A stretch of DNA of 38,210 nucleotides from an uncultured Lachnospiraceae bacterium (GTDB taxonomy: Bacteria; Bacillota; Clostridia; Lachnospirales; Lachnospiraceae). This document shows, piece after piece, positions 1 to 38,210 of this stretch (its first letter is position 1; each line of letters starts with the position of its first letter). The position numbers and the translations under genes were made by a program. The stretch lies in the NCBI GenBank assembly GCA_944384125.1, contig CALWSF010000030.1, positions 1 through 38,210 of the forward strand. The letters are read 5' to 3'. The notes beneath the pieces were generated by a model. That model was not told the origin of the DNA, did no database searches, and worked only from the letters and a program-made list of their open reading frames with translations.

Positions 1-33
1 GAGAATATTTCGGCTTAAAAATGGCAAAAAGAT

Positions 34-83
34 GCTGCCGCATCTATGATTTCCTAATCATTGATGCGACAGCCCCTGTTTTT
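34..83. terminator. Bidirectional intrinsic terminator, left edge
   Basis: An inverted repeat (GCTGCCGCATC at 34-44 with GATGCGACAGC at 63-73, one mismatch) is followed by five T on the plus strand (79-83) and, on the minus strand, by a T run made from the A run at 26-30. It probably ends the transcript of a gene left of the window and insulates the sigma gene that follows. Confidence 0.65.
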
Positions 84-154
84 GCGTCAGAACGTATTTA
101 TGAGGCAAAAATGTGTTTTTGAAAAGCGGAGCGGACACAACCGGCCGCAGGGTG

Positions 155-163
155 TGATATAAT
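155..163 (+). promoter_or_regulatory. Extended -10 promoter for the first sigma operon
   Basis: TGaTATAAT (TG at 155-156, TATAAT at 158-163) is a good extended -10 element. No convincing -35 hexamer lies 17 bp upstream, as is common for extended -10 promoters. The start would fall near 170, giving a leader of about 70 nt. Confidence 0.45.
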
Positions 164-241
164 CATAAAAAATTTGAAAATCGTGTAGCATTTGCCGCTG
201 AAACCGTAGTATATGAGTATAAACAGAAGGGAGGCGATGTG

Positions 242-802
242 ATGACGGAGGATGAAAATATTATAGAGATGTTTTTTGCGCGTTCCGAACAGGCTATACG
301 GGAGCTGGATTTAAAATACGGAAAGGTGTGCTTAAAACTCTCTTACAATATTGTAAACAACCATCAGGATGCGGAGGAATGTGTGAACGATGCCTATCTG
401 GGCGCGTGGAATGCGATCCCTCCGGCAAGGCCAAAACCGCTTCTGACTTATCTGTGCAGGATAGTGCGCAATATTTCACTGAAAAACTGCCAGAGAAAAG
501 GGGCGGCCAAACGCAGCGGCATATATGCGGCTGCGGTGGATGAAATGGAAGAATCCCTCGCCGATATAAACACGGTGGAGAATGAGATTGAAGTCAGGGA
601 ACTTGCACGGATAATAGGGGAATTTTTGGATGATCTGTCTGCGGAAAACAGGGTAATATTTATGCGGCGTTACTGGTTTTTTGACAGTTACAGAGATATA
701 GCCGGATTTTCCGGTCTTTCGGAGAAAAATGTTTCTGTACGTCTGAGCCGCATCCGTCAGAAACTGAAAGAGTATTTAACGGAAAGAGAGGTGTTTCTGT
801 GA
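242..802 (+). CDS. ECF-type RNA polymerase sigma factor
   Basis: The 186-residue product has the two-domain plan of extracytoplasmic-function sigma factors. Residues about 20-85 form a region-2 domain (NHQDAEECVNDAYLGAWNAI, then LLTYLCRIVRN), and residues about 125-180 form a region-4 helix-turn-helix (RVIFMRRYWFFDSYRDIA, then SEKNVSVRLSRIRQKL). It would direct RNA polymerase to stress-type promoters. An AAGGGAGG ribosome site at 227-234 sits 7 nt before ATG 242; an in-frame GTG at 239 is closer and less likely. The stop overlaps the start of the next gene, the usual sigma/anti-sigma coupling. The target promoters and signal cannot be read from the sequence. Confidence 0.9.
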   Translation: MTEDENIIEMFFARSEQAIRELDLKYGKVCLKLSYNIVNNHQDAEECVNDAYLGAWNAIPPARPKPLLTYLCRIVRNISLKNCQRKGAAKRSGIYAAAVDEMEESLADINTVENEIEVRELARIIGEFLDDLSAENRVIFMRRYWFFDSYRDIAGFSGLSEKNVSVRLSRIRQKLKEYLTEREVFL

Positions 803-1371
803 ACACGGAAAAAATTTTGTATGCCATGAATGAGCTTGATGACAGATATATCAGCGAGGCAATCAGCTGTAAAAGAAAAGTAAAGAAAACGGGATTGGTT
901 AAATGGGGCTCAGTGGCCGCATGTCTGAGCGTTCTGATAATCGGCGGGGCGATATATACACAGTATGGCGGAAATGGTGCCCCGAATCCGGATCCCGTTC
1001 AGATCCCGAATCCTGTGATTACTGTGAATAATACTGAAGAGATGGAAAAATATCTTGATTTTGATGTTCCCGTTCTGGACAAAGAGATTGAGTCCTGTCT
1101 GGTCATTGTGGCGGACAGTTATCCTGCCATCGGACAGATAAATTATGCGGACGGCTCAGAATTTCGTGTCGGGTACGGAGACGAGGATATCAGCGGAATC
1201 TATGGAGGGTCTCTGGTGGACATGAAAACCTTCGATGGTGTTGAGGTTGATTACTGTCAGTATGAGGACATTACGTATGCCATCTGGGAGGAAGGAGGAT
1301 TTTCTTTCAGTTATATATATACCGAAGATGCTGCTTCAGATATAGAAGCTCTGATCCGGGAATTCAGGTAA
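799..1371 (+). CDS. Membrane-anchored probable anti-sigma/regulator protein
   Basis: A 190-residue protein translated from GTG 799, which overlaps the sigma stop codon by 4 nt. The cytoplasmic N-terminus (EKILYAMNELDDRYISEA) resembles the short N-termini of clostridial regulators paired with ECF sigma factors. One transmembrane segment spans about residues 36-54 (WGSVAACLSVLIIGGAIY), followed by an extracellular domain of about 135 residues that I do not recognise. There is no zinc-finger HxxxCxxC motif, so it is not a standard ZAS anti-sigma factor. By position and topology it most likely holds the upstream sigma factor inactive at the membrane; the function is inferred from context only. 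Confidence 0.7.
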   Translation: MNTEKILYAMNELDDRYISEAISCKRKVKKTGLVKWGSVAACLSVLIIGGAIYTQYGGNGAPNPDPVQIPNPVITVNNTEEMEKYLDFDVPVLDKEIESCLVIVADSYPAIGQINYADGSEFRVGYGDEDISGIYGGSLVDMKTFDGVEVDYCQYEDITYAIWEEGGFSFSYIYTEDAASDIEALIREFR

Positions 1372-1587
1372 GGTTTAAGTACCAGGATAAAAGAGGGAAA
1401 ACTGACAGCTCCTTTTCTTTTTCGTTTATACCGCGGGTGCATGCGGACAGAACGAAGGGTAAAATAATATCCGTATACGGACAATTCCTGTATCCGGCTG
1501 TTTTAAGACAGGATGTGCAGGTAACGCGGGAAATGCAAAAGACCTGCAGAAAGATACGGGACAGCAAGAAAAGAGGAGGAGCTGCAA

Positions 1588-2556
1588 ATGAGGAAAAAGG
1601 AAATTTACTTTAATGAACTGCTTTTAGCGTGGCTGGAGGAGAAGCGCCCGGGGCATGCGCCGTCTACTTATGTGAAATACCGGAGAATGTCCGGAAGGTA
1701 TATTATGCCGTATTTTTCCGGGATACTTCTGGATGAGGTAAATACCTGTGTGCTCAGCCGGTACAGGGAGCATATTTTAAATGCCGGAGATGAGCGTTCA
1801 CTGTCCGAAGGGAGTGTGCGGTGTCTCCTGATGATAGTTAATGCCGTTATGGAGCAGGCATTTGAGCGCCGGCTGATACCGGAGGCTATCCGGATTCCTC
1901 CGCGGATCAGGAAGAGGAAGCACATTGTTCAGGTGTATTCCAGTGAAGAACAGAGGCGCCTGGAAGCATACATAAAGGAACATACGGATATTTCCACCGT
2001 TTCAATTTATCTCTGTCTCTATACAGGACTGCGTCTGGGGGAGATATGTGCGCTGCGATGGGAGAGTATAAATACGGAGGAGGGCTATATACATGTAAAA
2101 CACACCGTGCAGCGGCTCGCCGTGGCGGAGGCCCCCGGGGGGAAGACAGGAGAGAAAAAAGGGGGAAAGTCAGAGCTTTTGCTTACAGAACCCAAAAGCA
2201 GTTCATCGAACAGGCTTGTGCCGGTACCGTCTTTTATTATTCCCATGCTGCAGTGTTATAAAGACAGATCACAGCCCTCTGATTTTATTCTGTCGGGAAA
2301 CCCGAAGATGCCCATGGAGCCCAGAACCTTTCAGTATCAGTACAAGCGCTGTCTTGCGCGGGCCGGTATCCGGTATCTGAATTTTCATTCTCTGCGCCAT
2401 ACGTTTGCCACCCGGTGTATAACAATCGGGATGGACCCCAAAACTCTCAGCGAGATTCTGGGGCATTCGGATATAAAAATCACGCTGGATTATTATTTCC
2501 ATTCTTCTTTTGAATTTAAAAAAAACCAGATGGAACGTCTGGCGGCCATCTCGTAG
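1588..2556 (+). CDS. Tyrosine recombinase / site-specific integrase
   Basis: The 322-residue protein has a SAM-like core-binding domain (about residues 5-105) and a tyrosine-recombinase catalytic domain. The catalytic residues are visible: the first Arg in TGLRLGEICALRW, HSLRHTFATR (HxxR), LGHSDIKITL, and the nucleophile Tyr in LDYYFHSS, aligned on the second Tyr. It cuts and rejoins DNA at specific short sites through a covalent tyrosine intermediate. GAGGAGG lies just before ATG 1588. No excisionase, transposase or phage gene is next to it, so it is not obviously part of an integrated element. A 13-bp inverted repeat lies 86 bp downstream of the stop, just before the polyamine promoter. It could be a relic of an element or act locally on an invertible site. 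Confidence 0.9.
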   Translation: MRKKEIYFNELLLAWLEEKRPGHAPSTYVKYRRMSGRYIMPYFSGILLDEVNTCVLSRYREHILNAGDERSLSEGSVRCLLMIVNAVMEQAFERRLIPEAIRIPPRIRKRKHIVQVYSSEEQRRLEAYIKEHTDISTVSIYLCLYTGLRLGEICALRWESINTEEGYIHVKHTVQRLAVAEAPGGKTGEKKGGKSELLLTEPKSSSSNRLVPVPSFIIPMLQCYKDRSQPSDFILSGNPKMPMEPRTFQYQYKRCLARAGIRYLNFHSLRHTFATRCITIGMDPKTLSEILGHSDIKITLDYYFHSSFEFKKNQMERLAAIS

Positions 2557-2642
2557 AAGAGAATGTATTTTGTACCGTTTTCCGGTCTGCCGGGAGGCTT
2601 TGCGGCCATCCGGCAGGCCTGCCTTTGCGGCGAGAAATCCTG

Positions 2643-2720
2643 TAACAGTTAAGCCTGCGCCATTCACAAAACCACACTGCATGATATTCTCTCCCATACG
2701 GTTATATGGCTGAACTGTTA
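2643..2720. repeat. 13-bp inverted repeat with 52-bp spacer
   Basis: TAACAGTTAAGCC (2643-2655) and GGCTGAACTGTTA (2708-2720) are inverted copies matching at 12 of 13 positions. They lie between the recombinase stop and the -35 box of the polyamine promoter at 2741. The spacer shows no promoter I trust. It may be a recombinase core site or small invertible segment, or simply a stem at the end of the recombinase transcript; there is no T run after it. Confidence 0.5.
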
Positions 2721-2740
2721 TGGAAATTTCCCGATTTTAC

Positions 2741-2769
2741 TTGACATTTTTGCGAAAAAAATGTATGAT
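2741..2769 (+). promoter_or_regulatory. Consensus sigma-A promoter of polyamine leader/operon
   Basis: TTGACA (2741-2746) and TATGAT (2764-2769) are separated by exactly 17 bp. Transcription should start near 2776, at the foot of the first hairpin of the leader. No other convincing promoter lies between here and speD, so this one probably serves the whole operon. Confidence 0.85.
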
Positions 2770-2775
2770 ACCACC

Positions 2776-3155
2776 GACATGGAAAATCATGTGCAGTTTG
2801 TGAGTCCTCCATGCAAATATTTTAGACCACCCGCCCTGCGGGTAAAGGCCATACGGACAGCCAGGTCAGATGCCGATTGGCAGCATTAAGCTGCCCTATT
2901 GATTGAGTTAAAAGCTCAAATTTTATAAGTTGGTTACTTTATAACCGGTGCTGTCAGGCACATCAACTTGTGAAACGGTCAATAAGAGTGGTAAAAGTAA
3001 GATATTTGCTATATAGACTCTGAAATCTCCATAATTTTCCAATATGGGCGTGTAAATCCCTGTGCGGCGTGTAAGACGGATCGAATGCCGGGATTTTATG
3101 GAAAACAGATTAATTGATGCATGCGAGTGATGTGGAGACACATTGCTCTTTTTTT
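2776..3155 (+). ncRNA. Long structured leader or stand-alone RNA before speD
   Basis: About 380 nt between a consensus promoter and an intrinsic terminator, with no credible reading frame. Helices read by eye: 2777-2781/2788-2792; a three-way junction closed by GACC 2825-2828/GGTC 2864-2867 that holds hairpins 2829-2834/2838-2843 and 2847-2849/2860-2862; GGCAGC 2879-2884/GCTGCC 2890-2895; 2903-2908/2914-2919; a second junction closed by AAGTTG 2927-2932/CAACTT 2964-2969; CCATA/TATGG around 3029-3047; AAATCC 3054-3059/GGATTT 3091-3096 continuing into CGGCGT 3065-3070/ATGCCG 3085-3090. Two terminal loops carry ACGGAC (2853-2858) and ACGGAT (3076-3081). A possible closing helix is CATGCA 2810-2815/TGCATG 3118-3123. 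It is not a riboswitch class I recognise. It could be a metabolite-sensing attenuator for the polyamine operon or a separate small RNA. Confidence 0.7.
3125..3155 (+). terminator. Intrinsic terminator 50 nt before speD
   Basis: GAGTGATGTG (3125-3134), a GAGA loop, CACATTGCTC (3139-3148) and seven T (3149-3155) form a 10-bp stem with two G-U pairs. Its 5' arm (TGATGTG, 3128-3134) is exactly complementary to CACATCA at 2959-2965 inside the leader, a possible antiterminator pairing. Its position right before the operon is that of an attenuator. Confidence 0.85.
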
Positions 3156-3205
3156 ATTGCAGGTGCAATGTATCTGTCGGCCAGAAGATGGGAGAAGGGG
3201 AAGTC

Positions 3206-3973
3206 ATGGATCAGAATCAGAAGTTAAGATTATACGGATTTAACAACTTGACAAAGGCGCTCAGTTTCAATATTTATGATGTCTGTTATGCAAAGACGCC
3301 CAGAGAGCAGCGGGATTATATAGCTTATATTGATCAGCAGTATAACTCGGAACGTCTGACAGGAATTCTGACGACTCTGACGGACATGATAGGTGCAAAG
3401 GTTCTCAATATCTCCCAGCAGGATTATGAGCCTCAGGGAGCATCGGTAACGCTTCTGATTGCGGAGGGGTCAATGATTCCTGTTTCCGGTGAGACAAAGG
3501 TGGCACACCTGGATAAGAGTCATGTGACGGTGCATACATACCCGGAGTACCATCCGGAAACGTGTCTTGCCACATTCCGGGTTGATATTGATGTGGCGAC
3601 CTGCGGGGAAATCACACCTCTGTCCACGCTGGATTATCTGATTGGATCCTTTGACTCTGATATTATCACAATGGATTACCGGGTAAGGGGATTTACCCGG
3701 GACATGGACGGAAAGAAGCTTTTTATGGATCACAGGATTCGCTCCATTCAGGATTATATCGCCGAGGAGACGCTGCAGCGTTATGATGTGGTGGATATCA
3801 ATGTGTACGGAGCAAATCTTTTTCATACAAAGATGATGGTAAAGGATATCGATCTGCAGAATTATCTTTTCAAAACGGATGTCTATGAACTTCCGCCCCG
3901 GACGCGCCTGAGTATCATGGACAGTCTCCGGCGGGAGATGATCGAGATTTTCAGCGGAAGAAACGTATTCTGA
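3206..3973 (+). CDS. speD: S-adenosylmethionine decarboxylase proenzyme
   Basis: A 255-residue pyruvoyl enzyme that decarboxylates S-adenosylmethionine to supply the aminopropyl donor for spermidine synthesis. The self-cleavage motif [14 protein letters not shown] is clear, with the Lys104-Ser105 bond cut so that Ser105 becomes the pyruvoyl group. This is the E. coli-type class with a long N-terminal beta chain. The reading frame extends upstream to 3143, but that stretch is the leader terminator. ATG 3206, preceded by GGAGAAGGGG at 3191-3200, gives the normal N-terminus. It is the first gene of the polyamine operon and sits directly behind a structured leader and terminator, so its expression is probably attenuated. 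Confidence 0.94.
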
Positions 3974-4046
3974 GGACAGCTGTGAAACAGCAGCAGAAGA
4001 TATAATTATTCTGACAGAACATAAAAAGGGCAGGAGGTAAAGGGAA

Positions 4047-5513
4047 ATGATTACGCAGACAGGCAGGGATGCACTCTCACAGGAAAGAGCTCCGATTTAT
4101 GAGGCGCTGGAGAGGTTTCAGAAAATGCGGGTTGTCCCCTTTGATGTGCCGGGACACAAGAGAGGCAGGGGAAATCCGGAGCTGACGGCTCTTCTGGGGG
4201 AGACCTGTATGCGGCTGGATGTGAACTCCATGAAGCCTCTTGACAATCTCTGCCATCCGGTGTCAGTTATAGCCGATGCGGAACATCTTGCGGCGGAGGC
4301 ATTCGGGGCGGCTCACGCCTTTCTGATGGTGGGCGGTACCACATCGGCAGTTCAGAGCATGGTTCTGACTGTGGTAAAGAGGGGAGAGAAGATTATTCTT
4401 CCCAGAAATGTTCACCGGAGTGTCATGGGGGCCATGGTACTCTGCGGTGCGGTGCCGGTCTATGTGAATCCGGCCGGAGATGAGCGCCTCGGCATTCCGC
4501 TGGGAATGCGGGTGGAGGATGTGAAAAAAGCCATAGAGGAGAATCCGGACGCAAAGGCGATTCTTGTGAATAATCCTACATATTACGGAATCTGTTCGGA
4601 TCTGCGCTCTATTGTCAGACTGGCTCATGAGCACGGAATGCTGTGTCTGGCGGATGAAGCTCACGGCACCCATTTTTACTTCGGGGAGAATCTTCCGGTT
4701 TCCGCAATGGCAGCCGGCGCCGATATGGCGGCCGTTTCCATGCACAAATCAGGCGGGAGTCTGACGCAGAGTTCCATCCTGCTTACCGGCCCGGCCATGT
4801 CAGCCGGCTATGTGCGCCAGGTAATCAATCTGACCCAGACGACAAGCGCATCCTATCTTCTTCTGTCCAGTCTTGACATATCCAGGCGGAACCTGGCGCT
4901 GCGCGGGCGGGAAGCCTTTGCCCAGGTGGTGCGGATGGCGGAATATGCCAGGGAGGAGATTAACCGGATCGGCGGCTATTACGCCTATGCGGGGGAACTT
5001 ATCAACGGGGACAGCATTTTTGATTTCGATGTGACGAAACTCTCGATTCATACCCGGGATATCGGTCTGGCGGGGATTGAGGTTTATGATCTTCTCCGGG
5101 ACGAGTACGATATCCAGGTGGAGTTCGGCGATCTGGGAAATATTCTGGCCTATCTCTCTATTGGAGACAGGCAGAGAGAGCTGGAGCGGCTCGTGAGCTC
5201 TCTCTCTGAGATACGCAGGCGTTTTGCCAGAGACAAATCAAGTCTGATGGATTATGATTATATTGATCCCATTGTTGTGCTTTCGCCTCAGGAGGCATTT
5301 TATGCTGAGAAGGAATCCCTCCCCATCCGGGAGACGGCAGGGCGGATATGCAGTGAATTTGTCATGTGCTACCCGCCGGGAATTCCCATTCTGACGCCGG
5401 GAGAGCAGATCACAGAAGAGATTATTGATTATATTGAATATGCGAAGGAAAAGGGATGTTCCATGACAGGTCCGGAGGATCCCGGGATTGAGTATCTTAA
5501 TGTGCTGGCATAA
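4047..5513 (+). CDS. speA: Arginine/ornithine/lysine decarboxylase, PLP fold type I
   Basis: The 488-residue protein is the short form of the Orn/Lys/Arg decarboxylase family, close in length to Bacillus SpeA (about 490) and lacking the N-terminal wing domain of the E. coli inducible enzymes. The PLP-binding lysine is K234 in SMHKSGGSL; D203 in LADEAHG should hold the pyridine nitrogen. FDVPGHKRG near residue 32 is a family signature. Members decarboxylate arginine, lysine or ornithine, and the substrate cannot be read from these motifs. The agmatinase-family gene two genes downstream favours arginine to agmatine. AGGAGGT lies 9 nt before ATG 4047. Second gene of the operon, 73 bp after speD. 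Confidence 0.88.
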   Translation: MITQTGRDALSQERAPIYEALERFQKMRVVPFDVPGHKRGRGNPELTALLGETCMRLDVNSMKPLDNLCHPVSVIADAEHLAAEAFGAAHAFLMVGGTTSAVQSMVLTVVKRGEKIILPRNVHRSVMGAMVLCGAVPVYVNPAGDERLGIPLGMRVEDVKKAIEENPDAKAILVNNPTYYGICSDLRSIVRLAHEHGMLCLADEAHGTHFYFGENLPVSAMAAGADMAAVSMHKSGGSLTQSSILLTGPAMSAGYVRQVINLTQTTSASYLLLSSLDISRRNLALRGREAFAQVVRMAEYAREEINRIGGYYAYAGELINGDSIFDFDVTKLSIHTRDIGLAGIEVYDLLRDEYDIQVEFGDLGNILAYLSIGDRQRELERLVSSLSEIRRRFARDKSSLMDYDYIDPIVVLSPQEAFYAEKESLPIRETAGRICSEFVMCYPPGIPILTPGEQITEEIIDYIEYAKEKGCSMTGPEDPGIEYLNVLA

Positions 5514-5532
5514 AAGGAAAGGAGTTTAAGAT

Positions 5533-6393
5533 ATGAATTTCTGGTTTTCGGAAAACCACACGCCGAACGTGAAGATTTCCATTCGCGTCGACCGTCAGCT
5601 TTACAGCGGAAAAAGTGAATTTCAGCGGATTGATGTGTTTGACTCGCCGGAGTTCGGACGATTCCTCACGCTGGACGGATATATGATGCTTACAGAGAAG
5701 GATGAGTTCATCTATCACGAGATGATTACCCATGTGCCCATGGCGGTCCATCCCCAGGTAAGGCAGGTTCTCGTCATCGGGGCGGGAGACGGAGGCGTGA
5801 TCCGTGAGCTGACCCGGTATCCGGACATTGAGCATATAGATATGGTGGAGATTGACCCTTTAGTTGTGGAGGTGTGCAGAAAATATCTTCCCAAGACTGC
5901 CTGCCGTCTGGACGACGAGCGCCTCACTATCCACTATGAGGACGGGCTTAAATTTATCCGCTCCTGCGAAAATCAGTATGATCTGATTATCGTGGATTCC
6001 ACGGATCCCTTCGGGCCGGGAGAGGGACTTTTTACAAGAGAATTTTACGGCAACTGTTTCAAAGCCCTCCGGGAGGACGGCATCATGGTCAATCAGCACG
6101 AGAGTCCTTTTTATCCGGAGGATGCGGAGGCGTGCAAGCGGGCTCACAAGCGCATTGTGGAGTCCTTTCCCATAAGCCGCGTATATCAGGCCCACATTCC
6201 CACATATCCGTCGGGACACTGGCTTTTCGGCTTTGCCTCTAAAAAATACCATCCGTTAAAGGATTTAAAGGAGACAAAATGGAATATGCGGGGGCTTACC
6301 TGCCGCTATTATACGACCACACTTCACAAGGGCGCGTTCTATCTGCCCGCTTACGTAGAGGAGATGTTAGTAGATGTTGAAGGCAAATATTGA
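5533..6393 (+). CDS. speE: Spermidine synthase family aminopropyltransferase
   Basis: A 286-residue spermidine-synthase-fold protein that moves the aminopropyl group from decarboxylated SAM to an amine. Visible features are the N-terminal beta domain (LYSGKSEFQRIDVFDS), the nucleotide-binding motif VLVIGAGDGGVIRE followed by MVEIDPLVVEV, and the catalytic region IIVDSTDPFGPGEGLF. The classical acceptor is putrescine. With the decarboxylase and the ureohydrolase in the same operon, agmatine is also possible, giving aminopropylagmatine. AAAGGAG precedes ATG 5533. Its last 20 nt overlap the next gene, so the two are probably translationally coupled. Confidence 0.93.
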   Translation: MNFWFSENHTPNVKISIRVDRQLYSGKSEFQRIDVFDSPEFGRFLTLDGYMMLTEKDEFIYHEMITHVPMAVHPQVRQVLVIGAGDGGVIRELTRYPDIEHIDMVEIDPLVVEVCRKYLPKTACRLDDERLTIHYEDGLKFIRSCENQYDLIIVDSTDPFGPGEGLFTREFYGNCFKALREDGIMVNQHESPFYPEDAEACKRAHKRIVESFPISRVYQAHIPTYPSGHWLFGFASKKYHPLKDLKETKWNMRGLTCRYYTTTLHKGAFYLPAYVEEMLVDVEGKY

Positions 6394-7243
6394 GACTTTT
6401 CTGGGCTGTGAGGCTGCGTATGAGGAGGCGGATATCGTCCTCTACGGAGCGCCCTTTGATTCCACCACATCCTACCGCCCCGGAGCCAGGTTCGGTTCCC
6501 GGGCTATCCGTTCCGAGTCCTACGGTCTTGAGACCTATTCGCCATATCAGGATTTTGATCTGGCCGACTGCTGCGTGTTTGACGCCGGCGATCAGGAGCT
6601 GTGCTTCGGAGATGTGTCTCTGGCATTAAAGGATCTGGAGGAGAGAGCGTCGGAGATTTTGTCGGACGGAAAGCTCCCCTTCCTTTTAGGCGGAGAACAT
6701 CTTGTAACGCTGGCGGCCGTCCGCGCAGCTGTAAAAAAATATCCGGATCTGGCCATTATTCATTTCGACGCCCACACGGATCTGAGGGATGATTATCTGG
6801 GGGCAAAGCTCTCCCACGCCTGCGTGATCCGGCGCTGCTGGGAGCTTCTGGGAGACGGACGGATTTTCCAGTTCGGCATCCGCTCCGGCGACAGGGAAGA
6901 ATGGCGTTGGGGAAAGGAACATGTGACGACAAATCCTTTCGTTATTGACCCGGAAGTGCTGTCTGAAACTCTTCGCCGGCTGGAGGGACGCCCTGTGTAT
7001 TTTACTCTTGATCTGGATGTGATGGATCCGGGCGTATTTCCGGGAACGGGGACACCGGAGCCGGGCGGCGTAAGCTTTGATGATCTCAGGAAGGCGGCTG
7101 TCGCGGTCTGCAGCCGGGCGAATATTGTGGGCTGCGATGTCAATGAGCTTGCTCCGGGGCTTGATGCCTCCGGGATTTCCACAGCGGCGGCCTGCAAGAT
7201 TGTGCGGGAGATGCTTCTGGCGCTTTCAAAAAACAACATTTAA
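6374..7243 (+). CDS. speB: Agmatinase-family ureohydrolase
   Basis: A 289-residue arginase/agmatinase-family manganese enzyme. All expected metal ligands are present: H109 in GGEHL, D132/H134/D136 in FDAHTD, and D213/D215 in TLDLDVMDP. It hydrolyses a guanidino group to release urea. Agmatine to putrescine is the textbook reaction; in organisms that add the aminopropyl group first, the same family converts N1-aminopropylagmatine to spermidine. The start ATG 6374 lies inside the end of speE (20-nt overlap), behind GAGGAG at about 6360. The operon position between speE and the dehydrogenase fits either substrate. Confidence 0.9.
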   Translation: MLKANIETFLGCEAAYEEADIVLYGAPFDSTTSYRPGARFGSRAIRSESYGLETYSPYQDFDLADCCVFDAGDQELCFGDVSLALKDLEERASEILSDGKLPFLLGGEHLVTLAAVRAAVKKYPDLAIIHFDAHTDLRDDYLGAKLSHACVIRRCWELLGDGRIFQFGIRSGDREEWRWGKEHVTTNPFVIDPEVLSETLRRLEGRPVYFTLDLDVMDPGVFPGTGTPEPGGVSFDDLRKAAVAVCSRANIVGCDVNELAPGLDASGISTAAACKIVREMLLALSKNNI

Positions 7244-7341
7244 ATAAGCAGTCTGTAAAAATCAGACAGGAATGAACAGACGTAAAAGCGGAAAATAATC
7301 AGGAGAATATTCAGAAAAACAATCAGAATATCAGGAGGAAG

Positions 7342-8550
7342 ATGAATATGGGAAGAGCATTGATTATCGGCTGCGGCGGCGTGGCCTCGGTAGCGATTCA
7401 CAAATGCTGCCAGAACAGTGATGTTTTTGAGGAGATCTGCATTGCCAGCCGGACGAAATCCAAGTGTGATGCGCTGAAGGAAAAGCTGGAAGGTAAGACG
7501 AAGACAAAAATTCAGACGGCTCAGGTAAATGCCGATCATGTAGATGAGCTTATCGCCCTGATTGAGAGCTTTAAGCCGGATGTGGTTTTAAATCTGGCGC
7601 TTCCGTATCAGGATCTTACCATCATGGACGCCTGTCTGGCCACGAAGACCCACTATATCGATACAGCCAATTATGAGCCGGAAGATACGGCCAAATTTGA
7701 GTATAAATGGCAGTGGGCGTACCGGGAGAAATTTAAGGAGGCGGGCATCACAGCTCTTCTGGGAAGCGGTTTTGATCCGGGAGTAACAGGTGTGTTTTCC
7801 GCTTACGCGCTGAAGCATGAATTTGACGAGATCAATTATATCGACATTCTTGACTGCAACGGAGGCGATCACGGCTACCCGTTTGCTACCAACTTCAATC
7901 CCGAGATTAATATCCGGGAGGTTTCCGCCAAAGGATCCTACTGGGAGGACGGACACTGGGTTGAGACGGAGCCCATGGAAATCAAGAGAGTTTACAATTT
8001 TGAGGGCGTGGGGGAGAAGGATATGTATCTCCTTCATCATGAGGAGATTGAGTCTCTGGCGCTCAATATTCCGGGCATTAAGAGAATCCGCTTTTTCATG
8101 ACCTTCGGTCAGAGCTATCTGACCCACTTAAAATGCCTGGAAAATGTGGGGATGACTTCCATTGAGCCCATCATGTATGAAGGAAAAGAGATCGTGCCGC
8201 TGCAGTTTCTCAAGGCCGTGCTTCCCGATCCGGCATCCCTTGGCCCGAGAACAGTGGGAAAGACAAACATCGGATGCATCTTCCGCGGTAAGAAGGACGG
8301 AAAGGAAAAGAATTATTATCTTTACAATATCTGCGATCATCAGGAATGCTACCGGGAGGTGGGCTCTCAGGCGATCTCCTACACGACAGGCGTGCCGGCC
8401 ATGATCGGGGCAATGCTGGTTATGAACGGGACGTGGCAGAAGCCGGGCGTTTACAACATTGAGGAGTTTGATCCGGATCCCTTTATGGATGCGCTGAACC
8501 GCTTCGGTCTCCCATGGAAGGAATCATGGGAACCGGCGCTGGTTGACTGA
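7342..8550 (+). CDS. Carboxy(nor)spermidine dehydrogenase family protein
   Basis: A 402-residue saccharopine-dehydrogenase-family protein. It begins with a Rossmann NAD(P) site (ALIIGCGGVASVAIHKC) and has the family motifs LNLALPYQDLTIMDACL and GFDPGVTGVFSAYAL. In polyamine clusters this family condenses L-aspartate-beta-semialdehyde with an amine and reduces the imine: putrescine gives carboxyspermidine, diaminopropane gives carboxynorspermidine, and agmatine gives carboxyaminopropylagmatine in the more recently described route. The neighbouring decarboxylase and ureohydrolase support a polyamine role over lysine metabolism. The 98-bp gap before it is the second largest in the operon. GGAGGAAG precedes the start at 7342. 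Confidence 0.88.
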   Translation: MNMGRALIIGCGGVASVAIHKCCQNSDVFEEICIASRTKSKCDALKEKLEGKTKTKIQTAQVNADHVDELIALIESFKPDVVLNLALPYQDLTIMDACLATKTHYIDTANYEPEDTAKFEYKWQWAYREKFKEAGITALLGSGFDPGVTGVFSAYALKHEFDEINYIDILDCNGGDHGYPFATNFNPEINIREVSAKGSYWEDGHWVETEPMEIKRVYNFEGVGEKDMYLLHHEEIESLALNIPGIKRIRFFMTFGQSYLTHLKCLENVGMTSIEPIMYEGKEIVPLQFLKAVLPDPASLGPRTVGKTNIGCIFRGKKDGKEKNYYLYNICDHQECYREVGSQAISYTTGVPAMIGAMLVMNGTWQKPGVYNIEEFDPDPFMDALNRFGLPWKESWEPALVD

Positions 8551-8573
8551 GAAAGGACTAGGAAGTAGCGGTT

Positions 8574-9767
8574 ATGATGCAGGAGAAAGAGACAGAGGGA
8601 AAAACGGCGGAAAAAATCATTGAGGCAACAGGCGGGCTCAGAACGCCTTTCTATCTGGTGGATGAGACGCTCTTAAAAAGAAACCTGGAAATACTCCGGG
8701 ATGTGGCTGACCGCGCCGGCTGCCGGATCCTGCTGGCGCAGAAGGCATTTTCCATGTTTCATACCTATCCTCTCATCCGGAAATATCTGGATGGAACGGC
8801 GGCCAGCGGTCTTTACGAGGCAAGGCTGGGGCATGAGGAGTTCGGAAAAGAAACACATGTGTTTTCGGCAGCTTACCGGGAAGATGAGTTTGATGCGCTT
8901 TTACAGTATTCGGATCACATTGTGTTCAATACACCGTCCCAGGTAAGAAAATACGGGGATAAGGTAAGAGCAGCCGGGAAAGAGGCGGGACTGCGCCTGA
9001 ATCCTGAGTGCTCCACGCAGGAGGGGCACGCCATCTACGACCCCTGCGCTCCCGGTTCGAGGATGGGGACGACCCTGCAGGCCCTGGGCCGGGCGGGCGA
9101 TTTTGAGAGGGAGATTCTTCCGTATCTCTCAGGGTTTCATTTTCACACTCTCTGTGAGCAGAATTCTGACGATCTGGAGACGACCGCCACAGCAGTGGAA
9201 GAAAAATTCGGCGGTTATCTGGGACGGGTAAAGTGGCTCAATCTGGGAGGCGGACATCATATCACACGGGATGATTACGACAGAGACAGGCTCATCCGCA
9301 TTGTCCGCAGACTCAGAGAAAAATACGGTGTGGAAGTTTATCTGGAACCGGGAGAGGCCGTTGTTTTAAATGCGGGATTTCTTGTAACCTCGGTTCTGGA
9401 GACTATGGAAAACGGGATGGAGATTGCTATTCTGGACACATCGGCGGCATGTCATATGCCGGATGTGCTGGAGATGCCGTACCGGCCGCCCCTTTTAGGA
9501 AGCGGAAAGCCGGGAGAAAAGAGATATACCTTCCGTCTGGGCGGTCCCACCTGTCTGTCAGGGGACTGTGTGGGGGATTATTCCTTTGACGAACCCCTCA
9601 CGCCGGGAAAAAGGCTTGTGTTCGGGGACATGGCGCTCTATACAATGGTAAAAAATAACACCTTCAATGGCATGCCGCTTCCGTCCATTGTTTTGAGAAG
9701 AGAGGACGGGCAGAACGAGACTGTACGGGAATTTGGATATGAAGATTTTAAAGGCCGGCTCTCATAA
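8574..9767 (+). CDS. nspC: Carboxy(nor)spermidine decarboxylase
   Basis: A 397-residue alanine-racemase-fold (fold type III) PLP decarboxylase. The PLP lysine is K57 in ILLAQKAFSM. Other family features are GSRMGTT, GFHFHTLCEQ, LNLGGGHHI, the phosphate-binding LEPGEAVV and the C-terminal GPTCLSGD segment that carries the active-site cysteine. It removes the carboxyl group left by the upstream dehydrogenase, giving spermidine, norspermidine or aminopropylagmatine according to the amine used. ATG 8574 is 8 nt after AGGAAG; ATG 8577 is also possible. It is the last gene of the operon. A GC-rich hairpin (GGCCGGCT 9753-9760/AGCCGGCC 9767-9774) spans the stop codon but lacks a T run. Confidence 0.9.
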   Translation: MMQEKETEGKTAEKIIEATGGLRTPFYLVDETLLKRNLEILRDVADRAGCRILLAQKAFSMFHTYPLIRKYLDGTAASGLYEARLGHEEFGKETHVFSAAYREDEFDALLQYSDHIVFNTPSQVRKYGDKVRAAGKEAGLRLNPECSTQEGHAIYDPCAPGSRMGTTLQALGRAGDFEREILPYLSGFHFHTLCEQNSDDLETTATAVEEKFGGYLGRVKWLNLGGGHHITRDDYDRDRLIRIVRRLREKYGVEVYLEPGEAVVLNAGFLVTSVLETMENGMEIAILDTSAACHMPDVLEMPYRPPLLGSGKPGEKRYTFRLGGPTCLSGDCVGDYSFDEPLTPGKRLVFGDMALYTMVKNNTFNGMPLPSIVLRREDGQNETVREFGYEDFKGRLS

Positions 9768-9838
9768 GCCGGCCTCAGCGCCGTCTTTACAGTAATGTAC
9801 CGGCGCGGGAAAATACAAAAAAGGGATGAATAAGAAAA

Positions 9839-10753
9839 ATGATACAGGATATTGCACCGCATAAATATGACAATACATTCCGGATACAGAAGCCGGAAAA
9901 GGAGGATTATGTCCTCTGCATTCAGAAAAACAGAGTCTTTCTGCGGGATGGGAAGGAAAAGGGAATCCTGGAGATTCCGGGATTCGGAGAAATTCTGCCG
10001 TATCTTTCTGATGCAGAAGAGAGGGCGGTATATCTTTTTTCCATAGATGAAAGGCCGTATTTTCTGATGGAGATAAGGGATGAGGAGGCTGGCCTTCTGC
10101 CTGAGACGGATTCCGGAAAGGAATATGTATACGCCTGGAAAACAACCCAGGATATCAGGGCGATGGAGCCCATGTATCAGGCGTTTGCCGCGATTACGGC
10201 AACCCAGCTTTTCAGATGGCGTCAGAGCCGCCGTTTCTGCGGACGCTGCGGCAGCCGGACAAAGGACAGCACGACGGAGAGAGCTCTCGTCTGTCCGGAG
10301 TGCGGGCAGACGGAATACCCCAAGATCTCCCCGGCTGTAATTGTGGCCGTGACCGACGGGGACAGACTTTTAATGTCCCGCTACCGGGTTAATCACAGTA
10401 CCTACCGCGGATACGCGCTTATCGCCGGCTTTGTTGAAATCGGAGAGACATTTGAGGAAACTGTCCGCCGGGAAGTTATGGAGGAGGTCGGACTGAAGGT
10501 AAAAAATATCAGGTATTTCAAGAGTCAGCCGTGGGCGTTTACGGACACGGAAATGATCGGATTTTTCGCCGAGCTGGACGGAGCGGATACGATCCGCTTA
10601 CAGGAGGATGAGCTTTCCGAGGCGGGATGGTATACGAGAGATGAGATACCGGATGATGATCGCCTGATCAGTGTTGGAACAGAGATGAAAATGTACTTTA
10701 AATATGGCGAAAACTGGGAGAGCGTGCTCCGGCACAGAGCCGGGGACAGATAA
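9839..10753 (+). CDS. nudC: NADH pyrophosphatase / NAD-cap decapping Nudix hydrolase
   Basis: The 304-residue protein has the full NudC plan. There is an N-terminal domain of about 120 residues, then a zinc ribbon with Cys134, Cys137, Cys152 and Cys155 (FCGRCG and CPECG), a Nudix box at residues 197-219 with the REVMEEVG core, and the NudC-specific SQPW motif at 229-232. It cleaves NAD(H) to nicotinamide mononucleotide and AMP and, in studied members, removes NAD caps from RNA 5' ends. It starts 71 bp after the polyamine operon with no strong promoter of its own, so it may be read through from it. A clear terminator follows. Confidence 0.93.
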   Translation: MIQDIAPHKYDNTFRIQKPEKEDYVLCIQKNRVFLRDGKEKGILEIPGFGEILPYLSDAEERAVYLFSIDERPYFLMEIRDEEAGLLPETDSGKEYVYAWKTTQDIRAMEPMYQAFAAITATQLFRWRQSRRFCGRCGSRTKDSTTERALVCPECGQTEYPKISPAVIVAVTDGDRLLMSRYRVNHSTYRGYALIAGFVEIGETFEETVRREVMEEVGLKVKNIRYFKSQPWAFTDTEMIGFFAELDGADTIRLQEDELSEAGWYTRDEIPDDDRLISVGTEMKMYFKYGENWESVLRHRAGDR

Positions 10754-10788
10754 AAAAGAAAGTGTTTTTCCGGCGTTCCATAGCTGTG

Positions 10789-10810
10789 AGGAATGGGTGC
10801 CATTCCTTTT
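10789..10810 (+). terminator. Intrinsic terminator after nudC
   Basis: AGGAATGG (10789-10796), GTG loop, CCATTCCT (10800-10807) and a short T run to 10810. It separates nudC from the ilv promoter 7 bp downstream. Confidence 0.7.
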
Positions 10811-10816
10811 AATTAG

Positions 10817-10845
10817 TTGACAAAGAAGATTTTGGTTGCTATGAT
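10817..10845 (+). promoter_or_regulatory. Consensus promoter of ilvN-ilvC
   Basis: TTGACA (10817-10822) and TATGAT (10840-10845) with a 17-bp spacer. The start would be near 10852, only about 26 nt before the ilvN start codon, which leaves no room for a leader attenuator. Confidence 0.85.
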
Positions 10846-10877
10846 TAAGTGTATTACATAGCGAGGTGACGACTTAC

Positions 10878-11378
10878 ATGAGCAGAATCGTTTTATCACT
10901 GCTGGTAGATAATACTGCCGGTGTTCTGAGCCGCGTGGCCGGGCTGTTCAGCCGGCGCGGATATAATATTGAAAGTCTTACGGTTGGTGTTACAGCGGAT
11001 CCCAGGTATTCCCGTATGACGGTAGTTTCCCTCGGCGATCAGCAGGTTCTGGAGCAGATCCAGAAACAGCTGGGAAAGCTTGAGGATGTCCATGACATCA
11101 AGGAACTCAGGGAAGGACATTCCGTATATCGTGAGCTGATGCTGGTAAAGGTGCGGGCAAACGCGAGCCAGCGTATGGCGATTAATGCGATTGCCGAGAT
11201 TTTCCGCGCTTCTATCGTAGATGTGGGAAAAGAGTCTGTCACGGTTATGCTGACGGGCGATCAGTCCAAGCTGGACGCGATGATTAATCTGCTGGAGGAT
11301 TACGAGATTCTGGAGCTTGCCAGAACCGGTCTTACGGGGCTCTCCCGCGGAGCCGATGATGTGCGCTATCTCCCGTAG
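10878..11378 (+). CDS. ilvN: Acetolactate synthase small (regulatory) subunit
   Basis: The 166-residue protein has an N-terminal ACT domain (SRIVLSLLVDNTAGVLSRVAGLFSRRGYNIESL) that binds valine for feedback control, and a C-terminal acetolactate-synthase small-subunit domain (about residues 80-160). It activates the catalytic subunit IlvB, which makes acetolactate or acetohydroxybutyrate for Val/Leu/Ile synthesis. ATG 10878 follows GAGGTGA by 8 nt; the frame opens 12 nt earlier at GTG 10866, within the ribosome-site region. No ilvB lies next to it in this window, so the catalytic subunit must be encoded elsewhere. Confidence 0.94.
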   Translation: MSRIVLSLLVDNTAGVLSRVAGLFSRRGYNIESLTVGVTADPRYSRMTVVSLGDQQVLEQIQKQLGKLEDVHDIKELREGHSVYRELMLVKVRANASQRMAINAIAEIFRASIVDVGKESVTVMLTGDQSKLDAMINLLEDYEILELARTGLTGLSRGADDVRYLP

Positions 11379-11508
11379 GAGAAGAGCGGGCGTGTGCGGC
11401 GCGTATTTTCAGATGTTTACAAAGTATTTGCCAAAGGTACACAGAGAGGTATCGGCCAATTCTTTATAATAAATTAATTCACTTATTAATATCCAAGGAG
11501 GAAATTAA

Positions 11509-12534
<1,026 letters not shown>

Positions 12535-12554
12535 GTTTAAAATGCAAAAAAGGG

Positions 12555-12617
12555 GGCTGCCGCGCAGCTGTCCGGGTATTTGCCGCCCGGGGGGGCATGT
12601 GCGGCAGCCGTTTTTTT
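12555..12617 (+). terminator. Strong intrinsic terminator after ilvC
   Basis: GGCTGCCGC (12555-12563) pairs with GCGGCAGCC (12601-12609), the enclosed GC-rich sequence can pair further, and seven T follow (12611-12617). The ilv unit ends here. Confidence 0.9.
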
Positions 12618-12674
12618 GCTGTGTATATGCGGGCTCAGCCTGAAAAAGTTGCACGGATGTGAAGGGAAAACGGA

Positions 12675-13823
12675 ATGAAACGGTATGATGATGTTACTAT
12701 TTTAAAAGGCTTTGCATGCCTGACAGTTTTTACGACTCACTGGCTGGGAAGCTTTGGGAGTTTCGGAAGCGGGAGATTTGACTGGCTGATGCAGCAGGGG
12801 CCGCTGATGATTATAACGCGGGGAAGCTATGTGGTTCCTGTCTTTCTGATGCTTACCGGACTTTTGGTATGTCAGAAAGTGATGGACGGAAGGTTTCATT
12901 CCTGGTCAGAAGAAATTGTGAAGCGTTATCTGCGTCTTGTGATCCCTGTTGCAGCAACTTCTGTTCTGGCGCTTCTTATGTTCCGTGCAGGTCTTTTTTA
13001 CAACAGACAGGCGGCATCCCTTATGGGAAATGAGTGGCTCGCCATGTATTACGGAGATCTTCCGGGATGGCGTTTTCTTCCGGGAAAGGCACTTTTCGGA
13101 ACGGTTATTCTGGGCGATGACACATATTACGGACCTTTCTGGATGCTCAATTATACTTTTCTCGGAAGCATATTTGTCCTGGTGTTTGCAAGTGCCTTAA
13201 AAGAGATGCGGGGAAACGGACGGATTGCGGCATTTGCGGTTCTGGCTGTGCTGTTTGTTTTTATTGACACCCACTATTTCTCACTTTATCTGGGCTGTCT
13301 TCTGGCTGTGTTTTTCCGGAAGATTGATGCCTGGCGGGAGAGTGCCGGTAAGAATAATGTGCGCGTCACAGCAGCTGTCCTCGGATTTATATTTCTTGCG
13401 GGAAGTGCTTTTATCGGAATGCGTTCCTTTTACTGGGCGGCCTGGATGGCGGAGCGGGGTGTTGGCGGAGCCACGGGAAATCCCTTCTTTTATGGGGCAC
13501 CGTCTGTATTTCTTCTTATTGCGGGTGTGCGTTTTCTGTGGATTGCAGGGCTCTCACGGATACCGGTGTGGTGCAGGACACCGCTCATATGGCTGGGAGA
13601 GAGAAGTATGGGGGTATATCTGACCCACTGGCTTTTTATCTGCTCTTTTTCAAGCTGGTTTTATACCTGGTCTTTCGGGAGAGGGAACAGGATTGCAATA
13701 GGGGTAAATATTATAATCACGCTGGTGCTTGTTTTCATTGCAGCAGAAATTTACTGCCGCATTGTGGAGGAAAAAGCATACACTGCAGTGTGGGGAAAAA
13801 TCAGGAAATGGATATGGCAGTAA
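12675..13823 (+). CDS. Membrane acyltransferase, family 3 (OafA/WecH-like)
   Basis: A 382-residue integral membrane protein with about ten hydrophobic segments. The N-terminal signature LKGFACLTVFTTHWLGSF carries the family's membrane histidine. Further along are YYGPFWMLNY and a final segment IWLGERSMGVYLTHWLF, both typical of acyltransferase family 3. Members O-acetylate or O-succinylate surface sugars, peptidoglycan or lipids; the substrate here is unknown. It stands alone between two terminators. The ribosome site before ATG 12675 is weak (GAAGGGAAA). Confidence 0.85.
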   Translation: MKRYDDVTILKGFACLTVFTTHWLGSFGSFGSGRFDWLMQQGPLMIITRGSYVVPVFLMLTGLLVCQKVMDGRFHSWSEEIVKRYLRLVIPVAATSVLALLMFRAGLFYNRQAASLMGNEWLAMYYGDLPGWRFLPGKALFGTVILGDDTYYGPFWMLNYTFLGSIFVLVFASALKEMRGNGRIAAFAVLAVLFVFIDTHYFSLYLGCLLAVFFRKIDAWRESAGKNNVRVTAAVLGFIFLAGSAFIGMRSFYWAAWMAERGVGGATGNPFFYGAPSVFLLIAGVRFLWIAGLSRIPVWCRTPLIWLGERSMGVYLTHWLFICSFSSWFYTWSFGRGNRIAIGVNIIITLVLVFIAAEIYCRIVEEKAYTAVWGKIRKWIWQ

Positions 13824-13827
13824 AGAA

Positions 13828-13890
13828 AGGCTCCCTTCTGTGCTGACAGGTAAAATAACAAAATCTGTCGCTCAGGAGGGAGCCTGTTTT
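13828..13890. terminator. Bidirectional terminator between acyltransferase and LysR
   Basis: AGGCTCCCT (13828-13836) pairs with AGGGAGCCT (13877-13885). An inner GACAG/CTGTC pairing (13845-13849/13865-13869) extends the hairpin. T-rich tracts follow on both strands, so it can end both convergent genes. Confidence 0.8.
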
Positions 13891-13917
13891 ATATCCGAAG
13901 TCACGGGAAATCTCCAT

Positions 13918-14811
13918 TTAATTAATTCCGGAAGAACAGAACTGTATAAACTGGTTCATGGTTTTTGTGATATAGGAGGGATGATAGGCAAAGCCGGCTG
14001 TCCTTGTACGGATAGGATCTGGCAGGGGAATCTCAATCAGGCTCCCTTCTTCAAGCTCTTTTCTGACAAACTCACGGATGACACAGCCAATGCCAAGTCC
14101 GGTTTTCGCAAATTCGATGAGAAGATCCATGGTCGTGGCTTCCAGTACCTGCTTCGGCTCAATGCCGTGTTCGGCAAAGTATGCATCAATGTGAATACGC
14201 GTCATATTGTTCCGATCAAGAAGGAGAATGGTGCCGGACTCAAAGATGTCGGGGCTTTCGCCCTCCCGGATTTTGAGATTCTCCAGATAGGCGGGGGTAC
14301 AGACAAAAGCATCATCAATCTGCATGACCGGCAGAAATGAGAGGCTCCTGCGGCTCTTTGGTTCGGCGATAAGGCCGATGTCCAGCTTCTGCTGCTCCAG
14401 CATGGAGATAGTGCGGGCTGTGTCCTGGCTGTCGATCATGATTTTTACATGGGGATACTGCACAAGAAAGTCTTTAAGGTACGGAAGAAGGATGTACTTG
14501 CACAGTGTGTTGCTGACGCCGATTCTGAGCTGTCCGATGTTGAAGTTGCGGATTCTTTTCAGTTCCTTTTCGCCGCGGTTCAGAGTGTCAAAGGCTGTTA
14601 CCACATGCTGGAAGAGAACCTGCCCTTCAGCGGTCAGAGATACCCCCCTGGAATTGCGCGTGAAGAGGGGAACACCCAGGCTTTCCTCCAGCTTGCTGAT
14701 GGACTTGCTGATGGCCGGCTGGCTGACAAACAGTTCCTTGGCTGCTCTGGAAATATTTCCCGTCCTGGCGACGGCATAAAAAATGCGGTACTGAGATAAA
14801 TATTGTTCCAT
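13918..14811 (-). CDS. LysR-family transcriptional regulator
   Basis: The 297-residue LysR-type regulator has an N-terminal winged helix-turn-helix (residues about 3-62, with AAKELFVSQPAISKSISKLEESLGVPLF) and a C-terminal effector-binding domain (about 90-290). It is divergent from leuC with 114 bp between start codons, the classic layout in which a LysR protein controls itself and the facing operon. The shared region holds an ATAA-N7-TTAT dyad at 14825-14839. The effector cannot be read; an isopropylmalate- or citrate-like ligand would fit the target genes. Confidence 0.9.
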   Translation of the reverse strand: MEQYLSQYRIFYAVARTGNISRAAKELFVSQPAISKSISKLEESLGVPLFTRNSRGVSLTAEGQVLFQHVVTAFDTLNRGEKELKRIRNFNIGQLRIGVSNTLCKYILLPYLKDFLVQYPHVKIMIDSQDTARTISMLEQQKLDIGLIAEPKSRRSLSFLPVMQIDDAFVCTPAYLENLKIREGESPDIFESGTILLLDRNNMTRIHIDAYFAEHGIEPKQVLEATTMDLLIEFAKTGLGIGCVIREFVRKELEEGSLIEIPLPDPIRTRTAGFAYHPSYITKTMNQFIQFCSSGIN

Positions 14812-14824
14812 ATGACACCTGCTT

Positions 14825-14890
14825 ATAACTGTAATTTATGGCATATATTCGTATTATATATTTGTATTATAACAGGGCGGATGATATAAT
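14825..14890 (+). promoter_or_regulatory. leuCD promoter with ATAA-N7-TTAT operator
   Basis: TGaTATAAT (TG 14882-14883, TATAAT 14885-14890) is an extended -10, with TTGTAT (14862-14867) 17 bp upstream as a modest -35. The start should lie near 14897. The dyad ATAA-CTGTAAT-TTAT (14825-14839) is centred near -65, and a lone TTAT half-site (14867-14870) falls near -28. This spacing matches the arrangement known for CcpC, a LysR regulator of aconitase genes in Bacillus. A direct repeat GTATTAT also occurs at 14851 and 14865. Confidence 0.6.
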
Positions 14891-14925
14891 GTAAATACTT
14901 ATTTTATTCGGAGGGAAATTATACC

Positions 14926-16191
14926 ATGGGAATGACAATGACGCAAAAAATTCTGGCAGCCCATGCAGGGCTTTCGGAGGTCCGTGCGGGACAGCTGATT
15001 GAAGCGGATTTGGATTTAGTACTTGGAAATGATATTACGACACCGGTTGCAATTAATGAAATTAAGAAACTGGATAAACAGTCAGTATTTGATAAGGATA
15101 AAATTGCACTGGTAATGGATCACTTTATCCCCAACAAGGATATTAAGTCAGCTGAGAACTGTAAGTGCTGCCGTGAGTTTGCCTGTCAGCATGAGATTAC
15201 CAATTATTTTGATGTGGGAGAGATGGGAATTGAGCACGCTCTTCTTCCGGAAAAAGGTCTGGTAGTAGCGGGAGATGCGGTTATCGGCGCTGATTCCCAT
15301 ACGTGTACATACGGCGCTCTCGGTGCTTTTTCTACTGGTGTGGGAAGTACGGATATGGCGGCCGGTATGGCGACGGGCAAGGCATGGTTCAAAGTACCGT
15401 CTGCCATCAAATTTATTCTTACGGGAAGCCTTCCGAAATGGGTAAGCGGCAAGGATGTGATCCTTCACATCATCGGACTTATCGGGGTGGATGGTGCTCT
15501 GTACCGCTCCATGGAGTTTACAGGGGATGGAATTGCCAGCCTGTCCATGGATGATCGGTTTACGATCTGCAATATGGCTATTGAGGCGGGCGGTAAAAAC
15601 GGAATTTTCCCGGTGGATGAAAAGACCGTTGAATATATGAAAGAACACGGAAAGAGACCATTTAAAGTGTTTGAGGCAGATGAGGATGCAGAATATGATG
15701 AGGTTTACACGATCGATCTTTCTGCGCTCAAGTCTACGGTATCTTTCCCGCATCTTCCGGAAAATACAAAGACTATCGATGAGACGGGAGACATTGCCAT
15801 CGATCAGGTAGTGATCGGTTCCTGCACCAACGGCCGGATCGAGGATATGCGCACGGCTGCCGAAATTCTGAAAGGACGGAAGGTTGCAAAGGGAATCCGC
15901 TGTATCGTGATCCCGGCAACACAGGCCATCTATCTCCAGTCCATGAGAGAGGGGCTTCTTGAGACCTTTATTGAGGCCGGTGCAGTTGTAAGCACGCCTA
16001 CCTGCGGTCCGTGTCTCGGCGGATATATGGGAATCCTGGCGGCGGGAGAGAGATGCGTCTCCACCACAAACCGCAACTTCGTAGGACGTATGGGACATGT
16101 GGATTCAGAGATTTATCTGGCGAGCCCGGCGGTGGCTGCGGCAAGTGCTGTGACAGGAAAAATCAGCGGACCCGCAGATTTGGGTCTCTAA
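14926..16191 (+). CDS. leuC: 3-isopropylmalate dehydratase large subunit
   Basis: A 421-residue aconitase-superfamily subunit that, with LeuD, isomerises 2-isopropylmalate to 3-isopropylmalate in leucine synthesis. Iron-sulfur cluster cysteines appear in IGSCTNGR and in the C-terminal [30 protein letters not shown] is the aconitase signature. The length is the short clostridial/archaeal-type LeuC, not the roughly 470-residue enterobacterial form. GGAGGG at 14910-14915 serves ATG 14926; two further in-frame ATG codons follow at once. It is probably controlled by the divergent LysR protein. Confidence 0.95.
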
Positions 16192-16237
16192 ACAGAGAAC
16201 AGATTCCCGGAGACAGAAGGAACAGGAGGAAGAGTAA

Positions 16238-16723
16238 ATGAAAGCATGCGGACATGTATTTAAATATGGGGACAATGTGGATACGGACGTTATCATTCCG
16301 GCCCGCTATCTCAATTCGCCGGATGGAAATGAGCTGGCAAAGCACTGTATGGAAGATATCGACAAGGAATTTGTGAATAAAGTGCAGACGGGAGATATTA
16401 TTGTAGCCAACAAAAACTTTGGCTGCGGTTCTTCAAGAGAGCATGCTCCGCTGGCAATCAAATGTGCCGGTGTGAGCTGCGTGATTGCGGAGACCTTTGC
16501 CCGGATTTTCTACCGGAACGCAATCAATATCGGAATGCCGATTATTGAGTGTCCGGAGGCTGCAAAGGCCATTGAGGCCGGCGATGAGGTCGAGGTGGAT
16601 TTTGACAGCGGCGTGATCACAGATAAGACGAAAAACATGAGTTTTCAGGGGCAGGCATTTCCGGAATTCATGCAGAAGATTATCAGTGCAGGCGGACTTG
16701 TAAATTATATTAATCAGAAATAA
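16238..16723 (+). CDS. leuD: 3-isopropylmalate dehydratase small subunit
   Basis: A 161-residue swivel-domain subunit partner of LeuC. The motifs [15 protein letters not shown] near the N-terminus and [15 protein letters not shown], which contacts the substrate, are diagnostic. An AGGAGGA ribosome site precedes ATG 16238, 46 bp after leuC, so the two form one transcript. Its length is normal for the short bacterial/archaeal type. A large hairpin follows the stop. Confidence 0.95.
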
Positions 16724-16744
16724 CTGATAAAAAATTGTTTTCAG

Positions 16745-16818
16745 AAAGAGCACATTCTGTTCCGAAATGCGCGATGCGTTACATGATGTATGCGGCCCGG
16801 AAAAAGTTTGTGCTCTTT
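16745..16818 (+). terminator. Large hairpin after leuD, overlapping next promoter
   Basis: AAAGAGCACA (16745-16754) pairs perfectly with TGTGCTCTTT (16809-16818), enclosing 54 nt that can form TTCCG/CGGAA and further pairs. It is followed only by TTTTGATTTT. It probably ends leuCD, though the long loop is unusual. Its 3' arm covers the -35 region of the next promoter. Confidence 0.55.
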
Positions 16819-16837
16819 TGATTTTGTGTGGTATAAT
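16808..16837 (+). promoter_or_regulatory. Extended -10 promoter for the YbaK-type gene
   Basis: TGgTATAAT (TG 16829-16830, TATAAT 16832-16837) is a strong extended -10. TTGTGC (16808-16813) at 18 bp spacing is a weak -35 that lies within the leuD terminator arm. Confidence 0.6.
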
Positions 16838-16901
16838 TTCAGAGGTATGCCGGAGGAAATGCCGGAATGGGAATCAGAAACGTAGAAAGAGGGATGTAAA
16901 A

Positions 16902-17369
16902 ATGACAAAAACAAATGTGATGCGTCTCCTGGATGCAGCCGGAATTGAGTATGAGGCGGGGGAGTATGAGGTAGATGAGAATGATCTGTCCGGAAGCCAT
17001 GCAGCGGATATGATGGGTATTGATCACGATATGATGTTTAAAACTCTGGTTCTGAAGGGAGATAAAAACGGCTATCTGGTGTGCTGCATTCCCGTTGATG
17101 AAGAACTGGATCTGAAAAAGGTGGCAAAAGCATCAAAAGACAAAAAAGTTGAGATGATTCATATGAAGGAACTGCTTCCTCTGACAGGTTACATGCGCGG
17201 CGGCTGTTCGCCTGTGGGAATGAAAAAGAAGTTTCCTACTTATATAGAAGAAACAGCAGTGCTTTTTGACAAAATATCTGTGAGTGCGGGTATGCGGGGA
17301 GTTCAGGTTATCCTGAATCCTGAGAAACTTGCCGAGTATGTGGGTGCTCAGTTTGTGCCGTTAATTTAA
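16902..17369 (+). CDS. ybaK: YbaK/EbsC-type Cys-tRNA(Pro) deacylase
   Basis: The 155-residue protein belongs to the YbaK/ProX editing family, which hydrolyses mischarged Cys-tRNA(Pro). Family features are GYLVCCIPVDEELDLKKVAKAS with the conserved catalytic Lys region, and GYMRGGCSPVGMKKKFP. The frame is open back to 16767, but that part contains the leuD terminator and the promoter. ATG 16902, downstream of AAAGAGGG, gives the normal N-terminus MTKTNVMRLLD. It is a single-gene unit. Confidence 0.88.
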   Translation: MTKTNVMRLLDAAGIEYEAGEYEVDENDLSGSHAADMMGIDHDMMFKTLVLKGDKNGYLVCCIPVDEELDLKKVAKASKDKKVEMIHMKELLPLTGYMRGGCSPVGMKKKFPTYIEETAVLFDKISVSAGMRGVQVILNPEKLAEYVGAQFVPLI

Positions 17370-17694
17370 TAAAAAAGTTGACATAAAAAGAAGCTGTCAA
17401 AAATAGACAGAAAATTTATCTGGGAGATTTTAACAGTTTTGTAATAAAATAAAAAAATTATGACTGCCAATATATATAAAAAAAGGGGGAAAAAGGGATA
17501 AAGTTTTGTGGGAAGACCACATAATTATTACAATAAAATTAAGCGATTATGGGATTTGTCACAAAAATGTAAAAAAGTTATTGACAGTTTTTAAGTAACT
17601 CCCATATAATTACCACCGTCACTTGAAACGGGCGGCAGAAAGGAAACTTTCAGAACGCCGCGGAAAAAAGAGTTGAAAAGAAAGAGGAGTGTGT
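17370..17694. other. AT-rich 325-bp intergenic region
   Basis: No gene seen. It holds a TTGACA/TGTCAA inverted pair (17378-17383/17395-17400), a CTGTC/GACAG hairpin (17394-17398/17406-17410), and a strong promoter (TTGACA 17581-17586, TATAAT 17605-17610, 18-bp spacer). The leader that follows carries a hairpin: GCGGC 17632-17636 with GCCGC 17657-17661, and inside it AAAG-GAAA-CTTT (17639-17650). There is no terminator between that hairpin and the hydrolase, so it is a plain 5' leader element. Confidence 0.6.
17581..17610 (+). promoter_or_regulatory. Promoter of SleB-type hydrolase
   Basis: TTGACA (17581-17586) and TATAAT (17605-17610) with an 18-bp spacer, giving a leader of about 78 nt. Confidence 0.75.
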
Positions 17695-18519
17695 ATGCCA
17701 AGCATTTACTCATTTCTTCAGACTGCTTATCAGTTCATCAGGTCACTGGTTGTCCGTGTAACAAAAAAGATGTATCGGACTGCAGCCGTCTTTATGACAG
17801 GGGCTGTGGTTGTGACGGTGGTAACATTTGATTCCGGCAGTTTTTCCGGTGCAGGGCGGAATGCAGCATCTGCATATCATGAGAGTGAAGAGGAGGATAC
17901 TCATCTGTCGGATACAGCGCAGTCAGAAGAAGGTATAAGTATGGAGGCTCTGAAGGAGCTTCAGCTCGCCGCTTCAAACGAAGAATGTCAGCATCTGATT
18001 GGCAGAATGCTGGAGAGAAACATACAGGATGAGCTGGCCAAGTCTGCTTTGGAGGTTGAGGCCATTGAAAAAGAGGTTTTGATGCAGACACAGCAGGCGG
18101 CGCAGGAAGCAGAGGAGAAAGAGAGGCTGGAACGGGCGGTTATTTCCTACACAGAACAGGATTATCAGGTTCTTCAGAGAATTGTCCAGGCTGAAGCGGG
18201 AATCTGTGATGACAAGGGAAAGATTATGGTGGCAAACGTCATCATCAACCGGGTAAGAAGCAGGGAATTTCCTGACACAATCACAGAGGTTGTCTATGAG
18301 CGATCCCAGTTTTCTCCTGTTATGGACGGAAGCATCAATACCTGCCGGGTAACGCAGCAGACTGTTGACTGTGTGGATCGGGCGCTGGCGGGGGAAGATT
18401 ATTCAGACGGAGCACTCTATTTCATGAACAGGGGCGTTTCGGCTTCTTCCAACGTAAGATGGTTTGATGGACGTCTGACCTACGTAAAGAGCCATGGAGG
18501 ACACGAATTTTTCAAATAG
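17695..18519 (+). CDS. SleB/CwlJ-type cell wall hydrolase
   Basis: A 274-residue protein with one N-terminal membrane segment (about residues 28-45, AVFMTGAVVVTVVTF), a low-complexity and coiled-coil middle (about 60-150, rich in Glu/Gln/Ala), and a C-terminal Hydrolase_2 (SleB-type) domain (about 155-274). That domain shows RIVQAEAG with the catalytic Glu, KIMVANVIINRVRS, FSPVMDGS, and the terminal GGHEFFK. It cuts peptidoglycan, probably as a lytic transglycosylase. SleB members degrade spore cortex during germination, but membrane-anchored versions with a linker also act in vegetative wall turnover. ATG 17695 is chosen over GTG 17689, which lies on the AGGAG ribosome site. Confidence 0.85.
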   Translation: MPSIYSFLQTAYQFIRSLVVRVTKKMYRTAAVFMTGAVVVTVVTFDSGSFSGAGRNAASAYHESEEEDTHLSDTAQSEEGISMEALKELQLAASNEECQHLIGRMLERNIQDELAKSALEVEAIEKEVLMQTQQAAQEAEEKERLERAVISYTEQDYQVLQRIVQAEAGICDDKGKIMVANVIINRVRSREFPDTITEVVYERSQFSPVMDGSINTCRVTQQTVDCVDRALAGEDYSDGALYFMNRGVSASSNVRWFDGRLTYVKSHGGHEFFK

Positions 18520-18537
18520 AGTATAACAGAGCGATAA

Positions 18538-18583
18538 AAGGACACCTGAAGCGCGCCGGATGGGCGGCCGCGGGTGCCTTTTT
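18538..18583 (+). terminator. Intrinsic terminator after SleB-type gene
   Basis: AAGG-A-CACC (18538-18546) pairs with GGTGCCTT (18573-18580) with one bulge, over a GC-rich inner stem, and is followed by a T run to 18583. Confidence 0.75.
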
Positions 18584-18674
18584 GCTGAAAAAGCATGTGT
18601 TTTAAGTTTTTTCGGTGCTGTAACCGGGGAGAAAAGGCGGGAGCGGAGCGGGTGGAAAAAACTTCCGCCAACCA

Positions 18675-18703
18675 TTGACTTTTGTTTAACAAAATGAGAT
18701 AAT
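18675..18703 (+). promoter_or_regulatory. pckA promoter with palindromic operator in the spacer
   Basis: TTGACT (18675-18680) and GATAAT (18698-18703) with a 17-bp spacer. The spacer is almost filled by TTTTGTTTAACAAAA (18680-18694), a palindrome with perfect 7-bp arms around one central base. A repressor bound there would block polymerase. The site is not an exact match to the Rex consensus (TTGTTAAN4TTAACAA), though it is built from similar half-sites. Confidence 0.65.
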
Positions 18704-18753
18704 GGTAGGCAGTTTGAAATACAAACAAGAGGCACAGTTAAAGGAGGAAGAAT

Positions 18754-20451
18754 ATGTCAACAAAAGCGTATTATCCAATCAGTGAAATTGGCAAAGGAAA
18801 AGTTGGTTTTTCCAAGACCAGATCGATTATTGAGGCAGCTTTTTACGGAAACAATGTGGTAAAAGTAAACACATTAAAAGAGGCATATGAATTGGCGAAG
18901 AATTCTCCCGGAACGATTGTGACGGACATGCCCGTATACAGAGGAGAGGAGTTTGGACTGGAGAAGGATGCGAAGGTTCTGCTCTTCAATGACGGTGCGA
19001 TTACCGGCCGTTATGCGACAGCACGCCGGATTGCCGGAGAGCCCGGTGTAGACTGTGAGGCTCTGGATAAGGTAGCGATGGATGCGATTTACGAATCCCG
19101 CTGGAAAACGATGTACCATGCAGAGGTATTCGTTGGTCTGGATCCGGAGTTCATGGTTAAGGCTCATCTTCTCATTCCGGAGGGCGAGGAGAACATCATG
19201 TACAACTGGATGCTCAACTTCCAGTATATGTCAGATGAGTATGTAAAGATGTACAAGAAGTCCAAACCGGTGGGAGACGGAAAAGAAGCAGACATTTATA
19301 TTTTCTCCGATCCGCAGTGGAACGGTTCCGATCGTCCCAATGTATCTCTTGACTGTCTGTCTGACCCGCAGAAGAAAACACTGTGCTATTTCAATACAGA
19401 GACAAACTGTGCATGCATCCTCGGTATGAGATATTTCGGAGAGCACAAGAAAGGAACCCTTACCATGGCATGGGCGATTGCAAACCGCAACGGTTATGCA
19501 TCCTGCCACGGCGGACAGAAGGAGTACACGCTTGCTGATGGTACGAAGTATGTTGCTTCCGTATATGGCCTGTCCGGTTCCGGAAAGTCCACACTGACTC
19601 ATGCAAAGCACGGTGGCAAGTACGAGATCAAGGTTCTTCACGACGATGCATTCATTATCAATACCGACACATGTGCGTCTATCGCTCTTGAGCCCACATA
19701 CTTTGACAAGACGGCAGATTATCCTACCGGCTGTGATGACAACAAGTATCTTCTGACTGCTCAGAACTGCTCTGCAACTCTGGATGAAGACGGAAAGATC
19801 CAGCTTGTAACAGAGGATATCAGAAACGGAAACGGACGTGCCATCAAGTCCAAACTGTGGTCTCCGAACCGTGTGGATCGAATCGATGCTCCGGTTAATG
19901 CTATCTTCTGGATTATGAAGGATCCGACCATTCCGCCGGTTGTAAAGCTGAAAGGTTCATCTCTGGCAGCCGTTATGGGTGCGACACTGGCAACCAAGCG
20001 TTCCTCTGCAGAGCGTCTGGCTCCGGGCGTGGATCCCAACAAGCTGGTTGTGGTTCCCTATGCGAACCCGTTCCGTACCTATCCTCTGTCCAACGATTAT
20101 GACAAGTTCAAGAAGCTTGTGGAGGAGAAGAACGTTGACTGCTATATCGTAAATACAGGCGACTTTATGGGCAAGAAGGTAAAGCCGGCTGATACTCTGG
20201 GAATTCTTGAAGCTATTGTAGAGAAGAAGGCCAACTTCCACAAATGGGGTCCGTTCTCCGATATCGAGATTCTTGACTGGGAGGGCTTCATCCCGGATAT
20301 GAACGATCCTGAGTATGTAAGCCAGTTAAAGGCCCGCATGAATGATCGTGTAAATGAGATTAAAGAGTTTGCCACAGCTAAAGAAGGCTATGACAAGCTT
20401 CCGGATGACGCTCTGGCTGCTATCCAGAAGGTTGTGGATGAGCTGGGCTGA
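18754..20451 (+). CDS. pckA: Phosphoenolpyruvate carboxykinase (ATP)
   Basis: A 565-residue ATP-type PEP carboxykinase that interconverts oxaloacetate+ATP and PEP+CO2+ADP. The P-loop GLSGSGKSTLTH is near residue 272, followed by the metal-binding VLHDDAFIIN; the substrate/arginine region is near residue 395. It is slightly longer than the usual 520-540. In fermenting clostridia this enzyme often runs toward oxaloacetate, conserving ATP. AAGGAGGAAG precedes ATG 18754. It is monocistronic, between two terminators, with a likely operator in its promoter. Confidence 0.95.
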   Translation: MSTKAYYPISEIGKGKVGFSKTRSIIEAAFYGNNVVKVNTLKEAYELAKNSPGTIVTDMPVYRGEEFGLEKDAKVLLFNDGAITGRYATARRIAGEPGVDCEALDKVAMDAIYESRWKTMYHAEVFVGLDPEFMVKAHLLIPEGEENIMYNWMLNFQYMSDEYVKMYKKSKPVGDGKEADIYIFSDPQWNGSDRPNVSLDCLSDPQKKTLCYFNTETNCACILGMRYFGEHKKGTLTMAWAIANRNGYASCHGGQKEYTLADGTKYVASVYGLSGSGKSTLTHAKHGGKYEIKVLHDDAFIINTDTCASIALEPTYFDKTADYPTGCDDNKYLLTAQNCSATLDEDGKIQLVTEDIRNGNGRAIKSKLWSPNRVDRIDAPVNAIFWIMKDPTIPPVVKLKGSSLAAVMGATLATKRSSAERLAPGVDPNKLVVVPYANPFRTYPLSNDYDKFKKLVEEKNVDCYIVNTGDFMGKKVKPADTLGILEAIVEKKANFHKWGPFSDIEILDWEGFIPDMNDPEYVSQLKARMNDRVNEIKEFATAKEGYDKLPDDALAAIQKVVDELG

Positions 20452-20469
20452 TAGTTTTTCGTGACACTG

Positions 20470-20505
20470 AGGGACGGTGTGGCGTTTGCCATGCCGCCCT
20501 TTCTT
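20470..20505 (+). terminator. Intrinsic terminator after pckA
   Basis: AGGGACGGTGTGGC (20470-20482) pairs imperfectly with GCCATGCCGCCCT (20488-20500) around a GTTT loop, followed by TTCTTT. A second perfect 9-bp hairpin (CTGTCCGGG 20519-20527/CCCGGACAG 20544-20552) follows, just before the next gene; it lacks a T run. Confidence 0.65.
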
Positions 20506-20579
20506 TATATACAGTCGGCTGTCCGGGCCGGAAGGCGGGATGTCCCGGACAGATACACACTTTCGGAAAGGAAAATAAG

Positions 20580-21263
20580 ATGAGACATATCGCGCTGTTT
20601 GATTTGGACGGAACTCTGACAGATCCGAAGGAGGGAATTACCAGGTCGGTTCAGCATGCTTTGATGGCATATGGAATAAAAGTGGAGGATCCGGATGAGC
20701 TGTGTCCTTTCATCGGGCCGCCGCTTTCTGACAGTTTTCAGGAGTTTTATGGATTTTCTCTGCAGCAGGCTAGGGAGGCTATTCACTATTTTCATGAATA
20801 TTTTACAGAGCGGGGAATGTTTGAAAACAGGGTTTATGAGGGAATTCCCGGGATGCTTGAGAATATCAGAAAAGCGGGTATTGTGCCGGTCATTGCCACA
20901 TCCAAGCCGGAGCCCTTTGCGGAGCAGATTCTGGAACATTTTGATCTGAGAAAATATTTTGATCTTGTGGGCGGGGCCGATATGGACGAGACCAGGGTAA
21001 AAAAGGGAGAGGTAATTTCCTATACCTTAAAACGTCTGGGAGCCGATAAATCAGAGGACAGGATTTTGATGATTGGGGACAGAAAGCATGATATAATCGG
21101 CGCTCATGAAAACGGAATTCCCTGTGCCGGAGTGCTTTATGGCTATGGTTCCCGGGAAGAATTTGATGAGGCAGGAGCAGATGTACAGGTTGAGACGGTA
21201 AAGGAGCTGGAGAAGTACATTCTGGATTTTATGGGGAATCAGGAACAGTCAGAAAAAGACTAA
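20580..21263 (+). CDS. HAD-family phosphatase, phosphoglycolate-phosphatase-like
   Basis: The 227-residue protein is a haloacid-dehalogenase hydrolase of the Gph/PpaX kind. Motif I is FDLDGTLTD (nucleophile D8, acid D10), a helical cap fills about residues 18-85, motif II is VIATSKP, and motif IV is ILMIGDRKHDIIGA. Such enzymes dephosphorylate phosphoglycolate, pyrophosphate or other small phosphates; the exact substrate is not visible. GGAAAGGA precedes ATG 20580. Convergent with the minus-strand sigma operon. Confidence 0.87.
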   Translation: MRHIALFDLDGTLTDPKEGITRSVQHALMAYGIKVEDPDELCPFIGPPLSDSFQEFYGFSLQQAREAIHYFHEYFTERGMFENRVYEGIPGMLENIRKAGIVPVIATSKPEPFAEQILEHFDLRKYFDLVGGADMDETRVKKGEVISYTLKRLGADKSEDRILMIGDRKHDIIGAHENGIPCAGVLYGYGSREEFDEAGADVQVETVKELEKYILDFMGNQEQSEKD

Positions 21264-21271
21264 AAAAACAA

Positions 21272-21312
21272 AAACGGAAAGAAGACCGGCAGTCCGGTCA
21301 CTCTTTCCGTTT
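21272..21312. terminator. Bidirectional terminator between convergent units
   Basis: AAACGGAAAGA (21272-21282) pairs with TCTTTCCGTTT (21302-21312), with GACCGG/CCGGTC inside. The minus strand reads into a long T run from the A runs at 21262-21274, so it best serves the minus-strand operon. Confidence 0.85.
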
Positions 21313-21337
21313 GGAGCCAGCCTTCAGGCTGTGAAAT

Positions 21338-21925
21338 TCAGATGGAGTTTTCTCTGTCTTCCAGATAGGGAGGACTGGGAATATCGGGATTTTCACGGTT
21401 TAAATCTTCATATTTGCCGCGTATCAGGTAAAATCCGGCGGCGATGATGACGATGGCAACGGCGCACTGTGGTATAAGTTCAGCGATATAGTAGACAGCG
21501 CTCATTGCCGTATCTGTAAGATCAAGGGCCGGAATCAGATACTGCAGAAAAAGCTGGGATATTCCGCTCCAGAGTATGCTGGCTCCGAAGAGAATGAGGC
21601 AGGCGGCCGTAATTTTCCGGTATTTTTTCAGAAGTGACTGATTGTGGAGAATCGCGTTCCAGTGGATAAGATAATCGTCTTCAATGGAATAAAATTCTTC
21701 ATCATTCAGCGAATTCAGATTGTTCGCATGAAAAAAGCTGTAAAACCACACTATGGGAGCTAAGTAGGTCAGAAAAGCCAGCTGCAGGAAACCGGAGATT
21801 CCCAGGAGTGCGCAGAAAACTGTCATCAGACTGACACCCTGTTTGAAAAAGCCCAGGTACATTTCTCCGGCACCTGGTATCAGGGACCAGATAAAAGTCA
21901 TAAATTTACTTTTCTTTTTTGTCAT
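21338..21925 (-). CDS. Polytopic membrane protein, TM2-like
   Basis: The 195-residue protein has about four hydrophobic segments. The N-terminal SLIPGAGEMYLGFFKQGVSLM resembles the PGxGxxYxG turn of TM2-domain proteins. A short charged loop sits in the middle (NDEEFYSIEDDYLIHWN) and the tail is cytoplasmic and acidic. The frame opens at 21961, but ATG 21925 has AAGGAGG upstream at the right distance, so that start is used; it overlaps the end of the anti-sigma gene by 20 nt. It is the third gene of a sigma/anti-sigma operon, and I infer a role in the same envelope-stress circuit. No enzymatic function is recognised. Confidence 0.75.
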   Translation of the reverse strand: MTKKKSKFMTFIWSLIPGAGEMYLGFFKQGVSLMTVFCALLGISGFLQLAFLTYLAPIVWFYSFFHANNLNSLNDEEFYSIEDDYLIHWNAILHNQSLLKKYRKITAACLILFGASILWSGISQLFLQYLIPALDLTDTAMSAVYYIAELIPQCAVAIVIIAAGFYLIRGKYEDLNRENPDIPSPPYLEDRENSI

Positions 21926-22385
21926 ATCGGGATACCTCCTTATCCGGAAGGAACAGCTCATTCAGCTGTCCTGTAAAAGATTCAATTCGTTTATATTGAT
22001 TATGCCATCTGTCGGAGAGCTCTTCATATCGGGACGTTTTCTTTTCTTCCATGTATTTGCCGGGCCGGATGTCCGCGTTCAGGGGCGGGGCCAGGAAGAG
22101 AAGGCTTAAGGAGCACAGAACGGCAGCTCCCACTCTGAGGCTGAAATAGAAAAGCTGTAGCCGGCGCGAAAGCCGGTTGGAACCGGCAATAATTGCCACA
22201 TCAGGCTCTCTGATTTTTTCAAGGACAGAAGTTTTCAGGTGGACGGGAGCCGGATGAAGCTCTTCTGCCTCAATGTATTCCGTGAACAGGAGACGGCACC
22301 GTGGACATTCGGCCAGATGCTTTATTTCTTCTTCTGTCAGTTTTCCGGAAAAATGTTCCGGATTAATATGTTTTTTTTCAGTCAT
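21906..22385 (-). CDS. Zinc-finger anti-sigma factor
   Basis: The 159-residue protein has an N-terminal ZAS-type zinc site with HLAECPRC (HxxxCxxC) near residue 26, and one membrane segment at about 92-112 (LRVGAAVLCSLSLLFLAPPL). A sensor tail of about 45 residues follows. It should bind and hold the adjacent ECF sigma factor. Its ATG overlaps the sigma stop by 8 nt (ATGACTGA), so the two are made in a coupled ratio. Confidence 0.85.
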   Translation of the reverse strand: MTEKKHINPEHFSGKLTEEEIKHLAECPRCRLLFTEYIEAEELHPAPVHLKTSVLEKIREPDVAIIAGSNRLSRRLQLFYFSLRVGAAVLCSLSLLFLAPPLNADIRPGKYMEEKKTSRYEELSDRWHNQYKRIESFTGQLNELFLPDKEVSRYDKKEK

Positions 22386-22890
22386 GAGGTGCTCCCTCCT
22401 TTCCGTACAATTTGCGGAGCATTCCTTTCGCCCGGTATATCTGCGTCTGCAGAGTTTTTATGTTTTTTCCGGTCTTCTGTGCAATTTCTCCGATTTCCAT
22501 TTCGTAATAATAATAATCAAGCGCTGCGCTCCGGTAGGGTTCTTTTAAAGCCTGGCAGCAGCAGAAGAGCTGCCGCCGCACATCATCTTCCAGACATGTA
22601 TTTTCTACGGAATCCGGGGCGGCGATGGCAGTAAAATACGCATCTTCCGTGGGGACCGATTTGCGGCCCGCCCGTTTCAGATGATCCAGGCACTTATTGG
22701 TAGCTATCCGGCAAAGCCATGCCCGTGCATTTTTTCCGTCAAAATATGCCATGTTTTTATAGGCGGACAGGAAGGTATCCTGGGCGAGATCCTCAGCGTC
22801 AAAATAATTATTTGTAAACTTGTAGCATATGGAAAAGATCAGATTCTGATACTGATCAATCCAGTGCTCCAGCTGCTGCTGTGCATTGAT
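22378..22890 (-). CDS. ECF sigma factor with apparent ATC start
   Basis: The complete sigma factor is 170 codons: region 2 (QQLEHWIDQYQNLIF, then FDAEDLAQDTFLSAYKN) and region 4 (ALKEPYRSAALDYYYYEMEI, then IKTLQTQIYRAKGMLRKLY). The first in-frame ATG is at 22752 and would delete most of region 2, so it cannot be the real start. No in-frame ATG, GTG or TTG exists between there and the stop at 22961-22963. A strong AAGGGGGG ribosome site (22905-22898) lies 7 nt before codon ATC at 22890-22888, exactly where family members begin. The start may therefore be ATC, or a point mutation or read error may have destroyed an ATG. An out-of-frame ATG occurs 4 nt later at 22886. Confidence 0.75.
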   Translation of the reverse strand: MNAQQQLEHWIDQYQNLIFSICYKFTNNYFDAEDLAQDTFLSAYKNMAYFDGKNARAWLCRIATNKCLDHLKRAGRKSVPTEDAYFTAIAAPDSVENTCLEDDVRRQLFCCCQALKEPYRSAALDYYYYEMEIGEIAQKTGKNIKTLQTQIYRAKGMLRKLYGKEGAPHD

Positions 22891-22926
22891 AGAACCGCCC
22901 CCCTTCTTTCGTTTCTCACTGATTAA

Positions 22927-22953
22927 AACGACAGAGCCGTCTTAATTACTTCA
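22927..22953 (-). promoter_or_regulatory. Possible autoregulated ECF promoter
   Basis: On the minus strand, TGAAGT (22953-22948), a 17-bp spacer, then CGTT (22930-22927) resembles the TGAAAC-N16-CGT type of ECF promoter. It would start transcription about 30 nt before the proposed sigma start. This is a weak match. Confidence 0.3.
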
Positions 22954-23131
22954 GAAAAATCCGGAATATTTTTTTGCTCCCGATACAGCAGGATATTTCC
23001 CATGAAGCAGTCAGGGTAAAGCTCCTCTTGTAGATTTTAACAGATAATTGGAAGATATTCTATAAAAAATCTGTGTACGAATCGCTGGCGGCATGGTAGT
23101 ATGGTAATATAACAGAAAGGAGTGAAGCAGA

Positions 23132-24304
23132 ATGAAACGTGTATTTCTGATTGTTCTTGACAGTGTGGGAATCGGTGAAATGCCGGATGCATCACTGTAT
23201 GGCGATGAAGGCAGCAATACGATTGCGGCAGCTGCGGCAAGTCCGTATTTTTCCATGCCGAATATGCAGAAACTTGGTTTTTTCAATATTGACGGAGTAA
23301 CGTGCAGAAGCAGTGAGAATTCTCCGAAGGGAGCGTATGCGCGTATGACAGAGCGCTCAAAGGGGAAGGACACGACGATAGGTCACTGGGAGATAGCGGG
23401 TATTATTTCTGAACGGCCGCTTCCCACATTTCCTGACGGATTTCCGGATGAGCTTCTGGATGCATTCAGGCGGGAGACAGGACGCGGCGTTCTGTGCAAC
23501 AGACCTTATTCCGGAACGGATGTCATAAGAGATTATGGAAGAGAGCATGTAAAGACGGGAGATCTGATTGTATATACTTCTGCCGACAGTGTATTTCAGA
23601 TTGCAGCCCATGAGCAGGTGGTTCCGGTTCCGGAGCTTTACCGTTACTGTGAGACTGCACGCAGGCTCTGTGCGGGACCGTATGGAGTGGGGCGTGTCAT
23701 TGCCCGCCCGTTTGAGGGGGAGTGGCCTTACACCCGGACTTCAAGACGGCATGATTATTCACTGGAGCCGCCGGCAGATACAATGTTGGACTATATTAAG
23801 AAAGCCGGGAAGGATGTTCTTGCCGTTGGAAAAATCAATGATATTTTTGCGGGAAGAGGAGTGACGGATATGGTCCGGACTGCCGGGAACGCAGAGGGAA
23901 TTGACAGGACTCTGGAATGGGCAAAACGGGATTTTGAAGGACTGTGCTTTACCAATCTGGTTGATTATGATATGCTGTACGGCCATCGAAACGATGTTGA
24001 CGGATATGCAAAGGCCCTTACTTATTTTGATGAACGTCTTCCGGAGATACTGGATGCACTGGGAGACGAGGATATTCTCTTTATCACGGCGGATCATGGC
24101 TGCGATCCCAGTACACCGTCAACAGACCACTCAAGAGAGTACACGCCTCTTGTAATGGCCGGCAAACCGGTTAAAGAGGGAGTTAACCTGGGAACAAGGC
24201 AGAGTTTTGCTGATATAGCCGCCACGATTCTTGAGTATCTCGATGTGCCGGGGGCCACGCAGGGAGAGAGCTTTCTGGATCGGATACTGCGGCAGTTTTC
24301 CTGA
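23132..24304 (+). CDS. deoB: Phosphopentomutase
   Basis: A 390-residue alkaline-phosphatase-superfamily mutase that interconverts (deoxy)ribose-1-phosphate and -5-phosphate. Metal-binding motifs: [16 protein letters not shown] at the N-terminus, [11 protein letters not shown] with the phosphorylated Thr, and the C-terminal [29 protein letters not shown] precedes ATG 23132. TGgTAATAT at 23102-23110 may be an extended -10, but it would leave almost no leader. First gene of a deoxynucleoside salvage operon. Confidence 0.96.
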
Positions 24305-24375
24305 ATGAGCTGCAGGGGCGGCAGAACCGCTGTCTGATGCCTGTAAACTGTAAAAATACGGCCTGGGAGGAAAAG

Positions 24376-25530
24376 ATGGAACAGAAAAAAATACTGGAAA
24401 CGGTAGATCATACACTTTTAAAACCGGATGCGGTGTGGGAAGAGATACAGGCGCTCTGTGACGAGGCCATGCTTTACGGCACGGCTTCCGTCTGCATTCC
24501 GCCTTCGTATGTGAAGCGGGCAAAAGAATACATGGGAAACCGGATGGCAGTCTGCACTGTCATAGGTTTTCCTAATGGATATAATACGGCAGAGGTAAAG
24601 GTATTCGAGACAAAAAAGGCCATAGAGGAAGGCGCTGATGAGATTGATATGGTTATTAACATCGGCGATCTGAAAGCGGGCCGTGAAGAAAATATTCTGG
24701 AGGAAATACGGGCGGTAAAGAAAGCCTGCGAAGGAAGAATTCTCAAAGTTATTATCGAGACATGCCTTCTTACGGATGAGGAAAAAAAGACTATGTGCCG
24801 TATCGTTGCGGACGCGGGAGCGGATTATATTAAGACTTCTACCGGTTTTTCGACAGGAGGCGCTACTTTTGAAGATGTGGAGCTTTTTGCCCGACATGTG
24901 GGGAACAGGGTAAAGATCAAAGCGGCCGGCGGAATCAGCACCCTGAAGGACGCAGAGCGGTTCCTGGAGCTGGGGGCATCACGTCTCGGGACAAGCCGCA
25001 TCATAAAGCTTATAAAGGAAGAGGAGGCTGCCGGACAGCAGCCGGGAGGAAATGAGGCTGCCGGGTTCGGAGCGTGGACGGAGAAGACAAAAAAAGAGCT
25101 TATACGAAAGGCAATTTCTGTGGTGGGAGATGCCTATGCACCCTATTCCCATTTCCATGTGGCGGCTGCGCTGCTGTGCGGGGACGGGTCTGTGTATACA
25201 GGAGTAAATATAGAGAATTCCTCATACCCGGCGGGAACCTGCGCAGAGCGGACGGCTCTGTTTACCGCGGTAAGTGAAGGAAAAAGGGATTTTTGTGCTA
25301 TAGTAATTGTGGGGGGAGCAGAGGGAGAGATTAAAGATTACTGTCCTCCATGCGGTATCTGCCGCCAGGCTATGAGGGAATTTACGAATCCGGAGAGTTT
25401 CCGTGTGATCCTGGCCCGTTCAGAGGAAGATTATAAGGAATACACGCTAAAGGAGCTGCTTCCTCAGAGTTTCGGACCGGAAAATCTTTATAACAGGAAA
25501 AAGGGGGTTGTGCAGAATGAGGATGTATGA
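24376..25530 (+). CDS. deoC-cdd: Fused deoxyribose-phosphate aldolase / cytidine deaminase
   Basis: One uninterrupted 384-residue frame encodes two enzymes. Residues about 1-215 are DeoC: D92 in EIDMVINIG, Schiff-base K153 in [15 protein letters not shown], and K182 in KIKAAGG. It splits deoxyribose-5-phosphate into acetaldehyde and glyceraldehyde-3-phosphate. Residues about 216-236 are a Gly/Ala/Glu-rich linker. Residues about 237-370 are a homotetrameric-type cytidine deaminase with [21 protein letters not shown] (zinc C289, catalytic E291) and PPCGICRQ (zinc C326, C329). ATG 24376 has GGGAGG just upstream; the frame itself opens at 24337. The end overlaps the next gene by 14 nt. Both active sites look intact. 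Confidence 0.93.
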
Positions 25531-26845
25531 TCTGATTGAGAAGAAAAAAAGAGGAGGGGAACTGAACCATGACGAACTCCACTATATGGTGGACGGATAT
25601 GTAAAAGGAGAGATCCCGGACTATCAGATGTCAGCCATGCTCATGGCGATTTATTTTAATGGTATGAGCGACGATGAGACGACCTTTCTGACTCTTGAGA
25701 TGGCCCGGTCGGGGGACATGGTTGATCTGTCTCCTATTGAGGGCTTCAAGGTGGATAAGCACAGCACCGGAGGCGTGGGGGACAAGACAACTCTCATTAT
25801 CGGTCCGGTGGTGGCAGCACTGGGAGTGCGTGTTGCCAAGATGTCAGGCCGCGGACTGGGCCATACAGGCGGAACTATAGATAAACTGGAGGCGATTCCG
25901 GGATTCAGAACCTCAATTCCAAGAGAAGAATTTTTTGATATTGTGGGACGTGTGGGGATAGCTGTGGCAGGACAGAGCGGAAATCTCGTTCCGGCCGATA
26001 AGAAGCTTTATGCACTCAGGGACGTGACGGCTACAGTAGACAGCATTCCGCTTATCGCTTCATCTATCATGAGCAAGAAACTGGCAGCCGGAAGCGACGG
26101 TATTGTCCTGGATGTAAAAACGGGAAGCGGTGCATTTATGAAAACGCTGGAGGATTCCGTTACACTTGCCCGGAAGATGGTGGCAATCGGAACAGGTGCG
26201 GGGCGTGCCTGCACAGCTCTGATTACCGATATGGATGTTCCTCTCGGATTCGCCATAGGAAACGCACTGGAAGTAATAGAGTCAGTTGAGGTTCTTAAGG
26301 GAAAAGGACCGGAAGATCTCAGGGAGGTCAGCCTGCGCCTTGCGGCGGAAATGCTTCATACTGCAGGCCGGGGAAGCGCCGGAGAGTGTTATCACATGGC
26401 GGAGAAAACCCTGCGGGACGGAAGTGCTTTTGAGACATTAAAGAAAATGACAGAGGCTCAGGGGGGAGATGTAAGATGTCTGGAAAATCCGGAGCTGTTC
26501 CCGCAGGCTGCCTTTACGTCTGAAGTAAAGGCGCAGCAGAGCGGCTATATCGTCCATATGGATACGGAGGCCTGCGGAATTGCCTCAGTGCTGCTGCGGG
26601 CAGGCCGAAGCCGGAAAGAGGACGAAATCGATCCGGCAGCAGGAATCGTTTTGTGCAAAAAGTACGGCGACCGGGTGGAAGAGGGACAGACACTGGCTGT
26701 GCTGTATGCGTCGGACAGAGATCTTTTTGAAGCCGCCGGTAAAAAACTTCTCGATGCGTACCGGATTTCCGACAGCCGGCCGGAAGCCAAAAAGCTGATT
26801 TACGCAAGAATTTCAGGCAGCGGCGAGGTACGGTACGAAGCTTAA
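25517..26845 (+). CDS. pdp: Pyrimidine-nucleoside phosphorylase
   Basis: A 442-residue thymidine/pyrimidine phosphorylase. The signature [21 protein letters not shown] near residue 110 and [14 protein letters not shown] near residue 80 bind phosphate. It splits uridine, deoxyuridine or thymidine into base and pentose-1-phosphate, feeding DeoB. ATG 25517 follows AAGGGGG by 9 nt and lies inside the end of the upstream fusion gene. Together the three genes degrade deoxycytidine: deamination, phosphorolysis, mutase, aldolase. No terminator is seen before the 6S promoter 22 bp later. Confidence 0.93.
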
Positions 26846-26867
26846 AAAACAAACCATGAATTGGAAC

Positions 26868-26896
26868 TTGAAAAAGAAAAAAAATTGAGGTATAAT
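26868..26896 (+). promoter_or_regulatory. Promoter of 6S RNA
   Basis: TTGAAA (26868-26873) and TATAAT (26891-26896) with a 17-bp spacer. The start should be near 26903. Confidence 0.85.
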
Positions 26897-26902
26897 AGCC
26901 CT

Positions 26903-27139
26903 ATCAAAAAAGCATATTTGTAATTCCTGGGATGCTCGATAACTCTTACTTTTTTTGAACCTACATTTTGACAAAAGGGATTCCAATATTTTTAAGCGGA
27001 TGTCATGCCTCCTTCGAGTGGAAGGCAGAAGTTTAAGTGAGGTTGCCCACCTAGCAGGGCTAGGCGTCAATACTGTAAGAGCCGGCATTTTGGGGTTACA
27101 AAGGATAAAAAGCAGCGAGAAATCGCTGCTTTATCTTTT
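26903..27139 (+). ncRNA. ssrS: 6S RNA
   Basis: About 235 nt between a consensus promoter and an intrinsic terminator. The two ends form a long closing stem: TTTGTAATTCC plus GGGATGC (26917-26935, one bulged T) with GCATTTT plus GGGGTTACAAA (27085-27102). The 5' CCTGGGATGCTCG and 3' GGCATTTTGGGG sequences resemble the ends of known 6S RNAs. A large unpaired centre and a terminal hairpin (near 27007-27030, GCC...GGAAGGC) complete the open-bubble shape that mimics melted promoter DNA and binds the housekeeping RNA polymerase. An 86-codon frame across it (26955-27215, TTG start) is not believed to be a gene. Confidence 0.82.
27109..27139 (+). terminator. Terminator of 6S RNA
   Basis: AAAGCAGCGA (27109-27118), GAAA tetraloop, TCGCTGCTTT (27123-27132), then ATCTTTT. 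Confidence 0.9.
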
Positions 27140-27216
27140 GCTGGAGATGAGACTGACAGGAGATAGTTTGCAGCCGGTAACAGAACCCCCTAAAGGGAAC
27201 TGTAATAAAAATTAAC

Positions 27217-27246
27217 TTGTCAAGGACAATGGGTATTATGTATACT
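27217..27246 (+). promoter_or_regulatory. Promoter for the AI-2E-type permease operon
   Basis: TTGTCA (27217-27222) and TATACT (27241-27246) with an 18-bp spacer. It leaves a leader of about 100 nt before ATG 27350. Confidence 0.6.
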
Positions 27247-27349
27247 GGAAATACGCAGTCTGCTCTGAAACCGGACATACAGGGCATGGAAGCAGATGAG
27301 CCGGCAGGGCGGCAGGCTGTCAAACAGTTACAGGAAAAGAGTGTGGAGA

Positions 27350-28594
27350 ATGGAAAAGAAAAATTTAAGGGAGTACGTCTGCATGGGTATAACTGCAGTT
27401 GCAGTTATCGCGGTATGTATTCTTTTGTGGTTCAGTATTCAGCACTGGGATATGGTCAGAGCCGGAGCGAAAACGCTTATGGGTATACTGGCTCCTGTCA
27501 TATACGGGGCAGTTCTCGCTTATCTGATTTCGCCGATCTATAACCGGGTTGTAGCAGGCAGCAGCAGTCTTCTTCAGAGAGTGTGGAAAAACGGACGTGC
27601 CGTGAAGAGCATTTCAAAAATGCTGGGAACAGCCGCAAGCATTGCAGTGGTTCTGGCTGTTATTGTGGGCATGTTTCAGATGATGATTCCTCAGCTTCTG
27701 GAGAGTATCATGGGAATCAGAGATTCCCTTCCCATCTATATGGAGAATCTGTATGTCTGGCTGCAGAAACTCCTGTCTGATAATCCCGATATTGAAACAT
27801 TCGTGCTGGAAAATTTCCAGACCTATATTGTAACCTTCGAAAACTGGCTGGAGAAATCCTTTGTCAATATTGACATAAACCGCCTGATGCAGATTGTAAC
27901 GGGTGTGTCCAGCAGTCTTCTGGGGATACTCAGCTTTATAAAAAACTGGCTGATTGGCCTGATTGTCATGGCATACATGCTGAATATCAAGGATACACTG
28001 ACGGCTCAGGGCAAAAAGATTATATACGGACTTCTTAATCTGCGCATGGCCAATGCTGTAGTGGAAGAGCTGCGGTTTGTCAATCAGATGTTCGGCGGAT
28101 TTATTATCGGCAAGCTTGTGGATTCTCTGATTATCGGAATTATATGTTTTATCGGAGTATCTCTGATGAATATGCCGTTTCCCATGCTTCTCAGTGTCAT
28201 TATCGGTGTAACGAATGTAATTCCGTTTTTCGGTCCGTTTATCGGGGCAATTCCCACAGGGTTCCTTGTTCTGCTGGTCAGCCCTGTCAAATGCGTATAT
28301 TTTCTTATATGGATTTTTCTGCTTCAGCAGTTTGACGGAAATATTCTGGGACCCAAAATTCTTGGAAATTCAACCGGGCTCTCCAGCTTCTGGGTGCTGT
28401 TTTCCATTCTGGTATTCGGCGGGCTGTTCGGTTTTGTGGGAATGATTATCGCGGTTCCGGCCTTTGCGGTTATCTATGATCTGATTGCAAGAGGTGTGCA
28501 CCGGTCACTCCGGGCGAAAAAGCTCCCCGTGGGAACGGATGATTACCGGGATTTGGATCATATTGATGAGAAAGACGGAACATTTGTGAAATGA
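27350..28594 (+). CDS. AI-2E family (PerM/DUF20) membrane transporter
   Basis: A 414-residue polytopic protein with about eight membrane segments. The first is TAVAVIAVCILLWFSI, followed by the family's MGILAPVIYGAVLAYLISPIYNRV. The C-terminal part has VIGVTNVIPFFGPFIGAIPTG and LLQQFDGNILGPKILGNSTGLSSFWVLFSI, both diagnostic of this family. Members include autoinducer-2 exporters, sodium/proton antiporters and uncharacterised permeases; the substrate is not readable. The frame opens at 27296; ATG 27350 gives the usual charged N-terminus (MEKKNLREY), but ribosome sites are poor for both. Its TGA overlaps an ATG of the next frame. Confidence 0.87.
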   Translation: MEKKNLREYVCMGITAVAVIAVCILLWFSIQHWDMVRAGAKTLMGILAPVIYGAVLAYLISPIYNRVVAGSSSLLQRVWKNGRAVKSISKMLGTAASIAVVLAVIVGMFQMMIPQLLESIMGIRDSLPIYMENLYVWLQKLLSDNPDIETFVLENFQTYIVTFENWLEKSFVNIDINRLMQIVTGVSSSLLGILSFIKNWLIGLIVMAYMLNIKDTLTAQGKKIIYGLLNLRMANAVVEELRFVNQMFGGFIIGKLVDSLIIGIICFIGVSLMNMPFPMLLSVIIGVTNVIPFFGPFIGAIPTGFLVLLVSPVKCVYFLIWIFLLQQFDGNILGPKILGNSTGLSSFWVLFSILVFGGLFGFVGMIIAVPAFAVIYDLIARGVHRSLRAKKLPVGTDDYRDLDHIDEKDGTFVK

Positions 28595-28650
28595 GGGACC
28601 TGAGGGGAAAAAGCTCTCCGGGATCTCATGGCAGACTGGAAGGAAGACAT

Positions 28651-30948
28651 ATGCGATCAAAAAGAGTGATATACTGGGCTCTGTCGGTTCCGGCGGTAGT
28701 CATACTTCTGATTATAATTATTGTGAGGCTGGATGCGTCTGATCACTGTATTTCCCGGGCGGCTGCTTCCAAAGCAATTGCGCTGGCACTGACGGACAAA
28801 GAAAGCTGTCTGGCACAGCAGAAGGAGAAGGGCAGCCATTTTGTGCCGGAGGAGCGGAGTGAGTGGTACACAAAATACATTGATTATCTGATAGAAAATG
28901 AATATTTTGAGAGTGACGCCTGGGAGCGGGACGGGGCTGTGGACAGAGATTTTGCAAAAGAACCGCTTACATACGGAGAGGCCGCCTATGCGGCAGAACG
29001 TGTGTCAAAAGGTCTGTCGGGCGCGCTCAATATTTCTAAAAAGAAATACAGCAGTCCGATGCCAAAGGAGGAATGGTGGCTTTTTTATGAGTCCTTTCTG
29101 AAAAAGGCGGATGGGGAAAAAGCAGTTGTGCAGGAGGATCTGCTGCTTTATGGAACGCCGGACAATGTGAAAGAAGCCGCGGCTTATACTGCTTATACGG
29201 ATAAAGGCATTATGGGTTTTGAGGGAGTGGCACTTGATTCCTGCATAGACAGGGAAATCCGTGTATATGCAAGGGGAAGTGAGATCATCGCTCTTACCGG
29301 TGTTATATCCGATCAGGTTACATATGAAAATGTATGGATTACATCGGGAGCGGACGGAGAGATTCAGCTTTATATCGGTACAATTGTCCGGACGTTTCCG
29401 CGGCCTTCAGAGCTTGAAGATGAAGTTTCCGGTGTTCTGGGAGATGTTTCCCTTGATCGGGGAGATATAAAAAAGATATCTCTGAAAAAAGATGTGATTG
29501 AGGGAAAGGTTCTTGCTGTCCGGGAAGATACCATTGAGATAGAGGGATACGGAACTCTGAAGCTGGATGACAATTTTAAAGTATACAAAACATACGGGGT
29601 AGTAAAAGAGCAGAAGAAGAAAGATATTGTAGTGGGCTACGATCTGGGAAAATTTGTCGTGGCGGGAAAAAAGGTCTGTGCGGCTCTTCTGACCCAGAAT
29701 TTTTCTGCGAAGAATATCCGTGTGCTGATCATGGATGACAGTTTTTCCACACTGTTTCACTCTTCAATTTCCCTGCAGTCAGAGAGCACTCTAAAGCTGG
29801 AATACGGAGAGACGGAAGAAATCATTGAACCGGGGAAAAAACTTGTGATAGAACAGGATGATGAACGGCTTCAGGAGGGAAGACTGACAATTACGCCGGA
29901 AGATCCGCAGAAGCAGACGGCTGTTCTCAGTATATCACGGAACCAGGGTACACCGGAGTATTTCGGAAGTTTTGAGATCTGCCGGGAGACAGAAGGACTT
30001 CTTCTGATCAATGAGGTGGATGTGGAAGATTATCTGACCCGTGTTGTTCCGAGTGAGATGCCTGCATCCTATGAGCTGGAGGCACTGAAGGCACAGGCGG
30101 TATGTGCCCGTACCTATGCATACCGGCAGATCCAGGCAAATGCGTACAGTCAGTATGGAGCTCATGTGGATGACAGTACAAACTATCAGGTGTACAACAA
30201 CATTCAGTCCAGTGAGAGGACGGATCTGGCTGTTAAAGAGACGGATGGGGAAATGGTATTTTACGGGGACAAACCGGCGGAAACCTACTATTTTTCCACA
30301 TCCTGCGGCTATACAACGGATGGCACCATATGGGGAGCTTCTCTGGATGATCTGCCCTATCTCAAAGGAAAAGGTCTTACAGAGGACGGAGCTATGGCGG
30401 ATTTGACGGACAATGATTCCTTTGTTCCGTTTATTCAGGGACAGGGCGAGCCCAATTATGACTCCGGTTTTCCGCTGTACCGCTGGAAAACCACGATTAC
30501 AAATAAAAAACTGGCGGAAAAAATAGACGGGATAGGAGAGATACTTGGCGTTTTCGTCACATCCAGAGGCACAGGCGGCATAGCACAGACGGTAACGGTT
30601 GTGGGAAGCGAGGGTGAGAAAACTCTGGAAGGCCAGACGCAGATCAGAAATGTTCTGGGACGGGATGATCTTACATATATCAAGAATGACGGTTCAGAAA
30701 TGACAGGATGGGCGTCACTTCCCAGTGCCTTTATTGCGGTAGATGAAACCGCCCGCGATGAGGAGAAAGGTACCCGCACCTTTACCATATGGGGCGGAGG
30801 ATACGGCCATGGCGTCGGAATGAGTCAGAACGGCGCGCAGGAAATGGCGCGCCGTGGAAAAACGTATGAAGAAATACTCTGCTTTTTCTATGATGGAGTA
30901 GAGGTGGATGAAATATCAGGCCACATCATTTCCGATACAGATACTTAG
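28651..30948 (+). CDS. SpoIID/LytB-domain cell-wall protein
   Basis: A 765-residue protein anchored by one N-terminal membrane segment (WALSVPAVVILLIIIIV). The first 120 residues contain an SLH-like stretch (WYTKYIDYLIENEYF, then LTYGEAAYAAERVS). A long beta-rich middle follows. The SpoIID domain runs from about residue 450 (LINEVDVEDYLTRVVPSEMP) through ALKAQAVCARTYA and YYFSTSCGYT to GGYGHGVGMSQNGAQ near 720. SpoIID is a lytic transglycosylase acting on denuded glycan strands; catalytic Glu is in VPSEMP. ATG 28651 has GGAAGGA 6 nt upstream. The frame opens 60 nt earlier at an ATG overlapping the previous stop, without a ribosome site. It is much longer than sporulation SpoIID (about 340), so I expect a vegetative wall function. 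Confidence 0.85.
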   Translation: MRSKRVIYWALSVPAVVILLIIIIVRLDASDHCISRAAASKAIALALTDKESCLAQQKEKGSHFVPEERSEWYTKYIDYLIENEYFESDAWERDGAVDRDFAKEPLTYGEAAYAAERVSKGLSGALNISKKKYSSPMPKEEWWLFYESFLKKADGEKAVVQEDLLLYGTPDNVKEAAAYTAYTDKGIMGFEGVALDSCIDREIRVYARGSEIIALTGVISDQVTYENVWITSGADGEIQLYIGTIVRTFPRPSELEDEVSGVLGDVSLDRGDIKKISLKKDVIEGKVLAVREDTIEIEGYGTLKLDDNFKVYKTYGVVKEQKKKDIVVGYDLGKFVVAGKKVCAALLTQNFSAKNIRVLIMDDSFSTLFHSSISLQSESTLKLEYGETEEIIEPGKKLVIEQDDERLQEGRLTITPEDPQKQTAVLSISRNQGTPEYFGSFEICRETEGLLLINEVDVEDYLTRVVPSEMPASYELEALKAQAVCARTYAYRQIQANAYSQYGAHVDDSTNYQVYNNIQSSERTDLAVKETDGEMVFYGDKPAETYYFSTSCGYTTDGTIWGASLDDLPYLKGKGLTEDGAMADLTDNDSFVPFIQGQGEPNYDSGFPLYRWKTTITNKKLAEKIDGIGEILGVFVTSRGTGGIAQTVTVVGSEGEKTLEGQTQIRNVLGRDDLTYIKNDGSEMTGWASLPSAFIAVDETARDEEKGTRTFTIWGGGYGHGVGMSQNGAQEMARRGKTYEEILCFFYDGVEVDEISGHIISDTDT

Positions 30949-32149
30949 GAATTCCGTCTTCCATAATCCGGGGAACTTCTCCCCTGATAAGCGGAACTGC
31001 ATAGTGAAGAAATTCAGAAGAAATATCGGAGCCTTTTTCGGAGATCCATTCTCCGGGGAAGGCTTTTTCTTTATTGCAGACTGCGCTCACATCTATGAGG
31101 CAGGGGGCAATATGGTAGGAATCACTGTCCTGCTCCCGCTTAAAGGCAACCATGGAACGTGTCTTCTGTTCGAGAGCGGAGATTACCCCGAACTGCCCTG
31201 CGAGGGCGGCCTCCTCCATATCTGTTGCAGAAACGGTAAGTCCGCTGCACCTCTGGCTGACATTCAGTTCAACGGAGCGGACTTTGACTCCAAAACGGTT
31301 GCGGACATAGTTTTCCAGTATTTTTCCGCAGCCGGTCAGCATTTTGTGTCCAAAGGTGTCGATCTGGGCGTCACTGGAGTATTCGCAGATAAAATGACCG
31401 GACGAGTCGGCGATACCCTCAGATACACAGACTACAACGTTGGAGTTTTTCCGGAAAGCCTGCTCCAGATCGGATGAAAATTTTTCCAGGTCAAAAGGAG
31501 CCTCCGGCAGATAGATAAGAAGAGGGTTGTCCCCCGGCTCCTTGCGTGCCAGAGCCGATGCTGCCGTAAGCCAGCCGGCGTGACGTCCCATGATCTCCAC
31601 AATTGTCACGGAGCGCTGCTGATAGACACAGGCATCCAGCGTGATCTCGCGGACCGTGGTTGCCACATATTTGGCAGCGCTTCCGTATCCCGGTGTGTGA
31701 TCTGTCTCAATCAGATCATTGTCAATCGTTTTCGGAATACCGATAAAACGGATTGGGCTTTCCGTATTTTCAGCATATCGCGCCAGCTTGCTGACCGTGT
31801 CCATCGAATCATTTCCGCCAATATAGAGAAAATAGCCAATGTTCAGCCGGTTAAGCTTGTCAAACAGAGTGCGGTACACTTCAGATGACAGATTTTCAGG
31901 AAGCTTGTACCGGCAGGAGCCAAGATAAGCCGCCGGGGTTGCTTTCAGAAGAGCCAGATCCTCATCAGAGAGTGTGCCGGAAAGATCCGTGTATGAATCT
32001 GCAAGAAGGCCTTCGATGCCATTGTGCATGCCGTATACACAGCCGATTTGTTCCGGATGGCGTTTTCCTTCCGTAATGATTCCCCACAGGCTGGAGTTGA
32101 TAACGGCCGTAGGGCCGCCGGATTGTCCTACGATAATGTTCTTCTTCAT
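30926..32149 (-). CDS. 6-phosphofructokinase, PPi-type
   Basis: A 407-residue PfkA-superfamily enzyme. The loop at 111-115 is GGNDS, with Asp at the position that is Gly in ATP enzymes (GGDGS), and PKTIDND at 139-145 has Lys in place of the ATP-type Gly. These two residues mark pyrophosphate-dependent enzymes. GYGSAAKY and MGRHAGWLTAASAL complete the active site. It phosphorylates fructose-6-phosphate reversibly, sparing ATP. GAAGGAG precedes ATG 32149. Its 3' end overlaps the convergent SpoIID-like gene by 23 bp. The promoter is probably TTGCAA (32218-32213), 17 bp, TAGAAT (32195-32190). Confidence 0.9.
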   Translation of the reverse strand: MKKNIIVGQSGGPTAVINSSLWGIITEGKRHPEQIGCVYGMHNGIEGLLADSYTDLSGTLSDEDLALLKATPAAYLGSCRYKLPENLSSEVYRTLFDKLNRLNIGYFLYIGGNDSMDTVSKLARYAENTESPIRFIGIPKTIDNDLIETDHTPGYGSAAKYVATTVREITLDACVYQQRSVTIVEIMGRHAGWLTAASALARKEPGDNPLLIYLPEAPFDLEKFSSDLEQAFRKNSNVVVCVSEGIADSSGHFICEYSSDAQIDTFGHKMLTGCGKILENYVRNRFGVKVRSVELNVSQRCSGLTVSATDMEEAALAGQFGVISALEQKTRSMVAFKREQDSDSYHIAPCLIDVSAVCNKEKAFPGEWISEKGSDISSEFLHYAVPLIRGEVPRIMEDGIPKYLYRK

Positions 32150-32189
32150 ATGTTCCAGTCTCCTTCATTAGTAAACGTCATTGATGTTT

Positions 32190-32218
32190 ATTCTATATTA
32201 TATAGTGCCGGATTGCAA
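32190..32218 (-). promoter_or_regulatory. Promoter of the PPi-phosphofructokinase gene
   Basis: On the minus strand TTGCAA (32218-32213) and TAGAAT (32195-32190) are 17 bp apart, about 40 nt before the start codon. Confidence 0.6.
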
Positions 32219-32372
32219 GCCGTACTTTGGCCTGACACGGCATCAGAAAAATACAGTACAATCAGAAAAAATTTTAAATAAAATATGCATATATGTATAG
32301 ACTGCCTGAAAAGGGTTATACTGTTAGTATCACAAAAGAGAAATTTTTGAATACTTATCCTCCCCTTTTTAG

Positions 32373-32415
32373 TACCTCGCTTATTTGCCGTGTGCGGTGG
32401 GCGGGGTATTTTTTT
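32373..32415 (+). terminator. Plus-strand terminator at end of a minus-strand gene
   Basis: TACCTCGC (32373-32380) pairs with GCGGGGTA (32401-32408), one G-T pair, with CCG/CGG inside, followed by seven T (32409-32415) on the plus strand only. No plus-strand gene precedes it. It may end a small plus-strand RNA from the 32150-32372 gap. Confidence 0.6.
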
Positions 32416-34012
32416 GCAGTAATTCATTGTCCGGTTTCATGGCGGCACAGACCAGAACCGGGGCACAGAGAATGATATTGAAAAGATAGCGTACCGGGAC
32501 ACACGGTGCCAGCAAAATGGTAAAAATATAGGAAAGAAGCAGGATCGGAAGCGGTATCAGATAAAATTTCTTTCTGTCAATAATGACGAAAAATCCGAAC
32601 AATGCCATCCAGTCAAAAAAGGGAGTATAAAAAATGACGGATACGATCGGCATATATTTCTCATAGTTGGTGTAATGGAAAAAACGGTACACCTGCTGCA
32701 GGCCGGGAAGCCGGCTGTCCTCGGTAAAGGTATGCTCAGCATCAAAGGATTCCCGGTTATCGTAGGGCAGATTGCTTCCTGTGTCCCCGGTCAGATACCA
32801 GACGCCAAGAGTGTTGCCCAGGAAAGCCTCTGCGTATTCACGCGGAAACCGCCGTGCATTGTGAAACCAGAGGCGTATAAAGTCAAGAGGCGCCTCTTTT
32901 ACTTTTTCATCATTGAGGGCGTTTTTGACCGGGTCGGAAATATAGTAAACGTATCCTTCCAGATTTTCTTCCGGAATATAGGAAAACAGCCAGCTTTTTT
33001 CTTCCTCTGAAAATTCTGCCTCATGGAAGCAGTATGCGCGTGCCAGCTGCTGACAGGGAACACTGAACATCTCATTTATTTTCCCCTTCTGGGCGTCCAG
33101 TGCCTGTGCCAGAAGGGCAAGTCCTATCTGTGCCGTGATGACGCCGACTGTCAGAAGCAGGGCAAGTTTTCCCTCCTGATTTCGTGCGCGGTGCAGAAAA
33201 CAGCCCCGGGCCCAACATGCAGCCAGAAAAAATGCCACAAGGAGATAACAGTGGCTTGCATTGTTGCGGAACATGCAGGAGAGAACAATAAGCAGAAAAA
33301 CAGCAGCCAGCTTTTTTGTGGAAAACCACTTGCGGGATTCGAGCATTTCCCAGAGAAGTACAAAGAGAAAAAGAAACATGGGGCCGAACAGGCTGTCTTT
33401 TGTTGTGGATAGCCCCATGACCGGAAGATAGGGATACAGTGCAAAAAATCCTCCGGTTATGCAGATTGCCCGCCCCGTGCAGCCTCTTTTAATAAGCGCC
33501 CGCAGAGCAAAAGCTTCAGAAGCTGATAAGACAAGCAGCTGAAAGAGGGAATGGATTGCCAGTCCCGCATTGTAGCTTCCGAAAAGCTTTTTTCCCGCTT
33601 CAAAAACAGAACTGGCAAACAGAGTGTGCAGGAGCGGGTGGTGTGTACTGTAATTTTGGTACGTGTACATTTCCCACTGCCAGACCATATCATTATTGAA
33701 TATTCCGGGGTAAAAGGCGAGGAAACAGGGAATGTAACACAAAAAAATCCCCGCCCACAGAATGAAAAAAACGCCTAATCCTGCGGGAAAATGATTGGGA
33801 CAGGCATTCCGGAAGGGAAAACGTTTTAAGAGAGAAGAGATGGCTGCTGTCACTGCAAAACCGGTCGCAGCGGACAGGACTGCCGACAGGAGAGTATAGG
33901 ATATCGTAATGCGGGGACCATCCAGTTCTTCGGCTGCCCAGATGCGAAATCCAATACATTCACTGAAAATAAGCAGAAAAATAAACACACAGAGTGTTGA
34001 TTTGCGTCTCAT
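32381..34012 (-). CDS. Polytopic membrane protein, DUF6020/GT-C-like
   Basis: A 543-residue protein with about 10-12 hydrophobic segments. Near residue 115 an outward loop reads GIFNNDMVWQWEMYTYQNYSTHHPLLHT, the pattern seen in DUF6020-type proteins thought to be lipid-linked glycosyltransferases of the GT-C kind. A large external domain follows at about 315-450. TTKDSLFG is also typical. The reaction and substrate are unknown; surface polymer or lipid glycosylation is the best guess. GGAG lies 9 nt before ATG 34012. A single-gene unit. Confidence 0.7.
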   Translation of the reverse strand: MRRKSTLCVFIFLLIFSECIGFRIWAAEELDGPRITISYTLLSAVLSAATGFAVTAAISSLLKRFPFRNACPNHFPAGLGVFFILWAGIFLCYIPCFLAFYPGIFNNDMVWQWEMYTYQNYSTHHPLLHTLFASSVFEAGKKLFGSYNAGLAIHSLFQLLVLSASEAFALRALIKRGCTGRAICITGGFFALYPYLPVMGLSTTKDSLFGPMFLFLFVLLWEMLESRKWFSTKKLAAVFLLIVLSCMFRNNASHCYLLVAFFLAACWARGCFLHRARNQEGKLALLLTVGVITAQIGLALLAQALDAQKGKINEMFSVPCQQLARAYCFHEAEFSEEEKSWLFSYIPEENLEGYVYYISDPVKNALNDEKVKEAPLDFIRLWFHNARRFPREYAEAFLGNTLGVWYLTGDTGSNLPYDNRESFDAEHTFTEDSRLPGLQQVYRFFHYTNYEKYMPIVSVIFYTPFFDWMALFGFFVIIDRKKFYLIPLPILLLSYIFTILLAPCVPVRYLFNIILCAPVLVCAAMKPDNELLQKNTPPTAHGK

Positions 34013-34156
34013 ATAAATTCTCCATTTTAGATACTGTATTCAGCAGTTTTTCACACTGCAGAGATTTTGACGGGTATAAACGGATTTAGTATACAGCGTA
34101 AATAACAGGTCTGTCAATCCGGTGTGAAACAAAGAAAGTGAGCAGTAAAAAAAGAT

Positions 34157-34185
34157 TTGTAAAATGAAGAAACTTGTTATATACT
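34157..34185 (+). promoter_or_regulatory. Promoter of SEC-C protein gene
   Basis: TTGTAA (34157-34162) and TATACT (34180-34185) with a 17-bp spacer, about 50 nt of leader. Confidence 0.7.
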
Positions 34186-34242
34186 AGAAGCGGCTGTTGC
34201 AGTTAAAACAGAGAGAAATACAAAAAAGGAAGGGTATTACAG

Positions 34243-34752
34243 ATGACACTGTTAGAAAACTGGCGCAATCTGGCGTACGGAGACGGACTGGACGACAAAA
34301 AGAAGGAAGAGCTCTGGTCCGGATATTTTGCGATTGAGAAGGGCATATATGAGAAAATCCTGGCAAATCCTGCTGAGGTTGTTGAGGGAACTGTCAAGGA
34401 GCTGGCTGAGAAGTATGATACAGAGGTTTTGATTATGACCGGATTCCTCGACGGAATCAATGAGAGTCTCAAAGGATATGAGAACCCCATTGAGACGATG
34501 GATGAGGATACCCAGGTTAAAATCGAGATCGATCCTGAGAGACTTTACTATAACATGGTTGAAGCCAGAGCAACCTGGCTGTATGAGCTTCCTCAGTGGG
34601 ATGCAATTCTCACACCTGAGAGAAGAAAGGAACTTTACCGTGAGCAGAAGGCTTCCGGAACTGTGAGAAACGAGCACAAAATTTATCCCAACGATCCCTG
34701 TCCCTGCGGCAGCGGAAAGAAGTACAAAAAGTGCTGCGGAAAGAATAAATAA
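34243..34752 (+). CDS. SEC-C metal-binding domain protein
   Basis: The 169-residue protein is mostly helical and acidic, ending in a SEC-C zinc motif ([17 protein letters not shown]), the same CxCxnCC/H type of tail found on SecA where it binds zinc and SecB. The N-terminal 140 residues ([11 protein letters not shown], then [19 protein letters not shown]) match no family I can name with certainty. A chaperone- or translocation-linked role is possible but inferred only from the tail. GGAAGGG precedes ATG 34243. It has its own promoter and terminator. Confidence 0.8.
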
Positions 34753-34772
34753 AAAGAACTGATAAACAGAGA

Positions 34773-34806
34773 AAAAGCGGAGAACCTGATGTGGCCCTCC
34801 GCTTTT
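34773..34806. terminator. Bidirectional terminator, SEC-C gene / ABC operon
   Basis: AAAAGCGGAG (34773-34782) pairs with CTCCGCTTTT (34797-34806). T runs follow on both strands, ending both convergent units. Confidence 0.9.
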
Positions 34807-34823
34807 TTGCAAGTGAAAAATTT

Positions 34824-35597
34824 TCAGTTTCCGCATTCAATGCTGATGGCATTGAACTGTTCCAGGAGATCTTCCACCCTGAGGGATGTTTTTTCATCTC
34901 CGGAGCAGTCAAGAACAGTCTGGCCCTGGTGCATCATCAGAAGGCGGTTTCCGTACTCTACCGCATAGCGGAGGTTGTGAGTAACCATGATGGCGGTCAG
35001 ATTTTTCTCCTTCACGATTTTCCCGGTTAGCTCCATGATTGTCTCAGCTGTCTTGGGGTCAAGAGCTGCCGTGTGTTCATCGAGAATCAGAAATTCGATG
35101 GGAGTCATAGTGGACATCAGAAGAGCCATGGCCTGACGCTGGCCGCCTGAGAGAACCCCCACTTTGACATCCAGTTTGTCCTCAAGTCCCAGTCCCAGAG
35201 AGGAGAGGAGTTCACGGTAGTGTGTGATGCGCTGGCGGTCGGTTCCCCAGCGGAGATTGAATGGCTTTCCCTTTGTGTCTGCCATGGACATATTTTCAAG
35301 AATTGTCATGTTGGGACAGGTTCCCACAGCCGGATTCTGGTACACACGGCCGATAGTCCGCTGACGCTTAAATTCCGGCATTTTTGTGATATCCTTGCCG
35401 TTTATCAGGATGCGTCCGCCGTCCAGAGGAATGCTTCCGCAGATAAGATTCAGCATAGATGTTTTGCCGGAACCATTGCTGCCCACAACTGACACAAATT
35501 CGCCCTGATTAATGGTCAGGCTGAAATCGTCAAAGAGACACATTTCATTGACTGTTCCCTGATTGTAATATTTTTCAATGTGTTTTAATTCCAGCAT
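34824..35597 (-). CDS. ABC transporter ATP-binding protein, probable tryptophan
   Basis: A 257-residue ATPase with Walker A (VGSNGSGKTS), Q-loop (VYQNPAVG), ABC signature (LSGGQRQA), Walker B (FLILDEHTAALDP) and switch His (MVTHNLRYA). In the Walker B motif the usual DEP is DEH, a feature seen in this small ABC subfamily. It powers uptake by the adjacent permease and binding protein. Its ATG follows the permease stop with no gap, so the two are translationally coupled. Confidence 0.92.
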   Translation of the reverse strand: MLELKHIEKYYNQGTVNEMCLFDDFSLTINQGEFVSVVGSNGSGKTSMLNLICGSIPLDGGRILINGKDITKMPEFKRQRTIGRVYQNPAVGTCPNMTILENMSMADTKGKPFNLRWGTDRQRITHYRELLSSLGLGLEDKLDVKVGVLSGGQRQAMALLMSTMTPIEFLILDEHTAALDPKTAETIMELTGKIVKEKNLTAIMVTHNLRYAVEYGNRLLMMHQGQTVLDCSGDEKTSLRVEDLLEQFNAISIECGN

Positions 35598-36473
35598 TTA
35601 TCTTACCTTCTTTTTTCGATTTTCGCTCACAACCAGAATAATAAGGAAGAAAAGCGAAGTGATCAGTTTCATATAGAGTGTTTTGAGGCCCATTGCCATG
35701 GCGGCGGAGATACATGCCTTGTAGACAATGGTTCCGAGGATAACAGCGGTAGTTGCTTTGATTTTGCCGAACCGTGAGAAAACCTTGGTGCCGATGATAA
35801 CACTTGCCAGGCCCATAACGATGGTTCCCGTTCCGATGCTGATTTCAAAAAAACCTTTCTGCTGACAGTACACGGCTCCGGAGAGGGCGGCCAGGCCGTT
35901 TGCAAGGGCGAGGCCCAGAATCTTTACGGATCCTTTATCTTTTGCCAGAGAGGTAACAAGTGTTTCGTTGTCGCCCACTGCGCGGAGAAGATAGCCGGAA
36001 CGGGTTTTCATGTACAGATCAAGAAGAATTTTTACCACAAGAACAATGAGGAGCAGAATAATGACTGTGGAATATTCGCTCAGGGGCTTCGCAAGTCCGT
36101 CAATGAAGGCGTTTTCAAAAATCGTCTCCTGACTGAAGATGGGAAGATTTGCCTTGTTGTCCGTAATGCTCAGGTTGATGGAGTAGAGAGCCGTCATAAC
36201 GATGATGCCGGAAAGAAGATCCCTGACCTTAAGTTTTACATGAATAAGTCCTGTTGCGGTACCTGCCAGGGCACCCGCCGCAAAAGCGATAAACAGTGTC
36301 AGAAACGGCGGTACACCGGCAAGAATCATTGTCGCGGCGACAGCGGCTCCCAGAGGAAATGTGCTGTCGACTGACAGATCGGGAAAATCAAGGATGGAAT
36401 AGGTAATATAGACGCCCAGAGCCATCAGTGCATATATAAGGCCTTCATTGATAACGCCAAGTATGATAGACAT
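35598..36473 (-). CDS. ABC transporter permease, probable tryptophan
   Basis: A 291-residue permease of the branched-chain-amino-acid/ribose type, with 8-9 hydrophobic segments (first: LGVINEGLIYALMALGVYITY) and the coupling loop VGDNETLVTSLAKDKGSVKILGLALAN. It probably acts as a dimer, since only one permease gene is present. It lies between the binding protein (29-bp gap) and the ATPase. Confidence 0.9.
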   Translation of the reverse strand: MSIILGVINEGLIYALMALGVYITYSILDFPDLSVDSTFPLGAAVAATMILAGVPPFLTLFIAFAAGALAGTATGLIHVKLKVRDLLSGIIVMTALYSINLSITDNKANLPIFSQETIFENAFIDGLAKPLSEYSTVIILLLIVLVVKILLDLYMKTRSGYLLRAVGDNETLVTSLAKDKGSVKILGLALANGLAALSGAVYCQQKGFFEISIGTGTIVMGLASVIIGTKVFSRFGKIKATTAVILGTIVYKACISAAMAMGLKTLYMKLITSLFFLIILVVSENRKKKVR

Positions 36474-36502
36474 GGCAAACCTCCAATTCTTTCTTTCGCA
36501 GA

Positions 36503-37570
36503 TTACTCAGATATTTCATCGAACATTTCCGCTGCATCGGAGACAAGGTCTTCCGGAAGGGTAATGCCGAGATTTTCGGCAACTTTGCTGTTGCCGTAAA
36601 AGGAGCCGCCCTCGATGATTTCAAAGCTCATCTCACTGGCTTTGGCTTCGCCTTTTAACACCTTTGCTGCCATGCGGCCGGTCTGTTTGCCCAGTTCCAC
36701 ATAGTCAAGTCCCACAGATGCGAGACAGCCGTTTTTTACCTGCTCAATCTCACTTCCGAACACGGGAATGCCCTTTTTGCCTGCCGCATCGAGAACAACC
36801 TGCAGGGCGCTTACGACTGTGTTGTCTGTCAGGTTATTGATACAGTCAACCTTTTCGACCAGCTGGTCGGCGGCCAGAGGAACATCCGCTGCTGTGGAAA
36901 CACCGCTCTCAACAATTTCAAAGCCGTATTCTGCGGCTGCCTCTTTGTATTCTTCCAGCGTGGAGAGAGAGTTGACCTCACTGGTACTGTACATGATGCC
37001 GATTTTTTTTGCATCGGGGAGGATCTCGCGTATCATGGCGAGCTGTTCGGTTACAGGAAGCCTGTCGCTGGTACCGGTAATCTCGCCTACCGGTGTTTTG
37101 TCCTCATTTGCCAGCTCTGCGGAAACAGGATCTGTCACAGCAGTGTAGATAACCGGAATATTTTCCTTTCTGGCGGCGCTGTAGGCGCTCTGCGCGGCAG
37201 GTGTTGCAATGGCACAGATGAGATCTGCTTTCTGGGAGATAAAGCCAGATGCAATCTGGCTGGAAACAGCCCCGTCTCCATTGGCGTTCTCATAGAGAAC
37301 AGTCAGATTTTTGCCTTCTTCAATCCCTTCTTCTGCCAGGCCTTCAAGAAAGCCTTCACGGCAGTTGTCAAGGGAACCGTGAACGGCAAACTGGCTGATG
37401 CCGATGGTGTAGGAGCCGCCTGCCGTCTGTTCTGCGCTGTTGTCTGTTTCTTCTCCGGCTGCAGTTGCAGCGGATTCAGCTGACTGGGATGAATTGGAAC
37501 CGGAGCATCCGATTAAGGATGCTGCTGTAAGTGCGCCAAGTAAGAGTGCTGCAAATGTTCTTTTTTTCAT
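36503..37570 (-). CDS. ABC substrate-binding lipoprotein, probable tryptophan
   Basis: The 355-residue protein has a lipoprotein signal (lipobox SLIGC, Cys22) and a low-complexity Ser/Ala/Glu linker to about residue 50. An ABC_sub_bind-type (periplasmic-binding type I) domain follows, starting YTIGISQFAVHGSLDNC. This three-gene layout with a type I binding protein is the TrpXYZ kind of transporter. The T-box upstream reads a Trp codon, which supports tryptophan as the substrate. The start is ATG 37570, with GGAGGAAAC upstream. Confidence 0.9.
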   Translation of the reverse strand: MKKRTFAALLLGALTAASLIGCSGSNSSQSAESAATAAGEETDNSAEQTAGGSYTIGISQFAVHGSLDNCREGFLEGLAEEGIEEGKNLTVLYENANGDGAVSSQIASGFISQKADLICAIATPAAQSAYSAARKENIPVIYTAVTDPVSAELANEDKTPVGEITGTSDRLPVTEQLAMIREILPDAKKIGIMYSTSEVNSLSTLEEYKEAAAEYGFEIVESGVSTAADVPLAADQLVEKVDCINNLTDNTVVSALQVVLDAAGKKGIPVFGSEIEQVKNGCLASVGLDYVELGKQTGRMAAKVLKGEAKASEMSFEIIEGGSFYGNSKVAENLGITLPEDLVSDAAEMFDEISE

Positions 37571-37678
37571 GATTGTTTCCTCCGTTTTTGTTTTTAATTA
37601 ACCTGGAATATGACATGCGGGCCTGCATTCCGGGGGATTTTGTGCAGCAGAGTGAGCGCGCTTCTTACTATCTGCAAT

Positions 37679-37941
37679 AAAAAAATCCCAGATGCAGCAA
37701 AATGCATCTGGGACGAATCGTTAAATCCGCGGTACCACCCATGTTGACCAAAGGTCCTCTCTGTCATATACTAACATATATGCCGCCGGATAACGGACGC
37801 GGTCTCCGTCAGCCCATACTGCAGTTCAGGGCTGCCCTCAAAAGTCCATTCAACTATCTGCTCCATATCGTGTTTCCACCCTCCACGACTCTCTGTGATT
37901 TTGCCTGATAGCCTACTCCTCTTTCTCATCGGTTTTACTTT
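37679..37941 (-). promoter_or_regulatory. T-box riboswitch, Trp specifier (UGG)
   Basis: The minus strand carries a full T-box leader. Stem I features are GAGTAGGC, AGAGAG and GGGTGGAAAC. The specifier context GAATGGACTTTTGAG places UGG at 37848-37846. The T-box GGGTGGTACCGCGG (37740-37727) forms the antiterminator that holds uncharged tRNA 3' ends. The terminator TCCCAGATGCA/TGCATCTGGGA (37713-37703/37696-37686) ends in seven U. When tRNA-Trp is uncharged the leader should read through and switch on the ABC operon about 110 nt downstream. A 68-codon plus-strand frame at 37702-37908 is only its complement. Confidence 0.95.
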
Positions 37942-37947
37942 TTCCTA

Positions 37948-37976
37948 ATCCTAATCCTTTTATGCATGTTTGTCAA
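37948..37976 (-). promoter_or_regulatory. Promoter of T-box/ABC operon
   Basis: On the minus strand TTGACA (37976-37971) and TAGGAT (37953-37948) are 17 bp apart; the start is near 37941. Confidence 0.8.
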
Positions 37977-38057
37977 GCACAATTTTTAGCATTAATAGAA
38001 AATATTTCCCAATGTGTCTGAATTCAGAATATTTTTCTCGCATTTAACGGAAGCTGG

Positions 38058-38066
38058 TGGTATGAT
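38058..38066 (+). promoter_or_regulatory. Extended -10 promoter at right edge
   Basis: TGgTATGAT (TG 38058-38059, TATGAT 38061-38066) faces out of the window. No good -35 is seen. It could drive the short frame at 38132 and whatever lies beyond. Confidence 0.4.
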
Positions 38067-38131
38067 TAACATATACACAGACAGGAAATTTGACAGATAA
38101 AAAGTACGGCCAGATGAGAAGGAGGAAAATT

Positions 38132-38158
38132 ATGGTTCTAAACTTTACTTGGGGGTAA
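38132..38158 (+). CDS. Possible 8-codon leader peptide
   Basis: A strong AAGGAGG (about 38119-38125) lies 6 nt before ATG 38132, but the frame ends after eight codons (MVLNFTWG, then TAA). ACTTTAC/GTAAAGT can form a hairpin over its second half. It could be a leader peptide for a gene beyond the edge, or a ribosome site left from a disrupted gene. The window ends 52 bp later, so it cannot be settled. Confidence 0.3.
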   Translation: MVLNFTWG

Positions 38159-38210
38159 AGTAAAAAAATAAGATAGGCATAGAGATTCAATTCCTATATA
38201 ATTAAGTTAC

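Follow-up and report, generated by a model that had tools for sequence, protein, structure and literature searches.

What is the stretch of about 380 nucleotides that stands between a promoter and a polyamine operon in the DNA of an uncultured Lachnospiraceae bacterium, and to what does it respond? In the window, meaning the whole stretch of 38,210 nucleotides analysed, an earlier note had taken positions 2776-3155 for an undescribed structured RNA, most naturally an attenuator that senses a polyamine, SAM or decarboxylated SAM (dcSAM). On comparative sequence evidence we consider it probable that the region encodes a cis-acting, riboswitch-type transcription attenuator, through which a plentiful end product, most likely spermidine, would stop polyamine synthesis or import. 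The structured attenuator is well supported, and its ligand is read from gene context.

Comparison with Rfam by Infernal, proposed at the time as a check, gave a match to RF02440 (SpF59 sRNA, or ldcC RNA) at 2824-2876, scoring 62.5 bits in cmscan with an E-value of 4.6e-9, where the gathering score is 37.2, and no match to a housekeeping RNA. RF02440 has 54 positions, is of Rfam type 'Gene; sRNA', and is listed as a Streptococcus sRNA; the matched region is one module of an RNA of about 240 nt, 2778-3021. The word undescribed therefore goes too far and is right only in part, since RF02440 covers 2824-2876 and a pneumococcal RNA, SN20/F59, is on record. Between 2500 and 3400, Rfam matches up to E 1 comprised only RF02440 and a sub-threshold miRNA model. 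A SAM riboswitch was rejected, no SAM family matching by gathering score or up to E 1, as was a housekeeping RNA or T-box; the leader has no Rfam match to T-box, 6S, SRP, tmRNA or RNase P RNA, none of which the earlier note had recognised either. A scan of the whole window returned three Rfam matches, RF02440 among them. A T-box leader (RF00230, 120.2 bits) is found at 37706-37938 on the reverse strand and a 6S RNA (RF00013, 75 bits) at 26921-27100 on the forward strand.

The name SpF59 appears to trace to pneumococcal F59, which a list in PMC3395615 places between SP0915 and SP0916 and equates with SN20. A table in PMC2887815 gives SN20 as a 318-nt pneumococcal transcript between the same two genes, with a promoter/transcription start site and a Rho-independent terminator and with no Rfam prediction, and SP_0916 is an arginine decarboxylase according to the title of PMC7531197. 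No functional description of the RNA was found in the literature searched, a scope that leaves aside most subscription papers and all preprints. Within it, SpF59 occurs only in two unrelated listings, RF02440 and related phrases nowhere, and 'ldcC riboswitch' only in the paper on a SAM-I variant discussed below; the terms sought are absent from the main texts of a pneumococcal transcriptome paper from 2018 and of the D39 annotation paper.

Relatives were gathered by RNA sequence alone and not by genes: each species, represented by a single genome, was scanned for an exact match to the 15-mer core, and genomes of the same family were searched with RF02440. The tally of 15-mer matches is a lower bound and not a census. 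At least 148 loci were collected, and 83 among the matches listed passed a motif filter, some of those excluded being chance 15-mer matches. Sequence conservation among the filtered relatives reaches far beyond RF02440. A covariance model, R1, with 213 positions and 54 pairs, was built from 28 sequences and used to search the relatives (99 sources, part of the collected loci). Within the window's family, searching with R1 reveals the RNA in 71 of 299 genomes, compared with 50 of 299 for RF02440; in genomes of the same phylum it finds 25 of 398, from 19 of 267 genera. The family of genome G478 has it in 7 of 25 genomes and that of genome G364 in 30 of 118. Frequent in the window's family and in that of G364, the RNA accompanies genes of synthesis as well as of import. 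Among its named carriers are Paenibacillus, Bacillus, Neobacillus, Acidaminococcus, Phascolarctobacterium, Blautia, Flavonifractor and Gemmiger. A diverged copy (L097), with no scanned terminator, stands before speD in a bin labelled Spirochaetes, through either transfer or a binning error.

Comparative evidence supports a predicted fold of ten helices, with three-way junctions P5-P6-P7 and P7-P8-P9 and an additional crossing helix of 5 bp (Table 1), in keeping with the eight or more stems and two three-way junctions described earlier. A folding energy of -117 kcal/mol (z -3.83) is computed for 2776-3155, and none of 100 dinucleotide shuffles was equally stable. Alignment A1, with 28 of 58 candidate sequences aligned by MAFFT only, has standard pairs in 92.7% of 1459 cells; with partners slid by 1-3 columns the figure never exceeds 43.1%, and none of 500 shuffles reaches any of five measures. 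Alignment A2, with 91 sequences, shows 94.2% pairing and changes on both sides at 39 of 54 pairs, values biased towards the model since the alignment was fitted to R1. The helices thus covary among relatives, although alignment rows are akin to each other, so that such counts do not represent independent events. P5 and the greater part of P7 hardly vary, and the case for them rests on pairing, not covariation. P0 is supported by a comparison of own-partner with swapped duplexes in 90 of 91 relatives, with z -10.1 and 0 of 20000 permutations.

All five pairs of the crossing helix AGAGU/ACUCU occur in 106 of 136 aligned rows. This putative helix is preferred on its presence; it seldom varies, and its covariation support is thin. 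Another candidate pseudoknot, between GAGTC in the P0 loop and a 3' GACTC, was rejected, as no more than 41 of 90 relatives contain the GAGT motif. Inspection by eye had also suggested that the motif recurs at about 3061-3096; this idea was dropped, the 28 relatives compared showing no such second copy. Many positions outside helices are invariant across the 28 sequences, from Paenibacillus to gut Clostridia.

Table 1. Features of the leader RNA and the operon behind it, in window positions.
Feature	Position	Strand	Evidence or remark
Leader promoter, TTGACA-17-TATGAT	2741-2769	+	11 of 12 consensus positions
P0, 5' hairpin (2778-2783 with 2808-2813)	2778-2813	+	own-partner duplex test; G2813 common to P2
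Conserved aptamer-like RNA, R1 match	2807-3021	+	228.8 bits, E 1.8e-60; window sequence among the 28 model-building sequences
P2, 5' strand (partner 3001-3009)	2813-2821	+	comparative alignments
RF02440 module: P3 (2825-2828 with 2864-2867), P3a (2829-2843), GGCCAUACGGACAGCC strand	2824-2876	+	Rfam match
P4 hairpin	2879-2895	+	comparative alignments
P5 (2897-2904 with 2977-2984), closes three-way junction	2897-2984	+	99% of cells paired, little variation
P6 hairpin	2905-2917	+	both sides change at 4 of 4 pairs
P7 (2924-2931 with 2965-2972), closes second three-way junction	2924-2972	+	comparative alignments
P8	2932-2946	+	within second three-way junction
P9	2948-2961	+	weakest helix, 70% of cells paired
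Predicted antiterminator strand, overlaps 3' strands of P9 and P7	2959-2970	+	pairs with 3124-3134
AGAGU, 5' strand of putative crossing helix (pseudoknot with P2)	2985-2989	+	pairs with 3017-3021
P2, 3' strand (partner 2813-2821)	3001-3009	+	comparative alignments
ACUCU, 3' strand of putative crossing helix	3017-3021	+	pairs with 2985-2989
Expression-platform linker, non-conserved	3022-3123	+	sequence varies among 28 relatives
Intrinsic terminator, stem 3125-3148 and T run	3124-3155	+	5' arm is the antiterminator partner
speD, S-adenosylmethionine decarboxylase	3206-3973	+	Pfam and NCBIfam
Orn/Lys/Arg decarboxylase, family-level	4047-5513	+	Pfam; under cut-offs of the NCBIfam models listed
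speE, spermidine synthase	5533-6393	+	Pfam, NCBIfam
speB, agmatinase	6374-7243	+	Pfam, NCBIfam
Saccharopine-dehydrogenase family, probable carboxy(nor)spermidine dehydrogenase (LYS9-type)	7342-8550	+	Pfam; best NCBIfam NF043000, below cut-off
nspC, carboxynorspermidine decarboxylase	8574-9767	+	NCBIfam above cut-off

The consensus promoter and the intrinsic terminator that had been reported at the two ends of the leader are both present. Of 90 relatives, 67 carry a promoter-like site at the position of this promoter; shuffled sequences gave 10.2 (sd 2.7). The terminator, said to lie about 50 nt before speD, ends 51 nt ahead of the gene's start at 3206, and a simple sigma-70 scan reveals no separate promoter between 3155 and 3206. 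On its upstream side the leader is adjoined by a gene for a Phage_integrase-family tyrosine recombinase (Pfam; window 1588-2556, forward strand). Farther upstream, at 239-802 on the same strand, lies an ORF that looks, on inspection by eye, like one for an ECF-type sigma factor; the ORF next to it downstream has a membrane-anchor-like start.

A loop strand, CACATCA (2959-2965), had been seen as the exact complement of TGATGTG (3128-3134) in the 5' arm of the terminator, giving an on/off switch. These positions are right, and the pairing extends to 11 bp, with 2959-2965 and 2967-2970 opposite 3124-3134 and A2966 bulged. Since the 3' strands of P9 and P7 share nucleotides with 2959-2970, the sequence allows either the folded aptamer together with the terminator or the antiterminator, the two states being mutually exclusive.

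The on/off pairing was examined by swapping partners among members, taking as the aptamer strand the one ending in CTTGTG. A scan found a terminator downstream in 69 of 83 members, giving 68 distinct strand/terminator pairs, and own partners (-13.0 kcal/mol) beat swapped ones (-11.2 kcal/mol), with z -6.9 and 0 of 20000 permutations. The own terminator has a median rank of 15 of 68 and reaches the top tenth in 15 of the 68 cases; ranks this modest would be expected if much of the arm were common to members. Fourteen of the 83 have no usable pair (seven lack the CTTGTGAAA anchor, two lie near a contig end and five have no scanned terminator), and in L008 and L094 at least, a terminator-like hairpin is visible by eye despite the failure of the scan. 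For held-out members found later, with one repeat dropped (L151, which equals L052), 36 of 44 were used, and own partners again come out ahead (z -3.2, 16 of 20000). Seven of 45 in the held-out set lack a usable pair, and the terminator chosen for at least one member (L215) appears to sit in the wrong place.

With polymerase at 3136, the antiterminator fold is calculated at -99.7 kcal/mol and the consensus aptamer at -96.2, a gap of 3.5 that counts neither pseudoknot nor ligand; the unconstrained minimum of -105.3 kcal/mol lies below both switch states. Since a third fold beats both and the gap is small, simple energetics are compatible with ligand control and are not proof of it. At the level of sequence, aptamer and expression platform exclude each other, as is required of a riboswitch.

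Genes downstream were surveyed at 151 places matched by R1, comprising 147 distinct RNAs, five of them unreadable at contig ends. Names for these genes came from BLASTP comparison with the proteins of the window and one PotA; small intervening genes may be present. A polyamine gene starts within 600 nt on the same strand for 139 of the 142 RNAs with readable downstream sequence. The first recognised genes among the 142 were an Orn/Lys/Arg decarboxylase (59), speD (43), a LYS9-type dehydrogenase (27) and potA (10); all ten PotA proteins score above the TIGR01187 cut-off, and eight above that of the spermidine/putrescine equivalog NF043075. Every one of the 24 loci found through R1 only (L150-L173, with L151 repeating L052) leads into polyamine genes. 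The three exceptions are L137, which stands before a Peptidase_M28 gene, and two duplicate copies at L218, before an acetyltransferase-like ORF with speD next. A tandem riboswitch at L218, considered for its two R1 matches, was rejected in favour of a direct repeat, about 390 nt long, which takes in the beginning of the following gene. By eye, this repeat region (L218:226-1002, forward strand, approximate) holds the RNA, a terminator-like hairpin and the start of the acetyltransferase-like ORF, with speD following; it is either a recent duplication or an assembly artefact.

The carboxy(nor)spermidine route, by way of a saccharopine-dehydrogenase-type enzyme, is not known to use SAM. The common thread of the operons would seem to be spermidine supply, through two synthetic routes and import. 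SAM and dcSAM are disfavoured as ligands because 27 of the 142 RNAs lead into a saccharopine-dehydrogenase-type gene of the non-SAM route and 10 into potA. The attenuator originally suggested thus survives as a structured attenuator of polyamine operons, on the evidence of covariation, co-evolution and gene linkage, and gene context favours a polyamine among the ligands then put forward.

The RNA also occurs in reduced forms. By eye, the RF02440 module is missing or unrecognisable in some relatives that keep P0, P2 and P5-P6-P7 (L203-L207, for example), and by a loose motif test its core is absent from 23 of 147 RNAs. In others, such as L213, L216 and L219, it is the 3' module that has been lost. 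The diverged L170 and L171 retain little of the 5' half and no RF02440 module, and still stand before speD (L170:1501-1602); the terminator arm of L171 is complementary to the CTTG strand. Twenty chosen regions, mostly missed by RF02440, were examined, and 19 have a recognised polyamine gene downstream. Rfam gathering scores recognise none of 20 loci that lack the RF02440 module or are far diverged from it (18 of the chosen regions, plus L170 and L171), and RF02440 matches six of six ordinary members.

In the mechanism we propose, the leader would be transcribed from its own promoter and its aptamer-like domain of about 240 nt would fold. The pathway's final product, most likely spermidine, would when plentiful bind and stabilise this domain directly; 2959-2970 would then be held in P7/P9, letting the terminator (3125-3155) form and stopping transcription before speD. 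When ligand is scarce, 2959-2970 would instead pair with 3124-3134, no terminator would form and the operon would be transcribed. A cis attenuator of this same kind might read a different pathway ligand (putrescine, agmatine, cadaverine, MTA or a longer polyamine) or act as an ON switch, given that spermidine is indicated solely by gene context and that 59 of 142 readable RNAs have a decarboxylase as their first recognised gene. We hold this to be unlikely: SAM, dcSAM and MTA are not known to link LYS9-type and potA operons, putrescine would be an odd repressor of its consumers speD or nspC, and the exclusion between P7/P9 and the antiterminator fits an OFF switch. The size and sequence invariance of the RNA would also suit a protein site, and the reader could then be a repressor-type RNA-binding protein instead of a small molecule. 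The many invariant internal positions and the multi-helix junction would be typical of aptamers, however, which makes a protein reader a distinctly doubtful prospect.

The earlier note had offered a free small RNA as its alternative, and such a trans-acting RNA, with the terminated transcript as its product, would agree with the Rfam type and with the listing of SN20/F59 as an sRNA in the sources cited. Synteny disfavours it, since 139 of 142 readable copies keep the same strand and lie no more than 600 nt from a polyamine gene, and the terminator 5' arm co-evolves with the aptamer strand, which a free sRNA would not need; we judge it very improbable. Ribosome-mediated attenuation through a leader peptide could draw on an ATG-started frame of about 36 codons seen by eye near the 5' end of the window RNA. 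Yet among 91 relatives, counting Shine-Dalgarno-preceded ORFs only, no frame is conserved: 69 have no such closed ORF in the RNA, and the ORFs of the remainder share no common length, the shortest having 3 codons and the longest 71. We rejected this explanation as scarcely credible. A ligand-responsive attenuator in cis, if validated, would explain the steadiness of polyamines in many Firmicutes and would turn an Rfam sRNA into an annotated module of a cis-regulator.

Measured by what is generally expected of riboswitches, the RNA has a structured, covarying aptamer-like domain and a cis position before the genes of one pathway. With RF02440 it shares the match at 2824-2876, above the gathering threshold. 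The Rfam entry, however, describes a 54-nt Streptococcus sRNA typed as an independent gene, whereas the window RNA spans about 240 nt, not counting its expression platform, is spread over many Firmicutes families, lacks the module in some forms and, by its synteny and switch co-evolution, points to action in cis. SN20/F59 is similar in being a 318-nt transcript with promoter and terminator, lying between SP0915 and SP0916, and RF02440 bears its name; the listings of it report only a small RNA, and its homology to the window RNA beyond RF02440 is presumed. The spermidine riboswitch that is a SAM-I variant (Salvail et al. 2023, PMC10853860) likewise precedes polyamine genes, namely ldcC, speE, speB and speD, and is described in that paper as an OFF switch acting through an intrinsic terminator. 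The window RNA may well work in a like manner, by analogy, and is not a member of that class, having no SAM match up to E 1; the SAM-I variant has a four-stem SAM-I fold, with 13 representatives aligned in the paper, and the architecture here is another. Polyamine riboswitches were long sought, and the same paper calls its class, the single one so far described, rare and expects more classes. We lean slightly towards regarding the present RNA as a second class of natural riboswitch for spermidine (polyamine), with a fold that bears no relation to that of the SAM-I variant and with a much wider distribution. It would control two synthesis routes and import (potA) and would be composed of separable modules round the P5-P6-P7 junction, with some forms unseen by Rfam and with RF02440 as one module mislabelled as a streptococcal sRNA.
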